Assembly: GCF_003034845.1 (NCBI RefSeq)
Contig: NZ_PZKC01000004.1
Coordinates: forward strand, 124,001 to 188,000
Direction: 5' to 3'
Length of the DNA: 64,000 bases
DNA from: Pseudothauera lacus
GTDB lineage: Bacteria; Pseudomonadota; Gammaproteobacteria; Burkholderiales; Rhodocyclaceae
Shown here piece after piece: positions 1 through 64,000 of this stretch. The number at the start of each line of letters is the position of its first letter. The first letter of the stretch is position 1. The notes under the pieces were generated by a model. It had not been told where the DNA came from, did no database searches, and saw only the letters and a program-made list of their open reading frames with translations. The translations under genes and the position numbers were made by a program.

Positions 1-134
1 TCGGGCACTGTTCTGGTGCGCGGCAGGGAGTCATATAACTAAGCAACGGCAGGCACCGGGAAGTGCCGGCACGTTGCACACATGGCAGGGGCGGCGCGCA
101 ACCGATAGACCCATATTGTGCGGGAGGAAGCCCC

Positions 135-1259
135 ATGCCCCTGATCATCGGCGTGCCTGGCGAAAGCCTGGCCGGTGAACGACGCTTGTCGGTCGTGCCG
201 GAGGTCGTCAAGAAGTACCAGTCCCTGGGTGCCCAGGTCGTACTGCAGAAGGGCGCCGGCGTGCCGGCGCATTTCCCTGACAGCGTCTTTGACGGTGTCG
301 AACTGGCTGCCGATGCGGCGGCGGTGTTCGGCACCGCCGACGTGTTGCTGTGTGTGCAGCCCCCGAGCACCGAGTGCATTGCGGCGATGAAGCCGGGCAG
401 CGTGCTGCTCGGCATGCTGCAGCCGTGGAGCAGTGCCGAGCGCGCCCGTCAGTTGATGGAAAGGGGGATCACCGCCTTTGCGCTCGAACTGCTGCCGCGC
501 ATCACCCGTTCGCAGTCGATGGACGTGCTCTCCAGCCAGGCCGCGGTAGCCGGCTACGAGTGCGCGCTGATCGCCGCCGACCACAGCCCGAAGTTCTTCC
601 CCATGCTGACCTACGCTGCCGGGACCATCCGCCCGGCCAAGGTGCTGGTCATCGGCGCCGGCGTCGCCGGCCTGCAGGCCATTGCCACGGCGCGCCGCAT
701 CGGCGCCATGGTGGAGGCCTACGATGTGCGTCCGGAGACCCGCGAGCAGGTCGAGTCCCTCGGTGCCAAGTTCGTCGATACCGGGGTTTCCGCAGCCGGC
801 AGTGGGGGCTACGCGCGCGAACTCAGCGACGACGAGAAGGCCCGCCAGGCCGAACGCCTGGCCAAGGCGGTGGCGCAGTGCGATGCACTGATCACCACCG
901 CGGCGATTCCCGGCAAGGCGGCGCCGAAGATCATCAGCGCCGAGATGATCGCGCGCATGAAGCCCGGTGCGGTGGTTGTCGACATGGCCGCCGAGAGCGG
1001 CGGCAACGTCGAGGGTACGGTGGCCGGCGAGAAGGTATGGATCAGCGACGTGCTGGTCATCGGCCCCACCCACATCGCCAGCCGCATGCCGGTGCATGCC
1101 TCGGAGATGTATGCCAGGAACCTGTTCAACTTCATTTCGCCCTTCATCAAGGACGGCGCCCTGGCGCTCGACTGGGAGGACGAGGTGATGGCGGGCTGCT
1201 GCCTCACCCACGGCGGCGAGCTTCGCCACGCCGCGGTGAAGCAGGCGCTGGGACTGTAA
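135..1259 (+). CDS. pntAA: NAD(P) transhydrogenase subunit alpha, part 1
   Basis: This is the NAD(H)-binding domain I of proton-translocating transhydrogenase, which couples proton re-entry to hydride transfer from NADH to NADP+. The 374-residue protein opens with the IGVPGES motif typical of the family. It has the Rossmann glycine motif VIGAGVAGLQA near residue 175 and the YDVRPETREQVESLGA segment just after it. Length fits the short PntAA of three-subunit enzymes, in which the membrane part of alpha is a separate gene. I chose the ATG at 135 because GGGAGGAAG lies just upstream; an in-frame extension back to about 63 lacks this support. It leads a tight operon with pntAB (14 nt gap) and pntB (4 bp overlap). 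TATAAC-like sequence near 35 could be a -10 element, but I could not pair it with a -35. Confidence 0.95.
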   Translation: MPLIIGVPGESLAGERRLSVVPEVVKKYQSLGAQVVLQKGAGVPAHFPDSVFDGVELAADAAAVFGTADVLLCVQPPSTECIAAMKPGSVLLGMLQPWSSAERARQLMERGITAFALELLPRITRSQSMDVLSSQAAVAGYECALIAADHSPKFFPMLTYAAGTIRPAKVLVIGAGVAGLQAIATARRIGAMVEAYDVRPETREQVESLGAKFVDTGVSAAGSGGYARELSDDEKARQAERLAKAVAQCDALITTAAIPGKAAPKIISAEMIARMKPGAVVVDMAAESGGNVEGTVAGEKVWISDVLVIGPTHIASRMPVHASEMYARNLFNFISPFIKDGALALDWEDEVMAGCCLTHGGELRHAAVKQALGL

Positions 1260-1273
1260 GCGGAGAGAGGCAC

Positions 1274-1591
1274 ATGGAAGGCTTTACTGCACTGTATATC
1301 TTCATGCTGGCCGCGTTCACCGGTTACGAGGTGATTTCGCGCGTGCCGGTGATCCTGCATACGCCGCTGATGAGCGGCTCCAACTTCGTCCACGGCGTGG
1401 TGCTGGTCGGGGCCATGGTGGTGCTCGGCCATGCCGACCCCGACAGCCCGCTGCAACTGGCGATCGGTTTCGTCGCGGTGTTCCTCGGCGCGGCCAATGC
1501 GGCCGGCGGTTATGTGGTCACCGAACGCATGCTGGCAATGTTCAAGCCCGGCGCCAACAAGGCCGGTAAAGCGAAGGAGGGCGCGCAATGA
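1274..1591 (+). CDS. pntAB: NAD(P) transhydrogenase subunit alpha, part 2
   Basis: This 105-residue protein is the membrane half of the alpha subunit. Hydrophobic stretches (FTALYIFMLAAFTGYEVISR, then FVHGVVLVGAMVVLGHA, then LAIGFVAVFLGAANAAGGYV) give about three membrane helices, as expected for domain II of alpha. The C-terminus is Lys-rich and would face the cytoplasm (KPGANKAGKAKEG). A GGAGAGAGG site lies just before the ATG. The stop overlaps the pntB start by 4 bp (ATGA), implying translational coupling. It contributes helices to the proton channel together with PntB. Confidence 0.92.
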   Translation: MEGFTALYIFMLAAFTGYEVISRVPVILHTPLMSGSNFVHGVVLVGAMVVLGHADPDSPLQLAIGFVAVFLGAANAAGGYVVTERMLAMFKPGANKAGKAKEGAQ

Positions 1592-2967
1592 CCGCCAAGT
1601 GGTTCATCGATGCATCCTATTTTGCCGTCGCCGTGGTCTTCATCCTTGGCCTCAAGGCAATGAGCTCCCCGGTCACCGCGCGGCGCGGCATCGTCTGGGC
1701 CGGGCTGGCGATGATTGCCGCCACCCTGGTCACCTTTGCCACTCCGGGCATGCAGAACTTTGGCCTGATGATCGTCGCCATCGCCTCCGGCGGCGCCCTG
1801 GCGTGGTGGTCCGGCAAGGTGGTGAAGATGACCGACATGCCGCAGATGGTCGCCATCTACAACGGCATGGGCGGTGGCGCTGCGGCGGCGATTGCGGCGC
1901 TGGAGTTTGCCCGCGGCGAGGTTCATGGCACCGTGGTCACCACCCTCGCGGTACTTGGCGCGCTGATCGGCTCGGTAGCCTTCTCCGGCTCCTGCGTGGC
2001 CTTCGCCAAGCTGCAGGGGATCATGAAGTCGGCCTGGCGACTGCCGGCGCAGAACGCCGTCAACATCCTGCTGGCGCTTGCGGTGGTGGGGCTGGGTGGC
2101 GTCATCGTCGCCGCCGGCGAGGTGAAGGGCGAACTCATCGTCGCCTTCTTCGTCCTCGCCCTGGTGCTCGGCGTCATCCTCACCAGCCCCATTGGCGGTG
2201 CCGACATGCCGGTGGTGATCTCGCTGCTGAACGCCTTCACCGGTCTGGCAGTGGGCTTTGAGGGCTACGTCCTGGGCAATCCCGCGCTGATCGTCGCCGG
2301 CATCGTCGTCGGTGCCTCGGGTACGCTGCTTACCCAGCTGATGGCCAAGGCGATGAACCGGCCGATCTCCAACGTGCTGTTCACCCCGATCAGCGGTGCG
2401 GCCGCGGGCGGTGGCGAGGCCATCGAAGGCAGCATGCGGGAGTTCTCCGCGCTCGATGCGGCATCGGTGATGCGCTACGCCAGCAAGGTCATCATCGTCC
2501 CCGGCTACGGCATGGCCGTGGCCGGCGCCCAGCACAAGGTGTGGGAGATGGCGCAACTGCTGGAAGAGGGCGGGGTGGAGGTGGTGTTCGCCATCCATCC
2601 GGTGGCCGGGCGGATGCCGGGCCACATGAACGTGCTGCTCGCCGAAGCCGGGGTGCCCTACGACAAGATCTTCGACCTCGAGGAGATCAACGCCGAGTTC
2701 CCGCAGGCCGACGTCGCCCTGGTTATCGGCGCCAACGACGTGGTGAACCCGGTGGCGCGTACCGACAAGTCCAGCCCGATCTACGGCATGCCCATCCTCA
2801 ATGTGGACATGGCGCACAACGTCATCGTGGTCAAGCGCGGCAAGGGTGCGGGTTACTCCGGCATCGAGAACGCGCTCTTCTACAAGGACAACTGCCGCAT
2901 GCTGTACGGCAGTGCGCAGCAGGCCATTGCCGAGGTGATCACCCACGTCAAGGCACTGGAGAGCTGA
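1588..2967 (+). CDS. pntB: NAD(P) transhydrogenase subunit beta
   Basis: This 459-residue protein combines the remaining membrane helices of the proton channel (about residues 1–265) with the NADP(H)-binding domain III (about 285–459). The NADP domain is recognised by VIIVPGYGMAVAGAQHKVWE, followed by AIHPVAGRMPGHMNVLLAEA and VIGANDVVNPVAR, all conserved in PntB. The end motif (GYSGIENALFYKDN) is also typical. Length equals that of E. coli PntB (462). It completes the pnt operon. In an aerobic heterotroph the enzyme supplies NADPH for biosynthesis; no regulatory element for it is visible beyond the operon layout. Confidence 0.96.
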   Translation: MTAKWFIDASYFAVAVVFILGLKAMSSPVTARRGIVWAGLAMIAATLVTFATPGMQNFGLMIVAIASGGALAWWSGKVVKMTDMPQMVAIYNGMGGGAAAAIAALEFARGEVHGTVVTTLAVLGALIGSVAFSGSCVAFAKLQGIMKSAWRLPAQNAVNILLALAVVGLGGVIVAAGEVKGELIVAFFVLALVLGVILTSPIGGADMPVVISLLNAFTGLAVGFEGYVLGNPALIVAGIVVGASGTLLTQLMAKAMNRPISNVLFTPISGAAAGGGEAIEGSMREFSALDAASVMRYASKVIIVPGYGMAVAGAQHKVWEMAQLLEEGGVEVVFAIHPVAGRMPGHMNVLLAEAGVPYDKIFDLEEINAEFPQADVALVIGANDVVNPVARTDKSSPIYGMPILNVDMAHNVIVVKRGKGAGYSGIENALFYKDNCRMLYGSAQQAIAEVITHVKALES

Positions 2968-2968
2968 G

Positions 2969-3011
2969 CGGCAATGCCGGCGGCCGCTCAAGTCGGCCGC
3001 CGGCGCTGCCG
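2969..3011 (+). terminator. GC-rich hairpin after pntB, possible terminator
   Basis: An 11-bp perfect stem (2976–2986 with 2994–3004) is extended by a further 5 bp (CGGCA at 2969 with TGCCG at 3007). It sits immediately after the pntB stop and ends before the next ATG at 3023. There is no T-run, so it is not a classical intrinsic terminator; it may slow polymerase or protect the 3' end. Confidence 0.4.
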
Positions 3012-3022
3012 TTATCAGGGGC

Positions 3023-3379
3023 ATGAAGACGCTCCGCATCCTGCCCCTGACGCTTCTGCTTTGTTTCACCGCGGCCGTCGCCCAGGAGGCCGCTGCGCCG
3101 GTCGTGCCAGCCGGCGAAGCGGTCGAGGCGGCGGCCGCATCCGTTGACGCGCCCGCCGCGGCGGACGAGGAAGACGAGAACTGGCGCGACACCAGTGCCT
3201 ACCCCTTCCACACCCTGGCCAGCATCTCGCTGCGCCTGCAACTCGTCTCCCAGGCCATGCAGCTGCGCGAGTGGTGCGCCAGCAGCGCGATCAGCGACGA
3301 TTTCGTGCGCGACCGCCTGGCGCGCTTCTCCGCCCTCTCCGGGCGCCGTGAGACCTGCCGCAGCCTGCTCGACTACTGA
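3023..3379 (+). CDS. Small secreted protein of unknown function
   Basis: This 118-residue protein is not recognised. Residues 1–20 (LRILPLTLLLCFTAAVAQ) form a clear Sec signal peptide with a likely cleavage after Ala-Val-Ala. An Ala/Glu-rich, disordered linker follows (about 21–55). A conserved-looking C-terminal part runs from DTSAYPFHTLASISLRLQLV to the end and contains two cysteines (Cys at about 88 and 112) that could pair in the periplasm. It starts 56 nt after pntB, past a GC hairpin, and may be transcribed with the operon, but nothing links it functionally to transhydrogenase. High-GC third positions match the surrounding genes, so it is likely real. Confidence 0.7.
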   Translation: MKTLRILPLTLLLCFTAAVAQEAAAPVVPAGEAVEAAAASVDAPAAADEEDENWRDTSAYPFHTLASISLRLQLVSQAMQLREWCASSAISDDFVRDRLARFSALSGRRETCRSLLDY

Positions 3380-3480
3380 GCTGCGGCCGCAGGCTCGACG
3401 GGGTGCCCCATTGACGCCCGGGCTGTGGTTTGCAGTGTCATATAATCGCGCCTTTGCGACGGCACTGGAATCCCATTCGT

Positions 3481-4245
3481 ATGACTGACAACGCCGGGCC
3501 TGCGGCCCTGATTGATCCGCGCTACCGGGTAGGTGGCAGCTTTGGCGTCCTGCGCGCGATCACCGTGAAGAAGCTCTGGGGATTGTGGGCCACCAACAGC
3601 CCGTTGCAGCTGCCTCCGATTCCCGCCGATGCACTGCTTGCCGAGTCATGGGTGAGCTATGACGGGGTTACCGTCGACATGGCCAGGGTATCGCTCGATT
3701 TCCTCGCCGACAGCAGCGGCAAGGCATTCTTTGGTGCCTACGTCGAAGCACTGAGAGCCTTCGTCGCACAGCACAAGGAGGCGGTGGATGAGCGTCTGCT
3801 GTCCGACTGCCTGTCATGGTCCGTGGAAGTCGAGATCTTCGACAGCGCTGCGCCCACCGGTTCGCGTACCTTCTCCGGTTCAGAGCCCGTGGGCATGCAG
3901 ATGCTGGAGAACACCGTCGATGCGCTGCGGCGCTATCGCGCTTCTCCGGGCTCGCTGACCATTCTCAATGACGACGCTGCCGAGCACTCTGAGCAACATT
4001 ACAAATACCTCTCCATGGCCCATTACATGGCCTTCGATGACCGGCGTGTGCTCATCCACTTCCACGATTTCAACGATGACAGCGAAGATGCAGATGAGGT
4101 GCTGCACCGGGTTTCCCTTGAGCGCGAGGGGTTTGCCGATGCCATGTCTGCCGTCCATGCGCGCCTGAAGGCGCTGACGGGCAGTGTCTGCGCTGCGCTG
4201 GGGGTGAGGCCGGGGCAACTCGGCCAGGCCAGGCGCAGGCCATGA
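3481..4245 (+). CDS. Hypothetical protein, 254 aa, coupled to srkA
   Basis: This protein is not recognised. It is soluble, with no signal peptide or membrane helix. It is acidic in its second half (the HDFNDDSEDADEV stretch near residue 200) and ends in a basic tail. The ATG at 3481 fits a TATAAT at 3441–3446 about 35 nt upstream; a longer reading from about 3430 would overlap that promoter element. Its stop overlaps the srkA start by 4 bp (ATGA), so the two proteins are probably made together. The coupling hints at a role near the kinase, as substrate or partner, but that is only inference. Base composition is slightly less GC-rich than its neighbours. Confidence 0.72.
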   Translation: MTDNAGPAALIDPRYRVGGSFGVLRAITVKKLWGLWATNSPLQLPPIPADALLAESWVSYDGVTVDMARVSLDFLADSSGKAFFGAYVEALRAFVAQHKEAVDERLLSDCLSWSVEVEIFDSAAPTGSRTFSGSEPVGMQMLENTVDALRRYRASPGSLTILNDDAAEHSEQHYKYLSMAHYMAFDDRRVLIHFHDFNDDSEDADEVLHRVSLEREGFADAMSAVHARLKALTGSVCAALGVRPGQLGQARRRP

Positions 4246-5279
4246 GGAAGCGGAAGAACCCGTCAGCGGCAGCGCGGGCGCCGCAGACGGTCAGCACGAC
4301 GCCATTTGCCACGCTCACCCCGGCGCGCATCCTCGATGCCGTAGACAGCCTCGGCCTGCGCACCGACGGCCGCATGCTGGCGCTCAACAGCTACGAGAAC
4401 CGTGTCTACCAGATCGGTCTTGACGACGGCAGCATGGTGGTGGCGAAGTTCTACCGTGCCGGGCGCTGGTCGGATGCGGCGATCGGCGAGGAGCACGCCT
4501 TCGTCGCCGAGCTGGCGGCGCGCGAGCTGCCGGTGGTGGCGCCGCTGGCGTTTGCCGGGGCTACGCTGCAGCATCACGAGGAGCTGCGTTTCGCCCTCTA
4601 CCCGCGCGTTGGCGGGCGCGCCCCGGAACTGTCCGATGCGCACACGCTGGAGTGGATGGGGCGCTTTCTCGGGCGCATCCACGCGGTCGGCGCGCTGCGC
4701 CGCTTCGAGGCGCGGCCGACGCTGGGCATTGCCGAGTTCGGCGAGGCGGCGCGCGCCTATCTGCTCGACCACGGTTTCATTCCCGCCGACCTGCTGCCGG
4801 CGTGGACGAGCACCGTGGCGCAGGCGCTTGACGGCGTGCGCCACTGCTTCGAGCGTGCCGGCAAGGTGGCGCAGATCCGCCTGCATGGCGATTGCCACAT
4901 GGGCAATGTGCTGTGGAGCGAAGGCGGCGAGGTGCGCGGGCCGCAGTTCGTCGATTTTGACGACGCGCGCATGGGGCCGGCCGTGCAGGACCTGTGGATG
5001 CTGCTCTCCGGCAGCCGCGAGGACATGAGCCGGCAGCTTGGTGACGTGCTTGCCGGCTACGAGGACTTCCACGACTTCGCCACCTGCGAGCTGCATCTGG
5101 TCGAGGCCCTGCGTACCCTGCGCCTGCTCCACTACTGCGCCTGGCTGGCGCGGCGCTGGGACGATCCCGCCTTTCCCGCGGCGTTTCCGTGGTTCAACAC
5201 GCAGCGCTACTGGCAGGACCGCATCCTCGAACTGCGCGAGCAGATCGCCCTGATGGACGAGCCGCCGCTGTGGGCATAG
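4242..5279 (+). CDS. srkA: Stress-response serine/threonine protein kinase SrkA (YihE/RdoA family)
   Basis: This 345-residue protein belongs to the aminoglycoside-phosphotransferase-fold kinases. The N-terminal lobe contains ALNSYENRVYQIGLDDG and VAKFYRAGRWSDAAI, the family's ATP-binding strand and catalytic lysine. The catalytic loop is LHGDCHMGNVLW (about 209–220) and the metal-binding segment is FVDFDDARMGPAVQDLW (about 231–247). In E. coli, SrkA counters programmed death after stress and is linked to the Cpx response. About 15 basic N-terminal residues precede the usual E. coli start; the ATG at 4242 overlaps the previous stop, so I kept it. Confidence in the family is high; the physiological substrate is unknown. 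Confidence 0.9.
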   Translation: MRKRKNPSAAARAPQTVSTTPFATLTPARILDAVDSLGLRTDGRMLALNSYENRVYQIGLDDGSMVVAKFYRAGRWSDAAIGEEHAFVAELAARELPVVAPLAFAGATLQHHEELRFALYPRVGGRAPELSDAHTLEWMGRFLGRIHAVGALRRFEARPTLGIAEFGEAARAYLLDHGFIPADLLPAWTSTVAQALDGVRHCFERAGKVAQIRLHGDCHMGNVLWSEGGEVRGPQFVDFDDARMGPAVQDLWMLLSGSREDMSRQLGDVLAGYEDFHDFATCELHLVEALRTLRLLHYCAWLARRWDDPAFPAAFPWFNTQRYWQDRILELREQIALMDEPPLWA

Positions 5280-5282
5280 CCG

Positions 5283-8828
<3,546 letters not shown>

Positions 8829-8856
<28 letters not shown>

Positions 8857-11588
8857 GCGACGAATTCGTCGGCAGCCAGCGGGCGGCCGAACAGCGGCCC
8901 TTGCTGCAGGCTGCAGCCGAGTGCGCAGAGGAAGGCCTGCTGGGCTTCGCCTTCGACACCGCGGCCGAGTATCTCCAGACCGAGCACGCCGGCCATGCTG
9001 GCGATGGCCTCGACCACCGCTTCGGCATCCTCGCTGGCGCCGACGTCGCGCACCAGCGCGGGGTCGAGCTTGATGGCGTGGAGCGGATGGCGGCGCAGAC
9101 GGGGGATGGAGCTGAGGCCCTGGCCGTAGCCGTCGATGGCCAGGCGCACACCCATTGCGGCGAGGGCCTTGAGGGCGGCGTGGATGCGGCCGTGCTCTTC
9201 CTTCAGGATGATCTCGTCAATGTCCAGTTCCAGCTGCGCCGCCGGCAGTCCGCTGTCGCGCAGCGCTGCGGCGACGCGCTCGGGCAGGTTGCCCTGGATG
9301 ATCTGTTCGATGGCGATGTTGATGGTGAGCAGGGCCGGATGGCCGTCTACGGCCGGCCAGCGGGCGGCGTCGCGGCAGGCCGCGTGCAGCACCCAGTCGC
9401 CCAGTTCGGCGATCACGCCGCTTTCGCGGGCGGCACCGAGGAGGCGGCGGAAGGGGATCAGCCCGAGCTCGGGATGGCGCCAGCGCAGCAGGGCCTCGCC
9501 GCCGCGCAGTGCGCCGCTGCGCCCGTCGACCAGCGGCTGGTAGTGCACTTCGAGCTGGTCGCGCTCGACGGCGTGGCTGAGGTTGAGCTCGAAGGCCATG
9601 CGTTCGAGGACCTCGGTGCTCATCTCGTCGGTGTAGAACTGGTGGTGGTTGCCGCCAAGCTGGCGGGCGTGGGCGAGGGCGGCTTCGGCATTGCGCGCGA
9701 TGACCTCGAAGCTGCCGCCATCCTCGGGGAAGACCGCGATGCCGATGCTCGCTGCCACGCTCAGGCTGCGGCCATCGATCTCGAAGGGCTGGGCGATGGT
9801 CGCGCGCAGGGTTTCGGCGGCGCTGCTCAGTTCATTGCTGCGCCCGAGTTCGGGGAGCAGCACCAGGAAGGTGTCGCTGCGCTCGCGCGCCACCGTGGCC
9901 CCGCGCGGCAGGGCGAGCTGGAGGCGGCGGGCGATCTGCTGCAGGATGGCGTCGCCGCTGTTGTCGCCATGTTCGCGGTTGACCGCCTTGAAGCCGTCCA
10001 GATCGATGCGCAGCATGCCGAGGCTGCGGTGGGTGCTGCGCGCGCGCGCTGCGGCCTCGTCGAAGCGGCGTTCGAAGAGGCGCCGGTTGGGCAGGCTGGT
10101 GAGGGTGTCGTGGGTGGCGATGTAGTCGGCCCGCGCCTCGGCCTGGCGGCGCGAGGTGAGGTCGGAGAACATGCCGATGTAGTGGAGCACGCGCCCGCCT
10201 GTGCTGCGCACTGCGGCAACGCTGAGCCACTCCGGATAGATTTCGCCGTTCTTGCGGCGGTTCCAGATTTCGCCCTGCCACTGGCCGCTGCGCTCCAGCG
10301 CCTGCCACATCTCGTCGGCGAAGCCGTCATCGCCGGTGCCGGCGCCGAGCAGGGCGGGATCCTTGCCGCGTACCTCGTCGAGGGTGTAGCCGGTGATGGT
10401 GGTGAAGGCCTTGTTGACGGTGATGATGCGGTTGTCGGCATCGCATACCAGGATGGCCTGCACCGAGTTGTCGAAGACATCCACCGGCAGGCGCAGGCGC
10501 GAAGCCAGCAGCGGCTGTTCCGGCAGGTCGTGCATCAGCACCATGCGGTCGGGGTGGGCAGGGGACTCCAGGGGATAGCACAGCACTTCGGTATCGAATT
10601 CGCTGCCGTCGGCGCGGCGCTGGCGCCAGATGCCGCTGGCGCTGTGCGGGCGGCCGGAGGTGTCGGCGGCGCGCAGATCGGCGGCGTGCAGGCCGCGCAG
10701 GGTGTCGTCGTCATAGCCATAGAGGCGCGTGGCGGCACCGTTGGCGGCGACGATGCGGAGCGCCTCGCCTTCGCACAGCAGGGTCGGCAGCGGGCTGTCG
10801 GCGAAGATGCGGCGGAAGCAGTCGCCGCTGTCGGTTGCTGGCGCTGCGCCAACGGCAGGGGCGATCGCCGCCACCGGCGGCAGGATCAGCAGCCGCCACT
10901 GCGGGCGCGGTCCGGGCAGCACGCGGGCCGACAGCGTGTTGCCGTTGCCCAGCGTCAGCGTGGCCAGCTGGGCGGCGTCGGGCGCCGGCCAGACGACCTC
11001 GGCGCAACTTGCCAGCGGCTGGCCGCTGAGGGCGCTGCGCTCGCAGTCGAGGGTGCGCAGGGCGGCAGCGTTGGCGGCGGCGACGCGCTCGTGCTGGTCG
11101 ATGACCAGCACCGGCTGTTCGAGCGCGGCGGCCAGCCGCGGCCACACCGGATCGTCGATGGCGTCGTGATGAAGCTCGGCGGCGTGGTCGGGGCTGATGA
11201 TGAGGGCGTGGATGCCTGGGCGCAGGCGCGCCGCGGCGACAAAACGCAGGTTGCGGGGTCCGCTCGGGGTGGCCAGTTGCAGGCAGCCGCGCATCTCGCC
11301 CTGGATGAAGAGGCGGGCGCGGGCGTTGATGAAGGCGCGTTCGGAGGGAAAGATGTCGGCCAGAGGCTGGCCGGCGAGCTGGCGGTAGTCGCGCCCGAGG
11401 AGGCGGCAGGCGGCGCTGTTGACCTCGAGGATGACCTCGTCGCCGGTGATGATCAGCCCTTCGTCGAGGAGTTCGAGCAAGGCCAGGTAGAGCCCGGTCT
11501 CCGCGCCTTCGGAAAAGTCCGGCACGAAAGGTTCTTCCGGGTTGTCACGGCCCTGCGGGTCGGGGGCTACATTCATCGCGAAAGGCAT
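8829..11588 (-). CDS. Multi-PAS GGDEF–EAL protein with degenerate catalytic sites
   Basis: This 919-residue soluble protein has about four PAS domains (roughly 35–110, 150–255, 265–350, 370–485), a GGDEF domain (about 490–650) and an EAL domain (about 665–915). The GGDEF signature reads RERSDTF, so the cyclase site is lost. The EAL domain keeps EALLRW, but the usual DDFGTG is DGYGQG and AEGVE is GRGVE, removing a metal-binding Asp and a key Glu. Phosphodiesterase activity is therefore doubtful. The protein may instead bind c-di-GMP or act as a PAS-controlled scaffold. ATG codons at 11588 and 11576 are both possible starts. It is convergent with padR and stands alone. Confidence 0.88.
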
Positions 11589-11675
11589 TCCATGAGTACC
11601 AACGTCTTAACGGCTGACGTGAACGATACTTGAAATGCCTTTTGCAATAGCCCGGAATAGCCGGGTCGGGAGGGC

Positions 11676-13160
11676 CTATTTCCGTCCCAGACCGCCAAGC
11701 AGGAAGGCCACCGGGCGCTGTCCGTTGCGCGGGCGCGGCGCTTCGCTGGGTGCCGGAGTGGCGAGCGGCGCGGTGGCGGCGGGTGGGCTGGCGGGCTCGT
11801 AGGGCTTGCTGAAGTCGAAGCCGTCGGCGGCCACCGTGCTGCGCTGACCGCGCCGTGCATTGCCCGCGCGCGCGCTGGTGCTGGTACGCCCTTCGCTGCG
11901 TTCACTGCGTTCGCTGCGCCCTTCGCTGCGCGGTTCACGTGCCGGCATGCTGCGCTCGGCAAGGTCGCGGTGACCGCGACCGCGGCCGCCACGGCTGCCG
12001 GCCTCGAAGAACTCCGCTTCGGGGTCGAAACCGGGAACCACCTCCTGGGGAATCTTCAGCTTGATGAGCTTCTCGATCTCGGCCAGCCAGTGCTTTTCCT
12101 CGGTACACACCAGCGACACCGCATTGCCCTTGTGGCCGGCGCGGCCGGTGCGGCCGATGCGGTGCACGTAGTCTTCGGCGGTATGCGGCAGCTCGAAGTT
12201 GATGACGTAGGGCAGTTCGTCGATGTCGATGCCGCGGGCGGCGACGTCGGTGGCCACCAGCACCCGCAGGCGGCCGCTCTTGAAGGCTTCGAGGGTTTCG
12301 GTGCGCTGCTGCTGGCTCTTGTCGCCGTGGATGGCGTCGGCGGCGATGCCGTGGCGTTCGAGGAAGTGGGCGAGGCGGCCGCAGACGATCTTGGTATCGA
12401 CGAACACCAGCGCCTGGGTGTCCGGGTTGTGGCGCAGCAGATGGGCGAGCAGATTGCGCTTCATGCCCGCGGAGACCGGATGGACGACGTGGGTGATGGT
12501 CTCGGAGACCATGTTGCGGCGGGCGACCTCGATGAGCTGGGGGTTCTTCAGCATCTGGTCGGCGAGTTTCTTGATCTCGTCCGAGAAGGTCGCCGAGAAC
12601 AGCAGGCTCTGGCGGCTCGCCGGCAGCAGCGCGAGGATGCGCTTGATGTCGGGGATGAAGCCCATGTCGAGCATGCGGTCGGCTTCGTCGAGGACCAGCA
12701 TCTCGACCTGCGAGAGGTTGATGGTCTTCTGCTGCACGTGATCGAGCAGGCGCCCCGGCGTGGCGATGACGATCTCGATGCCGGTGCGCAGTTCCTGGAT
12801 CTGCGCGCGCATGTCCACGCCGCCGTAGATGCACGCGGCGCGCAGGGGAACGTGCTTGGAGTAGGTCTTCACCGACTCATACACCTGCATCGCCAGCTCG
12901 CGGGTGGGGGCGAGGATCAGCGCGCGGGTCTGGTGGCGCGCCGGCGAGGTGCTGGTGTTGGCGTGGCGGGCGAGGCGGTGCAGCAGCGGCAGGGTGAAGC
13001 CGGCGGTCTTGCCGGTACCGGTCTGTGCGCCCCCCATGACGTCGTGGCCGGCGATGACGATGGGAATGGCCTGACGCTGGATGGGGGTGGGTTCGGTGTA
13101 GCCGGCATCGGCTACGGCCTTCTGCAGTTCGGGTATGAGGCCGAGTTCGGCGAAGCTCAT
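11676..13160 (-). CDS. rhlE: ATP-dependent RNA helicase RhlE (DEAD box)
   Basis: This 494-residue DEAD-box helicase acts in ribosome assembly and RNA remodelling. It starts with the Q-motif context MSFAELGL. Other motifs include AQTGTGKTAGFTLPLL (motif I), APTRELAMQV (Ia), VLDEADRMLDMGF (II), FSATF (III), VATDVAARGIDID (V) and HRIGRTGRAGHKG (VI). The C-terminal about 100 residues are Arg/Gly/Ser-rich with repeated RSE units (SEGRSERSERSEG), a disordered RNA-binding tail typical of RhlE. The ATG at 13160 was chosen because the helicase family begins here; the longer frame to 13214 adds an unsupported stretch. Confidence 0.93.
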   Translation of the reverse strand: MSFAELGLIPELQKAVADAGYTEPTPIQRQAIPIVIAGHDVMGGAQTGTGKTAGFTLPLLHRLARHANTSTSPARHQTRALILAPTRELAMQVYESVKTYSKHVPLRAACIYGGVDMRAQIQELRTGIEIVIATPGRLLDHVQQKTINLSQVEMLVLDEADRMLDMGFIPDIKRILALLPASRQSLLFSATFSDEIKKLADQMLKNPQLIEVARRNMVSETITHVVHPVSAGMKRNLLAHLLRHNPDTQALVFVDTKIVCGRLAHFLERHGIAADAIHGDKSQQQRTETLEAFKSGRLRVLVATDVAARGIDIDELPYVINFELPHTAEDYVHRIGRTGRAGHKGNAVSLVCTEEKHWLAEIEKLIKLKIPQEVVPGFDPEAEFFEAGSRGGRGRGHRDLAERSMPAREPRSEGRSERSERSEGRTSTSARAGNARRGQRSTVAADGFDFSKPYEPASPPAATAPLATPAPSEAPRPRNGQRPVAFLLGGLGRK

Positions 13161-13229
13161 GGGCGCCTTTCTGGTTCCGCTGGGCGGACGCGTTGGAAAG
13201 GCGCGATTATACACTCCCCCATCAGGCGC

Positions 13230-14321
13230 CTACTTGTGCAGGGCGAGATAGGCGGTGACCTCTTCGCGGTCGTGGTAGAGATGCTTGATGCGCAGGTCGT
13301 AGCTGCCGACGCTGGCCAGACGCTTGCGGATCAGCGTGCGGCATTGCTCGACGGCGTCGAGGCGGCGCTTCATCGGCAGCTTGAGGTTGAAGATGGCGCG
13401 CCGGCAGCGTCCGGTGGCCACCCATTCGGCAACCAGCGAGGCGATCCGCGAAGGCTGGTCGACCATGTCGCACACCATCCACTCCACGGTACGCTGCGGG
13501 CGCCAGGTGAAGCCGTCGGCGCGCAGATGCTCGACCATCCCGGTGGCGAGCACGGAATCGGCCAGCGGGCCATTGTCTACGGCGATCACGTGCATGCCAC
13601 GGGTGGCCAGCTGCCATGTCCAGCCACCGGGCGCGGCGCCCAGGTCGACGGCGCGCAGGCCTGCGCGCAGGGTGGCCTCGCGCTCAGCTTCGTTGAGCAG
13701 GGTCATGAAGGCTTCGGCGAGCTTCAGCGTGGACCGGCTCGGTGCGCCCCCGGGCATGCGCAGACGCGGGATGCCCATCGGCCACGGCGAGCTGTGCTGC
13801 GGCATGGCAGCGGCCAGCCAGGCGGTGGTGGCGCTTTCGAAGACGACATGGAGCACCGGCAGGCCGGCCTTGCCGGTGCGCAGCGCACCGGTCTTCTCCA
13901 GCACGCGGGCGAGCGGCTCGGTGAAGCGGCGGCAGAATCCCGAGCGTTGCTTGGCCTCGTCGGTGTCCGGGGTCTCCAGCACCAGTTCGCCGAAGCGCTG
14001 TCCGGCCGCCTTCACGGCATCGAGCAGCGGCGTGGCGCGGTCGCGCTCGGGGAGGTCGTCGACGCGGCCGAACCACAGCATGAGCTGGCGCGCGAACACC
14101 GGCCGTCGCCAGTCGGCGATGCCTTCGAAGAGTGCGGCCGGCACCGCCTCGTAGGTCTCGTAGATCACCAGGCCGGAGTTCGGGCGCGCACGTACGTGAC
14201 CGATCAGTCCGGCGTCGGCGGCCAGTTCGTCGAGTTCGGCGGCGAGTTCCTTTTCGAAGCCGGCGCGGCACAGGCCAAGCAGGCCGGAGACCTGCAGGCC
14301 GAGGGAGGTGGGGGTGGACAT
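13230..14321 (-). CDS. rlmM: 23S rRNA 2'-O-ribose C2498 methyltransferase RlmM
   Basis: This 363-residue protein matches RlmM (YgdE). The N-terminal THUMP-like domain includes GLLGLCRAGFEKELAAEL. The C-terminal Rossmann methyltransferase domain carries the SAM motif AVDLGAAPGGWTWQLATRG at about 230–248, then VIAVDNGPL and the WMVCDMVDQP segment. Catalytic residues of the K-D-K-E type (Lys in LKLAEAF, Asp in CDMV, Lys in NLKLPMK) appear in order. Length agrees with E. coli RlmM (366). It is downstream of and divergent from the aldo-keto reductase gene at 14433 and lies before rhlE on the same strand. Confidence 0.92.
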   Translation of the reverse strand: MSTPTSLGLQVSGLLGLCRAGFEKELAAELDELAADAGLIGHVRARPNSGLVIYETYEAVPAALFEGIADWRRPVFARQLMLWFGRVDDLPERDRATPLLDAVKAAGQRFGELVLETPDTDEAKQRSGFCRRFTEPLARVLEKTGALRTGKAGLPVLHVVFESATTAWLAAAMPQHSSPWPMGIPRLRMPGGAPSRSTLKLAEAFMTLLNEAEREATLRAGLRAVDLGAAPGGWTWQLATRGMHVIAVDNGPLADSVLATGMVEHLRADGFTWRPQRTVEWMVCDMVDQPSRIASLVAEWVATGRCRRAIFNLKLPMKRRLDAVEQCRTLIRKRLASVGSYDLRIKHLYHDREEVTAYLALHK

Positions 14322-14432
14322 GGAGTGTGTGGGAGGCGCCCGGGCGGGCGTATCATCGCGACCAAAGCGCGGATGATAAGCCCGCGCCGGGCAGGGCTCC
14401 TAGCGCGTTCTTTGATGGATGGAGGTTGAGGA

Positions 14433-15470
14433 ATGGAATACAGAATGCTGGGCGACAGCGCCCTGAAGGTTTCGGCGGTGTGCCTGGGCACGATGACCTT
14501 CGGTGAGCAGAACAGTGCCGCGCAGGCGCACAGCCAGCTCGACATGGCCGTCGAGCGCGGCATCAACTTCATCGATACCGCGGAGATGTATGCCGTGCCG
14601 CCGCGCGCGGAGACCTATGGCGCCACCGAGACCATCGTCGGCCAGTGGCTGGCGCACCAGCCGCGCGAACGCATCGTGCTGGCCACCAAGGTGGCGGGGC
14701 CGGCACGCAGCCTGGAATGGATCCGCGGCGGCCCGCCGGCGCTCGACCGCGCCAACATCCGCGCAGCCGTCGAAGGCAGCCTGCGGCGCCTGCGCACCGA
14801 CTACATCGATCTCTACCAGCTGCACTGGCCCGAGCGCAACCAGCCGATGTTCGGCCAATGGCAGTTCGAGCCGGCGCGTGAGCGCGCCTGCACGCCGATC
14901 CGCGCACAGCTCGAGGCCCTGGCCGAACTGGTTGCGGAGGGCAAGGTGCGCCACGTCGGGCTGTCCAACGAACACCCCTGGGGGGTCATGGAGTTCGTCC
15001 GGCTGGCGCGCGAGCATGGTTTGCCGCGGGTGCTGTCCACCCAGAACGCCTACAACCTCCTCAACCGCGTTTTCGAGTACGGCCTGGCGGAGGTTTGCCA
15101 CCGCGAGCAGGTGAGCCTGCTGGCCTATTCACCGCTGGCCTTCGGCCATCTGTCGGGCAAGTATCTTGCCGATCCGGCGGCCGCGGGGCGGCTGACCGCC
15201 TTTGCCGGCTTTGGTCAGCGCTACGGCAAACCCGGCGTGCAGCCGGCGGTGGCGGCCTACGTCGATCTGGCGCGCCGTCGCGGCCTCAGCCCGGCGCGCA
15301 TGGCGCTGGCCTGGGCATATCACCGCGGCTGCGTCACCAGTACCATCATCGGCGCGACCACGCTGGCCCAGCTCGACGAGAACCTCTCCGCCTGGGCGCT
15401 GCGTCCGGATGACGAACTGCTTGCCGAGATCGATGCCATCCACCTGCGCCACGGCAATCCGGCGCCGTGA
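14433..15470 (+). CDS. tas: NADP(H)-dependent aldo-keto reductase, Tas-like
   Basis: This 345-residue (beta/alpha)8 oxidoreductase is close to E. coli Tas. It begins MEYRMLGDSALKVSAVCLGTMTFGEQ. The catalytic Asp-Tyr-Lys-His set is visible: Asp and Tyr in FIDTAEMYAV (about residues 49–58), Lys in LATKVAGP and His in YQLHWPER. NADP-binding residues lie near the C-terminus (TSTIIGATTLAQLDENL). A GAGGTTGAGGA site precedes the ATG. The physiological substrate of Tas is not firmly known. It is transcribed alone. Confidence 0.9.
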   Translation: MEYRMLGDSALKVSAVCLGTMTFGEQNSAAQAHSQLDMAVERGINFIDTAEMYAVPPRAETYGATETIVGQWLAHQPRERIVLATKVAGPARSLEWIRGGPPALDRANIRAAVEGSLRRLRTDYIDLYQLHWPERNQPMFGQWQFEPARERACTPIRAQLEALAELVAEGKVRHVGLSNEHPWGVMEFVRLAREHGLPRVLSTQNAYNLLNRVFEYGLAEVCHREQVSLLAYSPLAFGHLSGKYLADPAAAGRLTAFAGFGQRYGKPGVQPAVAAYVDLARRRGLSPARMALAWAYHRGCVTSTIIGATTLAQLDENLSAWALRPDDELLAEIDAIHLRHGNPAP

Positions 15471-15482
15471 ATGTGGCGCCGC

Positions 15483-15866
15483 TCAGCGCGGCGGCTGGAT
15501 GGGGGTGAAGGGCTGGCCGGGGATGATGCCCGGAGCGTGATCGGCTTCCGCCGGTACCGCCGTGATCACCGCCGGTGGCGTGAGTTGGGCGGGCACCTCG
15601 GCGATGTTGTTGGCCATCATGTAGTCGTTCATTTCCCGCCAGCCGGCGAATACCGCCGACTTCAGCGCCTTCGGGTTGAGCGTGTAGCAGTCCTCCAGCG
15701 CGCGTCCGGCATGCCGGCAGGCGCCGCCGATGGCGCGCCCTTCGGCTTCGGCCGCTTCCGCTTCCTTCTGCGGATTGGGCAGTTCGAGGAGCTCCGCCAT
15801 CTGCTCGCAGCCCTGCAGCAGCGGCAGCAGCAGCACGAGCAGCAGGCGTCTTGCGGGCATAGACAT
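15483..15866 (-). CDS. Small lipoprotein of unknown function
   Basis: This 127-residue protein has a lipoprotein signal: basic residues, LLLVLLLPLLQG, then Cys at about residue 19. The mature part is Glu/Ala-rich near the N-terminus and contains CRHAGRALEDCYTLNPKALKSAVFAGW, with two further cysteines, then a Pro-rich tail ending PGQPFTPIQPPR. I chose the ATG at 15866 since GAGGAACCCAGGATC lies directly upstream; a longer frame would put non-signal residues first. The family is not recognised. A similar ATG (MNKRS) 33 nt upstream is a possible alternative. Confidence 0.72.
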   Translation of the reverse strand: MSMPARRLLLVLLLPLLQGCEQMAELLELPNPQKEAEAAEAEGRAIGGACRHAGRALEDCYTLNPKALKSAVFAGWREMNDYMMANNIAEVPAQLTPPAVITAVPAEADHAPGIIPGQPFTPIQPPR

Positions 15867-16173
15867 GATCCTGGGTTCCTCAATCGAGCGCTTGTTCATG
15901 TTCCTCAAGAACCATCTGCTTACGACTTCTTTCAAATTCGACCTGCAATCACCGCCGTGACCCCGTGGCGGTCCCCGCTGATGCCCCTGTTCCGCTGCAC
16001 CTGTGCGCCGGAGCGGGTGTTGCGGTGCGCTGCGCATGCCGCCTGCAGGCAGCCGCCGGGCCGCTCTCGCAGAACATTGCGGACACCTTGCCTGCGTCCG
16101 CAGCTGCGGGGTTCACCAACAGTAACGTCAGATGAGCGAGAATCTTGACACCCTTAGTTGCAAGATGACCGAC

Positions 16174-17466
16174 ATGAAGCGAGTTGTGGATGGCGTACTG
16201 AAACTGGTTCGTGGTGCCGGCGTGTTGCTGGCCATCATCGTCCCCGCAGTGGCCGGGGCGCAACCCCTGGCCCAGCGTGCCGGCCAGGTGACCGAGCTGG
16301 AGCTGGTCCATGGCCTTGATGCAGTGGCCGGCGAGGCCTTGCAGAACCTCGTTGACCGCTACAACGAGGGACGCAGCGACTACCGCATCGTGCTCAGCCG
16401 GCGCGACTGGGACAGTGGCGACGGACTGCCCCACATGCTGATCCTCGGCGGCGAGCAGGAAGACCGCTTCCTTGCCGGTGCGGCGCGCTACCGTCCGCTC
16501 CACCAGCTCATGCGCGAGGCCGGCATCGGCCTGCAGACCATGCGCCCGCCGGTGATGATGTCGCGCAAGCCGGTCGATGCCCAGGGGCGCCTGCTCGCCC
16601 TGCCGGTGGGCTATTCCACCCCGGTGCTGTACGTCAATCGCGACGCCTTCCGGCGCGCCGGTCTCAACCCGGACGTGCCACTGAACTCCTGGAACGACCT
16701 CCAGCATGCCCTCGGCCAGCTCTTCGATGCCGGTCACGGCTGTCCCTACACGGTGGCCGAGCCCGGTCGCGTGATGGTGGAGAACCTCAGCGCCTGGCAC
16801 AACGTGCCGGTCACCGCGCGGCGCGGGCGCAGCGATGCGCCGTCCTTCAACGGCATGGTGCAGATCAAGCACGTGGCGATGATGGCGAGCTGGTACCGCG
16901 CCCGCTACCTGCACATCTTCGGCCCTGCAGCCGAGGCCGAACGCCGCTTTGCCAGCGGTGACTGTGCGGTGATCGCGGCGTCGTCGTCGAGCTGGGCGGC
17001 GTTCCGCCGCCAGTCCGGGCTCGACGTCGGCGTCCTGCGTCTGCCCTTCCATGACGACTTCGTCAGCGTGCCGCAGAATACCCTCGCCGACGGCGCCGCC
17101 CTGTGGGTGGCGGCCGGCAAGCGTCCTGCGGAGTATCGCGCCATGGCGCGCTTCGTGGCCTTCTGGCTGCAGCCCGAGAATCAGGTCGCCTGGCAGCGCG
17201 AGGCCGGCTTCCTGCCCCTCAATCGCGCCGGCCTGCTCGCCCACCAGGGTGAACTCCTTGCCGACGACCTGGAGAATGTGCGGGTGGCGGTGGAGCAGCT
17301 CAGCAGCCGCCCGGCCACCGCCGATTCGGGCGCTTCGGCGATCGTCGGGCGCGACTGGGTGCGGCGTGTGCTCGACGAAGAGCTCAGCGCGGTGTGGGCC
17401 GACATCAAGCCCGCCAAGGAAGCACTCGATACTGCGGTGATGCGCTCGGCAACGCCGCTGCAATGA
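16174..17466 (+). CDS. Periplasmic solute-binding protein, family 1 (UgpB-like)
   Basis: This 430-residue protein resembles family-1 extracellular binding proteins such as UgpB. A signal peptide (LVRGAGVLLAIIVPAVAGAQ) is followed by the domain opening VTELELVHGLDAVAGEALQNL. Further family features are LPVGYSTPVLYVNRDAFRRA, SWNDLQHALGQL and, late in the protein, FVAFWLQPENQVAWQREAGF. It overlaps ugpQ by 4 bp, so glycerol phosphate or a glycerophosphodiester is the likely ligand (inference). The ABC permease and ATPase genes that normally accompany it are absent here. Several in-frame starts exist (16132, 16165, 16174); I chose the one placing the signal peptide at the N-terminus. Confidence 0.8.
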   Translation: MKRVVDGVLKLVRGAGVLLAIIVPAVAGAQPLAQRAGQVTELELVHGLDAVAGEALQNLVDRYNEGRSDYRIVLSRRDWDSGDGLPHMLILGGEQEDRFLAGAARYRPLHQLMREAGIGLQTMRPPVMMSRKPVDAQGRLLALPVGYSTPVLYVNRDAFRRAGLNPDVPLNSWNDLQHALGQLFDAGHGCPYTVAEPGRVMVENLSAWHNVPVTARRGRSDAPSFNGMVQIKHVAMMASWYRARYLHIFGPAAEAERRFASGDCAVIAASSSSWAAFRRQSGLDVGVLRLPFHDDFVSVPQNTLADGAALWVAAGKRPAEYRAMARFVAFWLQPENQVAWQREAGFLPLNRAGLLAHQGELLADDLENVRVAVEQLSSRPATADSGASAIVGRDWVRRVLDEELSAVWADIKPAKEALDTAVMRSATPLQ

Positions 17467-18224
17467 GTCCCGACGCGGCATCGCAATGGCTGTGGCCGCG
17501 GGTGCTGGCGCACCGCTGTGGTGGCGCGCTGGCGCCGGAGAACACCCTTGCCGGCCTGGAAGTCGCGGCAGCCTGCGGCTGTGGTGGCGTCGAGTTCGAC
17601 GTCATGCTTACCGCCGACCAGCAGCCGGTGCTGATCCACGACGAAACCCTGACCCGCACTACCGACCGCGACGGCCGCGTCGCCGCGCTCACGCTCGACG
17701 CGGTGCGCCGTGCCGATGCCGGTTGCCGCCACGCTGCCGCTTTTGCCGGCGAACGTGTGCCCACCTTTGCCGAGGCTGCGGCGCGCTGTCGTGAGCTGGG
17801 CCTGGCCGCCAACGTCGAGATCAAGCCGGCCAGCGGCCACGATGTTGCCACCGGCGCTCGGGTGGCGGCGGATGCCGCCAGACTGTGGGCAGGCAGCGTC
17901 CTGCCGCCGCTGCTGTCGTCGTTCTCCGTTGCCGCGCTCGCGGCTGCCACACAGGCGGCACCGACACTGCCGCGCGCATTGCTGTGCGAACGCCTCGACG
18001 AGGACTGGCAGGCGCGCTGCGAAGAGCTGGGGGTGATCGCCGTGCACGCAGACGCCGCGCTGCTCGAACGTGACCAGGCCGCCGCCGTCCGCGCCGCGGG
18101 CTATCGCCTTGCGGTGTATACCGTCAATGACGCGCAGCGCGCCGCAACGCTCTTCGACTGGGGCGTGGACTGTGTCATAACCGACCGTCCGGAGCGTGTC
18201 CGCCCCCCGCGCGGGCGGTCGTGA
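17463..18224 (+). CDS. ugpQ: Glycerophosphodiester phosphodiesterase
   Basis: This 253-residue enzyme hydrolyses deacylated phospholipids to glycerol-3-phosphate and an alcohol. The GDPD signature is clear: LAHRCGGALAPENTLAGLE (catalytic His and Glu), then VEFDVMLTADQQPVLIHDET with the second His and metal-binding Glu/Asp. VEIKP follows in mid-protein, and the C-terminal VNDAQRAATLFDWGVDCVITDRP is typical. No signal peptide is present, as in cytoplasmic UgpQ. It is translationally coupled to the binding-protein gene (ATGA overlap). Together they look like a small phosphodiester-use unit. Confidence 0.92.
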   Translation: MSPDAASQWLWPRVLAHRCGGALAPENTLAGLEVAAACGCGGVEFDVMLTADQQPVLIHDETLTRTTDRDGRVAALTLDAVRRADAGCRHAAAFAGERVPTFAEAAARCRELGLAANVEIKPASGHDVATGARVAADAARLWAGSVLPPLLSSFSVAALAAATQAAPTLPRALLCERLDEDWQARCEELGVIAVHADAALLERDQAAAVRAAGYRLAVYTVNDAQRAATLFDWGVDCVITDRPERVRPPRGRS

Positions 18225-18273
18225 GCAAGCTTGACGGGGCGGTCGCGCGCCTCCTACCATCTCCGCTTTTTCC

Positions 18274-19257
18274 GTGAGCGCATCCGCCTTGTCCATCCAG
18301 CAGCTTTTCGCCCCCATTGCGGCCGACATGCAGGCCGTCGATGCGGTGATCCGCCAGCGTCTGCATTCGGACGTGGTGCTGATCCGCCAGGTGGCCGAGT
18401 ACATCATCCACAGCGGCGGCAAGCGCTTGCGTCCGGCGCTGGTGCTGTACACCGCCGGAGCGATGGGCTATCGCGGCACCCACCACCATGAGCTGGCAGC
18501 CGTGGTCGAGTTCATCCACACCGCCACGCTGCTCCACGACGATGTCGTCGACGAGTCCGAGCTGCGCCGCGGCAACAAGACCGCCAATGCCCTGTTCGGC
18601 AACGCCGCCTCCGTGCTGGTGGGCGACTTCCTCTATTCGCGCGCCTTCCAGATGATGGTCGGGGTCGGCGAAATGCGCATCATGGAGGTGCTCGCCGACG
18701 CCACCAACGTCATCGCCGAAGGTGAAGTCCTGCAACTGCTCAACTGCCACGATGCCGATGTCGGCATCGACGGCTACCTGCAGGTGATCCGCTACAAGAC
18801 CGCCAAGCTCTTCGAGGCCGCAGCCCGCCTTGGTGCCATGCTCGGCGGTGCCGACGCCGTGCAGGAAGCGCAGGTCGCCGCCTTCGGCATGCATCTGGGC
18901 ACCGCCTTCCAGATCATCGACGACGTGCTCGACTACTCATCCGACGAAGCCGCCACCGGCAAGCACCTCGGTGACGACCTCGCCGAAGGCAAGCCCACCC
19001 TGCCGCTGATCCATGTCATGCAGCACGGCAGCGCCGAGCAGGCGGCGGTAGTGCGCAAGGCCATCGAGAACGGCGGCCGCGAGGACTTCCATGCCGTGCT
19101 CGCCGCCATCCACGCCACCGGTGCGCTGGAGGAGAGCCGTCGCCACGCGCGCGCCGAAGCCCAGCGCGCCATCGACGCGCTCGATGCGCTGCCCCCTTCC
19201 ATTTACAGGGACGCGCTGCTACAATTATCGGACTTTGCAGTTGAGCGAAATCACTGA
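18274..19257 (+). CDS. ispB: Octaprenyl diphosphate synthase
   Basis: This 327-residue trans-prenyl transferase makes the ubiquinone side chain. Both Asp-rich motifs are present: LLHDDVVDESELRRG (FARM, about residues 85–99) and FQIIDDVLDYSSD (SARM, about 211–223). GGKRLRPALVLYTAG near residue 47 binds isopentenyl diphosphate. The GTG at 18274 gives the usual length; a TTG at 18289 is an alternative. The promoter of the downstream tRNA gene overlaps its stop codon. Ubiquinone is the quinone that SQR, transhydrogenase-linked respiration and cytochrome bd in this window would rely on. Confidence 0.93.
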   Translation: MSASALSIQQLFAPIAADMQAVDAVIRQRLHSDVVLIRQVAEYIIHSGGKRLRPALVLYTAGAMGYRGTHHHELAAVVEFIHTATLLHDDVVDESELRRGNKTANALFGNAASVLVGDFLYSRAFQMMVGVGEMRIMEVLADATNVIAEGEVLQLLNCHDADVGIDGYLQVIRYKTAKLFEAAARLGAMLGGADAVQEAQVAAFGMHLGTAFQIIDDVLDYSSDEAATGKHLGDDLAEGKPTLPLIHVMQHGSAEQAAVVRKAIENGGREDFHAVLAAIHATGALEESRRHARAEAQRAIDALDALPPSIYRDALLQLSDFAVERNH

Positions 19258-19263
19258 TATATT
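19235..19263 (+). promoter_or_regulatory. Promoter of tRNA-Pro
   Basis: TTGCAG (19235–19240), a 17-nt spacer and TATATT (19258–19263) lie 30 nt before the tRNA. The element overlaps the end of ispB. Confidence 0.65.
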
Positions 19264-19293
19264 TATCGGCTTCGCAAGGCGGCAAGACCGTGT

Positions 19294-19370
19294 CGGGGAA
19301 TAGCTCAGCCTGGTAGAGCACTGCGTTCGGGACGCAGGGGCCGGAGGTTCGAATCCTCTTTCCCCGACCA
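19294..19370 (+). tRNA. tRNA-Pro (anticodon CGG)
   Basis: The 77-nt cloverleaf is complete with an encoded CCA. The acceptor pairs CGGGGAA with TTCCCCG. The anticodon stem is CTGCG/CGCAG around loop TTCGGGA, giving anticodon CGG. The T-loop is GGTTCGAATCC. It marks the left edge of an accessory region. Confidence 0.97.
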
Positions 19371-19383
19371 AAAAATTCCCGAG

Positions 19384-19411
19384 AAAAAACCGCCGTTTAT
19401 GGCGGTTTTTT
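19384..19411 (+). terminator. Intrinsic terminator after tRNA-Pro
   Basis: A run of six A, stem CCGCC/GGCGG with loop GTTTAT, and six T form a symmetrical hairpin 13 nt after the tRNA. It could work in either direction. Confidence 0.88.
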
Positions 19412-19941
19412 CGTTCACGGCGCGAAGTGCAAAGGCCGTTGTTTTTTTGCAAAATCGTGTTCCAGTTGTCCCAAGATTGTCCCACGTCGACGCCGTGCGA
19501 CTGGCGTGGACGAAACTCCTTGTCCCACGAGAGTCCTGGCGCCCTGGCGCCGGGTGCCCGAGATGGCTGATCAACGGGGCTTGCCCGGTTCGTGGGTGTG
19601 GTGCCCGTGAACCTTCCCATCGAGTGCCTGATCAGTGCTGTGGGTGCGTCAGGCACTTCCTACCACTGGCTCATGATCCCGTTGAGTTGATGAACGATTC
19701 GGCTGAAGCCCTGCCAGCGTCCCGCGACATGCTGCAGTAGGAACTCGTAAAACCACTACATAAACCACTGTTTACAAACCTTTCCATCTCGATCAAACCC
19801 TGCGAGCATCAGTTGCAAGGTGTGGTGCTGATCCAACTACAGTCGGGTGAAGGGGTGAAGAATGACGTTTGTGTTCGGCTGGCGGAGGTAGAGCAACCCC
19901 TGCTCACCCAGGTGGCAAAAGGGCCACTCACCTTCTAAACT
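19412..19941. other. 530-bp stretch without a convincing gene
   Basis: Short open frames here have no recognisable product and poor codon bias. Base composition drops after about 19740 (an AT-rich patch near 19750–19800). It may be debris of past insertions beside the tRNA; I could not identify an integrase or attachment repeat. Confidence 0.5.
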
Positions 19942-19960
19942 TGTATATCCGGTATATACA
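19942..19960. promoter_or_regulatory. Palindromic operator of vapBC
   Basis: TGTATAT-N5-ATATACA is a perfect 7-bp inverted repeat 14 nt before vapB. This is the usual position for binding by the VapB–VapC complex, giving autorepression. It is the most AT-rich spot of the intergenic region and may include the -10. Confidence 0.68.
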
Positions 19961-19974
19961 TCTAGGAGTGAATC

Positions 19975-20277
19975 ATGCTCACCCGCATCTTCAAGAGTGG
20001 CAACTCGCTGGCCGTGCGCATTCCCAAGGAGCTGGCCTTTCTCGACCCGGCCGCCGAGGTCGAAATCGAGCGCGTGGGCAACACCCTGGTGTTGCGCCCG
20101 GTCGAGGGCGAAACCCTGGCAGATGTGCCGGCGATTTTTGCGTCCTTCAGCCCGGACTTCATGGCCGGAGGGCGGGAGTTTCACGAACAAAAGGAGCGCG
20201 AGTGGAGTGGGGTGTTCAGCGAGAACGAAACGCAGTCCGAGACGGATGAGACGCCACGGTCGCCGGGCGGGGTCTGA
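19975..20277 (+). CDS. vapB: VapB-type antitoxin (AbrB/SpoVT fold)
   Basis: This 100-residue protein opens with MLTRIFKSGNSLAVRIPKEL, the swapped-hairpin DNA-binding motif of VapB/AbrB antitoxins. The central AEVEIERVGNTLVLRPVEG completes the domain. The C-terminal half (FSPDFMAGGREFHEQKERE) is the likely toxin-binding region. A TAGGAG ribosome site lies 8 nt before the ATG. The tail after about residue 85 (SETDETPRSPGGV) is longer than in most relatives. It is followed after 5 nt by vapC. Confidence 0.9.
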   Translation: MLTRIFKSGNSLAVRIPKELAFLDPAAEVEIERVGNTLVLRPVEGETLADVPAIFASFSPDFMAGGREFHEQKEREWSGVFSENETQSETDETPRSPGGV

Positions 20278-20282
20278 ACGCC

Positions 20283-20684
20283 ATGCCCTACATGCTCGAC
20301 ACCAACATCTGCATTCACCTCATCCAGCGCCATCCGCCGCAGGTGTTGCAGCGCCTCGCCGCCTTGCAGCAGGGTGACGCGCTGATGTCGGTGGTTACCT
20401 ACGCCGAGCTGCGAGCCGGACTGGAGATACAGCACCACAACCGTGACCACGACGAAAAAGTGCTCGCCCTGCTGGTGCAACGCATCCCGGTGCTGCCGTT
20501 CACCGAAGCCGCCGCTGAGCAGTTCGGCATCCTGCGTGCCGCCATCCGCGACCGCCGTCGTGATGCACTCGACCGCCTCATCGCCGCCCACGCCATTGCC
20601 GCCGGCGCGGTGCTGGTCACCAACAACGAAGACGACTTCTGCGACTACCCCGGCCTGCAGCTGGAGAACTGGGTGGCGGTTTGA
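20283..20684 (+). CDS. vapC: VapC-type PIN-domain ribonuclease toxin
   Basis: This 133-residue PIN-domain toxin cleaves RNA (tRNA or rRNA in known relatives). The acidic catalytic residues are placed as expected: Asp in MLDTNICIHL, Glu in TYAELRAGLEIQ, Asp in ALDRLIAAHAIAAG and the NNEDDF motif near the end. The set appears intact, so the toxin should be active and held by VapB. A truncated copy of the same gene lies at 24109–24255 on the same strand, implying that this locus has been duplicated or rearranged. Confidence 0.91.
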   Translation: MPYMLDTNICIHLIQRHPPQVLQRLAALQQGDALMSVVTYAELRAGLEIQHHNRDHDEKVLALLVQRIPVLPFTEAAAEQFGILRAAIRDRRRDALDRLIAAHAIAAGAVLVTNNEDDFCDYPGLQLENWVAV

Positions 20685-20747
20685 ATCGACAGCAAATTAA
20701 GAATTAAGAAGCAGTAGAAAAGTATCGCTCGCAAAAAGGGGGTGTCA

Positions 20748-21119
20748 ATGAAGTCGCCGAAGAGATTACGTTCCGATATTCAAACGCTGACGATGCATCT
20801 TGGCCAAGTCAGAGACGCCCTTGTAAGGCGCTCGAGTGAGCCGCAGGCGCAGATTGGCAAAGAATGCCAGCGAGCGTCCGAAGCACTTGGCGAGATTCTG
20901 AAAACACAAGACTTGCCGGAAGACTACAAGGTTGCGGTTGTCGGGCGATTCAAGGCCGGTAAATCATCGTTCGTGAACGAATTGCTCGGGGCACGCCTTG
21001 CTGGTGAAGATAGCTGCCGGCGGCAGCTGTTCGACTTGTCGGACGACATGGCGACCAAGCTGGATATCGAGTTCTACCAGGATGCGCGGGATGCGTTGTT
21101 GAAGGCACTGGTGGATTGA
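20748..21119 (+). pseudogene. Chimeric remnant: N-terminus of a dynamin-like GTPase joined to an unrelated C-terminus
   Basis: The 123-residue frame starts at ATG 20748 after a GGGGG-type ribosome site. Residues 1–88 look like the start of a bacterial dynamin-family GTPase, with P-loop GRFKAGKS at 66–73 followed by SFVNELLGARLAGED. The switch and G4 motifs that should follow are missing. From about residue 89 the sequence (RRQLFDLSDDMATKLDIEFY, then QDARDALLKALVD) does not fit a GTPase and is probably the end of another gene. The first 250 nt are less GC-rich than the rest of the window, suggesting foreign origin. It is best read as a deletion fusion; a small expressed protein cannot be excluded. 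Confidence 0.6.
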
Positions 21120-22558
21120 TGGGGCAGATGGATGATTGGCAATCTCAGGATGCACGGATTGAGACTTACCTGCAGGGGTTGGATGTTGCCGCACTGCGCA
21201 AGCTAATCCTCGAAGCATCCTGGCGCGACGAAGCCCTGCGCGAGAAGCTGTTGATGGCGGCAACTGTGGCTGAGAGCTCCGGGCTTTCCGACCTGCGCAA
21301 GGTGGTCGAGCAGGCGACCCGCACCAACGGCTTCATCGAGTATCGCGAGGCGGGTAACTACGCCAATCGCCTGGAAGACCTTGCAGAACTGATGTCGCAG
21401 CGCATCGCCGACGGCCAGCCGGAACTCATCGAAGTCATCGAGGAGGCTATCGCGCTCGCGGAAGAGGCCTTGCAACACATTGACGATTCCGGCGGCGAGG
21501 TGATGCCGGCGATTGTTGAACTGCGAAAAGTGCATCTGGCTGCCTGTAACGCCCTGCATCCCGACCCCGTTGCCCTGGCAGAGCGCCTGTACAGTTTTCA
21601 GATGGATGGTCAATGGGACACCTTTCATGAGGTGCTCCCGGACTACGCTGAAGCGCTGGGCGAAGAAGGGCTGGCCGTCTATCGGCAGCGGGTCGAGCGC
21701 GAGTGGGGTGCATTGCCGACGCTGGGCCCCGAGCACTATCGCAGCGACTGGAGTACGCGACGCTTCCAGGTGGAGTCGGCGATGAAGGATATCGCCCGCT
21801 GTGTGGATGACTTCGAACTGCTGGTGGCCATCCAGGCGAAGAATCTGTCGTCCCCGTCGTGCTTCATGACGCTGGCTGGCTTGTTTCGTGAGCAAGGCCG
21901 CAAGGACGAGGCGCTGCGCTGGGTGGAGCAGGGGATTGCGGCGTTTCCGAATGAGCGCAATGACGACCTCTTGAGCTTTGCCATCGAACTGCAGCTGGCG
22001 CTTGGGCAGCATGCGGAGGTCGAGCGGCTCGCCTGGCAGCGCTTCGAGCAGGTCCCTGGCTGCGGCCCCTTCTTCAAGTTGATGGAAGTCGCTGGCCTGA
22101 TTGAACGCGAGACCGCGCTGCGCAAGCGGGCGCTCGACTTCCTGTGGCAGAAGGTCGCCGAGGATGAAGCCGCCGATAGCCGTGTTCGCCGCAGTCCCTG
22201 GGACAAACCCCGCCGGGGTGACATCGTCTCCATTTTTCTGCGCGAGGGCGATGCCGGGGCCATGTGGGATGCATTTAGCGGGGGCAAGGTCGATGTCGGC
22301 CTGTGGCAATCGGTGGCCGATGCGCGGGGCAAGACGCACCACGAGGAGGCGATAGCGCTCTACAAGCGCCTGCTGCCGCATCTGGTCGAAGGTGGCTCGC
22401 GCGGTTCTCACTACGGGGAGGCCTTCGCCATCGTCAAGAAGATTCGCGCGCTGCGCGTGGCGCACAAGCAGCTGGCCATGTTCGGCGACGAACTGGCGGA
22501 AATCCGGCTGGAGTGGAAGCGCAAGCGGAACTTCATGAAGCTGCTGGATGCGCTGTGA
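21119..22558 (+). CDS. Large helical protein of unknown function (DUF6880-like)
   Basis: This 479-residue soluble protein has no signal peptide or membrane segment. It is mostly alpha-helical, with TPR-like stretches (ESAMKDIARCVDDFELLVAI; LFREQGRKDEALRWVEQGI; EEAIALYKRLLPHLVE). Its overall plan resembles DUF6880 proteins that often accompany SWIM zinc-finger proteins; I am only moderately sure. The TGATG overlap with the preceding remnant suggests that the original upstream gene was translated together with it and has been largely deleted. It overlaps the DUF3820-like gene downstream by 4 bp. An alternative ATG is at 21128. Confidence 0.68.
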   Translation: MGQMDDWQSQDARIETYLQGLDVAALRKLILEASWRDEALREKLLMAATVAESSGLSDLRKVVEQATRTNGFIEYREAGNYANRLEDLAELMSQRIADGQPELIEVIEEAIALAEEALQHIDDSGGEVMPAIVELRKVHLAACNALHPDPVALAERLYSFQMDGQWDTFHEVLPDYAEALGEEGLAVYRQRVEREWGALPTLGPEHYRSDWSTRRFQVESAMKDIARCVDDFELLVAIQAKNLSSPSCFMTLAGLFREQGRKDEALRWVEQGIAAFPNERNDDLLSFAIELQLALGQHAEVERLAWQRFEQVPGCGPFFKLMEVAGLIERETALRKRALDFLWQKVAEDEAADSRVRRSPWDKPRRGDIVSIFLREGDAGAMWDAFSGGKVDVGLWQSVADARGKTHHEEAIALYKRLLPHLVEGGSRGSHYGEAFAIVKKIRALRVAHKQLAMFGDELAEIRLEWKRKRNFMKLLDAL

Positions 22559-22773
22559 CCCCGGAAATGCTGGAGTTGCTCGTGACCCGGGAGATGCCCT
22601 TTGGAAAGTACAAGGGCCGACTCATTGCAGACCTGCCCGGGCATTACCTGGCCTGGTTCGCGCGGGAGGGGTTCCCCAAGGGGCAACTCGGAGAACTGCT
22701 TGCCCTGATGCACGAGCTGGACCATAACGACTTGCGCGCGCTGGTCGAACCGCTGCGAAAGCGGCCAGGATGA
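22555..22773 (+). CDS. DUF3820-family small protein
   Basis: This 72-residue protein shows the DUF3820 signature: MPFGKYKGRLIADLPGHYLA, then WFAREGFPKGQLGELLAL. The family includes a quorum-sensing-regulated virulence factor fold, but its function is unknown. The GTG at 22555 overlaps the upstream stop by 4 bp (GTGA); an ATG at 22567 is the alternative start. Its coupling to the helical protein suggests a shared job. Confidence 0.82.
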   Translation: MTPEMLELLVTREMPFGKYKGRLIADLPGHYLAWFAREGFPKGQLGELLALMHELDHNDLRALVEPLRKRPG

Positions 22774-22815
22774 GGCATCAGTTTGCCGTCGGTAGAGAGG
22801 AAAGAGGGAGGACGG

Positions 22816-23400
22816 ATGTCGCGAAAAACCGCCATGAAGGCCTACACCCTTCGCATCGAGCTTCAGGACATTGAGCCGCTTGTCTGGCGTCGGCTGCTCG
22901 TCGATGGCGACACCACGCTGAGCAAGCTGCACCACTACATCCAAACCGCGATGGGCTGGACCGACGCCCATTTGCATGAGTTCGAGATTGGCGGCAAGAC
23001 CTATGCAACACCGCACCCGGATGACGACCCGGAGCGGGACGTCATCGATGAGCGCAGAGTCCGGTTGGACCGCGTAGCGACTACCGGCGACCACTTCTCC
23101 TATCTCTGCGATTTCGGCGACAGCTGGCAGCATCGTGTTGTGGTCGAGCGTGTTGAGTCTCTTGACGGAGACCAGCGCGGCTACGCCTATGTGTCGGCGG
23201 GGGAGAGAGCCTGTCCGCCTGAGGATGCGGGCGGAGCGCCTGGTTACATGGATTTCATGGACCAGATTTCGCAGCGACCGCTGGATGAGGAAGGGTGCCC
23301 GCTGCTGCAATGGGCCGGCGAGGATGTCGACCCGGTGCGGTTCGACCGTCATGCGGCCAATGCGGCCTTGTTGCGGATGGCCTGGAATCGGTGGGTTTGA
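22816..23400 (+). CDS. Plasmid pRiA4b ORF-3-like protein
   Basis: This 194-residue protein matches the pRiA4b ORF-3/TnpR-like family (PF07929). Typical features are YTLRIELQDIEPLVWRRLLV near the start, LSKLHHYIQTAMGWTDAHLH, then LCDFGDSWQHRVVVE and the acidic CPPEDAGGAPGYMDFM loop. The family is common on plasmids and mobile regions, and no biochemical function is established. GAGGGAGGACGG precedes the ATG at 22816. It stands 42 nt after the DUF3820-like gene and may belong to the same transcript. Confidence 0.87.
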   Translation: MSRKTAMKAYTLRIELQDIEPLVWRRLLVDGDTTLSKLHHYIQTAMGWTDAHLHEFEIGGKTYATPHPDDDPERDVIDERRVRLDRVATTGDHFSYLCDFGDSWQHRVVVERVESLDGDQRGYAYVSAGERACPPEDAGGAPGYMDFMDQISQRPLDEEGCPLLQWAGEDVDPVRFDRHAANAALLRMAWNRWV

Positions 23401-23413
23401 GGTCAGTCGCTCG

Positions 23414-23653
23414 CTACTCGACAGGCGCTATCAGGTCCGGGCTGTCGTTTTTGACGTTGCCGACAGCCTTGGAGACTGGGAAGAGTGCAACCGGGACGAC
23501 AGGGGGTGATGAAATGACGCTGTCGAGGTGTTCAGGTTCGGTTGCCCTGGCAAGCCATGTGGAGTAGTTCTGTGGGGCAAGAATGACGGGCGTTCGGTCG
23601 TGCAGGGGGCGGATGGCGTCGTTTGCGGGGGTTGTGATGACGGTCCCGTGCAA
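23414..23653 (-). pseudogene. C-terminal remnant of an SRAP (HMCES/YedK) protein
   Basis: This 79-codon frame aligns with the C-terminal third of SOS-response-associated peptidases, which crosslink abasic sites in single-stranded DNA. Recognisable pieces are VITTPANDAIRPLHDRTPVI (with the conserved His), NYSTWLARATEPEHL and VSKAVGNVKNDSPDLIAPVE, the usual SRAP ending. The N-terminal two thirds, including the catalytic Cys2, are missing: the frame begins only 7 nt from the end of the EF-hand gene on the same strand. The likely cause is a deletion that fused the two. The remnant has no visible start signal. Confidence 0.72.
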
Positions 23654-23659
23654 GGGGGG

Positions 23660-23947
23660 TCAGCGCGGCGGTGGGCCGCCTTCCTGGCCGCGGGGGCGCA
23701 TTCCGGCGCGCAGTTCTTCCTCGGTGATGTGACCGTCGCCGTTGCTGTCAAGTTCGTCGAAGCGCTCCAGCATGCGCGGGTTGTCCTTGAGTTCGTCGCG
23801 GGTCAGTACGCCGTCGCCATTGGCGTCGAAACGCGCGATGCCGCGCGGGCCGTCACCTTGCGGGCGTTCGCCACGCGGCGCTTCCTGGGCAAGGGCTGCG
23901 GTGCACAGCATGGCGAGGGCGAAAGGCAGCAGTCTGGTGGATTTCAT
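23660..23947 (-). CDS. Secreted EF-hand calcium-binding protein
   Basis: This 95-residue protein has a Sec signal peptide (STRLLPFALAMLCTAALAQ). Two EF-hand loops follow, DANGDGVLTRDE (about 41–52) and DSNGDGHITEEE (about 67–78), with Asp/Asn/Asp at positions 1, 3, 5 and an acidic residue at position 12. The C-terminus is Gly/Pro/Arg-rich. It is probably periplasmic, binding Ca2+ with a buffering or signalling role; no partner is evident. Good GGAGC spacing is seen before the ATG at 23947. Confidence 0.84.
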   Translation of the reverse strand: MKSTRLLPFALAMLCTAALAQEAPRGERPQGDGPRGIARFDANGDGVLTRDELKDNPRMLERFDELDSNGDGHITEEELRAGMRPRGQEGGPPPR

Positions 23948-24108
23948 GGAAGCTCCGGTAAGTTGCTACTGAGGGTGGTGCCGGCATCCTAGTGCACGCA
24001 GCAGCCTGGATTGTGTCGCGGCTGTTGCTGCCTTGTCATCGTCGTGTAGGGATGCGCCTGCGACCGGGCGCTGACGGCGGGACGTACGCCTGCGCAGACG
24101 CCCAAGCC

Positions 24109-24255
24109 GGCCCTGCTGGTGCAAGGCATCCCGGCACCGCCGTTCGCTGAGGCTGCCGGACAGTCTGGCATCCTCCGTGCCGCAATCCGCAATCCGCAAT
24201 CCGCAATCCGCAATCCGCAATCCGCAATCCGCGACCGCCGCCGCGGCGCCCTCGA
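24109..24255 (+). pseudogene. vapC fragment interrupted by a tandem repeat
   Basis: The segment reads LLVQGIPAPPFAEAAGQSG, then ILRAAIR, then the repeat, then IRDRRRGALD. It lines up with residues about 62–100 of the intact VapC encoded at 20283–20684 (LLVQRIPVLPFTEAAAEQFG). Nucleotide identity to 20470–20565 is also easy to see. Both ends are missing, so it cannot encode a toxin. The repeat insertion adds six 7-bp units (42 bp) and stays in frame. Confidence 0.8.
24180..24228 (+). repeat. Seven tandem copies of a 7-bp unit (CCGCAAT)
   Basis: Seven perfect head-to-tail copies occupy 24180–24228 and run into a variant CCGCGAC. The unit arises from the vapC sequence GCCATCCGCGACC, so it looks like slipped-strand expansion inside the relic. 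It is not CRISPR-like because there are no spacers. Confidence 0.95.
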
Positions 24256-24269
24256 CAGTACAGCGGGTG

Positions 24270-24518
24270 TCAGCGTCTGCCGCTGGTCCCGAACAAGGTA
24301 AGGATGTCCTGGAAGGCCTGGCCGCTGAGCTGTGGGTCGTAGCGCGCGAAGAGTTGCTGCTGGCGGGCGCGCTGCGCAGTTGGCAGGGCGTCGAGCAGGG
24401 CGCGGCGTTCGGCGAGGATGTCGGCGAGCATGCGCTCGCTGACGAAGACGAAGGGAATGGCCTGGTAGAGGCCGTCGGCGGTCGGCAGGTGGAAGCGCGG
24501 CAGCGCAGTCTTGGGCAT
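24270..24518 (-). CDS. Hypothetical protein, 82 aa
   Basis: This protein is not recognised. From the ATG at 24518 it reads MPKTALPRFHLPTADGLYQA, has a hydrophobic patch IPFVFVSERMLADILAE, and a Gln/Arg-rich helix before a C-terminal QAFQDILTLFG segment. An earlier in-frame ATG lies at 24551. Neither start has a good ribosome site, so the gene is uncertain, but the amino-acid composition is protein-like. It lies in the accessory region just before tRNA-Val. Confidence 0.48.
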   Translation of the reverse strand: MPKTALPRFHLPTADGLYQAIPFVFVSERMLADILAERRALLDALPTAQRARQQQLFARYDPQLSGQAFQDILTLFGTSGRR

Positions 24519-24650
24519 CGGCGGCGGGTCTCGGGTTGTTTCCGGGTGCATTTCAATGCAGCAGCGCCGTCTTGTGTACTGGCCTTTGGTACCAGTCACG
24601 GATCTTGCCGGGGGCTGCGTTGCCGTTGTCGGGGAGGGTTTCCTGCCGTG

Positions 24651-24679
24651 TTGACTCGCCTTGAGGGCTCTACTAGAAT
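24651..24679 (+). promoter_or_regulatory. Promoter of tRNA-Val
   Basis: TTGACT, a 17-nt spacer and TAGAAT form a near-consensus promoter ending 18 nt before the tRNA. Confidence 0.78.
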
Positions 24680-24697
24680 GCGCCCTTCTTCGCGGAG

Positions 24698-24772
24698 GGG
24701 CGGTTAGCTCAGCGGTAGAGCACTGCCTTCACACGGCAGGGGTCACTGGTTCGATCCCAGTACCGCCCACCA
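24698..24772 (+). tRNA. tRNA-Val (anticodon CAC)
   Basis: The 75-nt cloverleaf has an encoded CCA. The acceptor is GGGCGGT/ACCGCCC. Anticodon stem CTGCC/GGCAG encloses TTCACAC, giving CAC. The T-loop is GGTTCGATCCC. It marks the right edge of the accessory segment. Confidence 0.97.
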
Positions 24773-24803
24773 TAAGTCTTTGGGTTCTTCCCGGCGCGAA
24801 GCA

Positions 24804-24840
24804 CAAAAGGTCAGCAGCGATGCTGGCCTTTTTGTTTTTT
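24804..24840 (+). terminator. Intrinsic terminator after tRNA-Val
   Basis: AAAAGGTCAGCA and TGCTGGCCTTTT pair around a GCGA loop with a single T–G wobble, followed by a T-rich tract. It lies 32 nt after the tRNA. Confidence 0.82.
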
Positions 24841-24933
24841 GCCTTCCGCGTTTCCTGCGGGTATTCGTGACAATGCCATTGACATGAGGCGCAGCTTTTC
24901 TAGTATGCAATAGTCATTACTGGAGGGGCGGCC

Positions 24934-25485
24934 ATGCATGCGTGGATCGATTGCCGGCGGGGGCAGCCGGTGGTTACGGGCTTCAGTCTGGTGGAAATGA
25001 TGCTGGTGATCGCGGTGATGGCCGTTCTGGCCGGTATCGCGCTACCGGCCCTGGGGGCCTTGCAGCGCGATGCCCGCCTGAGCAGTGCGGCCAATGAGTA
25101 CTTTGCCGCGCTGGTGCACGCGCGTTCCGAGTCCATCCGGCGCGGTGTGCGGGTGACCTTGTGCACAAGCACCGACGGACTCGCCTGCACGGCGGGAACG
25201 CACTGGCACGGCGGCTGGATTGTCTTTGTCGATGGCAACGCCAACGCGCTGCGCGATCCGGGCGAAACGATACTTTCCGTGGCTGCCGGACGTGCCGACC
25301 GCCTCACCGTGGTCGGCAATGCGCCGGTGCGCAACTACGTCTCCTATGTGCCCAGCGGCACCACCCGGCAATCTGGCGGAGGGCTGCTGATGGGTACCGT
25401 CACGGTGTGCGAGGGCGGGCGCGGACGCAATGTCGTCGTCAATCGCGTGGGGCGTCCGCGGGTCGATCGCGGGGTGGCGTGCTGA
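24934..25485 (+). CDS. FimT/GspH-type pseudopilin
   Basis: This 183-residue protein has a type III prepilin signal. After a short basic leader comes G|FSLVEMMLVIAVMAVLAGIA, with cleavage after Gly16 and Glu at position 5 of the mature helix. The soluble part fits the GspH/FimT domain (NEYFAALVHARSESIRRGVR, then a WIVFVDGNANALRDPGE segment). Four cysteines suggest disulfides. Such minor pilins prime type IV pilus or type II secretion fibres, and FimT relatives can bind DNA during uptake. No other pilus gene is nearby, so it is an orphan. It follows tRNA-Val and its terminator. Confidence 0.86.
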   Translation: MHAWIDCRRGQPVVTGFSLVEMMLVIAVMAVLAGIALPALGALQRDARLSSAANEYFAALVHARSESIRRGVRVTLCTSTDGLACTAGTHWHGGWIVFVDGNANALRDPGETILSVAAGRADRLTVVGNAPVRNYVSYVPSGTTRQSGGGLLMGTVTVCEGGRGRNVVVNRVGRPRVDRGVAC

Positions 25486-25543
25486 GTGCCCGCGGTGGCC
25501 GGACTTGACGCTGACAGGCGCAGTTCATAGAGTGGGGTGAGCC

Positions 25544-26215
25544 GTGGCCGCTGTGGCCGTGGCCCTGTCCGAGGCTTGTTGTCGCGTGCCCGTGGTGAAT
25601 TCCGCCTTTCAACCAGCCCCGGCTGCTGCGCTCGGTGCGCAGTGGCTGCGTGAGCGTTTTCTTGGTGCAGAGGTGCCTGCAGCGGTGCATGAGCATGAGC
25701 CGGGGCGCACCCTGCGGCCCGCCGCGGTGCTGGTGCCCGTGGTGGTGCGCGACGACGCCCTGACGGTGATGCTGACCCGGCGTACCGAGCACCTGCACCA
25801 TCACCCCGGGCAGATCAGTTTCCCCGGCGGGCGGGTGGAGGCTCACGACAGTTCGGTGGTGATGACCGCGCTGCGCGAGACCGAGGAGGAGATCGGTCTT
25901 GACCCCGAGCGCATCGAACTGCTCGGCGAATTGGGCGACTACCACACCGGCACGGGTTTTCGCGTCACCCCGGTGGTCGGGCTGGTGCATCCGCCCTTCG
26001 AACTGGCACTCGACGACTTCGAGGTTGCCGAAGCCTTCGAGGTGCCCTTGTCCTTCGTCCTCGACCCGGCCAACCGCGAACGCCACCGCATCGAGTATCA
26101 AGGGCGCATGCGCGAGTATTACGCCATTCCCTGGCAGGGCTACTTCATCTGGGGGGCGACGGCCGGCATCCTGGTGCAGATGAGCCGCTTCGTCGGGCTC
26201 GACGCCGGGCGCTGA
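25544..26215 (+). CDS. NUDIX hydrolase, CoA pyrophosphatase type (NudL-like)
   Basis: This 223-residue protein contains the NudL-type UPF0035 signature LTRRTEHLHHHPGQISFPGG immediately before the Nudix box. The box itself is GGRVEAHDSSVVMTALRETEEEIGL with the REx2EE catalytic core (about residues 92–114). Relatives hydrolyse CoA or acyl-CoA to 3',5'-ADP and phosphopantetheine. The start is uncertain: GTG at 25544 or GTG at 25592. It precedes gltX on the same strand with a 72-nt gap. Confidence 0.87.
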   Translation: MAAVAVALSEACCRVPVVNSAFQPAPAAALGAQWLRERFLGAEVPAAVHEHEPGRTLRPAAVLVPVVVRDDALTVMLTRRTEHLHHHPGQISFPGGRVEAHDSSVVMTALRETEEEIGLDPERIELLGELGDYHTGTGFRVTPVVGLVHPPFELALDDFEVAEAFEVPLSFVLDPANRERHRIEYQGRMREYYAIPWQGYFIWGATAGILVQMSRFVGLDAGR

Positions 26216-26287
26216 GGCGGCGCGGCTATGCCTGCCGTCGGGGGGTGACGTAAAATCGCCTCCTTGTCACGTTCCAGGCGCCTTCAG

Positions 26288-27685
26288 ATGTCTTCCACCG
26301 TCCGTACCCGCTTCGCCCCCAGTCCCACCGGTTTCCTGCACATCGGCGGTGCACGCACCGCGCTCTTCGCCTGGGCCTACGCGCGCCGCCACGGCGGGCA
26401 GTTCGTCCTGCGCATCGAGGATACCGACGTGGCGCGCTCCACCCCCGAGGCGGTGCAGGCCATCCTGGACGGCATGCAGTGGCTGGGGCTGGAGGCCGAC
26501 GAAGGGCCCTTCTATCAGATGCAGCGCATGGCGCGCTACAAGGAGGTGATCGGGCAGATGCTCGCTGCCGGCACCGCCTACCACTGCTACACCTCCAGGG
26601 AAGAACTCGACGCGCTGCGCGCCGAGCAGGAAGCCAGGAAGGAAAAACCGCGCTACGACGGGCGCTGGCGTCCGGAGCCGGGCAAGGTGCTGCCCGAACC
26701 GCCCGCAGGCGTGCAGCCGGTGGTGCGCTTCCGCAACCCGACCGAGGGCGTGGTGGCCTGGGACGACCAGGTCAAGGGCCGCATCGAGATCGCCAACGCG
26801 GAGATGGACGACTTCATCATTGCGCGCGCCGACGGCACCCCCACCTACAACTTCTGCGTGGTGGTCGATGACTGGGACATGCGCATCACCCATGTGCTGC
26901 GCGGTGACGACCACGTGAACAACACCCCGCGGCAGATCAACGTGCTGCGCGCGCTGGGCGCCGAGGTGCCGCTGTACGGTCACCTGTCGATGATCCTCGG
27001 CGACGACGGCACCAAGCTCTCCAAGCGCCACGGCGCGGTGAGCGTGATGCAGTACGACGAGGATGGCTACCTGCCCGAGGCGGTGATCAACTACCTCGCG
27101 CGCCTGGGCTGGAGCCACGGCGACGACGAGATCTTCAGCCGCGAACAGTTCGTCGAGTGGTTCGACCTCGACCACATCACCCCGTCGGCGGCGCAGTTCA
27201 ATACCGAGAAGCTCAACTGGCTCAATGCCCACTACATCAAGCAGGCCGACAACGCCCGTCTGGCCGGCGAGGTTGCCAGCCGCCTGGCGCGCCGCGGGGT
27301 GAACCCGGAGGCCGGCCCGGCGCTTGAAGCGGTGGTGGCGCTGTACAAGGAGAGGGTGAGCAATCTCAACGAGCTGGCCGATGCAGTGGAGCTCTTCGTC
27401 GTCGACGTGCACGCGGCGCCGGAAGTGCTCGGCCAGCATCTCACCGAGGCGGCGAGGGCGGCGCTTGCCAGCCTGCGCGCGCGGCTGGCCGCTGCGCCCT
27501 GGGACAAGGCGGCGATCAGTCAGGCGATCAAGGACACCATGGCCGAGCACGGCCTGAAGATGCCGCAGGTGGCGATTCCGCTGCGTGTGGCGCTGCTTGG
27601 TGTGCCGCAGACGCCGTCGATCGACGCGGTGGTCGAGGTGCTCGGGCGCGAGGTAGTGCTGCAGCGCCTCGATCGCCACCTCTGA
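26288..27685 (+). CDS. gltX: Glutamyl-tRNA synthetase
   Basis: This 465-residue class I synthetase charges tRNA-Glu. The HIGH motif is [19 protein letters not shown] (residues about 9–27), and the KMSKS equivalent is [11 protein letters not shown] near residue 243. The zinc-binding region typical of E. coli GltX is reduced (a single Cys in [12 protein letters not shown]), as in many betaproteobacterial enzymes. The ATG at 26288 gives the expected N-terminus; an upstream GTG would add eight extra residues. Length fits the bacterial GluRS family. Confidence 0.96.
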
Positions 27686-27715
27686 AGTCGGCACGGGGGC
27701 TTGCCCCCGCGGCGC

Positions 27716-29515
27716 CTACTGGCCGCGCATGAAGAAGCGGTCGAGCTCCTGCATGCTGAGCTGGGTCCACGTCGGGCGGCCGTGGTTGCACTGGTCGGCG
27801 CGTTCGGTGGCTTCCATCTCGCGCAGCAGGGCGTTCATCTCCGCTACGGTGAGCTGGCGGTTGGCGCGTACCGCACCATGGCAGGCCATGGTGGCAAGCA
27901 GCTCGTTGCGCCGCGCGGTGACCACCTCGGAGGCCGGGAACTCGCGCAGTTCCTCCAGCACGCTGCGCACCAGTTCGGCCACCGGCGCATTGGCGAGCAA
28001 GGCCGGTACGCTGCGCACGGCCAGTTCCTGAGGGCCCGCGGGGGCAATCTCGAAACCCATGCCGGCGAGGACTTCGCCATGCTCTTCGGCCGCCGCCATG
28101 TCGCGCGCGCCGACCCCGAAGACGGCCGGAATCAGCAGGCGCTGCACTGCCGGGCGGCCGTCGAGGACGGTCTTCAGACGCTCATAGAGGATCCGTTCGT
28201 GGGCCGCGTGCATGTCCACCAGCACCAGCCCGGCCTGGTTCTGCGCGAGGATGTAGACGCCATGCAGCTGTCCGAGGGCGAAGCCCAGCGGCGGCCCCTG
28301 GGTGTCGTCCGGCGGCGTGGCGGGCATGTGACGATCGGCCGGCGCGGTGGCCGGCGTATCGCGCGCACTGCCGACGAAACCGTAATAGGCCTGGCTGGCC
28401 GCTTCCATCGCCAGCTGGCCCTGGCGCGCAGCGGCGGGCGGATAGGCGGGCGACGCAAAGGCCGGGCGCTGTGCTGCGGGGGCGGTCTCTTCCGCGTCGA
28501 CGGCTGCACCCGGCGCAGGGGTGCCGGCTGCGGCGGCGCCGGATTCGGCGAGGGCGCGGGTGAGGGCGTGAAAGACGAACTGGTGCACGGCGCGGGCGTC
28601 GCGGAAGCGCACTTCGATCTTTGCCGGGTGCACGTTCACGTCCACGCCTGCGGGGTCGATGCTGAGGAACAGCACGTAGGCCGGGTGGCGGGCGCCGTGG
28701 AGGATGTCGGCGTAGGCCTGACGTACCGCGTGGGTGAGCAGCTTGTCGCGCACGAAGCGCCCATTGACGAAGAAGTACTGGGCGTCGCGGCTGGCGCGCG
28801 AATAGGCCGGCAGCGAGGCCAGGCCGGTGAGACGCAGCGCGCCCGACTCGGCTTCCACCTCGCGGGCGTGGGTGACGAAGTCGTCGCCCATCAGCGCGCC
28901 GACACGGGCCAGCGGCGTGCCCGGGGGCAGGCGGTGGATGACGCGGGCGTTGTGGCTCAGCTGCAGGGCGAGGTCGGGGCGGGCGAGGGCGACACGGCGG
29001 AACATCTCGTCGCAATGGGCGAACTCGGTGCCCTCGCTCTTGAGGAATTTGCGCCGCGCCGGGGTATTGAAATAGAGGTCGGCGACGTCCACCACGGTGC
29101 CGTTGTTGAGTGCGGCGGGCGCCAGGCTGCGGTCGCTGCCGTCGATGCGCCAGGCGTGGCTGGCGCCGGCCGCGCGGCTGGTGATGGTGGTGCGCGCCAC
29201 GGCGGCGATGGCGGCCAGTGCTTCGCCGCGAAAACCCATGGTGGCGACGCGTTCGAGATCGTCGAGGGTGGCGATCTTGCTCGTCGCATGGCGTTCGAGG
29301 GCCAGCGCGAGATCGTCGCGGTCGATGCCGCAGCCGTCGTCGGCGACCCGGATACGGCGCACGCCGCCCTGCTCGAGCTGTACCTCGATGGCCCGCGAAC
29401 CCGCGTCGACGGCGTTCTCCAGCACCTCCTTGAGCACCGAGGCCGGGCGCTCGACGACTTCACCGGCGGCGATCTGGTTGACCAGCAGGTCGGGCAGGCG
29501 GTGGATGACGCTCAT
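27716..29515 (-). CDS. mutL: DNA mismatch repair protein MutL
   Basis: This 599-residue MutL has the GHKL ATPase N-terminus: NQIAAGEVVERPASVLKEVL, then ENAVDAGSRAIEV, DDGCGID and TMGFRGEALAAIA. A Pro/Ala-rich linker covers about 335–400. The C-terminal domain carries VDMHAAHERILYERL, which fits the DQHA(X)2E(X)4E metal-binding endonuclease motif, plus the conserved ACHGAVRANRQL and HGRPTWTQL near the end. The protein is therefore probably a nicking-competent MutL like that of Pseudomonas, not the endonuclease-negative E. coli type. It is convergent with gltX. Confidence 0.95.
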   Translation of the reverse strand: MSVIHRLPDLLVNQIAAGEVVERPASVLKEVLENAVDAGSRAIEVQLEQGGVRRIRVADDGCGIDRDDLALALERHATSKIATLDDLERVATMGFRGEALAAIAAVARTTITSRAAGASHAWRIDGSDRSLAPAALNNGTVVDVADLYFNTPARRKFLKSEGTEFAHCDEMFRRVALARPDLALQLSHNARVIHRLPPGTPLARVGALMGDDFVTHAREVEAESGALRLTGLASLPAYSRASRDAQYFFVNGRFVRDKLLTHAVRQAYADILHGARHPAYVLFLSIDPAGVDVNVHPAKIEVRFRDARAVHQFVFHALTRALAESGAAAAGTPAPGAAVDAEETAPAAQRPAFASPAYPPAAARQGQLAMEAASQAYYGFVGSARDTPATAPADRHMPATPPDDTQGPPLGFALGQLHGVYILAQNQAGLVLVDMHAAHERILYERLKTVLDGRPAVQRLLIPAVFGVGARDMAAAEEHGEVLAGMGFEIAPAGPQELAVRSVPALLANAPVAELVRSVLEELREFPASEVVTARRNELLATMACHGAVRANRQLTVAEMNALLREMEATERADQCNHGRPTWTQLSMQELDRFFMRGQ

Positions 29516-29676
29516 CGATGGCTGTCCTCAGGCAAATGCCGATTATCGCGGAAAGCGCCCGCCGCCGCGAACCTCGTCCCGTCTCTCCGCGCCGCGCAGA
29601 TCCTCCCGGGCGCAGTGCGCGGGCATTCCCGTCAGGTATCATGTGGGCCGCCATTGTCTTGGTGCAAAATCTGCCT

Positions 29677-30429
29677 ATGCCCCTGTTCCGTTCCTTGTCG
29701 TGTCCTTCCCACAGCGCGGCGCGGCGGCATTGCCTGCGGGCGGTCGGCGCAGGGATATTGCTGCTGGCCGGGTGTTCGTCGCCGGGCACGGCGCCGCGTG
29801 AGGGGCGCCTGCCACTGTTCGCGCCCCAGCATCTGGTCAAGAGCGACATCGACCGCTTTGCCGAAGCCCACCAGCAGCGCATCTTCATGAGCCTGCGGCG
29901 GCTGGCGGAGAAGCTCTACCGGCGCAATCCGCGCGAGTGGCGCAAGATCGGCGTCGACGGGGTGGACACGGCGGTGGCGCGCATCTTCGACGGCAATCAT
30001 GGCTGGCGCTTCGAGGAGCTGGGCTACCGGCGCGACATCGATGCCCTGCAGATCGCCTTTCAGCCCGAGTATCCCGGCGATCGCGTCACTGCCTTCATCG
30101 TCGGGCTGTCGAGCATGGTGCAGACCGCCTTCGGCAACAAGGTGGAGTTCTATCTTCTTGATGAACTCGACGCCCAGCGCATCTACAATGCTGCCCGCAA
30201 CGTCGAGATCGCGGCGTGGAAGCTGGCCAGCGCGCGTGACGCCAGCGGGCAGCCGCTGCTGCTCTCCAACGAGATCGGCGAGGTCACCAACCTGAGTTTC
30301 GAGCGCGAGTTCGGGCGCATCATCGGCCAGCTCGAAGTGCTTTCCGACGTGCTCGAAGAAAAGACCGAACGCGCCGTCACGCGGGTGGTCCAGAACATGG
30401 CCACCGCCGTCTTCCTGCCCGTGCGCTGA
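29677..30429 (+). CDS. Putative lipoprotein, 250 aa
   Basis: The N-terminus has a lipoprotein signal (LRAVGAGILLLAGC, lipid Cys at about residue 34). The mature part is mixed alpha/beta with LVKSDIDRFAEAHQQRIFMS, a FQPEYPGDRVTAFIVGLSSM stretch and the hydrophobic C-terminal VVQNMATAVFLPVR. I do not recognise a named domain. The ATG at 29677 was chosen because longer frames place unrelated residues before the signal. It lies upstream of purN on the same strand with a 33-nt gap. It likely faces the periplasm from either membrane. Confidence 0.78.
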   Translation: MPLFRSLSCPSHSAARRHCLRAVGAGILLLAGCSSPGTAPREGRLPLFAPQHLVKSDIDRFAEAHQQRIFMSLRRLAEKLYRRNPREWRKIGVDGVDTAVARIFDGNHGWRFEELGYRRDIDALQIAFQPEYPGDRVTAFIVGLSSMVQTAFGNKVEFYLLDELDAQRIYNAARNVEIAAWKLASARDASGQPLLLSNEIGEVTNLSFEREFGRIIGQLEVLSDVLEEKTERAVTRVVQNMATAVFLPVR

Positions 30430-30462
30430 GCGCGCCGGGCCCACTTTTCCGTCCACAGGATC

Positions 30463-31110
30463 ATGAAGTCCATCGTTATTCTCGTTTCCGGTCGCGGCAG
30501 CAACATGGAAGCCATCGTCCGTGCCGCCATCCCCGGGGCGCGCATCGCTGCGGTGATCAGCAACCGTCCCGATGCCGCGGGCCTGCAGTTTGCCGCCGCG
30601 CAGGGCATCGCCACCGCGGTGGTCGACCACCAGGCCTATCCCGAGCGCGCTGCATTCGACACCGCGCTGGCCGCTGCGATCGACGCCCATGCGCCCGATC
30701 TGGTGGTGCTGGCGGGCTTCATGCGCGTGCTCACCGATGCCTTCGTGCGGCATTACGAAGGCCGGTTGCTCAACATCCATCCTTCGCTGCTGCCGGCCTT
30801 CCCCGGCCTCCACACCCATCGCCGGGCGCTGCAGGCGGGGGTTCGCGTTCATGGTGCAACGGTGCATTTCGTCACCGCCGAGCTCGATTGCGGACCTGTG
30901 GTCGTCCAGGCCGCGGTGCCGGTGCTCGACGGCGACAGCGAGGACAGCCTGGCGGCGCGCGTGCTTGCCGAGGAACACCGCATCTATCCGCAGGCGGTGC
31001 GCTGGTTCGTCGACGGGCGTCTGCGCATCGATGGCAACCGCGTCATCCTGCGCGACGAGGCGGCACCGGCGCCGGCGCTGCGCGTGCCGGCACTGGAGAG
31101 CGGCCGATGA
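30463..31110 (+). CDS. purN: Phosphoribosylglycinamide formyltransferase
   Basis: This 215-residue enzyme transfers the formyl group of 10-formyl-THF to GAR in purine synthesis. The GAR-binding start is VILVSGRGSNMEAIV. The catalytic region is VVLAGFMRVLTDAFVRHYEG, then LLNIHPSLLPAFPGLHTHRR, with His in NIHPS and Asp in ELDCGPVVVQA. The length and the LDGDSEDSLAARVLAEEHRI segment agree with E. coli PurN. It overlaps the DUF3108 gene by 4 bp. Confidence 0.95.
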   Translation: MKSIVILVSGRGSNMEAIVRAAIPGARIAAVISNRPDAAGLQFAAAQGIATAVVDHQAYPERAAFDTALAAAIDAHAPDLVVLAGFMRVLTDAFVRHYEGRLLNIHPSLLPAFPGLHTHRRALQAGVRVHGATVHFVTAELDCGPVVVQAAVPVLDGDSEDSLAARVLAEEHRIYPQAVRWFVDGRLRIDGNRVILRDEAAPAPALRVPALESGR

Positions 31111-31850
31111 AGGGCTGGCGCAATGTGCTGCTGGGGCTCGGTGCCGCGCTCTGCACGATCCTGCAGCCGGCCTTTGCGGGTGCTGCGCAGGGCTGGCCGG
31201 CGCGGGGTGAGATCGTCTACAACCTGAGCATGGGCAATGGCCCGCAGGTCGGCGAGGCCCGTCACAGCTGGGCGCACGATGGCAGCACCTATCACATCGA
31301 GACCCGCGTGCGCACCGTGGGCATGGCGGCGCTGATCGCGCGCCTGCAGTACGTGCAACGCAGTGAGGGCAGGGTACTGGCCGACGGGCTGCAGCCGCAG
31401 CGCTTCACCGTTACCCGCGAGGGCCGCGCGGCCGAGCAGGCCAGCTTCGACTGGGCTGCCGGGCAACTGGTGCTGACCCGCAAGGAGCGCCGCCGCGAGC
31501 TGCCCTTGCGCGCGGCCACCCAGGACGTGCTCAGCCTCTGGCACCAGATCGCCATTGCCGGCAGCCGCCCCTTGCCTGCCCCGTTGCAGGTGGTCACCGG
31601 GCGCAAGGCGGCAGATTCCACGCTGAGCTGGGAGGGCGAGGAAGAGCTCACCGTGCCGCTCGGCAAGCTTCGCACCCGGCGCCTGAAGGCCAGTGCGGAC
31701 GATGGCAGCATGAGCATCGAGGTGTGGTTTGCCATTGACCGCAACATGCTGCCGGTACGCATCCGCATGGTCGATGACGACGGCGACGTGCTTGATCAGC
31801 AGGCCAGCGAACTGCGCTTCGACATGCGCACCACAGGAAGGACGCAATGA
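31107..31850 (+). CDS. DUF3108-domain periplasmic protein
   Basis: This 247-residue protein has an N-terminal signal peptide (VLLGLGAALCTILQPAFAGA). The DUF3108 body begins GEIVYNLSMGNGPQVGEARH and includes the conserved SWAHDGSTYHIETRVRTVGM, then TQDVLSLWHQIA and WFAIDRNMLPVRIRMVDDDG. The domain is a beta-rich, lipoprotein-carrier-like fold of unknown role. It is coupled on both sides (ATGA overlaps with purN and the methyltransferase), an arrangement common in betaproteobacteria. Confidence 0.87.
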   Translation: MKGWRNVLLGLGAALCTILQPAFAGAAQGWPARGEIVYNLSMGNGPQVGEARHSWAHDGSTYHIETRVRTVGMAALIARLQYVQRSEGRVLADGLQPQRFTVTREGRAAEQASFDWAAGQLVLTRKERRRELPLRAATQDVLSLWHQIAIAGSRPLPAPLQVVTGRKAADSTLSWEGEEELTVPLGKLRTRRLKASADDGSMSIEVWFAIDRNMLPVRIRMVDDDGDVLDQQASELRFDMRTTGRTQ

Positions 31851-33202
31851 AACCCAGAGCAGCAAAGGGACGGCGCCAGGGCGCCGTCAGCGAGGAGGCG
31901 GCGCGCAATCCCGCCGGTGTCAGCCGGCCGTTGATGGTTCAGGCCACCCAGGTGCTGGGGGCGGTGCTCTCTTTCGAGCATCCCGCTGACGCGGTGCTGT
32001 CGCAGCATTTCCGCGAGCATCGCGAGATCGGTCATCGCGACCGCGGTTTCATCGCCGAGTCGGTCTACGGGGTGTTGCGCCGCCTGCGCTGGCTGCGCCG
32101 CATCGCCGGAGCGGAAGCCGGCCCGCGCCAGTTGCTGCTGGCCTGGCTGGCGCGCGGCGAAGGTTGGCCGATGCGCAACTTCGAGGGCCTGGCGTCCACC
32201 ACCGAGCGTGACTGGGTGGCCGAGCTGAAGGCCCGTGACAGCGGCGAAGGGGACCTCTCCGTGGCCGAGCGCGCCGACCTGCCCGACTGGCTGGCCGAGC
32301 GCCTGCTGGCGGGCAGCGACGAGGCGGCGTTGCTCGCCCTTGCGCACAGTCTCAACCGCCCGGCGCCGCTCGATCTGCGCGTCAATCTGCTCAAGAGCGA
32401 CCGCGATGCGCTGCTCGCCCGCCTGCGCGCCGACGGCTTCGAGGCCGCGCCGGGGGCCTTGTCGCCGCAGGCCATCCGCCTCGGCGGCAAGCCTGCGCTG
32501 CAGAAGCATCCCGCCTTCCTCGACGGCAGTTTCGAGGTCCAGGACCAGGGCTCGCAACTGCTCGGCTGCCTGGTGCAGCCGCGCCGTGGCGAGATGGTGG
32601 TGGATTTCTGTGCCGGCGCGGGGGGCAAGACCCTGCAGTTGGGAGCGATGATGCGCTCCACTGGCCGCCTGTATGCCTTCGACGTCTCCGAGCGCCGCCT
32701 GGCGCGCCTCAAGCCGCGCATGGCGCGTGCCGGGCTGAGCAACGTCCATCCGGTGCTGATCGCCCACGAGCATGACGCCAAGCTCAAGCGCCTGGCCGGC
32801 AAGGCCGATCGCGTGCTCGTCGATGCACCGTGCAGCGGCCTTGGTACCCTGCGCCGCAACCCCGACCTGAAGTGGCGCCAGAGCCCCGGGTCGGTCGCCG
32901 AGATGGTCGTCAAGCAGGGCAGCATCCTTGCTGCCGCAGCGCGTCTGGTGCGCCCGGGCGGACGCCTGGTGTACGCCACCTGCAGCCTGCTCGAAGAGGA
33001 GAACGACGCCATCGCCGACGCCTTCCTCGCCGCTCACCCGCAGTTTCGTGCCGTTGCCGCGGGCGAGGTGCTCGCCGCCCAGGGTATCGCCATCGACGCC
33101 GGTGAGCGTCTGCACCTGTCCCCCGCCGCGCACGACACCGATGGCTTCTTTGCCGCGGTGTTCGAACGCCTCAGCGGACCGGCGGATGCGCCGGCGCCCT
33201 GA
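31847..33202 (+). CDS. RsmB-type RNA (cytosine-5) methyltransferase
   Basis: This 451-residue protein belongs to the NOL1/NOP2/Sun family and is closest to RsmB, which methylates C967 of 16S rRNA. A NusB-like N-terminal helical domain (about 30–150) is followed by a methyltransferase domain. This contains the SAM motif VVDFCAGAGGKTLQLGAMM, catalytic VDAPCSGLGTLRRNPDLKWR, and YATCSLLEEEND with the second cysteine. The start is taken at the ATGA overlap with the previous gene. Because more than one paralogue can exist in betaproteobacteria, I leave the gene symbol open. Confidence 0.88.
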   Translation: MKPRAAKGRRQGAVSEEAARNPAGVSRPLMVQATQVLGAVLSFEHPADAVLSQHFREHREIGHRDRGFIAESVYGVLRRLRWLRRIAGAEAGPRQLLLAWLARGEGWPMRNFEGLASTTERDWVAELKARDSGEGDLSVAERADLPDWLAERLLAGSDEAALLALAHSLNRPAPLDLRVNLLKSDRDALLARLRADGFEAAPGALSPQAIRLGGKPALQKHPAFLDGSFEVQDQGSQLLGCLVQPRRGEMVVDFCAGAGGKTLQLGAMMRSTGRLYAFDVSERRLARLKPRMARAGLSNVHPVLIAHEHDAKLKRLAGKADRVLVDAPCSGLGTLRRNPDLKWRQSPGSVAEMVVKQGSILAAAARLVRPGGRLVYATCSLLEEENDAIADAFLAAHPQFRAVAAGEVLAAQGIAIDAGERLHLSPAAHDTDGFFAAVFERLSGPADAPAP

Positions 33203-33749
33203 ACGTCTGCTGGCCCTGGCGCTGGCATGCACGGCACCGCTCGCTGCGGCAAGCACGGTGCTGCCGGCACAGGGCAGCGTGGAGGTGGCCTTTGCGCCTG
33301 CCGACGACCCCGAGGCGGTGCTGGTCGGGGTCATCGGTGCTGCCCGCCGGAGCATCCAGGTGCACGCCTACATCTTCACCAGCCGGCCGCTTGCCGCAGC
33401 CCTGGTGGACGCCCACCGGCGTGGAGTGACGGTGGAGGTGCTGGCTGACGCCGGCATGCACCAGCGCGGCCGCAACGCCTTGCCGACGCTGCTGGAGGCG
33501 GGCATTGCGGTGGCTCTGGAAACCGACTATGCCGCCGCCCACAACAAGGTGCTGATCGTCGATGCCGACGGGCCTGGCTGCACGGTGGTCACCGGCTCCT
33601 ACAACTTCACCTGGTCGGCGGCGAAGCGCAACGCCGAGAACATCCTCGTGCTGCGCGAGCACTGTGCGCTGGCGCAGCTTTACCGGCACAATTGGCAGCA
33701 GCACCGCGCCAAGGCCACGGCGGTGCAGCGCCTGCCCTGGAACCCCTGA
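33186..33749 (+). CDS. PLD-superfamily nuclease with one HKD motif (Nuc-like)
   Basis: This 187-residue protein has a signal peptide (ERLLALALACTAPLAAAST). A single phospholipase-D domain follows, with HNKVLIVDADGPGCTVVTGS as the HxK(x)4D motif near residue 118 and YNFTWSAAKRNAEN as its downstream partner. Proteins with a single motif, such as Salmonella Nuc, act as dimers and cut nucleic acids without metal ions. It overlaps the end of the methyltransferase gene by 17 bp. It is probably exported to the periplasm and may degrade DNA there. Confidence 0.87.
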   Translation: MRRRPERLLALALACTAPLAAASTVLPAQGSVEVAFAPADDPEAVLVGVIGAARRSIQVHAYIFTSRPLAAALVDAHRRGVTVEVLADAGMHQRGRNALPTLLEAGIAVALETDYAAAHNKVLIVDADGPGCTVVTGSYNFTWSAAKRNAENILVLREHCALAQLYRHNWQQHRAKATAVQRLPWNP

Positions 33750-33751
33750 AA

Positions 33752-35083
33752 ATGCCCGCTCCCGAGTTCGCCGCGCTCGTCCGCGCGGTGATTGCCGATT
33801 TTGGCGATGTCGCCGTGTGGTGGCAGGTCGCCGTGCTTGGCCTCGCCCTCGGTGCCGCCTGGGTCATCGCGGCGCGCACTGCGCTGCGGGTGCGCAGTGG
33901 CGATCGCGCCGGGCAGAGCGAGGTGCGCCGCTTCGGCCGTCACGGCCTGCTGCGCATCGTCTTCCCGCTCAGCGCGCTGATTCTGGTGGTCGCCGCGCGC
34001 GCGGTGCTCGACAACTTCCACAACGTCAGCCTGCTCAACCTCGCCGTGCCGCTGCTGCTGTCGCTGGCGGTGATCCGGGTGGTGGTGTACGCGGTGCGCC
34101 AGGCCGTCGGGCGCGGTTCCTGGGTGGCGGCTTTCGAACGTCTCTTTGCGGCGCTGGCTTGGGGGGTGGTGGCGCTGCACATCCTTGGCTGGCTGCCGGG
34201 GGTGGTCGCCGCCCTCGATGCGCTGGCGGTCAGTGTCGGCGGGCAACGGCTGTCCTTGTGGATGCTGATGCAGGGCGTGGCTCTGGTGGCGCTCAGTCTG
34301 GTGCTGGCGCTGTGGCTGGCCGGGGAGCTGGAGCGCCGTCTCACCGCCGCCGCGGGGGTCGATCAGAACGTCCGCCTGGTGCTGCTGCGGGTGGTCAAGG
34401 CGGCGCTGGTGCTGGTTGCCATCCTGGTGGCGCTGCCGATGGTCGGCATCGACCTCACCACCCTGTCGGTGTTCGGCGGGGCGCTTGGCGTCGGCCTCGG
34501 TTTTGGCCTGCAGAAGATTGCCGCCAACTACGTCTCCGGTTTCATCATCCTGCTCGACCGCTCGATCCGCATCGGCAACATGATCTCGGTGGGCAACGAA
34601 CGCGGCGTGGTGCGCCAGATCACGACCCGCTACACGGTGCTGCGGGCGCCGAGCGGCATCGAGGCGCTGGTTCCCAACGAGACCCTGGTGGGCTCGGTGG
34701 TGCAGAACGAGACCTTCAGCGACAGCAAGGTGGCGATGCCGCTGCTCTTCCAGATCGCCTATGGCGCCGATGTCGAACAGGCCATGGCGATACTCGTCGC
34801 TGTTGCCGCCGAACAGCCGCGCGTGCTCAGCGACCCGCCGCCGCAGGCCTTTCTCACCGGCTTTGGTGACAACGGCATCAATCTGCGCCTCGGATGCTGG
34901 ATTGGCGACCCCCAGGAAGGCACGCTGGGCATCAGTTCGGCGATCAATCTCGAGGTGTGGCGGCGCTTCAGGCAGGCCGGCATCGAGATTCCCTATCCCC
35001 AGCGTGAAGTCCGCCTGTTGCCGTCGGCGGCAGAACTTTCGCCCCCGGGCGCAGTCACTGCGACAGCGCCGCCCCAACCCTGA
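33752..35083 (+). CDS. Mechanosensitive ion channel of the MscS family
   Basis: This 443-residue protein has about six transmembrane helices followed by the MscS pore and cytoplasmic domains. The pore helix is Gly/Ala-rich: LSVFGGALGVGLGFGLQKIA, then ANYVSGFIILLDRSIRIGN (about residues 245–280). The beta domain begins VGNERGVVRQITTRYTVLRA and the conserved IEALVPNETLVGSVVQNETF follows. It would release solutes on hypo-osmotic shock. The size places it between small MscS and larger MscK-like channels. ATG 33752 lies 2 nt after the PLD gene stop. Confidence 0.9.
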   Translation: MPAPEFAALVRAVIADFGDVAVWWQVAVLGLALGAAWVIAARTALRVRSGDRAGQSEVRRFGRHGLLRIVFPLSALILVVAARAVLDNFHNVSLLNLAVPLLLSLAVIRVVVYAVRQAVGRGSWVAAFERLFAALAWGVVALHILGWLPGVVAALDALAVSVGGQRLSLWMLMQGVALVALSLVLALWLAGELERRLTAAAGVDQNVRLVLLRVVKAALVLVAILVALPMVGIDLTTLSVFGGALGVGLGFGLQKIAANYVSGFIILLDRSIRIGNMISVGNERGVVRQITTRYTVLRAPSGIEALVPNETLVGSVVQNETFSDSKVAMPLLFQIAYGADVEQAMAILVAVAAEQPRVLSDPPPQAFLTGFGDNGINLRLGCWIGDPQEGTLGISSAINLEVWRRFRQAGIEIPYPQREVRLLPSAAELSPPGAVTATAPPQP

Positions 35084-35118
35084 ACACCCTGTTTCCGCTG
35101 TAGCGAGGCAAGCAATCC

Positions 35119-36288
35119 ATGTACCCAGGCCTGATCGAACTCCCGTGGTGGGGCTATGTCCTCGTCGCCCTCGGACTGACTCACGTCACCATTGCCTCGG
35201 TGACCATCTTCCTGCATCGCCACCAGGCCCACCGTGCCCTTGAGCTGCATCCGCTGCCGAGCCATTTCTTCCGCCTCTGGCTGTGGCTGACCACCGGCAT
35301 GGTGACCAAGGAGTGGGCGGCGATCCACCGCAAGCATCACGCCAAATGCGAGACCGTCGACGACCCCCACAGCCCGCAGACCCGCGGCCTGCTGAAGGTC
35401 CTGCTGGAGGGCGCGGAGCTCTACCGCGCCGAGGCAAAGAACACCGAGACCCTGGCGCGCTATGGCCATGGCACGCCCGACGACTGGTTGGAGCGCAATG
35501 TCTATCGCCACTCCGTCCTCGGGGTGTCGATCATGATGATCGTCGACCTTGTGCTCTTCGGCCCCATCGGGCTGACCATCTGGGCGGTGCAGATGGTGTG
35601 GATTCCCTTCTGGGCGGCCGGCGTGGTCAATGGCCTGGGGCATTTCTGGGGCTATCGCAACTACGACTGCGCCGATGCGTCCACCAACCTGCTGCCCTGG
35701 GGCATCCTCATCGGCGGCGAGGAGCTGCACAACAATCACCACAGTTTCGCCACCTCGGCAAAACTGTCGGCGAAGTGGTACGAGTTCGACATCGGCTGGA
35801 TGTACATCCGCATCCTCGCCATCCTGGGCCTGGCGACGCCGCGGCGGGTAATACCCAAGCCGCGCTTCGACGCTGCCAAGACGGAGCCCGATTTCGATAC
35901 CCTGCAGGCAGTGATCACCCACCGCTACGATGTCATGACCCGCTACATGGCGTCGCTGAAGCGCATCTGCAGCGAGGAGATCGAGCAACTACGCCAGCGC
36001 CATGCGGGCAGCTTCGATGCCCGCGCCCTGCGCCGCTGGGTTCTCAGCGGCGAGGAGCGCGGCCTTGCCGAGGGTGAGAAGCTGCGCTTTGCGGAGATCC
36101 TCCGCGACAGCAAGGCGCTGGCCACGGTGATGGCGATGCGCGAGGAGCTGGCGGCGATCTGGGCGCGCTCGAACGCCTCGCGCGAGCAGCTGCTGGCGCA
36201 GTTGCGCGACTGGATCGCGCGCGCCGAGCGCAGCGGCATCCGCCAGCTCGAGGAATTCGCGTTGCGCCTGCGGCGCTACGCGCTGTAG
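35119..36288 (+). CDS. Acyl-CoA/fatty-acid desaturase
   Basis: This 389-residue membrane desaturase has the three histidine boxes of the stearoyl-CoA type: HRHQAHR near residue 35, HRKHH near 72 and HNNHH near 208, with hydrophobic helices between (WWGYVLVALGLTHVTI; VLGVSIMMIVDLVLFGPIGL). These histidines hold a di-iron centre. A C-terminal helical extension of about 130 residues (LRRWVLSGEERGLAEGEKLR) is common in betaproteobacterial homologues. It would insert a double bond, probably at delta-9, into membrane lipids. It is unlinked to the fadH fusion at 5–8 kb, though both act on unsaturated acyl chains. Confidence 0.9.
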   Translation: MYPGLIELPWWGYVLVALGLTHVTIASVTIFLHRHQAHRALELHPLPSHFFRLWLWLTTGMVTKEWAAIHRKHHAKCETVDDPHSPQTRGLLKVLLEGAELYRAEAKNTETLARYGHGTPDDWLERNVYRHSVLGVSIMMIVDLVLFGPIGLTIWAVQMVWIPFWAAGVVNGLGHFWGYRNYDCADASTNLLPWGILIGGEELHNNHHSFATSAKLSAKWYEFDIGWMYIRILAILGLATPRRVIPKPRFDAAKTEPDFDTLQAVITHRYDVMTRYMASLKRICSEEIEQLRQRHAGSFDARALRRWVLSGEERGLAEGEKLRFAEILRDSKALATVMAMREELAAIWARSNASREQLLAQLRDWIARAERSGIRQLEEFALRLRRYAL

Positions 36289-36318
36289 CGGGTGCAGGAG
36301 GGCGCGTGGGAATGGAAG

Positions 36319-36346
36319 AACGGCGGGAACTCCCGCCGTTTTTTTT
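36319..36346 (+). terminator. Intrinsic terminator after the desaturase
   Basis: CGGCGGG and CCCGCCG form a perfect stem around AACT, followed by eight T. It lies 30 nt past the stop and just before the convergent lipoprotein gene. Confidence 0.92.
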
Positions 36347-36361
36347 GCTGTGCTGCAGGGC

Positions 36362-36916
36362 TCAGCGATAGGCCGGCTCGTTCTTGTTGTAGATGATCCA
36401 GGTGAGATGGCCGCTGCTCCAGTCGCCCACCGAGCCACCGGAGAAGATCAGCCGTCCCTGGCCCTTGTAGATCAGTTCGTGGCGGTAGCGGTCGGAGCCG
36501 AAGTAGAAGGGAATCCAGGCCTTGGCGGTGACATAGGAGCCCTGGTCGGAGGGCTGGCCGATGAGATCCATGACCTGGCGCATCGGCATGCCGATCTTGA
36601 GTTGGGTGAACTTGCTGCCCGGGAACGGCTTGCCGGTGATCTCGCCTTCCCAGTCATTGATGCCCTTCACCTGCTGGCCGTGCCCGGCCTCGATCTGGGA
36701 TGAGTCGACGACCTCGCCGGCGGCGTTCATGCCGGGCGGAATGGCGCTGGCGCTGCTGCGCGCGGAGCTCGAAGACGTGCTCGTGCTGGCCGGCTTGGCC
36801 GCGCTGTCGCCACCTTCGGCGCTGTCGGCCTTGAAGGGGTTGGAAACGCAGGCGCTGAGCACGAAGGCGCTGAGCAGCGCGAGCGGCAGTGCCTTGAGTT
36901 TGCGGTGTTCAATCAT
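36362..36916 (-). CDS. BamE/SmpA-like lipoprotein
   Basis: This 184-residue protein has a lipoprotein signal with LALLSAFVLSAC (Cys at about residue 23). A Ser/Ala-rich linker spans about 35–65. The folded part contains FTQLKIGMPMRQVMDLIGQP, which resembles the start of the SmpA/OmlA (BamE) fold. It then shows WIPFYFGSDRYRHELIYKGQ and ends GHLTWIIYNKNEPAYR. It is larger than BamE and has no beta-barrel assembly genes nearby, so it is probably a divergent relative with its own function. Confidence 0.76.
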   Translation of the reverse strand: MIEHRKLKALPLALLSAFVLSACVSNPFKADSAEGGDSAAKPASTSTSSSSARSSASAIPPGMNAAGEVVDSSQIEAGHGQQVKGINDWEGEITGKPFPGSKFTQLKIGMPMRQVMDLIGQPSDQGSYVTAKAWIPFYFGSDRYRHELIYKGQGRLIFSGGSVGDWSSGHLTWIIYNKNEPAYR

Positions 36917-37141
36917 GGTGGGCTCCTCGTTGGGCGGTAATCACGGGCTGCTGCGGCGGTGCGCGGATGGCGACGATCGCTGCCGCAGTCTAGCCCGCAT
37001 CTCTCACACCGTCACTACTGCGGGTGCCGATACGCTTGCCGGGCGTCGACTCCCACTGTGTGTGCTGCGGAAACCGCGCCGACGCGCTATGGTCAGAGTG
37101 TGAGCGGCGTCGTGGTGGCGCCGGAGCGCAGGAGCACGATC

Positions 37142-37474
37142 ATGCACAAACCCTGGAAGACCTTGCCGGGCTCGCGGCGCGAGCCCGCCGGACTTGAACG
37201 CGTGGTGCTGCGTCGCCTGCCTCTGGTGACCCTGGCGGGCACCGCGCTGTGCGTGCTGCCGGCGCTCATCGGGCGCTGGCGCTGGGGGGGCGATCTTTCT
37301 GCGGAAGCCTTGCGTGCCCTGCAGATGGCCGACATCTGGTCGGCGGCGATGGTGGTGCTGTGGTGGACGGCGGTGCTGACCGTCGCCCTGGTGTGCTTCG
37401 TGGTGATGGTGATGAAGGGGCCGGCCTACGTCGCCGACCGTTACGACATGCCCGACAGCGACCGGCCCGCCTGA
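37142..37474 (+). CDS. Small membrane protein, 110 aa
   Basis: This protein is not recognised. Two transmembrane helices are predicted by eye: LVTLAGTALCVLPALIGRW and MVVLWWTAVLTVALVCFVVM. A basic N-terminus would face the cytoplasm. GGAGCGCAGGAGCACGATC upstream supports the ATG at 37142. It is convergent with the cytochrome b gene of the octaheme operon and could be an accessory membrane protein of that system, but there is no direct evidence. Confidence 0.7.
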   Translation: MHKPWKTLPGSRREPAGLERVVLRRLPLVTLAGTALCVLPALIGRWRWGGDLSAEALRALQMADIWSAAMVVLWWTAVLTVALVCFVVMVMKGPAYVADRYDMPDSDRPA

Positions 37475-37502
37475 GCGGGCCGGTGCTCCCGTGTGGGGTG
37501 CC

Positions 37503-38156
37503 TCAGCGGGGCTTGTGCTCGCTTTGTGCGGCAGCGGGGGGCTCGTGCTCTTCCTCCCAGCCGGTGATCATCGCCTTCACATGGGCGAAGATGGTGTGGC
37601 CGGTGGTGGTCAGATAGACGTGGGCGATGAAGAACACCAGCATCATGAAGGCGCCGATGGTGTGCACGGTGGCGACGATCTCCAGGGTCAGCCAGCGGTC
37701 GATGCCGAAGTCCTTCCAGTAGGCGTAGAACAGGTAGAACAGTCCCGAACCCCAGATGATCGGCGAAACCATCGACAGCAGGGCGAGATAGGCCAGGCGC
37801 TGCAGCGGGTTGTGCTTTTTCTGCGGGGTCTTGCGGTAGGGGTGGGGTGCGCCGCGGAAAATCCCCCAGGCGTAGTAGCGGATCATCGCGTCCACCTTCT
37901 GCAGGGTGGGGATGTACTGCCGCCATTCCCCGGTAGTGAACTGCCAGAAGATGGTGAATGCCCACAGGATGAGCAGCGACCACGCCGCCAGAGTGTGCAG
38001 CTCGACGGCGCGCTGGAAGCCGAAGATCTCGTAGGTGCCGGCGATCTCGAAGCCGGTGAGCATCATGAAGATCACCAGCGCGGCCTGCGACCAGTGCCAG
38101 AAGCGCTCATAGCGCTTGTATACGTAGAAGCGATGGACGGTGTGCTGTTCGCTCAT
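37503..38156 (-). CDS. Membrane cytochrome b, quinone-linked electron carrier
   Basis: This 217-residue protein belongs to the cytochrome b561/Ni-Fe-hydrogenase b family. It has four to five helices and heme-ligand histidines: one in YERFWHWSQAALVIFMMLTG, one in VELHTLAAWSLLILWAF, and later ones in TVHTIGAFMMLVFFIAHVYL. A Lys/Pro cytoplasmic loop (GAPHPYRKTPQKKHNPLQR) separates the two helix pairs. It is the last gene of the operon Rieske–octaheme cytochrome–cytochrome b, with a 2-nt gap to the octaheme gene. It would exchange electrons between ubiquinol and the periplasmic multiheme partner. Confidence 0.87.
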   Translation of the reverse strand: MSEQHTVHRFYVYKRYERFWHWSQAALVIFMMLTGFEIAGTYEIFGFQRAVELHTLAAWSLLILWAFTIFWQFTTGEWRQYIPTLQKVDAMIRYYAWGIFRGAPHPYRKTPQKKHNPLQRLAYLALLSMVSPIIWGSGLFYLFYAYWKDFGIDRWLTLEIVATVHTIGAFMMLVFFIAHVYLTTTGHTIFAHVKAMITGWEEEHEPPAAAQSEHKPR

Positions 38157-38158
38157 GT

Positions 38159-39754
38159 TCAGTTCCCCCGCTTGTGGGTGAGGATGCGGATGGTGGCATG
38201 CACCAGCACGCCGAGGAGGGCGCCGATGACGGCCAGCCAGCCGAGGGTGCGTACCAACTGGTTGCCGTCCTGGCCCGGCACGTAGATCCCCGGTACGCCG
38301 GCGAGGCGGCCGCTGGCGCTGTGGCATTCCTGGCAGGCCACGGCCTGCTCGGCGGGCGCCACCATATGGGTGATCGGCCACAGCATGCGGGTGTCGACGA
38401 AATCGAAGTTGCCGCTGAACTGGCGGTTATTTGCTTCGGCGCCGGCCTGCAGGGCCTTCGGCCAGTCGAAGTTGAGCCAGAAGGCGGTGTCGCTGCCTTC
38501 CAGAGCGTGGGTGGCGACGTGCGGCACGAGGAGCTGGCGGTGCTCGACATCGTAGGGCTGGCGGCCGTGGAAGAGCTTGAACGGCCAGATGCGTGCACGC
38601 GGATCGCGGGCGTCGCCATGGAAGGTGTTGATGGGCACCGGCGCGCTGGGGTCGATCACCGTATCGAGGGTGGAATAGGTGATTTCGCCGTTGAACCACT
38701 GGTAGTGCGGCACCACGTTTTCGCCGAGGATGAAGCTGCCCTTCTTGCTGTCGTAGATGACGTGGCCGTCATCGTCCTTGAGCTGGAAGGGCTTGCCATC
38801 GGCGTTCATGCGCCCGGCCTCCGACCAGTCCCAGGCCATCTTGGTGGGCACGCCGCCACGCGAGAAGGCCGGGATGTGGCAGGTCTGGCAGGCCAGCGTG
38901 TCGGTGTGCGCGTTGAGACGTTCGGCGTGCAGGAAACTCTGCTTGTGCGGCTTGTCGCCGTGGCAGGACTGGCAGGTGGCGGGGTTGCGGTCGCTATGCT
39001 GGCCGCGGCGGATGGGGCCGTGGGGGTCGGCGGCGGTCATCGCGATACGGCTGCCGGGGACGACGTGCTCCTCGGCCTTGTGGCATTCGCTGCAGGCGAA
39101 GTTGAGTCCGTCGGCGGCCATGTGCACGTCGAGTTCGCGCGGTGGCGCGTTGAGCGATGAATCGAGGTCGCCGTGCTTGACGCCGTCACCGCCGCCGCCG
39201 GCGTAGTGGCAACTGCCGCAGGTCTCGCGCGAGGTCGCGCCGACGTGCTGGGCTACCCACTCGAGGTCGGTGGCGTCGACGAACTTGCCCGACTTGGGGG
39301 GATACTCCATGCGTTCGTAGGCGGGGTGGCCGGCGAGGCCGGCGAGCTTGCGGTAGCCGCCGGTGTTGTGGCAGGCCAGGCAATCGACCTTTTCCTCGGC
39401 GGTGAAGTCGAAGCTGTCGTCCTGCCAGCCGTAGCCGACGTGACAGGACTGGCAGAAGGCCTGGTTGGGACGGTCGCCGATGCAGAAGGCGTTGATCATC
39501 GTGCGCTTGCCCAGGCGTGTGCCGTCGAGCGGGTTCTCGTACTCCCAGGTCCAGTGGCGCGTGGCCATGACCTGCTTGGCGGCTTCGGTGTGACAGGACA
39601 GGCAGGCGCGGGTGACCTCCTCGCCGCTGCTGAAGGGGCCCTGCAGTTCCTTGAATTTGGTGTGGTCGGCAGTGGCTGCCAGTGCGGCGCTGCCCAGCAC
39701 GCACAGCGCTGCGCCCAGCACCAGCCTGACGGCTTGCCGGATGACGGTTCTCAT
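38159..39754 (-). CDS. Octaheme c-type cytochrome, tetrathionate reductase family, membrane-anchored
   Basis: This 531-residue protein has a Sec signal peptide, eight CxxCH motifs (CLSCH, CQSCH, CLACH, CGSCH, CSECH, CQSCH, CQTCH, CQECH) and a C-terminal helix (LGWLAVIGALLGVLVHATI). The spacing of the hemes and segments such as TRHWTWEYENPLDGTRLGKR fit the Shewanella OTR type. Those enzymes reduce tetrathionate in vitro and also nitrite and hydroxylamine, so the natural substrate is open. The C-terminal anchor is not part of soluble OTR and would hold the protein at the membrane beside the cytochrome b. The gene lies 50 nt after the Rieske gene, under the same predicted sigma-54 promoter. Confidence 0.9.
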   Translation of the reverse strand: MRTVIRQAVRLVLGAALCVLGSAALAATADHTKFKELQGPFSSGEEVTRACLSCHTEAAKQVMATRHWTWEYENPLDGTRLGKRTMINAFCIGDRPNQAFCQSCHVGYGWQDDSFDFTAEEKVDCLACHNTGGYRKLAGLAGHPAYERMEYPPKSGKFVDATDLEWVAQHVGATSRETCGSCHYAGGGGDGVKHGDLDSSLNAPPRELDVHMAADGLNFACSECHKAEEHVVPGSRIAMTAADPHGPIRRGQHSDRNPATCQSCHGDKPHKQSFLHAERLNAHTDTLACQTCHIPAFSRGGVPTKMAWDWSEAGRMNADGKPFQLKDDDGHVIYDSKKGSFILGENVVPHYQWFNGEITYSTLDTVIDPSAPVPINTFHGDARDPRARIWPFKLFHGRQPYDVEHRQLLVPHVATHALEGSDTAFWLNFDWPKALQAGAEANNRQFSGNFDFVDTRMLWPITHMVAPAEQAVACQECHSASGRLAGVPGIYVPGQDGNQLVRTLGWLAVIGALLGVLVHATIRILTHKRGN

Positions 39755-39804
39755 GGTTTTCCTCCTCCTCTCCTACGTGAAGTACTGCGTTGTCTCCCCC
39801 TTGG

Positions 39805-40395
39805 TCAGCCGGTGCCGCTGCCGTCGTCGCCGATCAGCAGGCTGGTGGCACTGAGCCAGGTGTGTGGGGGTATTTCCAGATTTGTCGGTGCGGGCTGGTT
39901 CTTGAAAACGCGGCCGGCGAGATCGAAGATGGAACCGTGGCAGGGGCACAGAAAACCGCCCGGCCAGTCCTCGCCGAGACCGCTGCTGGCGCCTGGGCGG
40001 ATGCGTTCGGTGGGCGAGCACCCGAGGTGGGTGCAGATGCCGATCACCACGAGGTATTCGGGATTGATCGCGCGGGCGCGGTTGACGGTGTAGTCAGGTT
40101 GCAGCGAAGCGCTCGAGGCCGGGTCGGCGAGGCGGTCTTCGTGGCCTTCTAGGGCGGCGAGCATCTCGGCCGTGCGGCGCAGCACCCACACCGGCTTGCC
40201 GCGCCACTCGATGGTCATCATCTCGCCGGGTTGCAACTTGCCGACATCCGCTTCCACAGGGGCGCCGGCAGCGCGTGCGCGCGCGGAAGGGGTAAGGCTG
40301 GCGACGAACGGCACGGCGGTAGCCGCGGCGGCAACGACGCCGGCTCCGGAGGTGGCGAGCAGCAGGCGGCGGCGTTCGCAGGCATGGTCGGACAT
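39805..40395 (-). CDS. Rieske iron-sulfur protein, bc1 type, outside a pet operon
   Basis: This 196-residue protein has an N-terminal twin-arginine-like signal/anchor (ERRRLLLATSGAGVVAAAAT). The Rieske 2Fe-2S ligands lie in CTHLGC and CPCHGS (about residues 119–155), with the flanking sequence expected of the bc1 complex subunit PetA. There is no cytochrome b6/bc1 or cytochrome c1 gene beside it. It is instead the first gene of an operon with the octaheme cytochrome and a b-type cytochrome. The probable job is quinol oxidation or electron hand-over in that set; a second copy for the true bc1 complex should exist elsewhere (inference). It is preceded by a terminator-bearing leader. Confidence 0.9.
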   Translation of the reverse strand: MSDHACERRRLLLATSGAGVVAAAATAVPFVASLTPSARARAAGAPVEADVGKLQPGEMMTIEWRGKPVWVLRRTAEMLAALEGHEDRLADPASSASLQPDYTVNRARAINPEYLVVIGICTHLGCSPTERIRPGASSGLGEDWPGGFLCPCHGSIFDLAGRVFKNQPAPTNLEIPPHTWLSATSLLIGDDGSGTG

Positions 40396-40419
40396 GGCAC
40401 CATCCTCCAGGGAGAATTC

Positions 40420-40447
40420 AAAAAAAAACGGGCATCGGCGATGCCCG
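40420..40447 (-). terminator. Intrinsic terminator inside the Rieske leader
   Basis: Read on the minus strand, CGGGCATC and GATGCCCG pair around a 3-nt loop and run into nine T. It ends 25 nt before the Rieske ATG, leaving no room for another promoter. Transcription must pass it for the operon to be expressed. Confidence 0.82.
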
Positions 40448-40566
40448 CCCTGAAAAATGAAGCGGGAGTCTGGAGGGAGGAGATACCGGTAACGGTTGCT
40501 GTGGGGTTGGGGGGAACGTCGAGGTGACGTTACAGCAACCGCAGGGCTTTGCGACTCCCGCTTCTG
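40420..40566 (-). ncRNA. Candidate structured leader/attenuator or small RNA
   Basis: The segment between the predicted sigma-54 promoter and the terminator can fold as nested stems. A 12-bp perfect outer stem joins 40553–40564 with 40459–40470. A 10-bp stem joins 40532–40541 with 40493–40502. A 6-bp hairpin (AACGTC/GACGTT) lies at 40515–40531. The predicted start site is 2–5 nt from the base of the outer stem, and the terminator follows it directly. This gives an RNA of about 147 nt. No known riboswitch class is recognised. Either the RNA controls read-through into the Rieske operon or it is a free small RNA; the sequence does not decide between them. Confidence 0.5.
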
Positions 40567-40577
40567 ACACAGGTGTA

Positions 40578-40593
40578 CTCAAGGAGCGTGCCA
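40578..40593 (-). promoter_or_regulatory. Sigma-54-type promoter of the Rieske–octaheme operon
   Basis: TGGCAC (40593–40588), 5 nt and TTGAG (40582–40578) match the -24/-12 pattern TGGCAC-N5-TTGCA except for A in place of C in the -12 element. The same deviation is present in the cyd-side promoter. The regulator encoded upstream is a sigma-54 activator. Confidence 0.62.
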
Positions 40594-40691
40594 GCTTTCT
40601 CCGGATGTCCGGTTGTTTCCGCAAGACGCTGAAACAAAAGAACTAATACGGAAGGTTGAGACCTTGGCGGATTGTCGCTGCTCTGCCGTTG

Positions 40692-40740
40692 CTGCCAGAG
40701 GAGGCAGGGCGGTGGCAGAAAAACTGGCGGTCCATGGCAG
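40692..40740. promoter_or_regulatory. Cluster of TGGCAG/CTGCCA half sites upstream of the Rieske promoter
   Basis: CTGCCA at 40692, GGCAG at 40703, TGGCAG at 40713 and TGGCAG at 40735 lie 99–147 bp upstream of the -24 element. This is the usual range for enhancer sites of sigma-54 activators. CTGCC-N6-GGCAG forms an inverted repeat. The same motif clusters before cydP. Confidence 0.55.
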
Positions 40741-40774
40741 TGCTTGCTGCGTGCATGGCCCTTGCCCGGTTCAT

Positions 40775-42088
<1,314 letters not shown>

Positions 42089-42100
42089 GGCTGTCGCCTC

Positions 42101-42146
42101 TGGCAGTCGATGGCAGTGGTGCTGCCACATTCTGTCGCCGTGGCAG
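42101..42146. promoter_or_regulatory. Cluster of TGGCAG/CTGCCA half sites between fisR and cydP
   Basis: TGGCAG occurs at 42101, 42111 and 42141 and CTGCCA at 42122. TGGCAG-N5-CTGCCA (42111–42127) is a perfect 6-bp inverted repeat. The group lies 78–123 bp upstream of the -24 element before cydP and over the start region of fisR, so it could serve both activation and autoregulation. Confidence 0.6.
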
Positions 42147-42158
42147 TGCGGCAGTCAA
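42129..42158 (-). promoter_or_regulatory. Possible sigma-70 promoter of fisR
   Basis: On the minus strand TTGACT (42158–42153), an 18-nt spacer and CAGAAT (42134–42129) form a moderate promoter about 40 nt before the fisR start. A TGGCAG site lies inside the spacer. Confidence 0.45.
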
Positions 42159-42223
42159 ACCTTATTACCGTTTCGCCTCTGAAACATGCAGTAATACATG
42201 GGTTTGGCAGTGCCGTGGGGAAC

Positions 42224-42239
42224 TGGCACGGCAATTGAA
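42224..42239 (+). promoter_or_regulatory. Sigma-54-type promoter of the cyd operon
   Basis: TGGCAC, 5 nt and TTGAA match the -24/-12 consensus apart from A for C in the -12 part. It lies 86 nt before the cydP ATG. Confidence 0.62.
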
Positions 42240-42324
42240 TAGGGGGTGTGGCACGGCTGGCATGCACTGGTGATTCAGCGTCGAGCATGGCCGTGCGTCA
42301 CAAGCATCAACCCCGGAGCCAACA

Positions 42325-42534
42325 ATGAGTCCGACGGACCACAGACTGCTGCGCGAAATCGTGGTGGTCATCCTCATCAAGCTGGTGCTGCTCACCGGCC
42401 TGTGGTGGGCCTTCATCCGTGACCACAAGGTCAGCGTGGATGGGCATGCCATGGCCGCGCACGCCTCGGCGGGTGAGGCCGGGGGCACCCCCATCCCTGA
42501 CGGAGAGATCGATGGTCACAGAAGAACTCGTTGA
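42325..42534 (+). CDS. cydP: Cytochrome oxidase small subunit CydP
   Basis: This 69-residue protein fits the CydP family of single-helix proteins encoded before cydA in betaproteobacteria. It has the start DHRLLREIVVVILIKLVLLT, continuing GLWWAFIRDHKVSV, followed by a short periplasmic tail. In Neisseria, such a protein supports bd-type oxidase function. The frame overlaps cydA by 23 bp, so translation is coupled. It is the first gene after the predicted sigma-54 promoter. Confidence 0.82.
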   Translation: MSPTDHRLLREIVVVILIKLVLLTGLWWAFIRDHKVSVDGHAMAAHASAGEAGGTPIPDGEIDGHRRTR

Positions 42535-44095
42535 CCTGTCGCGGCTGCAGTTCGCAGCCACCGCGATGTACCACTTCCTGTTTGTTCCACTCACCCTCGG
42601 CATGGTCTGGCTGCTGGTGATCATGGAGAGCGCCTACGTGATGACCGGCAAGGTCGTCTACAAGGACATGACCCGCTTCTGGGGCAAGCTGTTCGGCATC
42701 AACTTTGCCCTCGGCGTCACCACCGGCATCACCCTGGAGTTCCAGTTCGGTACCAACTGGGCCTATTACTCGCACTACGTCGGCGACATCTTCGGGGCAC
42801 CGCTGGCGATCGAGGGGCTGATGGCGTTCTTCCTCGAATCGACCTTCATCGGCCTGTTCTTCTTCGGCTGGGACCGCCTGTCGCGCAAGCAGCATCTGAT
42901 GGTGACCATCCTGATGGCGGTGGGTACCAATCTCTCTGCGCTGTGGATTCTCGTCGCCAACGGCTGGATGCAGCATCCGGTGGGGGCGGAGTTCAGCTAC
43001 GAGACCATGCGCATGGAGCTGGTGGACTTCTGGGCGGTGCTGTTCAATCCCGACGCGCAGGCCAAGTTCGTCCATACGGTATCGGCGGGCTATGTCACCG
43101 GCGCGATGTTCGTGCTGTCGATCTCCGCCTGGTATCTGCTCAAGGGACGTGACCTGGAGTTCGCGCGGCGCTCCTTCTCCATTGCCGCGGCCTTCGGCTT
43201 TGCGTCGGTGTGCTCGGTGATCGTGCTCGGCGACGAGTCCGGCTACGTCGTCAGCGAGGCCCAGCAGACCAAGCTCGCGGCGATGGAGGCGATGTGGGAG
43301 ACCGAACCGGCGCCGGCGAGCTTCAACGTCATTGCCATCCCCAACGAGGCGCAGATGAAGAACGACTACGCCCTGCACATACCATGGGTGATGGGCATCA
43401 TCGGCACGCGCTCGTTTGACCAGGAAATGCCCGGCATCCGCGACATCGTGGTGCGCAACCGCGAGCGCGTCGAGGTCGGGGTAGAGGCCGTGCGCCTGCT
43501 CGAAGCGCTGCGTGCGGACCCGGGCAATGCCGATCTGCGCGAGCGCTTCGAGCGCGTCAAGGATGACCTCGGCTTCGGTCTGCTGCTGAAGAAGTACGTC
43601 TCGTCGATGGACGAGGTAACCCCCGAGCTGATGGATCGCGCCGCGCGCGACACCATCCCCAAGGTGGCGCCGCTGTTCTGGAGCTTCCGCATCATGGTGG
43701 CGCTCGGCTTTGCCATGCTGGTGCTCTTCGGCCTGGCGCTGTGGCATTCGGTGAAGGGTGATTTCGCCGAACGGCGTGGCCTGCTGCGCTGGGCGCTGTG
43801 GTTCCTGCCGATGCCGTGGATCGCTTCCGAACTGGGCTGGTTCGTCGCCGAGTACGGTCGCCAGCCGTGGACCATCTACGGCGTGCTGCCCACCCACCTG
43901 TCGGTGTCCACGCTGAGCGTGGAGAGCCTCTACGGTTCGCTTGCTGGTTTCGTCGGCTTCTACACCCTTCTGCTGGTGGTGGAGATGTACCTGATGGTGC
44001 GCTTCGCGCGGCAGGGGCCGGGCAGTCTCGGTACCGGGCGCTATCTCAATGAAGTCGGTCACGGCAACGGCGGGCACGCCGGCGCCAAGGCCTGA
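42512..44095 (+). CDS. cydA: Cytochrome bd ubiquinol oxidase subunit I
   Basis: This 527-residue subunit carries hemes b558, b595 and d. It begins with the typical LSRLQFAATAMYHFLFVPLT (heme ligand His). It contains the LEFQFGTNWAYYSHYVGDIF segment, and the GRQPW motif in AEYGRQPWTIYGVLPT. The long Q-loop insert (about residues 250–390) places it with E. coli CydA rather than the short-loop type. Cytochrome bd is tolerant of sulfide, which suits its clustering with SQR and FisR. The ATG at 42512 follows GGAGAGATCG. Confidence 0.96.
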   Translation: MVTEELVDLSRLQFAATAMYHFLFVPLTLGMVWLLVIMESAYVMTGKVVYKDMTRFWGKLFGINFALGVTTGITLEFQFGTNWAYYSHYVGDIFGAPLAIEGLMAFFLESTFIGLFFFGWDRLSRKQHLMVTILMAVGTNLSALWILVANGWMQHPVGAEFSYETMRMELVDFWAVLFNPDAQAKFVHTVSAGYVTGAMFVLSISAWYLLKGRDLEFARRSFSIAAAFGFASVCSVIVLGDESGYVVSEAQQTKLAAMEAMWETEPAPASFNVIAIPNEAQMKNDYALHIPWVMGIIGTRSFDQEMPGIRDIVVRNRERVEVGVEAVRLLEALRADPGNADLRERFERVKDDLGFGLLLKKYVSSMDEVTPELMDRAARDTIPKVAPLFWSFRIMVALGFAMLVLFGLALWHSVKGDFAERRGLLRWALWFLPMPWIASELGWFVAEYGRQPWTIYGVLPTHLSVSTLSVESLYGSLAGFVGFYTLLLVVEMYLMVRFARQGPGSLGTGRYLNEVGHGNGGHAGAKA

Positions 44096-44109
44096 GGGGA
44101 ACGCAGATC

Positions 44110-45249
44110 ATGATCATCGATTATCCAACGCTGAAAATCATCTGGTGGCTGCTGGTTGGCGTACTGCTGGTCGGCTTCGCCATCATGGACGGTCACGACA
44201 TGGGGGTGGGCTCGCTGCTGCCCTTCGTCGGCAAGGGCGATGTTGAGCGCCGCATCGTCATCAACACCGTCGGCCCGCACTGGGACGGCAATCAGGTGTG
44301 GTTCATCACCGGTGGCGGCGCCATCTTCGCCGCCTGGCCGATCGTCTATGCCACCGCTTTCTCCGGCTTCTACTGGGCCATGCTGGCGGTGCTGTGGGCG
44401 CTCTTCTTCCGCCCGGTCGGTTTTGACTATCGCAGCAAGATCCACAATGCCACCTGGCGCAGCACCTGGGACTGGGGGCTGTTCGTGGGCGGATTCGTGC
44501 CGCCGGTGATCTTCGGCGTGGCCTTCGGCAACCTGCTGCAGGGGGTGCCCTTCCACTTCGACGACACTCTGGTGCCTTACTACACCGGCTCCTTCTGGGG
44601 ACTGCTGAATCCCTTCGCGCTGCTGTGCGGGGTGGTGTCGAGTGCGATGATCATCTTCCACGGCGCGATCTACCTGATGCACCGCACCGAGGGCGAGGTG
44701 TACCAGCGCAGCCGCATGGCGATGATGCTTGCCGGCATGGTGCTGCTCGTCACCTTCACCGCGGCCGGCCTGTGGGTGCAGTACATCCCCGGCTATGCCT
44801 ATGCCAGCGTGGTCGATTTCGCGGCGCTGCCCAATCCGCTTGGCAAGGAAGTGGTGCGCGAGGCCGGGGCGTGGATGGCCAACTACCGCAGCATGCCGCT
44901 CACCCTGCTGGTGCCGGCGCTGGCCTATCTCGGCGCGATCGCTGCGCTGCTGCTGGCCATGCGCGGGCGGACGCTGACTGCCTTCGTCGCTTCGTCGCTG
45001 GCCATCGTCGGCATCATCGGTACCGCCGGCGTGTCGATGTTCCCCTTCGTGATGCCGTCCTCCACCGTTCCCAATGCCAGCCTCACGGTGTGGGACGCGG
45101 TGTCCAGCCATCTCACCCTGACCATCATGTTCTGGGCGACGATGATTTTCATGCCGATCATCGTTGTCTATACCAGCTGGGCCTACAAGGTCATGTCCGG
45201 CAAGGTCACCGCGGCCTACATCCGCGAGAACGAACACGCCGCCTACTGA
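44110..45249 (+). CDS. cydB: Cytochrome bd ubiquinol oxidase subunit II
   Basis: This 379-residue membrane protein is the structural partner of CydA. The family signature is FAIMDGHDMGVGSLLPFVGK near the start, with RRIVINTVGPHWDGNQVWFI after it and the C-terminal TSWAYKVMSGKVT. About eight helices are visible. It starts 14 nt after cydA and is followed by cydX after 13 nt. Length equals E. coli CydB (379). Confidence 0.96.
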   Translation: MIIDYPTLKIIWWLLVGVLLVGFAIMDGHDMGVGSLLPFVGKGDVERRIVINTVGPHWDGNQVWFITGGGAIFAAWPIVYATAFSGFYWAMLAVLWALFFRPVGFDYRSKIHNATWRSTWDWGLFVGGFVPPVIFGVAFGNLLQGVPFHFDDTLVPYYTGSFWGLLNPFALLCGVVSSAMIIFHGAIYLMHRTEGEVYQRSRMAMMLAGMVLLVTFTAAGLWVQYIPGYAYASVVDFAALPNPLGKEVVREAGAWMANYRSMPLTLLVPALAYLGAIAALLLAMRGRTLTAFVASSLAIVGIIGTAGVSMFPFVMPSSTVPNASLTVWDAVSSHLTLTIMFWATMIFMPIIVVYTSWAYKVMSGKVTAAYIRENEHAAY

Positions 45250-45262
45250 GGGAGAACGAACG

Positions 45263-45412
45263 ATGTGGTATTTCGCCTGGGTTCTGGGTGTGGGGTTTGC
45301 CGTGCTGCTGGCCATCCTCAACGCCCTGTGGATAGACAACGAAGAAGCCCGAGCCGCGCTGGCCGGTCGCGGTGAGGGCGGAGGGCCGGGCGATGGGCAG
45401 CCGGGCGCTTGA
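45263..45412 (+). CDS. cydX: Cytochrome bd small subunit CydX
   Basis: This 49-residue single-helix protein starts MWYFAWVLGVGFAVLLAILN, the CydX (YbgT) signature, followed by ALWIDNEEARA. CydX stabilises the hemes of the bd oxidase. The tail is Gly-rich. A GGGAGAACGAACG ribosome site precedes it. It overlaps the next gene by 20 bp. Confidence 0.92.
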   Translation: MWYFAWVLGVGFAVLLAILNALWIDNEEARAALAGRGEGGGPGDGQPGA

Positions 45413-45689
45413 GCGCACCGCGCCGCAGACGCGCAGCAATCCGCTGACCCTGCTGGTGGCGCTGGTGATTACCTTTGGTGTCACCGTCTATCCGCAGGCG
45501 CTGGCCGCAGCCGACGGCAGCGCCGACCACGGCGCGGCGATGCTGATGTTCTGGGCAATGAGCGCCGGCTATGTCAGTGGTGTTGGCTATCGACCGGTGT
45601 ATTGGCCGTTCCGTCTGCTGTTCTCGGCCACCGCCTGCGTTCTCGCGGTGGCCCTTGCGGGGTGGCGGCTGGGTATCCCGCAGGGGTAA
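45393..45689 (+). CDS. ybgE: Cyd operon protein YbgE
   Basis: This 98-residue protein has about three hydrophobic segments (NPLTLLVALVITFGVTVYPQ; AAMLMFWAMSAGYVSGVGYR; LLFSATACVLAVALAGWRLG). Position and pattern match YbgE, a small inner-membrane protein of cyd operons with no established function. The ATG at 45393 has GGAGGG upstream; an earlier GTG at 45372 is possible. The gene is 5 nt upstream of the dioxygenase-like gene. Confidence 0.83.
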   Translation: MGSRALERTAPQTRSNPLTLLVALVITFGVTVYPQALAAADGSADHGAAMLMFWAMSAGYVSGVGYRPVYWPFRLLFSATACVLAVALAGWRLGIPQG

Positions 45690-45694
45690 CGGCG

Positions 45695-46384
45695 ATGTAT
45701 TTCCGCGTCCTTGAAGACACTGCGAGCACCGCGCTGGGCTACCTCGTCGGCGATCTGCTCGCCCAGCAGGCAGTGGTCATTGATCCGCCCGCCGGGCAGG
45801 GGGCGCTGGTGCGTGCCCTGCTCGACGAGCGCGGTCTGGCACTGCGCTTCGTCGCCCGTACCCACATCCACCAGGACGCCACGGTGGCGGCCGAATGCGC
45901 CGAACTGGCCCGCCTGACCGCGGCCGAATGGGTGGCCGGCGGCGGTCGCCACTGTGCCGGCGAGGCGCGCATGCTGGCCCATGGGGAGATCCTGGTGTTT
46001 GGCAACGAGGTCCTGCGCGTGCTTGCCACGCCGGGCCATACACCTTCCTGTGTGAGCTACCTGTGGCGTGACCGCTTGTTCTGTGGCGATGTCTTTGACG
46101 TCGGCGGCTGTGCGGTGGGCAACAGCGAGTCCGACCCTGCACGTCTGTACGACAGCCTCACCCAGCGCATCTTTCCGCTGCCCGGCGAGACGCTGATCTT
46201 CCCCGGCCACCGTATCAAGGGGCGGACGGTATCGACTGTGGCCGAGGAGCGCTGGCGCCACGCGCAGTTGGCAGCGCGTTCGCGCGAGTCCTTTGTCACC
46301 GAGATGGCTTTCAGACGCCTGGTGCGGCCGCGCTTCGATGCCGCGTTGGGACGGGACGGACTGTATCGCGGCGACGCCGGCTGA
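45695..46384 (+). CDS. Persulfide-dioxygenase-like metallo-beta-lactamase-fold protein
   Basis: This 229-residue protein resembles ETHE1-type persulfide dioxygenases, which oxidise glutathione persulfide to sulfite. The mononuclear iron ligands appear kept: first His in ARTHIHQD (about residue 52), His in TPGHTPSCVSYL, and Asp in LFCGDVFDV. A distal His is in IFPGHRIKGRTVSTVAEERW. However the HxHxDH motif reads HIHQDA, so its last His is Ala, and the usual CGRTDFQ segment is GGCAVGNSESD. It may therefore be a divergent subgroup with altered substrate. It is the sixth gene of the cyd operon and precedes sqr by 183 bp, tying it to sulfide oxidation. Confidence 0.8.
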   Translation: MYFRVLEDTASTALGYLVGDLLAQQAVVIDPPAGQGALVRALLDERGLALRFVARTHIHQDATVAAECAELARLTAAEWVAGGGRHCAGEARMLAHGEILVFGNEVLRVLATPGHTPSCVSYLWRDRLFCGDVFDVGGCAVGNSESDPARLYDSLTQRIFPLPGETLIFPGHRIKGRTVSTVAEERWRHAQLAARSRESFVTEMAFRRLVRPRFDAALGRDGLYRGDAG

Positions 46385-46442
46385 CACCGTCCGTTATTGA
46401 ATCCGCACCCCGCAGGGCGTAGCCTGAGCGGGGTGAAAGGCG

Positions 46443-46471
46443 TTGACTGCGTGAAATAATCAACATATAAG
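46443..46471 (+). promoter_or_regulatory. Sigma-70 promoter of sqr
   Basis: TTGACT, a 17-nt spacer and TATAAG form a strong promoter 97 nt before the sqr ATG. GTTGA and TCAAC flank it as a 5-bp inverted repeat (46442–46464), a possible regulator site. The region is AT-rich (46455–46490). Confidence 0.65.
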
Positions 46472-46567
46472 CCTATTATGATATGATCAGCCGCGTAAGT
46501 GATTTGTCCAAAAGGGTAGGCGCCACCGTTGCGCATGCGCCCTGACCACAGCCAGGAGGAGGCGAGC

Positions 46568-47923
46568 ATGATCCGTAAGCGAGGAACCCCGGCCCTGCCG
46601 GAAGACGTGGGGCAGATCCCCGTAGACCGGCGTAAATTCCTGATGCTGGGCGCCGCAGGCGCCGGTGCGGTGCTGCTGCGTCCGCAAAGTGCGCACGCTG
46701 CCGCGAAGGTCAAGACTTCGGCACGCATCGTCGTGGCCGGAGCCGGGGCCGCCGGTCTGGCGGCCGCGTCGCGTCTGGCCGAGCAGCTTGACGGTGCCAG
46801 GATCATCGTCATCGACGCGCGCAAGGAACACCTCTACCAGCCCGGCTTCACGCTCGTCGCCGCGGGCATCAAGCCCTCGTCCTACGTGGTCAGCACCACC
46901 CGGGAATATCTTCCCGCAGGTGTCGAACTGGTCGAGGAGCGGGTCGCCGAGTTCGATCCTGAAGGCAACCGCGTCGTTACCGAAAGCGGCAAGGCCTTCG
47001 ACTACGATTACCTGGTCGTCGCCACCGGCCTGATCCTTGACTACGATTCCATCCCCGGCATGGATGTCGCCCAGATCGGCAAGAACGGCATGGGCAGCAT
47101 CTACCACAGCCCGGCTGCTGCGGCGGCGACCTGGGAGGCGCTGTCGAACTTCGCCGACCGCGGCGGGGTTGGCGTGTTCAGCCGTCCGGCGACCGAAATG
47201 AAGTGTGCCGGCGCGCCGCTCAAGTACACCTTCATATCCGACGACCATCTGCGCCGCCGCGGTAACCGCGGCAAGGCGGAGATCATCTACAACGCCCACA
47301 ACAAGGCGCTGTTCAGCGTGCCCATCGTCCATGAGAAGGTGCGCATGCTGTTCCAGGAGCGTGGCGTCAAGGTCAATTACGACCGTGTGCTGCAAGAGAT
47401 CGACCTCGGCCGGCGCGTTGCCACCTTCCGCACGCCCGACGGTCCGGTCGAACAGCCCTACGACTTCATCAACGTCATTCCGCCGATGCGCGCGCCGCAA
47501 GCCGTGCGCAACAGCCCGCTGCCGTGGCAGGAAGGCCCCTGGGCCGCCGATGGCTGGATGGACGTCGATCGCAGCACGATGCGACACAAGCGTTACCCCA
47601 ACGTCTTCGGCGTCGGCGACATCGCCGGGGTGCCGAAAGGCAAGACCGCGGCGAGCGTGAAGTGGCAGGTGCCGGTGGCCGTCGATCATCTGGTCGCCAG
47701 CATCGAAGGCAAGACCTCGGATTCGGTGTACAACGGCTACACCTCCTGCCCGCTGATCACCCGCCTGGGCCGCGCCATGCTGATCGAGTTCGACTATCAG
47801 GACAATCTCACCCCGTCCTTCCCCGGTATCGTCGCCCCGCTCGAAGAGCTGTGGGTGAGCTGGGTGATGAAGACCATGGCCCTGAAACCGACCTACCTGG
47901 CCATGCTGCGTGGCCGTGCCTGA
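46568..47923 (+). CDS. sqr: Sulfide:quinone oxidoreductase (periplasmic, Tat-exported type)
   Basis: This 451-residue flavoprotein oxidises sulfide to sulfane sulfur and reduces ubiquinone. A Tat-like signal (DRRKFLMLGAAGAGAVLL) is followed by the FAD motif IVVAGAGAAGLAAASRLAEQ and EHLYQPGFTLVAAG. A redox cysteine lies in RPATEMKCAGAPLKYTFISD (about residue 217), another in YTSCPLIT, and NVFGVGDIAGVPKGKTAAS is the second FAD motif. The third SQR cysteine is not obvious, so a flavocytochrome-like or atypical SQR is possible. CAGGAGGAGGCGAGC precedes the ATG at 46568. The persulfide product would feed the dioxygenase-like protein and FisR. Confidence 0.87.
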   Translation: MIRKRGTPALPEDVGQIPVDRRKFLMLGAAGAGAVLLRPQSAHAAAKVKTSARIVVAGAGAAGLAAASRLAEQLDGARIIVIDARKEHLYQPGFTLVAAGIKPSSYVVSTTREYLPAGVELVEERVAEFDPEGNRVVTESGKAFDYDYLVVATGLILDYDSIPGMDVAQIGKNGMGSIYHSPAAAAATWEALSNFADRGGVGVFSRPATEMKCAGAPLKYTFISDDHLRRRGNRGKAEIIYNAHNKALFSVPIVHEKVRMLFQERGVKVNYDRVLQEIDLGRRVATFRTPDGPVEQPYDFINVIPPMRAPQAVRNSPLPWQEGPWAADGWMDVDRSTMRHKRYPNVFGVGDIAGVPKGKTAASVKWQVPVAVDHLVASIEGKTSDSVYNGYTSCPLITRLGRAMLIEFDYQDNLTPSFPGIVAPLEELWVSWVMKTMALKPTYLAMLRGRA

Positions 47924-47935
47924 CCGGAGAACGAC

Positions 47936-48289
47936 ATGAAAGAACTCGATCCGTGGATCTTCCTCGCGGTCTTCCAGGAAATGCTGGGGCCCTTGCTGTG
48001 GGTGCTGATTCTTGCCGCCGTGCTCGGTATCGCGGCTTTTGTCGCGGTGCTGCTCAAGGAGCGCAAGATCGTCAGCCGCCGTCTGGTGCGTGCCGAACTC
48101 GTTGGTCTGGTCGGTGGCGCACTGGCGCTGGTGCTGATGGCCAAGGTGTCGTCGTCCGGCTTCACCGATGCCGGTGGTCCGGCCGACTGGTTCCTGATCG
48201 CGCTGGTGTTCGGTGTCGGCCTGGCCGTTACCACCATCCTGATCTATGCCGTGGCGGGCTGGAAGGCACTGCTCTCGGGCAGCAACTGA
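47936..48289 (+). CDS. Small membrane protein, DUF5368-like
   Basis: This 117-residue protein has three hydrophobic helices (LLWVLILAAVLGIAAFVAVL; ELVGLVGGALALVLMAKVSS; WFLIALVFGVGLAVTTILIY). It starts MKELDPWIFLAVFQEMLGPL. I associate it with DUF5368, a family found beside SQR genes, with moderate confidence. It lies 12 nt after sqr and is probably an accessory membrane component. Confidence 0.74.
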   Translation: MKELDPWIFLAVFQEMLGPLLWVLILAAVLGIAAFVAVLLKERKIVSRRLVRAELVGLVGGALALVLMAKVSSSGFTDAGGPADWFLIALVFGVGLAVTTILIYAVAGWKALLSGSN

Positions 48290-48344
48290 CGCACGCTCAA
48301 TGCGCGGGCGGCAGGCCGCAGCGGCCTGTCGCCCGCGTCGCCGT

Positions 48345-48806
48345 TTACGGTGCCGGGCTGTGATCCTCGCGTAACGCGTCGGCCCAGCAGTTGGGGGTTT
48401 CGTACAGGCGTACGCGCTCCAGGCGCAGCTGGTTGCCGTAGCTGTCGCGGTAGAGAGGGTCGAGAATGCGGAAGGCGAGGCGGGCGAGGTTCTCCGCCGT
48501 CGGCACGACGTCGAGTACGACGGTCTTGTGGTCCGGGATGCGGGCGAGCAGATCGACCACCACGGTGTCACCGCGATAGACCAGGAAAGCGTGATCCCAC
48601 ACATCCACCACATGCCGGCTGGCGATGGCCTTGACGTCGGCAAAATCCATCACCATGCCGTTGACCGCTTCTCCGGCGGCGTCGATGATGTCGCCCGAGA
48701 GCGTCACCTCCAGCGCGTAGCGGTGGCCATGCAGATGGCGGCACTGGCTGGCGTGGTCGGGAATCCGGTGTCCGGCATCGAATTCCAGGCGGCGGGTGAT
48801 GCGCAT
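48345..48806 (-). CDS. queD: 6-carboxy-5,6,7,8-tetrahydropterin synthase (QueD)
   Basis: This 153-residue protein catalyses an early step of queuosine synthesis from dihydroneopterin triphosphate. Zinc ligands are His in FDAGHRIPDHASQCRHLHGH (three His and the catalytic Cys) near residues 13–32. The substrate segment VMDFADVKAI and the catalytic WDHAFLV follow. A later LYETPNCWAD fits the family end. The ATG at 48806 is preferred over an upstream one. It is divergent from the radical SAM gene. Confidence 0.9.
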   Translation of the reverse strand: MRITRRLEFDAGHRIPDHASQCRHLHGHRYALEVTLSGDIIDAAGEAVNGMVMDFADVKAIASRHVVDVWDHAFLVYRGDTVVVDLLARIPDHKTVVLDVVPTAENLARLAFRILDPLYRDSYGNQLRLERVRLYETPNCWADALREDHSPAP

Positions 48807-48883
48807 GATCAATCTCGGCGTCAAAGGGCGCGGATTATATCACCGCGGCCGTTCGCGCCGAAGCTGTTTTTCCTTCCCCGACA

Positions 48884-49735
48884 ATGACTTCCGCCTCTCC
48901 TCTGCTGCGCGTGGATGACCATGACCGCGACTTTGCGGGCATGCGCTACGTCTATCCGGTGCTGTCGCGCCGTGCCGGGGGGGTCTCGGTGGGGATCAAC
49001 CTCAATCCCAACAATGCCTGCAACTGGCATTGCGCCTACTGTCAGGTGCCCGACCTTGTCCGTGGCGCCGCCCCGCGCATCGACATCGCCGCGCTGGAGG
49101 CCGAACTGGACGGTTTTCTCACCGCCCTGGTGAGTGGCGACTACCTCGTCCGCCACGTGCCGGAAGGTCTGCGCACGGTGCGCGACATCGCCTTTTCGGG
49201 CAATGGCGAGCCGACCAGCGCTGCGGGGCTGGGCGAGATCATCGACTGCGTGCACCGCCTGCGGGTGCGTCACGGGCTTGCCGCCGTGCCCTTGCGGCTG
49301 ATCACCAACGGCAGCCTGCTCGGCCGTGCGGGCGTGCGGGATGCAATTACCCGCTTCGGCGAAATCGGCGGTGAAGTGTGGTTCAAGGTCGATGGCGGGC
49401 GCAGTGAGGATTTCGCCCGCGTCAATGGCGTGCGCCTGCAGCCCCAGCGGGTGATGCGCAATCTTGCCGAATGTGCGCGGCGCTGTCCGACCTGGGTGCA
49501 GACCTGTTTCTTCCGCTGGGACGGCGAGGCCCCGGACCAGACCTTTGTGGATGCCTACCTGGCGCTCCTGGAAGGGGCTGGCATCGGGTTGTTGCGCGGC
49601 GTATTGCTGTACGGCGTGGCACGGCCGTCGATGCAGCCGGAAGCTTCGCGCATCAGCGCGCTGAGCGGCGCGGAACTGGAAGCGGTGGCCGCGCAGATCA
49701 GAAAAAAAGGGCTGACCGTAACGGTCAGCCCTTGA
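48884..49735 (+). CDS. Radical SAM protein of unknown specificity
   Basis: This 283-residue protein has the radical SAM cluster motif CNWHCAYC (CxxxCxxC) at about residues 46–53 within GINLNPNNACNWHCAYCQVP. Further features are FSGNGEPTSAAGLGEIIDCV (SAM-binding GNGEPT) and ITNGSLLGRAGVRDAI. The order resembles TYW1-like or wyosine-type radical SAM enzymes, but the family is uncharacterised. It is divergent from queD, which hints at a tRNA-modification role (weak inference). The 3' end overlaps the terminator shared with the convergent XRE gene. Confidence 0.85.
   Translation: MTSASPLLRVDDHDRDFAGMRYVYPVLSRRAGGVSVGINLNPNNACNWHCAYCQVPDLVRGAAPRIDIAALEAELDGFLTALVSGDYLVRHVPEGLRTVRDIAFSGNGEPTSAAGLGEIIDCVHRLRVRHGLAAVPLRLITNGSLLGRAGVRDAITRFGEIGGEVWFKVDGGRSEDFARVNGVRLQPQRVMRNLAECARRCPTWVQTCFFRWDGEAPDQTFVDAYLALLEGAGIGLLRGVLLYGVARPSMQPEASRISALSGAELEAVAAQIRKKGLTVTVSP
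49707..49733 (-). terminator. Terminator at the end of the XRE gene
   Basis: AAGGGCTGACCG and CGGTCAGCCCTT form a perfect 12-bp stem with a 3-nt loop. On the minus strand it is followed by T7, giving a strong terminator for the gene at 49769. It overlaps the last codons of the radical SAM gene. Confidence 0.9.
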
Positions 49736-49768
49736 GCCGGAAGCGGGCCGCGCAGGGCGGCCCGGGAT

Positions 49769-50065
49769 TCAGGCGCGGTCCTTGCGCTTGGCGCGCGCTT
49801 CCTTCTTCAGGGTCTTGAACAGGTCGGGATTGCTGGCCTTGAGGAACTCGGCCACTTCCACGTCTTCCTTGCGGACCTTGTTGATGTCGATCTGCTCGAC
49901 ATGCACCAGGCGGAGGAGGGCCTGGACCGGGCGCGGGATGTTGCGACCGCTTTCGTAACGGGAGCCGCCGCTCTGGGTGACGCCGATCTTGGACCAGAAC
50001 TGGGACTGGTTCATGCCGAGCTTGCGGCGGATTTCGCGAACATCGAGTTTGTCAGTGCTCTTCAT
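49769..50065 (-). CDS. XRE-family helix-turn-helix regulator
   Basis: This 98-residue protein has an HTH (MNQSQFWSKIGVTQSGGSRY, near residues 17–36) with ESGRNIPRPVQALLRL after it. A helical C-terminal extension (KVRKEDVEVAEFLKASNPDL) ends in a Lys/Arg-rich tail. It is a small stand-alone regulator common in betaproteobacteria and of unknown target. A perfect-looking palindrome (50126–50147) lies between its -10 and its start, so autoregulation is likely. Confidence 0.83.
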   Translation of the reverse strand: MKSTDKLDVREIRRKLGMNQSQFWSKIGVTQSGGSRYESGRNIPRPVQALLRLVHVEQIDINKVRKEDVEVAEFLKASNPDLFKTLKKEARAKRKDRA

Positions 50066-50125
50066 TGCATCTTCCTGTCGAGTTGGGTCAGGCGTGGCAG
50101 ACAGCAACGACTGACGTTGGTGGGG

Positions 50126-50184
50126 TCCTACAACTTAAGTGGTAGGATACACGTAGTATAGAACAAGATGCCCGAAACATACAA
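50126..50184 (-). promoter_or_regulatory. XRE promoter with palindromic operator
   Basis: On the minus strand TTGTAT (50184–50179), an 18-nt spacer and TATACT (50160–50155) form the promoter. Downstream, a 22-bp palindrome TCCTAC-A-ACTTAAGT-G-GTAGGA (50126–50147) has one mismatched pair. It is positioned to block transcription. Confidence 0.7.
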
Positions 50185-50321
50185 GAAGGATAAGCGGGTA
50201 ATTGTGGTTAACCGCAACAGTTATTTTTCGTTCATTGCCTTCATGGAGTGCGGGCGACTGCCAAAGTTACCCGGCTTTCGCTAGAATTGCGTCTTTTATC
50301 CACAGGCACTTGGATACGACG

Positions 50322-51548
50322 ATGGCACTGATAGTTCAGAAGTACGGCGGTACCTCGGTAGGCAGCCCGGAGCGCATCAGGAACGTTGCCCGCAAAGTGG
50401 CGAAATTCCGTGCCGAAGGCCACCAGGTGGTCGTCGTGGTGTCGGCCATGAGCGGCGAGACCAACCGCCTCATCGCCCTCACCAAGGAAGTGGCCGCCAA
50501 CCCCGATCCGCGCGAACTCGACGTGGTGGTGTCGACCGGCGAGCAGGTCACCATCGGCCTGCTGTGCATGGCCCTGCAGGACATTGGCGAGAAGGCCAAG
50601 AGCTACACTGGCGGCCAGGTGCGCATCCTCACCGATTCGGCGCACACCAAGGCGCGCATCCTCAACATCGACGAAGCGCCCATCCGTCGCGACCTCGACG
50701 AGGGCAACGTGGTGGTGGTGGCCGGTTTCCAGGGGGTCGATGAGCACGGCAACATCACCACCCTGGGCCGCGGCGGCTCCGATACCACCGGGGTGGCGCT
50801 GGCTGCGGCGCTGAAGGCCGACGAATGCCAGATCTATACCGACGTCGATGGCGTCTACACCACCGACCCGCGCATCGTCCCCGAAGCGCGCAAGCTCGAC
50901 ACCATCACCTTCGAGGAGATGCTCGAACTGGCCAGTCTCGGCTCCAAGGTGCTGCAGATCCGCTCGGTCGAGTTCGCCGGCAAGTACAAGGTCAAGCTCC
51001 GCGTCCTGTCCAGTTTCGAGGAAGGCGGCGCGGGCACGCTCATCACTGTTGAGGAAGACAAGCACATGGAACAACCCGTCATCTCCGGCATCGCCTTTGC
51101 CCGCGATGAAGCCAAGCTCACCGTCGTCGGCGCGCCCGACAGGCCCGGCATCGCCTACCAGATCCTCGGCCCGATCGCCGATGCCAACATCGATGTGGAC
51201 ATGATCATCCAGAACATCGGCCATGACGGTACGACCGATTTCTCCTTCACCGTGGCCCGCGGCGACCTCGCCAAGGCGCAGAAGGTGCTCGACGGGGTCA
51301 AGGCGCACATTGGCGCCAAGGCCATCGAGAGCGACAGCACGATGTGCAAGGTTTCCATCGTCGGCGTGGGCATGCGCTCGCACCCGGGCGTGGCCTCGCT
51401 GATGTTCCGCACCCTGGCCGAGGAAGGCATCAACATCCAGATGATCTCGACCTCGGAGATCAAGATATCGGTGGCCATCGAGGACAAGTACCTCGAACTC
51501 GCCGTGCGTGCACTGCACAAGGCCTTCGGCCTCGAAGCCGCAGCCTGA
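50322..51548 (+). CDS. lysC: Aspartate kinase
   Basis: This 408-residue monofunctional aspartokinase starts the aspartate family of amino acids. It begins [20 protein letters not shown] with the ATP/aspartate-binding KYGGTS motif. It also has [32 protein letters not shown] and [15 protein letters not shown]. Two ACT domains (about residues 265–405) give allosteric control by lysine/threonine. The ATG at 50322 was preferred over the longer frame from 50202. A TAGAAT at 50282 may be its -10. Confidence 0.95.
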
Positions 51549-51554
51549 CAGCGT

Positions 51555-51583
51555 TTGACCGGCAGGCGCGAAGTCGCTATGAT
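51555..51583 (+). promoter_or_regulatory. Promoter of tRNA-Ser
   Basis: TTGACC, a 17-nt spacer and TATGAT lie 15 nt before the tRNA, just after the lysC stop. Confidence 0.78.
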
Positions 51584-51597
51584 CGCGCCTTCCTGAC

Positions 51598-51690
51598 GGA
51601 GACGTGGCCGAGAGGTCGAAGGCACTCCCCTGCTAAGGGAGCAGACGGGCAAAACCTGTCTCAAGGGTTCGAATCCCTTCGTCTCCGCCA
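51598..51690 (+). tRNA. tRNA-Ser (anticodon GCU)
   Basis: The 93-nt gene has an encoded CCA and the long variable arm of class II tRNAs. The acceptor is GGAGACG/CGTCTCC. Anticodon stem CTCCC/GGGAG surrounds CTGCTAA, giving GCT. Confidence 0.97.
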
Positions 51691-51702
51691 ATCCTGCTAA
51701 AG

Positions 51703-51750
51703 AGCCATGAATAGCAAGTCAAAACAACGACTTGGTATTTATGGCTTTTT
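51703..51750 (+). terminator. Terminator after tRNA-Ser
   Basis: A long imperfect hairpin pairs AGCCAT…CAAGTC (51703–51720) with GACTTG…ATGGCT (51729–51746), followed by T-rich sequence. It lies 12 nt past the tRNA. Confidence 0.78.
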
Positions 51751-52027
51751 GCTTATATACCGCACTCAGTTACCACTGTCCGTCGCGGTGGCTTGTTGAG
51801 GTTCTCCCTCGGGTGGTAGTGCTGGTGAATCCTGTCTTGTCCGCTGTGGTTTCGCTTCTTCGCGTTGAGCCTTGTTCGGCCATCCTGGTCGTGCTCTACC
51901 ACCGCCTGCAGGCGGGTGGAGAGGGTGAGGGAAAGGTGAGCGGGACATGAGCGCTCGCGCGCCTTCGCCGGGTGGGCGATAATCCGTCCTACAGGGGCCA
52001 GATGCGCGGCAGCGGGAGGGGGAGCGG
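51751..52027. other. Non-coding stretch before the signalling block
   Basis: No convincing gene is seen. GATAAT near 51978 may be the -10 of the downstream receiver gene, but no good -35 is visible. Confidence 0.45.
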
Positions 52028-52447
52028 GTGAAGGGCAGCAAGGTGCGGCGCGTGACCGTGGTCATCATCGAGGACAACTCCGTGGTGCGCATGACCCTGC
52101 GGGCGATGTTGCGCCATGCCGGGCTGGAAGTGGTCGGCGAGGCTCCGAGTGCGGAACAGGGACTGGAACTGGTCCGCCGCCATCAGCCTGAAGTGGTGTG
52201 CATCGACGTGGTGCTGCCGGGCATGGACGGGATTGCTGCGCTGGGTGTGCTGCGCGGAGAGTTTCCCGCCCTTACCGCGGTGGCGGTTACCGGGCAATCC
52301 GACCGCGACACCGTTACCCGCCTGATCAGCCAGGGTGCCGACGGCGTGGTGGTGAAGCCCTTCAGTGCTGCCCGCCTGATCGAGGAGATCGGTCGTGCGC
52401 GCGGGCTGCGCGCGGGCCGTCGGGCTGCTGAAGGGGAGGTCAAGTGA
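52028..52447 (+). CDS. CheY-like response regulator, receiver only
   Basis: This 139-residue protein consists of one receiver domain. VVIIEDNSVVRMTLRAML contains the acidic pair, CIDVVLPGMDG the phospho-acceptor Asp (about residue 60), and VAVTGQ and VVKPFS the Thr and Lys of the active site. It starts with GTG at 52028 after a GGAGGGGGAGCGG site. With the Hpt gene 73 nt downstream, it may take part in a phosphorelay with the kinases encoded opposite. Confidence 0.88.
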   Translation: MKGSKVRRVTVVIIEDNSVVRMTLRAMLRHAGLEVVGEAPSAEQGLELVRRHQPEVVCIDVVLPGMDGIAALGVLRGEFPALTAVAVTGQSDRDTVTRLISQGADGVVVKPFSAARLIEEIGRARGLRAGRRAAEGEVK

Positions 52448-52520
52448 TCCTGTTGAGGTGGCGTGCCGGGGGGGCGGATGACGGTCGTGCCGGCATGGCC
52501 CGTCCATTGCGGGAGGTGGC

Positions 52521-52931
52521 ATGATGAGTGAGGACAGGTCCGCGTCAGGCGCGGGACAGCGCGCGCAGGAAGGGGCCGCCCTGGCCCGCATCGACGAAGC
52601 CTGCATTGCCGAACTGCGCGATGCGCTGGCGGAGGATCTCGATGAGATCGTCGGCCATTTTCTTTACCAGCTCGATGGCCAGCTTGCCGCCATGGATGCT
52701 GCGTTGGGTGCAGCCGATGCCGCCGCCGTGGCGGCCGAGGCGCATGCGCTCAAGGGCAGCGCCGGCAATCTCGGCGCCGCCGGGCTGGCGGCCCTTGCCG
52801 CAGCGCTGGAGCACAGCGGCAAGGCCGGCGACCTCGGGGCTGCCGGCGCTCAGTTCGCCCAGTTGCAGGCCTGCGCGGCGCAGACCGTTGGGGCGTATAA
52901 CGCGCTGGGCTTTCGCGCCGCCGCGGCCTGA
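52521..52931 (+). CDS. Hpt-domain phosphotransfer protein
   Basis: This 136-residue protein is a histidine phosphotransfer domain. EAHALKGSAGNLGAAGLAAL holds the phosphorylated His (near residue 75), and the four-helix pattern follows. GGGAGGTGGC precedes the ATG. It is the second gene of the RR–Hpt pair and would shuttle phosphate between hybrid kinases and receivers. It is convergent with the gene at 52938 (6-nt gap). Confidence 0.87.
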   Translation: MMSEDRSASGAGQRAQEGAALARIDEACIAELRDALAEDLDEIVGHFLYQLDGQLAAMDAALGAADAAAVAAEAHALKGSAGNLGAAGLAALAAALEHSGKAGDLGAAGAQFAQLQACAAQTVGAYNALGFRAAAA

Positions 52932-52937
52932 ACGCGC

Positions 52938-55046
52938 TCAGTTGCCCTTGCCGGGGCGCACGAAGGTGGTGATGAGGCGTTCGATATCGGCCGGCGACAT
53001 CGGTTTGCCGATCAGGTAGCCCTGGATCTCGTTGACACCGAGGGCTTCGATGAAGTCGCACTGACGCAGGGTCTCGATGCCTTCGGCGATGGTGCTGATC
53101 CCTATGGTCTGGGCGATGACGGTGATCGCCCGCACGATGGCGCGGTCGGCACGCGATTCGGTGACGTTGCGGACGAAGGCGCGATCGACCTTGATGGTGT
53201 CGAGCGGAAAGCGCAACAGGTATTCGAGCGAAGAATAGCCGATGCCGAAGTCGTCGATGGCGATCTTGTAGCCCATGCCGCGCAGGCGCGCGAGCAGTTC
53301 GATGGCGCGGCTGGGGTCCTGCATGGCCAGGCTTTCGGTAATTTCGAGTTCGATGTGTTTGGGGGCCACGCCCCATTTGCGGGTGGCGGTGATGATGCTG
53401 TCGAACAGGCCGGTATCGTGGAACTGTCGCGGCGAGAGATTGATGCCGACGCGCAAGGGTGTGCCGGCGAGTTCCCAGTGACGCGCCTGACTGCAGGCTT
53501 CGTCGAGCACCCAGGCGCCAACGGCGTCGATCATGCCGGATTCTTCGAGGATGGGGATGAACTCCACCGGCGAAACGATGCCGCGCTCCGGATGGCGCCA
53601 GCGCAGCAGGGCTTCGACGCCCACCACGCGGCCCAGGCGCAGGTCCATCTGCGGCTGATAGACGAGATGGAACTCCTTCTGCTGCAGGGCGCGGCGCAGG
53701 TCGCGTTCGACGCTCAGGGTGTCGTTGCGCATCTGCGCGGTGATCTCGCCGCAATGAACGAGGCGGCGCCCCTGGGCACGGGCGATGCGTTGCGCCTCCT
53801 GGGCCAGGGTGAGCAGTTGTTCGGCCTCCGCGCTGTGTTCCGGGAAGCGCGCCACGCCCGCACTGAAGCCGAGGAAGGTCTCCTGGTCAAGGACGCGGAA
53901 GGGGTGGTCGAGGCCGTCGAGGATATGTTCCAAGTGGGGGTCGAGGGCTTCCGGGTCGCTGCCGTGCAGCAGTGCGGCGAACTCGTCGCCGCCGACGCGC
54001 GCCACCAGCCCATCGACCGCCAGCATGCGCAGACGCTGGGCGACCTGGGCGAGGAGAGCGTCGCCGCCGGCCTCGCCGAGGGCGTCGTTGTGGCGGTGGA
54101 AGCGGCTCAGATCTATCCAGGCCACCAGCAGGCAGCCGCTGCCTTCGGTACGGAACTTCTCCAGATGCTGGCGGATGGCCTGGCTGAACAGGCGGCGGTT
54201 GGCCAGACCGGTGAGTTCGTCATGGAGCGCGAGGTAGTCCACCAGGGCTTCCGTGCGGCGGTTCTCGGTGACGTTCTGGATGGCGCCGTAAAAGGTGTGG
54301 AGGTCGCGCCCCTCGACGCCGCGCTCGCCGATCAGGCGCACCACGCGCTCGCCGTTGCAGCCGCTCAGGCGCAGTTCGAGGTCCACCCGCAGGTTGCTCG
54401 CCGCAGCGCTCTGGAAGGCCTTGCGGGTGCGCTCGCGGTCGTCGCTCTGGACGAGCTTGAGAAAGCCCTCCAGGGTGGCGATGCTGTGCAGCGGACAGCC
54501 GAGCATCTCGGCAACCTCCGCCGACCAGGCAAAGTCGTCCGCTTCCGGTTGCCAGTTCCAGAAGCCGAGCTGGGCGATGCGCTGCGCGGCGGCTTCGCGC
54601 AGGCGGTTGTGGCGTACCTCGCGCATCAGTTGCCCGCTGCGGATGGCGTAGCGGATGCGCTGGGTGAGCAGCGGCCAGCTGAAGGGCTTGGTGATGAAGT
54701 CGGTGGCGCCGGCTTCGAAGGCGCGTTCGATGGACTGGATGTCCTCGGCGCCGGTGAGCATGATGATCGGAGTGCCCTCGTCGCGGTCGAGTTCGCGGAT
54801 GCGCCGGCTGGCCTCGAAGCCGTCCATCACCGGCATCTGCACGTCCATCAGCACGACATCGGGGCGTTCGCGCTCGAACACCGCGACGCCTTCTGCGCCG
54901 TCGGCGGCCTCGAGCACGGTGAAGCCCTGCTTGCCGAGCACGCCGCGGATCAACATGCGCGAGGACTTCACGTCATCGACCACCAGCAGCTTGCGCCGGG
55001 CCTCGGTAGCGGATGAGTGTTCAGTTACCGCGGGGCTTTCACTCAA
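52938..55046 (-). CDS. Response regulator with receiver, PAS-like, GGDEF and EAL domains
   Basis: This 702-residue protein has an N-terminal receiver (KLLVVDDVKSSRMLIRGVLG; VVLMDVQMPVMDG). A PAS-like region (about 150–270) follows, then GGDEF (VARVGGDEFAALL, near residue 350) and EAL (GVEALLRWRHPE; ELEITES; AIDDFGIGYSSLEYL). Both catalytic motifs are intact, so either cyclase or phosphodiesterase activity is possible. It starts with TTG at 55046; AGGAG lies 8 nt upstream, supporting it. Its output is c-di-GMP turnover controlled by phosphorylation. Confidence 0.9.
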   Translation of the reverse strand: MSESPAVTEHSSATEARRKLLVVDDVKSSRMLIRGVLGKQGFTVLEAADGAEGVAVFERERPDVVLMDVQMPVMDGFEASRRIRELDRDEGTPIIMLTGAEDIQSIERAFEAGATDFITKPFSWPLLTQRIRYAIRSGQLMREVRHNRLREAAAQRIAQLGFWNWQPEADDFAWSAEVAEMLGCPLHSIATLEGFLKLVQSDDRERTRKAFQSAAASNLRVDLELRLSGCNGERVVRLIGERGVEGRDLHTFYGAIQNVTENRRTEALVDYLALHDELTGLANRRLFSQAIRQHLEKFRTEGSGCLLVAWIDLSRFHRHNDALGEAGGDALLAQVAQRLRMLAVDGLVARVGGDEFAALLHGSDPEALDPHLEHILDGLDHPFRVLDQETFLGFSAGVARFPEHSAEAEQLLTLAQEAQRIARAQGRRLVHCGEITAQMRNDTLSVERDLRRALQQKEFHLVYQPQMDLRLGRVVGVEALLRWRHPERGIVSPVEFIPILEESGMIDAVGAWVLDEACSQARHWELAGTPLRVGINLSPRQFHDTGLFDSIITATRKWGVAPKHIELEITESLAMQDPSRAIELLARLRGMGYKIAIDDFGIGYSSLEYLLRFPLDTIKVDRAFVRNVTESRADRAIVRAITVIAQTIGISTIAEGIETLRQCDFIEALGVNEIQGYLIGKPMSPADIERLITTFVRPGKGN

Positions 55047-55086
55047 GGCTTGCTCCTATATCCAAGGACGTATTGCCATGGCGCCA

Positions 55087-57084
55087 TTATGGCTTCTTCG
55101 GGAGCTGATTGGTGCCCGCCGGTTGCGCCGCAGCGAGCATTTCGACACGGTTGCGGCCACCTTCCTTGGCGCTGTAGAGGGCCTCATCGGCGCGTTCGAT
55201 GACCGCCGCCATGCTGCGGTCGCCGGCCCGCAGGGTGGTCAGGCCGATGCTCATGGTGACGGCAATGCTGAGGCCCTCGAAATCGGTCGGCGAGTTGGCC
55301 AGGGCAAGACGCAGGCGCTCGGCCAGGCGCCAGCCTTCGTCGGCCGAAGTGCTTGGCAGCAGGATGACGAACTCCTCGCCACCGTAGCGTCCGGCCAGAT
55401 CGAGGGCACGCAGGTTGTGGCGCAGCAGGTCGGCGAGGTGCAGCAGCACGGCGTCGCCGGCGCTGTGGCCGTGCTTGTCGTTGATGTCCTTGAAGTGATC
55501 GAGGTCGATCATCAGCAGCGTCGATTCGCCATGGTTGTAGCGTTGCACGCGGGCGAGCTCATGCTCGGCCTCGAGCATGAAGCGGCGCCGGTTGGCCAGC
55601 CCGGTGAGCGGGTCGGTGGTGGCCTGGTGCACCAGTTCATCCTCGCGCGCCTTGCGTTCGGTGATGTCGGTGAAGAGATTCACCGAGCCGATGTGCACGC
55701 CATCCTCGATCAGCGGCCGGCAGCTCAGCTCGGCCGGGAAGAGGCGCTTGTCGCGCCCGACGAACCACTCGATGCCGCGGAAGCTCTCCAGCTGGCGTGT
55801 GGCGTTGAAGGCCGGGCATTGCGCCAGCGGCATGTGGTCGGAGAGGGCGTGGTTGTGGATCAGGTCGTGAATGATCTCGCCGCGCAACTCTTCCGCGGTG
55901 TAGCCGAGCATGCGGCTGGCGGCACCGTTGATGTAGGTGGCGCGGCCTTCGGCATCGAGCACGTAGAGGCCCTGGTCCATGTGCTCGGTGATGGCCTGCA
56001 GGCGTGAGCGCTGCAGGCGCAGTTCGCGGCGCTGCTGCAGCAGGCGCTGGGCGGCGAAGGCGCAAAGCAGGATGAGCAGGCTGCCGATGGCCAGTTCGCC
56101 GCGCATGCTGGCGCGTGCGGCAAGCAGCTGCGGGGCCTGGGTATGGGCAACGATGAAACCGGCACGCTCGCCGGCGATGTCGCGGATGGCGTGGAGGCTG
56201 ACGAGATAGCCCTGGCCGTCGATGATCAGAGGCAGGGCAAGGTGGCTGCCGGCGCTGATAGCGGCGTGCACGGCGTGGTGCCGGCTCAGTTGCTCCATCA
56301 GCGCGCTGGCGTTTGCGGTGTCTGCCAAGCGACCGCTGAGGCGCGAGACGTCAGGATGCTCGATGAGCAGTTCGGGGTGCAGGGGCGAAGGCGAAAACAG
56401 GTTGCGGTGCTCGGCGAAGACCAGATCGACGGTGACCGCGCGACTGAGCATCAGGGCGATCTCGCTGCCCGGCAGCAGGCGGTCGAGCTCGCGGTGGATC
56501 TCCTCGAAGGGCAGTGAGAACTCGACGCTGCCGTAGTGCCGGCGGTCGACGACGATGGGGAAGATGTAGCGGAAGCCGGGCAGCACGCGGCCGCCTTCGA
56601 AGCCGCTTACCGCACGCAGGCGCTCGTTGGCCATGCGTACCGCCGGACGCACATCGGCGATGGAGTCGCCGGCACGCTCGGGGCGGTGAAAGCGCAGCAG
56701 GCTTTCGCTGCGCGAGGTGTGGAAGTGCAATTGGCGCAGGCCCTGGGCCCGCAGCTTGCGATACACCGGCAGCAACTGGCGGTAGAGGCGTCCGCGCACC
56801 ACCGGCAGGGCGTTGGCATCGACTTCGTTGGCCTGGCGCAGCAGGTCGAGCACCGCCGGGGTGGTGACATAGGCTTCGTAATGGGCTTCGGCGTTGAGGC
56901 GGTGCAGGTTCACCGCCGCGGCATAGGCTACGCTGAGGTTGCTGGCGTACTGCTCGGCCATCATGCGCGTCTCGCGCCGGTGGTTGTGGTCGAGAAAGGA
57001 CCACAGCAGGGCGATGCCGGCCAGCGCGAGCAGCGGCACCACCGCGGCGCGCAGCAAGTGGGTGCGCAGGCCGGCGGGGCGCAT
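55087..57084 (-). CDS. Membrane diguanylate cyclase with dCache sensor and PAS domain
   Basis: This 665-residue protein has an N-terminal helix (HLLRAAVVPLLALAGIALLW) and a periplasmic double-Cache sensor. That sensor includes GLRQLHFHTSRSESLLRFHR and GFEGGRVLPGFRYIFPIVVD, typical of dCache_3. A second helix (LAIGSLLILLCAFAAQRLL, about residues 345–365) is followed by PAS (about 385–500) and GGDEF (RYGGEEFVILLPS, active). It follows the PhnD-like binding-protein gene directly (TGATG overlap). The pair suggests a ligand-binding protein that informs a c-di-GMP sensor. Confidence 0.9.
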   Translation of the reverse strand: MRPAGLRTHLLRAAVVPLLALAGIALLWSFLDHNHRRETRMMAEQYASNLSVAYAAAVNLHRLNAEAHYEAYVTTPAVLDLLRQANEVDANALPVVRGRLYRQLLPVYRKLRAQGLRQLHFHTSRSESLLRFHRPERAGDSIADVRPAVRMANERLRAVSGFEGGRVLPGFRYIFPIVVDRRHYGSVEFSLPFEEIHRELDRLLPGSEIALMLSRAVTVDLVFAEHRNLFSPSPLHPELLIEHPDVSRLSGRLADTANASALMEQLSRHHAVHAAISAGSHLALPLIIDGQGYLVSLHAIRDIAGERAGFIVAHTQAPQLLAARASMRGELAIGSLLILLCAFAAQRLLQQRRELRLQRSRLQAITEHMDQGLYVLDAEGRATYINGAASRMLGYTAEELRGEIIHDLIHNHALSDHMPLAQCPAFNATRQLESFRGIEWFVGRDKRLFPAELSCRPLIEDGVHIGSVNLFTDITERKAREDELVHQATTDPLTGLANRRRFMLEAEHELARVQRYNHGESTLLMIDLDHFKDINDKHGHSAGDAVLLHLADLLRHNLRALDLAGRYGGEEFVILLPSTSADEGWRLAERLRLALANSPTDFEGLSIAVTMSIGLTTLRAGDRSMAAVIERADEALYSAKEGGRNRVEMLAAAQPAGTNQLPKKP

Positions 57085-57905
57085 CAGGGGCGCACCTCGG
57101 GCGGGGCGTCGGCGATCAGGTGGCGGATGTGCTCGTAGCCGGCATCGCTGGCCGGCCGTGCGCCGTGGCGGTAGGTGGGGCCCCAGTGCCGGCGGTCGGT
57201 TGCCGAGGCGGCGCTGAGTACCTCGCGCAGCACGCTGAGCAGCGCGGCATCGACGCGTTCGCTGTTCGCCACCAGGGCGAAGCCCGGCACGGGCGCGCTC
57301 AATGCGTCGATGCGCAGGCCGAGGTGGGCGTATTCGTGGGCGATCGATTCGCGCATGCCGCCGGCGGCAAACTCGCCGGCGATCACCGCCAGGGCCACGC
57401 TGTCGTGGCCGCCGACGTACTCCGCGCGGGTAGCGGCGAGGCCGAAGCCGGCATCGCGGCGCAGCAGCGCATCGGTGAGCAGCGGGCCACAGGTCGACAG
57501 GGGCTGGGTCAGGGCGATGCGCTGGCGGCGCAGGGTGGACAGGGCGATGTTGTCACCGGCAAAGCTGACCAGCGCGCAGCGGTAATGCGGCTGGCCGTCG
57601 ACCTCCAGCCAGTGCACCAGGGGCTCGGCCGCGGCGAAACGTTCGCGCAGCATGACGTAGGGCAGGGGGCCGAGCACGGCCAGATCGATGTCGCCGCGGA
57701 TGAAGCCGGCCATCAGTTGCTGGTGGTCGGCGGGCTGGACGATGACCAGCGCACGCCCGGTGCGCTGCTCCAGCCAGCGCAGCAGGGGCAGGGTCTCACG
57801 CAGCAGGGTTTCGCCGTCGCGCACCGGCAGCGGCGCAAAACGCAGTGGTTCGGCGCTGGCTAGTTGTGTCGCGAGGATGAGCAGCAGAGCGGCCAGTACT
57901 TTCAT
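57084..57905 (-). CDS. PhnD-like periplasmic binding protein
   Basis: This 273-residue protein has a signal peptide (VLAALLLILATQLASA). The mature part resembles the PhnD family of phosphate/phosphite/phosphonate-binding proteins: WLEQRTGRALVIVQPADHQQ, then MAGFIRGDIDLAVLGPLPYV and LSTLRRQRIALTQPLSTCGP. No ABC permease or ATPase is nearby. Its stop is coupled to the dCache–GGDEF gene, so it probably acts in sensing rather than uptake. ATG at 57905 was chosen from the signal peptide. Confidence 0.84.
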   Translation of the reverse strand: MKVLAALLLILATQLASAEPLRFAPLPVRDGETLLRETLPLLRWLEQRTGRALVIVQPADHQQLMAGFIRGDIDLAVLGPLPYVMLRERFAAAEPLVHWLEVDGQPHYRCALVSFAGDNIALSTLRRQRIALTQPLSTCGPLLTDALLRRDAGFGLAATRAEYVGGHDSVALAVIAGEFAAGGMRESIAHEYAHLGLRIDALSAPVPGFALVANSERVDAALLSVLREVLSAASATDRRHWGPTYRHGARPASDAGYEHIRHLIADAPPEVRP

Positions 57906-58001
57906 CGCCAGGTACTCAGGGCGCAGGGTCGCCCGCAGGATCACCGCGCCAGTCTAGCATCGCGCATATTCCCTATGAAGTAGGACGGTGGATTCCCGCT
58001 G

Positions 58002-59711
58002 TCATTGCTCCCCGGAATGGGGAGTGCTTCCGGCGCCCGGGTGGGGCAGGGTGAAGCGCACTTCGCAGCCCTGACCCTCGCCGGCCGAGTGCAGGGCGAT
58101 GTGGCCACCGAAATGCTCGACGATACGCCGGCAGACGGCAAGCCCGACGCCGTCGCCCTGGTAGTGGCCGCGTCCGTGCAGGCGCTGGAATATCCTGAAC
58201 AGCCGTGCCGCCTGCTCGGCGGAGTCGATGCCGATGCCGTTGTCGCGCACGCTGAAGCACCATTGCGTGTCTTCGCTGGCGGCACTGACGACGATGTGCG
58301 GTGCCTGGCCACGCGGCTGGTACTTGATGGCGTTGTCGAGCAGGTTCTGGAACAGGCGCACCAGTTCGGCCTCGCCGGCAAGGACGATGGGCCATTCGCC
58401 GGCGATGTCGACCTGCGCGCCGCTGGCATCGAGCAGGGGGCGCAGATAGCGCAAGGCTTCGTCCACTGCGGCGCGGCTGCTGACCGCTACGTGAGGGCCG
58501 GACTGGCGGCCGACGCGCGAGTATTCGAGCAGGCCGACCAGCATCTGGTCCATGCGCTGTGCGCCCTCGCGGATGTAGCGCATGCTCTCGCGGTGCTCGT
58601 CGCCCAGCGTGTCGTGGAGGTCTTCCTCGATCATCTGCAGATTGCTGTGCATCATGCGCAGGGGCTGGCGCAGATCGTGCGAGACGACGTAGGCGAACTG
58701 TTCGAGGTCGGCGTTGGAGCGTGCGAGGTTGCGGCTCTGCTCGAGCAGGCTGGCGCGCAGCGACTTCTCTGCACTGCGTGCGCGGTCGGCGGCGAGGACC
58801 TTGCCGGCAGCCCCGAGCAGGGGGCTGAGGAAATCCGCCAGTGCGCTGTCGTAACCGCCTGGGCGGTTGGCCAGGCCCAGCATGGCGATGATCTCGCCGT
58901 GGTCGACGATGGGCAGGCCGATGAAGGCGTGCAGGGGCGGATGGCCGGGGGGCAGGCCGCCGGCGCGTGGATCGTTGGCGGGATCATTGGCGATCACCGT
59001 CTGACGGCCGGTGAGTACGGCGCCGAAGAGCGTGTCGAGACGTTCGAAGATGAAGCCATCGGCGGCCTTGGCGTCATAGAGCGCGCGGGTCTCCGCGCTC
59101 CAGGCGATGTTGGTGAGGGCGTAGGTGCGCAGGTAAGGGGTGCCATCATCCCTGTGCAGGACTTCGCCGATGAATCCGAAGGCCGAGTCGGTGAGCTGCA
59201 GGCAGTCGTCGAGCAAACCGGCGAAGCGTTTGCGCATGTCGCGTGCGCTGATGAAACCCGATTGCAGGCTGGCGATTGCGCGCAGCATGTGTTCGGCGCG
59301 CTTGACCGTGGAGATGTCGGCGAAGGACGCCATTGCGCCGATGGCCCGACCCTGCCCGTCGAGCAGGGGGTCGGCATTGACCTGCAGCCAGCGGCGGCGG
59401 CCGTCGAGGGCGGTTACACCCATCAGCGTACCGCGCTGGGGGCGGCACAGACGCAGGGCGGCAAGCGCGGGATGGTCTTCGATCGCAAAGGGCGTGCCGT
59501 CCTCGTGGATGGCGTTCCAGTGCGGATCCTGCGTGCTGCGGTGGACCAGCGTGCTGCCCATGCGGCCGAGGATGCTCTCGGCTGCGGGGTTGGCGTCCAC
59601 GATGCGTCCGCCACTGTCGATGACCACCACTCCTTCGGCGAGGGTATCGAGCAGGCCAGCGTAATCGATGGCGGCCGGCAAGTGCTCAGGCAAGCTTGTG
59701 TTCACGGTCAT
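58002..59711 (-). CDS. Soluble hybrid-type PAS–GAF sensor histidine kinase
   Basis: This 569-residue protein has PAS (about 15–135), GAF (about 155–310), HisKA with FAYVVSHDLRQPLRMMHSNL (phospho-His near 355) and HATPase (NLLDNAIKYQPRG; DNGIGID; GDGVGLAVCRRIVEHFGGHI). No membrane helix is seen, so the signal is cytoplasmic. It overlaps the next upstream gene by 26 bp and is the last gene of the operon 63996→58002. It probably phosphorylates the receivers encoded beside it. Confidence 0.9.
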   Translation of the reverse strand: MTVNTSLPEHLPAAIDYAGLLDTLAEGVVVIDSGGRIVDANPAAESILGRMGSTLVHRSTQDPHWNAIHEDGTPFAIEDHPALAALRLCRPQRGTLMGVTALDGRRRWLQVNADPLLDGQGRAIGAMASFADISTVKRAEHMLRAIASLQSGFISARDMRKRFAGLLDDCLQLTDSAFGFIGEVLHRDDGTPYLRTYALTNIAWSAETRALYDAKAADGFIFERLDTLFGAVLTGRQTVIANDPANDPRAGGLPPGHPPLHAFIGLPIVDHGEIIAMLGLANRPGGYDSALADFLSPLLGAAGKVLAADRARSAEKSLRASLLEQSRNLARSNADLEQFAYVVSHDLRQPLRMMHSNLQMIEEDLHDTLGDEHRESMRYIREGAQRMDQMLVGLLEYSRVGRQSGPHVAVSSRAAVDEALRYLRPLLDASGAQVDIAGEWPIVLAGEAELVRLFQNLLDNAIKYQPRGQAPHIVVSAASEDTQWCFSVRDNGIGIDSAEQAARLFRIFQRLHGRGHYQGDGVGLAVCRRIVEHFGGHIALHSAGEGQGCEVRFTLPHPGAGSTPHSGEQ

Positions 59712-61455
59712 CTTCGATGAATTCCTCGCGATTGCGCCCGTGCTGCTTGGCCCGGTAAAGGGCCGCATCGGCCCGCGACATGCAGGCTTCGGGCTGCGGG
59801 TCGGCTGCGGTCAGGGTGGTGACGCCGATGCTGACCCTGATCCCGACTGTCTCATCCTCGGCCGCCAGCGGCTGTTGCGCAAGCTGTTCCCTGATGCGGC
59901 GGGCAACGGTCATCGCGGCCTGGGCGTCGGTGCCTGGGAGCAGTACGGCGAACTCCTCGCCGCCGAGGCGGGCGGGCAGGTCGCATTCACGCAGGCAACT
60001 GCGCAGGATGGTGCTGAAGTGGCAGAGCGCGCGATCGCCGAACTGGTGTCCCCAGCGGTCGTTGATGCGCTTGAAGTGGTCGAGGTCGAGCATCATCAGG
60101 GCCGACGGTGCCTGCCAGTGGCGGCGGATGCGCGCCAGTTCGTGGGCCAGGCGCTGCACGAAGACGCGGCGGTTGCTCAGCGTGGTGAGCGCGTCGGTGG
60201 TGGCCAGGCGCAGCAGGTCGGCCTCCATGCGCTTGCTCTCGCCGATGTCCTGCATGATGCCCACTGCGCGCAGCGGCCGGCCGCAGCCGTCGCGTTGCAG
60301 GACCTTGCCCGCGGCCAGGGTCCATACCCAGCCGCCGCCAAGGTGGCGCAGGCGGTGGGTGAAGCGGAACCCCGGGCTGAGGCCGCGGAAATGGCTGTTG
60401 AGGGCATTCAGCGCCGCGCCGAGGTCTTCGGGGTGGGCTCGGGTGAGCCAGCCCTGGGCGTCCACCGCGAGTACGCCGGCGCTTTCCCCGAGCATTGCCG
60501 CCCAGCGGGTGTCCACCGTGATCTGCCGGCGGGTGATGTCCCAGTCCCACATGCCCAGCTCGGCGCCGGCGAGCGCCAGGGCCATGCGCTCCTCGGATTC
60601 GGCAAGGCGCTCTTCGAGCTGGCTGCGGGCGATGGCATGGCGCATCGCCCGCACCAGGTCGGCGGCGACGAGGCGGCTCTTGAACAGGTAGTCCTGGGCG
60701 CCGGCGGCGAGGGCCTCAAGGGCAAAGTCGGAATCGTCGTTGCCGGTGAGGACGACGATGGGGGTGCGGCCGACCAGCGCACGCATGCGCTCGATGCTGT
60801 GCAGCCCGGAGGCGTCGGGCAGGCCGAGGTCGAGCAGCACCAGATCGGGGAGACGGTCGCCGAGCTGGGCGGAGACCCCGCCCAGGGTTTCGCTGCGGAC
60901 AAGTTCGAACTCCCCCTGCCAGGCCTTGCGCAGGGCGATGGCAACCAGTTCCGCGTCGGCGGCTTCGTCGTCGACCAGCAGTATTCGTGTGTTACGTGGC
61001 GGGGTCGCCGGCGGCCGCGCCCGCGGGGGCAGTTCGGCCTGTTGCAGGTATTGCCTTACCAGTGCCAGCAGGGCGGAAGAGAACAGGCGCAGGTCGGCCT
61101 GCTTGGTCAGGTAACCGCGGGCGCCGCCGGCGCTGGCGCGGTCCATGTCGAGTTCGGCGGACGAGGTGCTGAGGACGACTACCGGGATCTGCCCGCAGCC
61201 CTCCTCGCGGGCGAGCGCAGCGAGGAATTCGTGACCGTCCATGCGTGGCATGTTGAGGTCGAGGAGGATCAGGTCCGGCAATGCCGCAGAGGCGTTGCGG
61301 CGGCGGCGCAGTGCGTCGAGGGCCTCGATGCCGTCGCTGCAGTGCGCTACCGTGGCGGCGAACTGCGCGTCACGGAGGATCTTGCGGACCAGGAAGGCGT
61401 CGGCCTGCTCGTCATCGACGAGCAGGATGTCCAGATTCGTGCTCGCCGCCTTCAT
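59686..61455 (-). CDS. Response regulator with two receivers, PAS and GGDEF
   Basis: This 589-residue protein has two receivers in tandem (LLVDDEQADAFLVRKIL with LILLDLNMPRMDG; LLVDDEAADAELVAIAL with LVLLDLGLPDASG). PAS (about 285–410) and GGDEF (LPARLGGEEFAVLL) follow. The cyclase motif is GGEEF, active. The two receivers could integrate different kinases. It starts 4 bp inside the ANTAR gene stop. Confidence 0.9.
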   Translation of the reverse strand: MKAASTNLDILLVDDEQADAFLVRKILRDAQFAATVAHCSDGIEALDALRRRRNASAALPDLILLDLNMPRMDGHEFLAALAREEGCGQIPVVVLSTSSAELDMDRASAGGARGYLTKQADLRLFSSALLALVRQYLQQAELPPRARPPATPPRNTRILLVDDEAADAELVAIALRKAWQGEFELVRSETLGGVSAQLGDRLPDLVLLDLGLPDASGLHSIERMRALVGRTPIVVLTGNDDSDFALEALAAGAQDYLFKSRLVAADLVRAMRHAIARSQLEERLAESEERMALALAGAELGMWDWDITRRQITVDTRWAAMLGESAGVLAVDAQGWLTRAHPEDLGAALNALNSHFRGLSPGFRFTHRLRHLGGGWVWTLAAGKVLQRDGCGRPLRAVGIMQDIGESKRMEADLLRLATTDALTTLSNRRVFVQRLAHELARIRRHWQAPSALMMLDLDHFKRINDRWGHQFGDRALCHFSTILRSCLRECDLPARLGGEEFAVLLPGTDAQAAMTVARRIREQLAQQPLAAEDETVGIRVSIGVTTLTAADPQPEACMSRADAALYRAKQHGRNREEFIEDDREHKLA

Positions 61456-62096
61456 CTGCCCTCCTTCTCCTCCTTGCTGTCTGCCCTGCGGCGGCTGGCG
61501 CTCTCAAGCAGGCGGCGGGCATGGGTGCTGATCGCAACGCGATGGCGGCGGGCGTCCAGGCGCAGGCGCTCGAAGGCTTCTCGCTCGTCCAGGGCATGGC
61601 GCTGCATGAGCACGCCAATGGCCATGCTGGTGCAGCGGTCGCTCTGCAGGGCGTGCTCGATCTGGCGCTGGTTTTCGCGCAACTGGCGGATGTCTTCGCC
61701 GCGCGCGAGGGCTCCGCGTATCACCGGGACGATCTGTCCGACCTCGATCGGCTTGAGCAGGTAGGACAGCGCGCCACAGTGGATGGCGGCCTGCACGACG
61801 GTGTCGTCGGCGTTGCCGGAGAGCATGATGAAGGGCGTGCTGGCGTTGCTCCGCAGCCACTCGGCGAACTTGATGCCGCTCATGCCTGGCAGGCTGACGT
61901 CGAGGATGGCGAGGTCAAAGGGCGCCTGCCCGCCGACCGCATCCATTGCGGACAGGGCGTCCTCGGCCTCCCAGACCTCGAAGCCTGCCCTAACCATGCC
62001 GCGGGCGAGCGTGCGGCGGATGACGAATTCGTCCTCGACCAGCAGGATGCGAGCCGCTGCGGGAGAGGCGGGTACTGAAGCAGTGGAAGCGGTCAT
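61452..62096 (-). CDS. ANTAR-type response regulator
   Basis: This 214-residue protein has a receiver (ILLVEDEFVIRRTLARGM; LAILDVSLPGMSG; LLKPIE) and a C-terminal ANTAR domain. The latter is AIGVLMQRHALDEREAFERL followed by RLDARRHRVAISTHARRLLE (about 160–210). ANTAR proteins bind hairpins in nascent RNA and prevent termination. In this window a strong hairpin-plus-terminator leader exists at 40420–40566, but the link is unproven. ATG at 62096; AGGAG lies 12 nt before. Confidence 0.9.
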   Translation of the reverse strand: MTASTASVPASPAAARILLVEDEFVIRRTLARGMVRAGFEVWEAEDALSAMDAVGGQAPFDLAILDVSLPGMSGIKFAEWLRSNASTPFIMLSGNADDTVVQAAIHCGALSYLLKPIEVGQIVPVIRGALARGEDIRQLRENQRQIEHALQSDRCTSMAIGVLMQRHALDEREAFERLRLDARRHRVAISTHARRLLESASRRRADSKEEKEGR

Positions 62097-62169
62097 CGAT
62101 ATCGTCAGCTCCTTCCGAGAGCGCGGTGGTTGATCATGGCGGAGAGTGTCGGCGCCTGGCAAGCGCCGT

Positions 62170-63996
62170 TCAGACCTTGAACTGGCCAGCGAGGCGCTCG
62201 ACCGTGCGGGCAATCTCGCTGACCTGAAGGCTGGCGCCGTGGCTCTGTTCGGAGCTGGCAGCGTTGCGTTCGGCCATCTGCGCGATCTCCTCGACGGTGC
62301 GCGCGACTTCGCGCGCGGCAGTGGACTGCTCCTTGAGGGTGGCGCGGATCTGGCGCACGGCCTCGACTGCCTCCTCGGTGCGGTGCTGGATGTCCGCCAC
62401 CGAACGGCCCGCGCCATGCGCTGCGTGCACGCCTTCATCGACGCGGGTGACACCGGTTTCCATCTCGCCGACGGCGTTGCCGGTGCGCGCCTGGATCTGC
62501 GCCACCATGTCGCCTATCACCACGGTGGCTGCCGCCGTACGCTCGGCGAGTTTGCGTACCTCGTCAGCGACGACGGCGAAGCCGCGGCCGGATTCGCCCG
62601 CACGTGCGGCCTCGATGGCGGCGTTGAGGGCGAGCAGGTTGGTCTGCTCGGCGATCTCCTTGATGGTCGCGACAATGTTGCTGATCTCGATGGAGATGCC
62701 CTTGAGGGCGCCGAGGCTGTCGGCAGCGTGGCTGACAGCCTCGGCAATGCGCGAGATCTGTCCGGCAGCGTCGTGGACCACCCGGGCTCCCGCGTGCGCG
62801 GCATCGCCGGCTGCCGAAGTCGATTCATGGGCGGTCACCGCACTCTCTTCAAGGTGGTCAATCGATACCGAGAGCTGCTCGATGGTGGCCGCCATCGTCG
62901 CCGCAGCGCTCGATTGCCGCACCGCGCCGGAGGCGGTGCTGCTGCTGGCGTCGACCAGGTCGCTGGCGGCGCTCGCCAGCCGTCCGGCGCCGTGGTTCAT
63001 CTCGAAGGCGATCTCGTACAGGCGGTTGCGCATGATCTGCAGGTTGTTGAATACGCTGCCGATCTCGTCGCCCTTGCCGGGCGGGACGTGGGTGCGCAGT
63101 TCGCCGCCGGCGATCTGCCGCGTTACCTCGCAGACGCGCTGCAGACGGCGGTTCTGCTGGCCGACGATGAACCACAGCAGTCCGAACAGCGCCGCGCTCA
63201 GCAGCAGTGAGGTGGCAAGGGTGCGCAACGCCGGACCGTGGATGCGTGCGGCCAGGCTGTCCAGCGGAACGCTGGCCTCGATGACGCCGCGTACGTCGCC
63301 GATCTTCCAGTCGCGCCGCGGCGAGTCGGGGTGGGCATTGTGACAGTCAACACAGTTGGCCTCGGTCATCACGTCGGCCCGTGCCAGACGCAGCACCGGG
63401 CGTCCATGCAGGGTGTCCACGCGCGTGTAGGTGGCGGCCGGATTGCTGCGCAGTTGCGCGAGGGCGGCGCGGCCGAAGTCGTCGATACGGGCGAGGGCGT
63501 CGTTGCGGAAGGCAAACGGCGCGTCGCTGTACAGACGCAGTGCAGTGGCACCGCCATCGCCGCCCATCTCCGCGAGCGCACGCATCATGCTCGCCGGCAG
63601 CGGGATGCCGTGCGGATCGCCGTCGTAGTCGTGGGTGAGCTGCAGCCCTTGTGCCGCGGCCTTCGGAACAATGGCCCTGACGTAGAACTGGCGGGCGTTG
63701 CGGGCGCCCTCGATCATCGCCGCGGCGGTGTTCTCGCCGGCCTCGGCGAGCACCTCGTCCTTCAGGATCAGCATGTTGACGGTGGCGACAGCGCCGATCA
63801 GCAGACCTCCGGCGAGGGTGGGGAGGAGCACCTTGGCACGCAGCGACAGATCGCCGAAGCGCCGTCCGAGTTCCTGCAATGCGCCGGAAACCCCTGGGGC
63901 GATGACGTAGCCGCGCCGCAGGCGGTGGCCGCTGCCTTCCCGCATGGCGGCGTAGAGCGCTTCGGCGGCGCTGACTTCGGCCGTCGTCGGTTTCAT
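62170..63996 (-). CDS. Methyl-accepting chemotaxis protein with c-type heme sensor domain (DUF3365-like)
   Basis: This 608-residue chemoreceptor has TM1 ([20 protein letters not shown], about 55–75) and a periplasmic domain with [20 protein letters not shown] near residue 215, a CxxCH heme-c motif as in DUF3365/Tll0287-type sensors. TM2 ([20 protein letters not shown]) is followed by HAMP and the signalling hairpin with [20 protein letters not shown]. Redox state, oxygen or NO are possible signals. The ATG at 63996 is 4 nt from the window end, and an upstream start cannot be excluded. It leads the signalling operon. Confidence 0.87.
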
Positions 63997-64000
63997 CCGC

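Follow-up and report, generated by a model that had tools for sequence, protein, structure and literature searches.

A conserved structured RNA beside a FisR-like activator gene: probably both a gene leader and an undescribed regulatory small RNA

The qrr1 gene adjoins luxO, CrcZ of Pseudomonas is a CbrB/sigma54-dependent regulatory RNA, and the FisR regulon of Cupriavidus has reportedly been described by Li in 2017. According to the accessible text of the papers concerned, the Qrr sRNAs of Vibrio are driven by sigma54 together with the enhancer-binding protein LuxO (PMC10162802), and CrcZ acts on Hfq (PMC4063720). FisR is presented as a sulfide-responsive sigma54 activator, the Acinetobacter protein being described, in the part of that paper available, as without the cysteines used in Cupriavidus (PMC7315123); a review, similarly available in part, states that FisR cysteines form polysulfide bridges (PMC12170894). 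The S17/bdhR1 sRNAs (RF02278) of Betaproteobacteria are reported to carry conserved unpaired stretches for pairing with ribosome-binding sites and to have a processed 5´ end near a C/U-rich loop (PMC11722255, in its accessible text).

In the 64,000-nt stretch of Pseudothauera lacus DNA analysed here (the window), an earlier note had described a structured leader with an internal terminator on the minus strand (40566-40420), just before a Rieske gene. Its outer stem, apical hairpin and terminator with nine T are all present at these positions; the inner stem is present too, with 11 bp in the minimum free energy (MFE) fold in place of the 10 bp claimed. The outer stem, P1 (MFE fold), pairs GAAGCGGGAGTC (40553..40564, minus) perfectly over 12 bp with GACTCCCGCTTC (40459..40470, minus), which is followed by ATTTTTC, and closes the entire RNA. 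Inside it lie P2, with arms GCGGTTGCTGT (40532..40542, minus) and ACAGCAACCGT (40492..40502, minus) identified by MFE fold and covariation; the P3 hairpin AACGTCACCTCGACGTT (40515..40531, minus; fold and covariation), which has a conserved UCACCUC at the loop and, in the MFE structure, a 5-nt apical loop, ACCUC; and a conserved, unpaired C-rich segment, CCCCCCAACCCC (40503..40514, minus), complementary to the ccoS-linked element described below. The structured core of P1, P2, P3 and C-rich linker spans 40459..40564 (minus) and is delimited by fold, covariation and covariance models, the models themselves having been built with the window copy; the RNA is predicted to start at 40564-40567 (minus). 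The minus strand from 40566 to 40420 has an MFE of -64.8 kcal/mol compared with -35.75 ± 3.42 for 200 dinucleotide shuffles (z -8.49), none of which folded as well. Single-copy z values ranged from -7.5 to -1.1 across 31 cores, so several cores are not unusual by their own fold.

Compensatory changes, the absence of which the earlier note had held to count against the stems, were found among homologues well beyond controls. MAFFT misaligned P1 in some copies, and five of the 18 rows (G221, G273, G234, G147, G244r) were dropped. In the 13 well-aligned copies that were kept, 21 of 30 base pairs have two-sided changes that preserve pairing, compared with 5-12 in slid controls; 60 cells change on both sides (7-15 when slid) and 80.7% of cells pair (36-47% when slid). 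None of 500 shuffles reached the pairing percentage, the two-sided pair or cell counts or the covariation score, and 99 of 500 reached the number of further pair types, figures that are not probabilities because the sequences are related. For the seven copies of the genus itself, RNAalifold predicted 29 pairs, 10 with two-sided changes, and 11 of the 26 pairs of the named structure change on both sides (0-3 when slid). Across copies, the sequences of the P3 loop and of the CCAACCCC stretch remain similar while the stems vary, and the base of P1 is among the best-conserved parts. On this comparative evidence, the leader is a real, conserved RNA secondary structure.

The RNA matches no Rfam 15 family at the cut-off, in agreement with the earlier view that it belongs to no known riboswitch class. 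The best sub-threshold match, suhB/mmgR (RF00519; 22.4 bits, cut-off 41), covers only part of the RNA plus the terminator and was judged to be chance, as were sub-threshold matches to ylbH, L20 leader and ar7. No earlier description was found in the literature searched, which consisted of titles and the starts of abstracts, with subscription papers mostly outside it.

A sigma54-type promoter, TGGCACGCTCCTTGA (40579..40593, minus), matches TGGCAYRNNNNTTGM exactly and precedes the RNA; both this promoter and the adjoining FisR-like activator gene had been overlooked in the earlier note. Exact matches to TGGCAYRNNNNTTGM number two in the 64 kb, against 0.40 expected, and at least two were present in 7 of 100 shuffles; with one mismatch there are nine sites, against 8.7 expected. 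All seven copies in the genus (g1) have a sigma54-type site 13-14 nt 5´ of P1. An inverted repeat seen by eye 5´ of the promoter, TTGTTTC-N11-GAAACAA (40613..40637, minus), is a possible activator site; in G005 and G003 only a TTTGTTT half is visible. The other exact TGGCAYRNNNNTTGM match (42224..42238, plus) is divergent and faces the cytochrome bd genes. The whole fold of the bd leader (42251-42511) is not unusual (z -0.86). Within the segment from this site onwards (42224-42512, plus), an 8-bp stem closes the first 46 nt of the leader in the MFE structure, and by eye we noted a short ORF in the leader, MSPTDHRLLREIVVVILIKL..., which we take to be CydP-like.

The activator gene (40775..42130, minus) encodes PAS, AAA+ and Fis-type helix-turn-helix (HTH) domains by Pfam (PF00158, 3e-67; also PF08448 and HTH_8), and both CX10CX6C and GAFTGA are found in all 30 family FisR homologues examined, the window protein included. 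Its cysteines are C53, C64 and C71 when numbered from an internal start, MSTDTR (42088); presumably these residues and their CX10CX6C spacing correspond to the sensor cysteines of Cupriavidus FisR. Judged by its sequence, the protein has the features of a FisR sulfide sensor, namely a sigma54 AAA+ domain with GAFTGA, a Fis HTH and the cysteine spacing, and it most likely activates the RNA promoter.

The association of promoter, RNA and fisR extends beyond the window. A FisR protein search matched 125 of 297 family genomes at E 1e-100, and downstream DNA was taken for 70 matches, mostly the best ones (three of the stretches were shorter than 330 nt). Within 330 nt 3´ of fisR, a strict promoter pattern occurred at 33 of 70 loci, compared with 6 of 2000 random 330-nt windows from other loci, and a loose pattern at 41 of 70 compared with 93 of 2000. 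At 26 of the 41 loose-promoter loci, the P1 stem reached at least the 99th percentile of 400 random positions, which were drawn from the studied loci, RNA loci among them. P1 fell below this percentile in G234, G334 and the fisR-side copies of G002 and G003. The loose pattern was absent within 330 nt of fisR at 29 of 70 loci. Of the genomes concerned, G147 carries the RNA at a distance of 248 nt together with a variant site, TGGTACGCCGATTGC, whereas in G316 and G211 the RNA lies elsewhere.

By hand count there are 37 copies in 33 genomes of 10 genera, all in one family (g1 7, g34 1, g107 6, g27 2, g49 6, g6 1, g100 5, g50 1, g42 1, g20 7). Thirty adjoin fisR within the 70 loci examined (25 of the 26 loci that pass the stem threshold, plus G002b, G003, G234, G334 and G147), and the other seven came from further searches. 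For the g20, g49, G334, G054 and G046 copies, homology is suggested by position, promoter and P1; the inner structure and C-rich motif were counted in 13 of the 37 copies. Left out of the count were G030, G010, G296, G265, G263, G175, G132, G109, G298, G123 and a second G234 fisR locus, all with a loose site and a stem below the 99th percentile, as well as G134, which has a stem that passes and a poor site, TGGCGCAATGGTCGT, its RNA lying outside the examined set.

A DNA search of 101 genomes matched eight, including the genus members G000, G001, G002, G003 and G005, and three weak ones from other genera seem due to chance; the seven genus copies have a similar fold. The covariance model R3 matched 17 sites in 15 of the 297 family genomes, one or two per genome. 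Built without the promoter, R3 found three new copies (G316, G273, G211), none of them anchored by fisR, and all three have a promoter at 13-14 nt, Rieske downstream and at least four T soon after P1. R3 missed the g20, g100 and some of the g49 copies. At the order level it matched G000 alone among 300 genomes, and at the class level (185 genomes) it matched G000 and G732; the latter (E 0.012) is without a sigma54 site and was judged false.

The RNA occurs in two kinds of gene context. In the window it precedes, on the minus strand, genes for a Rieske iron-sulfur protein (39805..40395; TIGR01416, 209.9 bits, cut-off 97.4), an octahaem cytochrome c of the tetrathionate reductase family (38159..39754; TIGR04315, 595.1 bits, cut-off 375) and a cytochrome b561-type membrane subunit (37503..38381; PF01292, 81.4 bits, cut-off 30.1). 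The divergent strand carries the cytochrome bd genes and genes for an MBL-fold hydrolase and a sulfide:quinone-reductase-like protein, the last two named from NCBIfam scores below the curated cut-offs. The window Rieske gene (39805-40395) is a second genomic copy, 71% identical to that at G000:C3:128721, and could be a sulfide-linked isoform.

Downstream of the 37 copies we found Rieske in 22, other genes in four and neither in 11. For G239, G187, G153 and G259 the Rieske gene was identified by eye from its opening codons, and the G147 match begins at residue 47. The four other genes are etfB in G001 and G002 (by eye), the octahaem gene in G038 and a NifX-like ORF in G244 (by eye). In G001, G002, G244 and G273, where Rieske lies apart from fisR, there is a copy at both places. 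The 11 stand-alone copies are those of seven g20 genomes, G221 and G046, one of the G273 copies and one of the G234 copies. All retain the promoter, P1 and a T run, with at least four consecutive T within 10 nt after P1 in 11 of 11. The seven g20 copies have T5-T8 after P1 and then a AACGCCAGC-type hairpin; in G024, the g20 genome read gene by gene, the next genes are convergent L33 and L28 (by eye). A convergent ORF also comes next in G221, G046 and the G273 copy, and the G234 copy, the weakest of the 11, is followed about 170 nt away by a co-directional ORF.

The ends of the Rieske-linked copies are mixed. Some have T runs, and G005, G003 and G002 have an added terminator (by eye); nine (G130, G031, G334, G054 and five of g100) have at most three consecutive T after P1 and no added terminator by eye, so that in these cases the RNA may be no more than a leader. 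By eye, we also noted that in g100 (L124 G153, L125 G292, L127 G259) the segment after the RNA (CACCTGAACAACGAGGTG in G153) could mask the Rieske ribosome-binding site in a hairpin. In the window, a separate intrinsic terminator, a GC hairpin with nine T (40420..40451, minus; terminator scan and relatives), lies just before the Rieske start codon as the earlier note had it, with 24 nt between the end of the T run at 40420 and the ATG at 40395. It is one of four sites found in 7 kb against 4.2 expected, and thus not above chance by the scan alone, but it is supported by terminators seen by eye at the equivalent position in both G002 copies, G003 and G005. A consensus scan detected no sigma70-like promoter between the RNA and Rieske. 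A pairing of the UUGCCC linker with a terminator arm, considered as an antiterminator, amounts to about 5 bp by eye and is not claimed.

The two contexts, together with the copies at both places, favour an RNA that has its own function and also serves as a leader. We think it somewhat likelier than even that a structured RNA driven by FisR and sigma54 is released as an sRNA and is also the read-through leader of the Rieske/octahaem operon. The sigma54 promoter would be activated by the FisR-like protein of polysulfide-sensor type encoded just upstream, and transcription would start at the base of P1. Most transcripts would stop right after P1 or at an added GC terminator, giving an sRNA of about 105-150 nt, and some would read through into the Rieske/octahaem cytochrome/b561 operon, for which the RNA would be the 5´ leader. 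The unpaired C-rich segments (UCACCUC at the P3 loop and CCCCAACCCC) would probably pair with G-rich ribosome-binding sites or with another sRNA; generic Shine-Dalgarno pairing gave shuffle p < 0.05 in three of 15 copies (G158, G270, G313), the other 12 staying above. The earlier note had offered conditional read-through or a free sRNA as alternatives, and both halves fit, with 22 of 37 copies before Rieske and 11 standing alone; as an interpretation, it is partly supported by these sequence patterns.

Alternatively, the RNA could be a leader that acts only in cis, attenuating the Rieske operon by way of a ligand, protein or sRNA that binds it and controls read-through or translation. Besides the 22 copies directly 5´ of Rieske and the window terminator 24 nt before the start codon, this reading is favoured by the extra copies that G001, G002, G244 and G273 carry before a Rieske gene separated from fisR. 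Yet the 11 copies that are without such an operon keep the promoter, P1 and T run, and no competing antiterminator is visible in the MFE or centroid fold of the window RNA, so we consider a cis-only role unlikely, if a serious contender. The stand-alone copies likewise argue against a stable 5´ structure or plain terminator that sets the Rieske transcript level with no regulatory partner. A strong 5´ stem can protect an mRNA, and the base of P1 is indeed among the best-conserved parts, but unpaired UCACCUC and CCAACCCC are conserved while the stems vary, and we regard this explanation as distinctly improbable.

That P1 is a long inverted repeat might suggest a DNA repeat, dispersed or otherwise, or a protein site instead of an RNA. 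With one copy in its own genome and one or two per matching genome, a sigma54 site before seven of seven genus copies and internal helices that covary, we see very little chance of this. The link to an ANTAR antiterminator that the earlier note had raised as speculative finds still less in its favour. An ORF for a response regulator with an ANTAR-like C-terminus (61452-62453, minus; by eye) does lie within the window, beside a gene for a GGDEF-like protein. However, ANTAR proteins bind two adjacent hexaloop hairpins, no such pair is present (the RNA loops are 5 and 3 nt in the MFE structure), the ORF is 20 kb away, and 30 of the 70 examined fisR loci have the RNA next to fisR; that the RNA is a target of this protein is scarcely credible.

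Returning to the RNA as a possible sRNA with partners of its own, we found a candidate for one of them beside ccoS. The exact complement of CCCCAACCCC in the leader RNA, GGGGTTGGGG, is part of a conserved, RNA-like element with an FNR box. G000 has 11 occurrences of GGGGTTGGGG, one of which is the opposite strand of the RNA itself. Another lies 3´ of ccoS in a segment that has an FNR-like box upstream and GTCTCTCTGTTGGGGTTGGGGGTGCG-hairpin-T8 at its end. This ccoS-linked element (FNR-like box, GTCTCTCTGTTGGGGTTGGGGGTGCG, hairpin and T run; G000:C23:61280-61750, L259 and L268, and L269-L297) was delineated by sequence search. All 30 genomes examined, from 8 genera, contain the segment, in G031 as a one-base variant, and an FNR-like box, matched by a loose pattern, lies 78-94 nt upstream in 29 genomes and 195 nt upstream in G046. 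Of 300 genomes searched at the order level, 8 contain the segment; two of these carry it with two mismatches, and one of them lies outside the family. No Rfam family matched at cut-off in the four loci scanned (SorY, 25.2 bits, cut-off 111).

The duplex energy of the RNA and the ccoS-linked element had shuffle p < 0.05 in six of seven g1 copies (G001r, p 0.93) and four of five g107 copies (G244r, p 0.33), compared with none of 22 other copies (g100, p 0.07-0.12); the copies are related rather than independent, and the search was post hoc with many tests. When 39 of 87 GGGGTTGGGG matches in five genomes were viewed for genes starting nearby (including 6 of 24 in G001, 6 of 35 in G002 and, in G000, all but the RNA itself, 10 of 11), none was convincing by eye except the ccoS-linked site. 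The built-in control for this pattern search yields nothing, since the pattern is identical when reversed. Some GGGGTTGGGG matches fall by eye within CCCCTCTCCC...GGGAGAGGGG-type repeats (L232, L237, L242, L247 (G002), L248 (G005)). In G001, CCCCAACCCC itself occurs in the first codons of a 507-aa ORF (L231) and 32 nt before an 86-aa ORF (L236), each a possible target of the ccoS-linked element.

These complementarities point to a possible functional link between the RNA and the ccoS-linked element that would be limited to some genera, and we treat it as a lead. The element occurs in g20 too, a genus whose sulfide-side RNA lacks any such complement, and must therefore have other roles. Tentatively, and with more doubt than confidence, we suggest that two undescribed RNAs, the FisR/sigma54 RNA with CCCCAACCCC and a ccoS-side FNR-box RNA with a near-invariant GUCUCUCUGUUGGGGUUGGGGG, pair and so link sulfide to oxygen sensing. 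One RNA would titrate the other, or the FNR-type RNA would control the Rieske leader, and respiratory enzymes would be rebalanced when sulfide poisons them. Such pairing, if true, would connect two respiratory control systems at the RNA level.

In summary, the RNA described here probably acts both as a gene leader and as a regulatory small RNA of an undescribed kind. A strongly covarying RNA that matches no Rfam 15 family at cut-off would join the sulfide-stress regulon, and its occurrence both as a stand-alone gene and as an mRNA leader provides natural replicates for how one RNA fills two roles. To our knowledge, the Qrr sRNAs are unrelated to it in sequence and fold, and we know of no P1-closed fold in CrcZ. 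The S17/bdhR1 sRNAs, according to the accessible text on them (PMC11722255), differ in having a sigmaA promoter and another gene location, and RF02278 is absent from the Rfam matches. The FisR regulons of Cupriavidus and Acinetobacter resemble this locus in placing a sulfide-induced sigma54 activator beside sulfur genes; they differ in their target operons, and the accessible part of the Acinetobacter paper mentions no RNA (PMC7315123). The Qrr sRNAs act in quorum sensing and have no role as the leader of a Rieske operon, but they share with the arrangement proposed here a sigma54-type promoter and an enhancer-binding protein.
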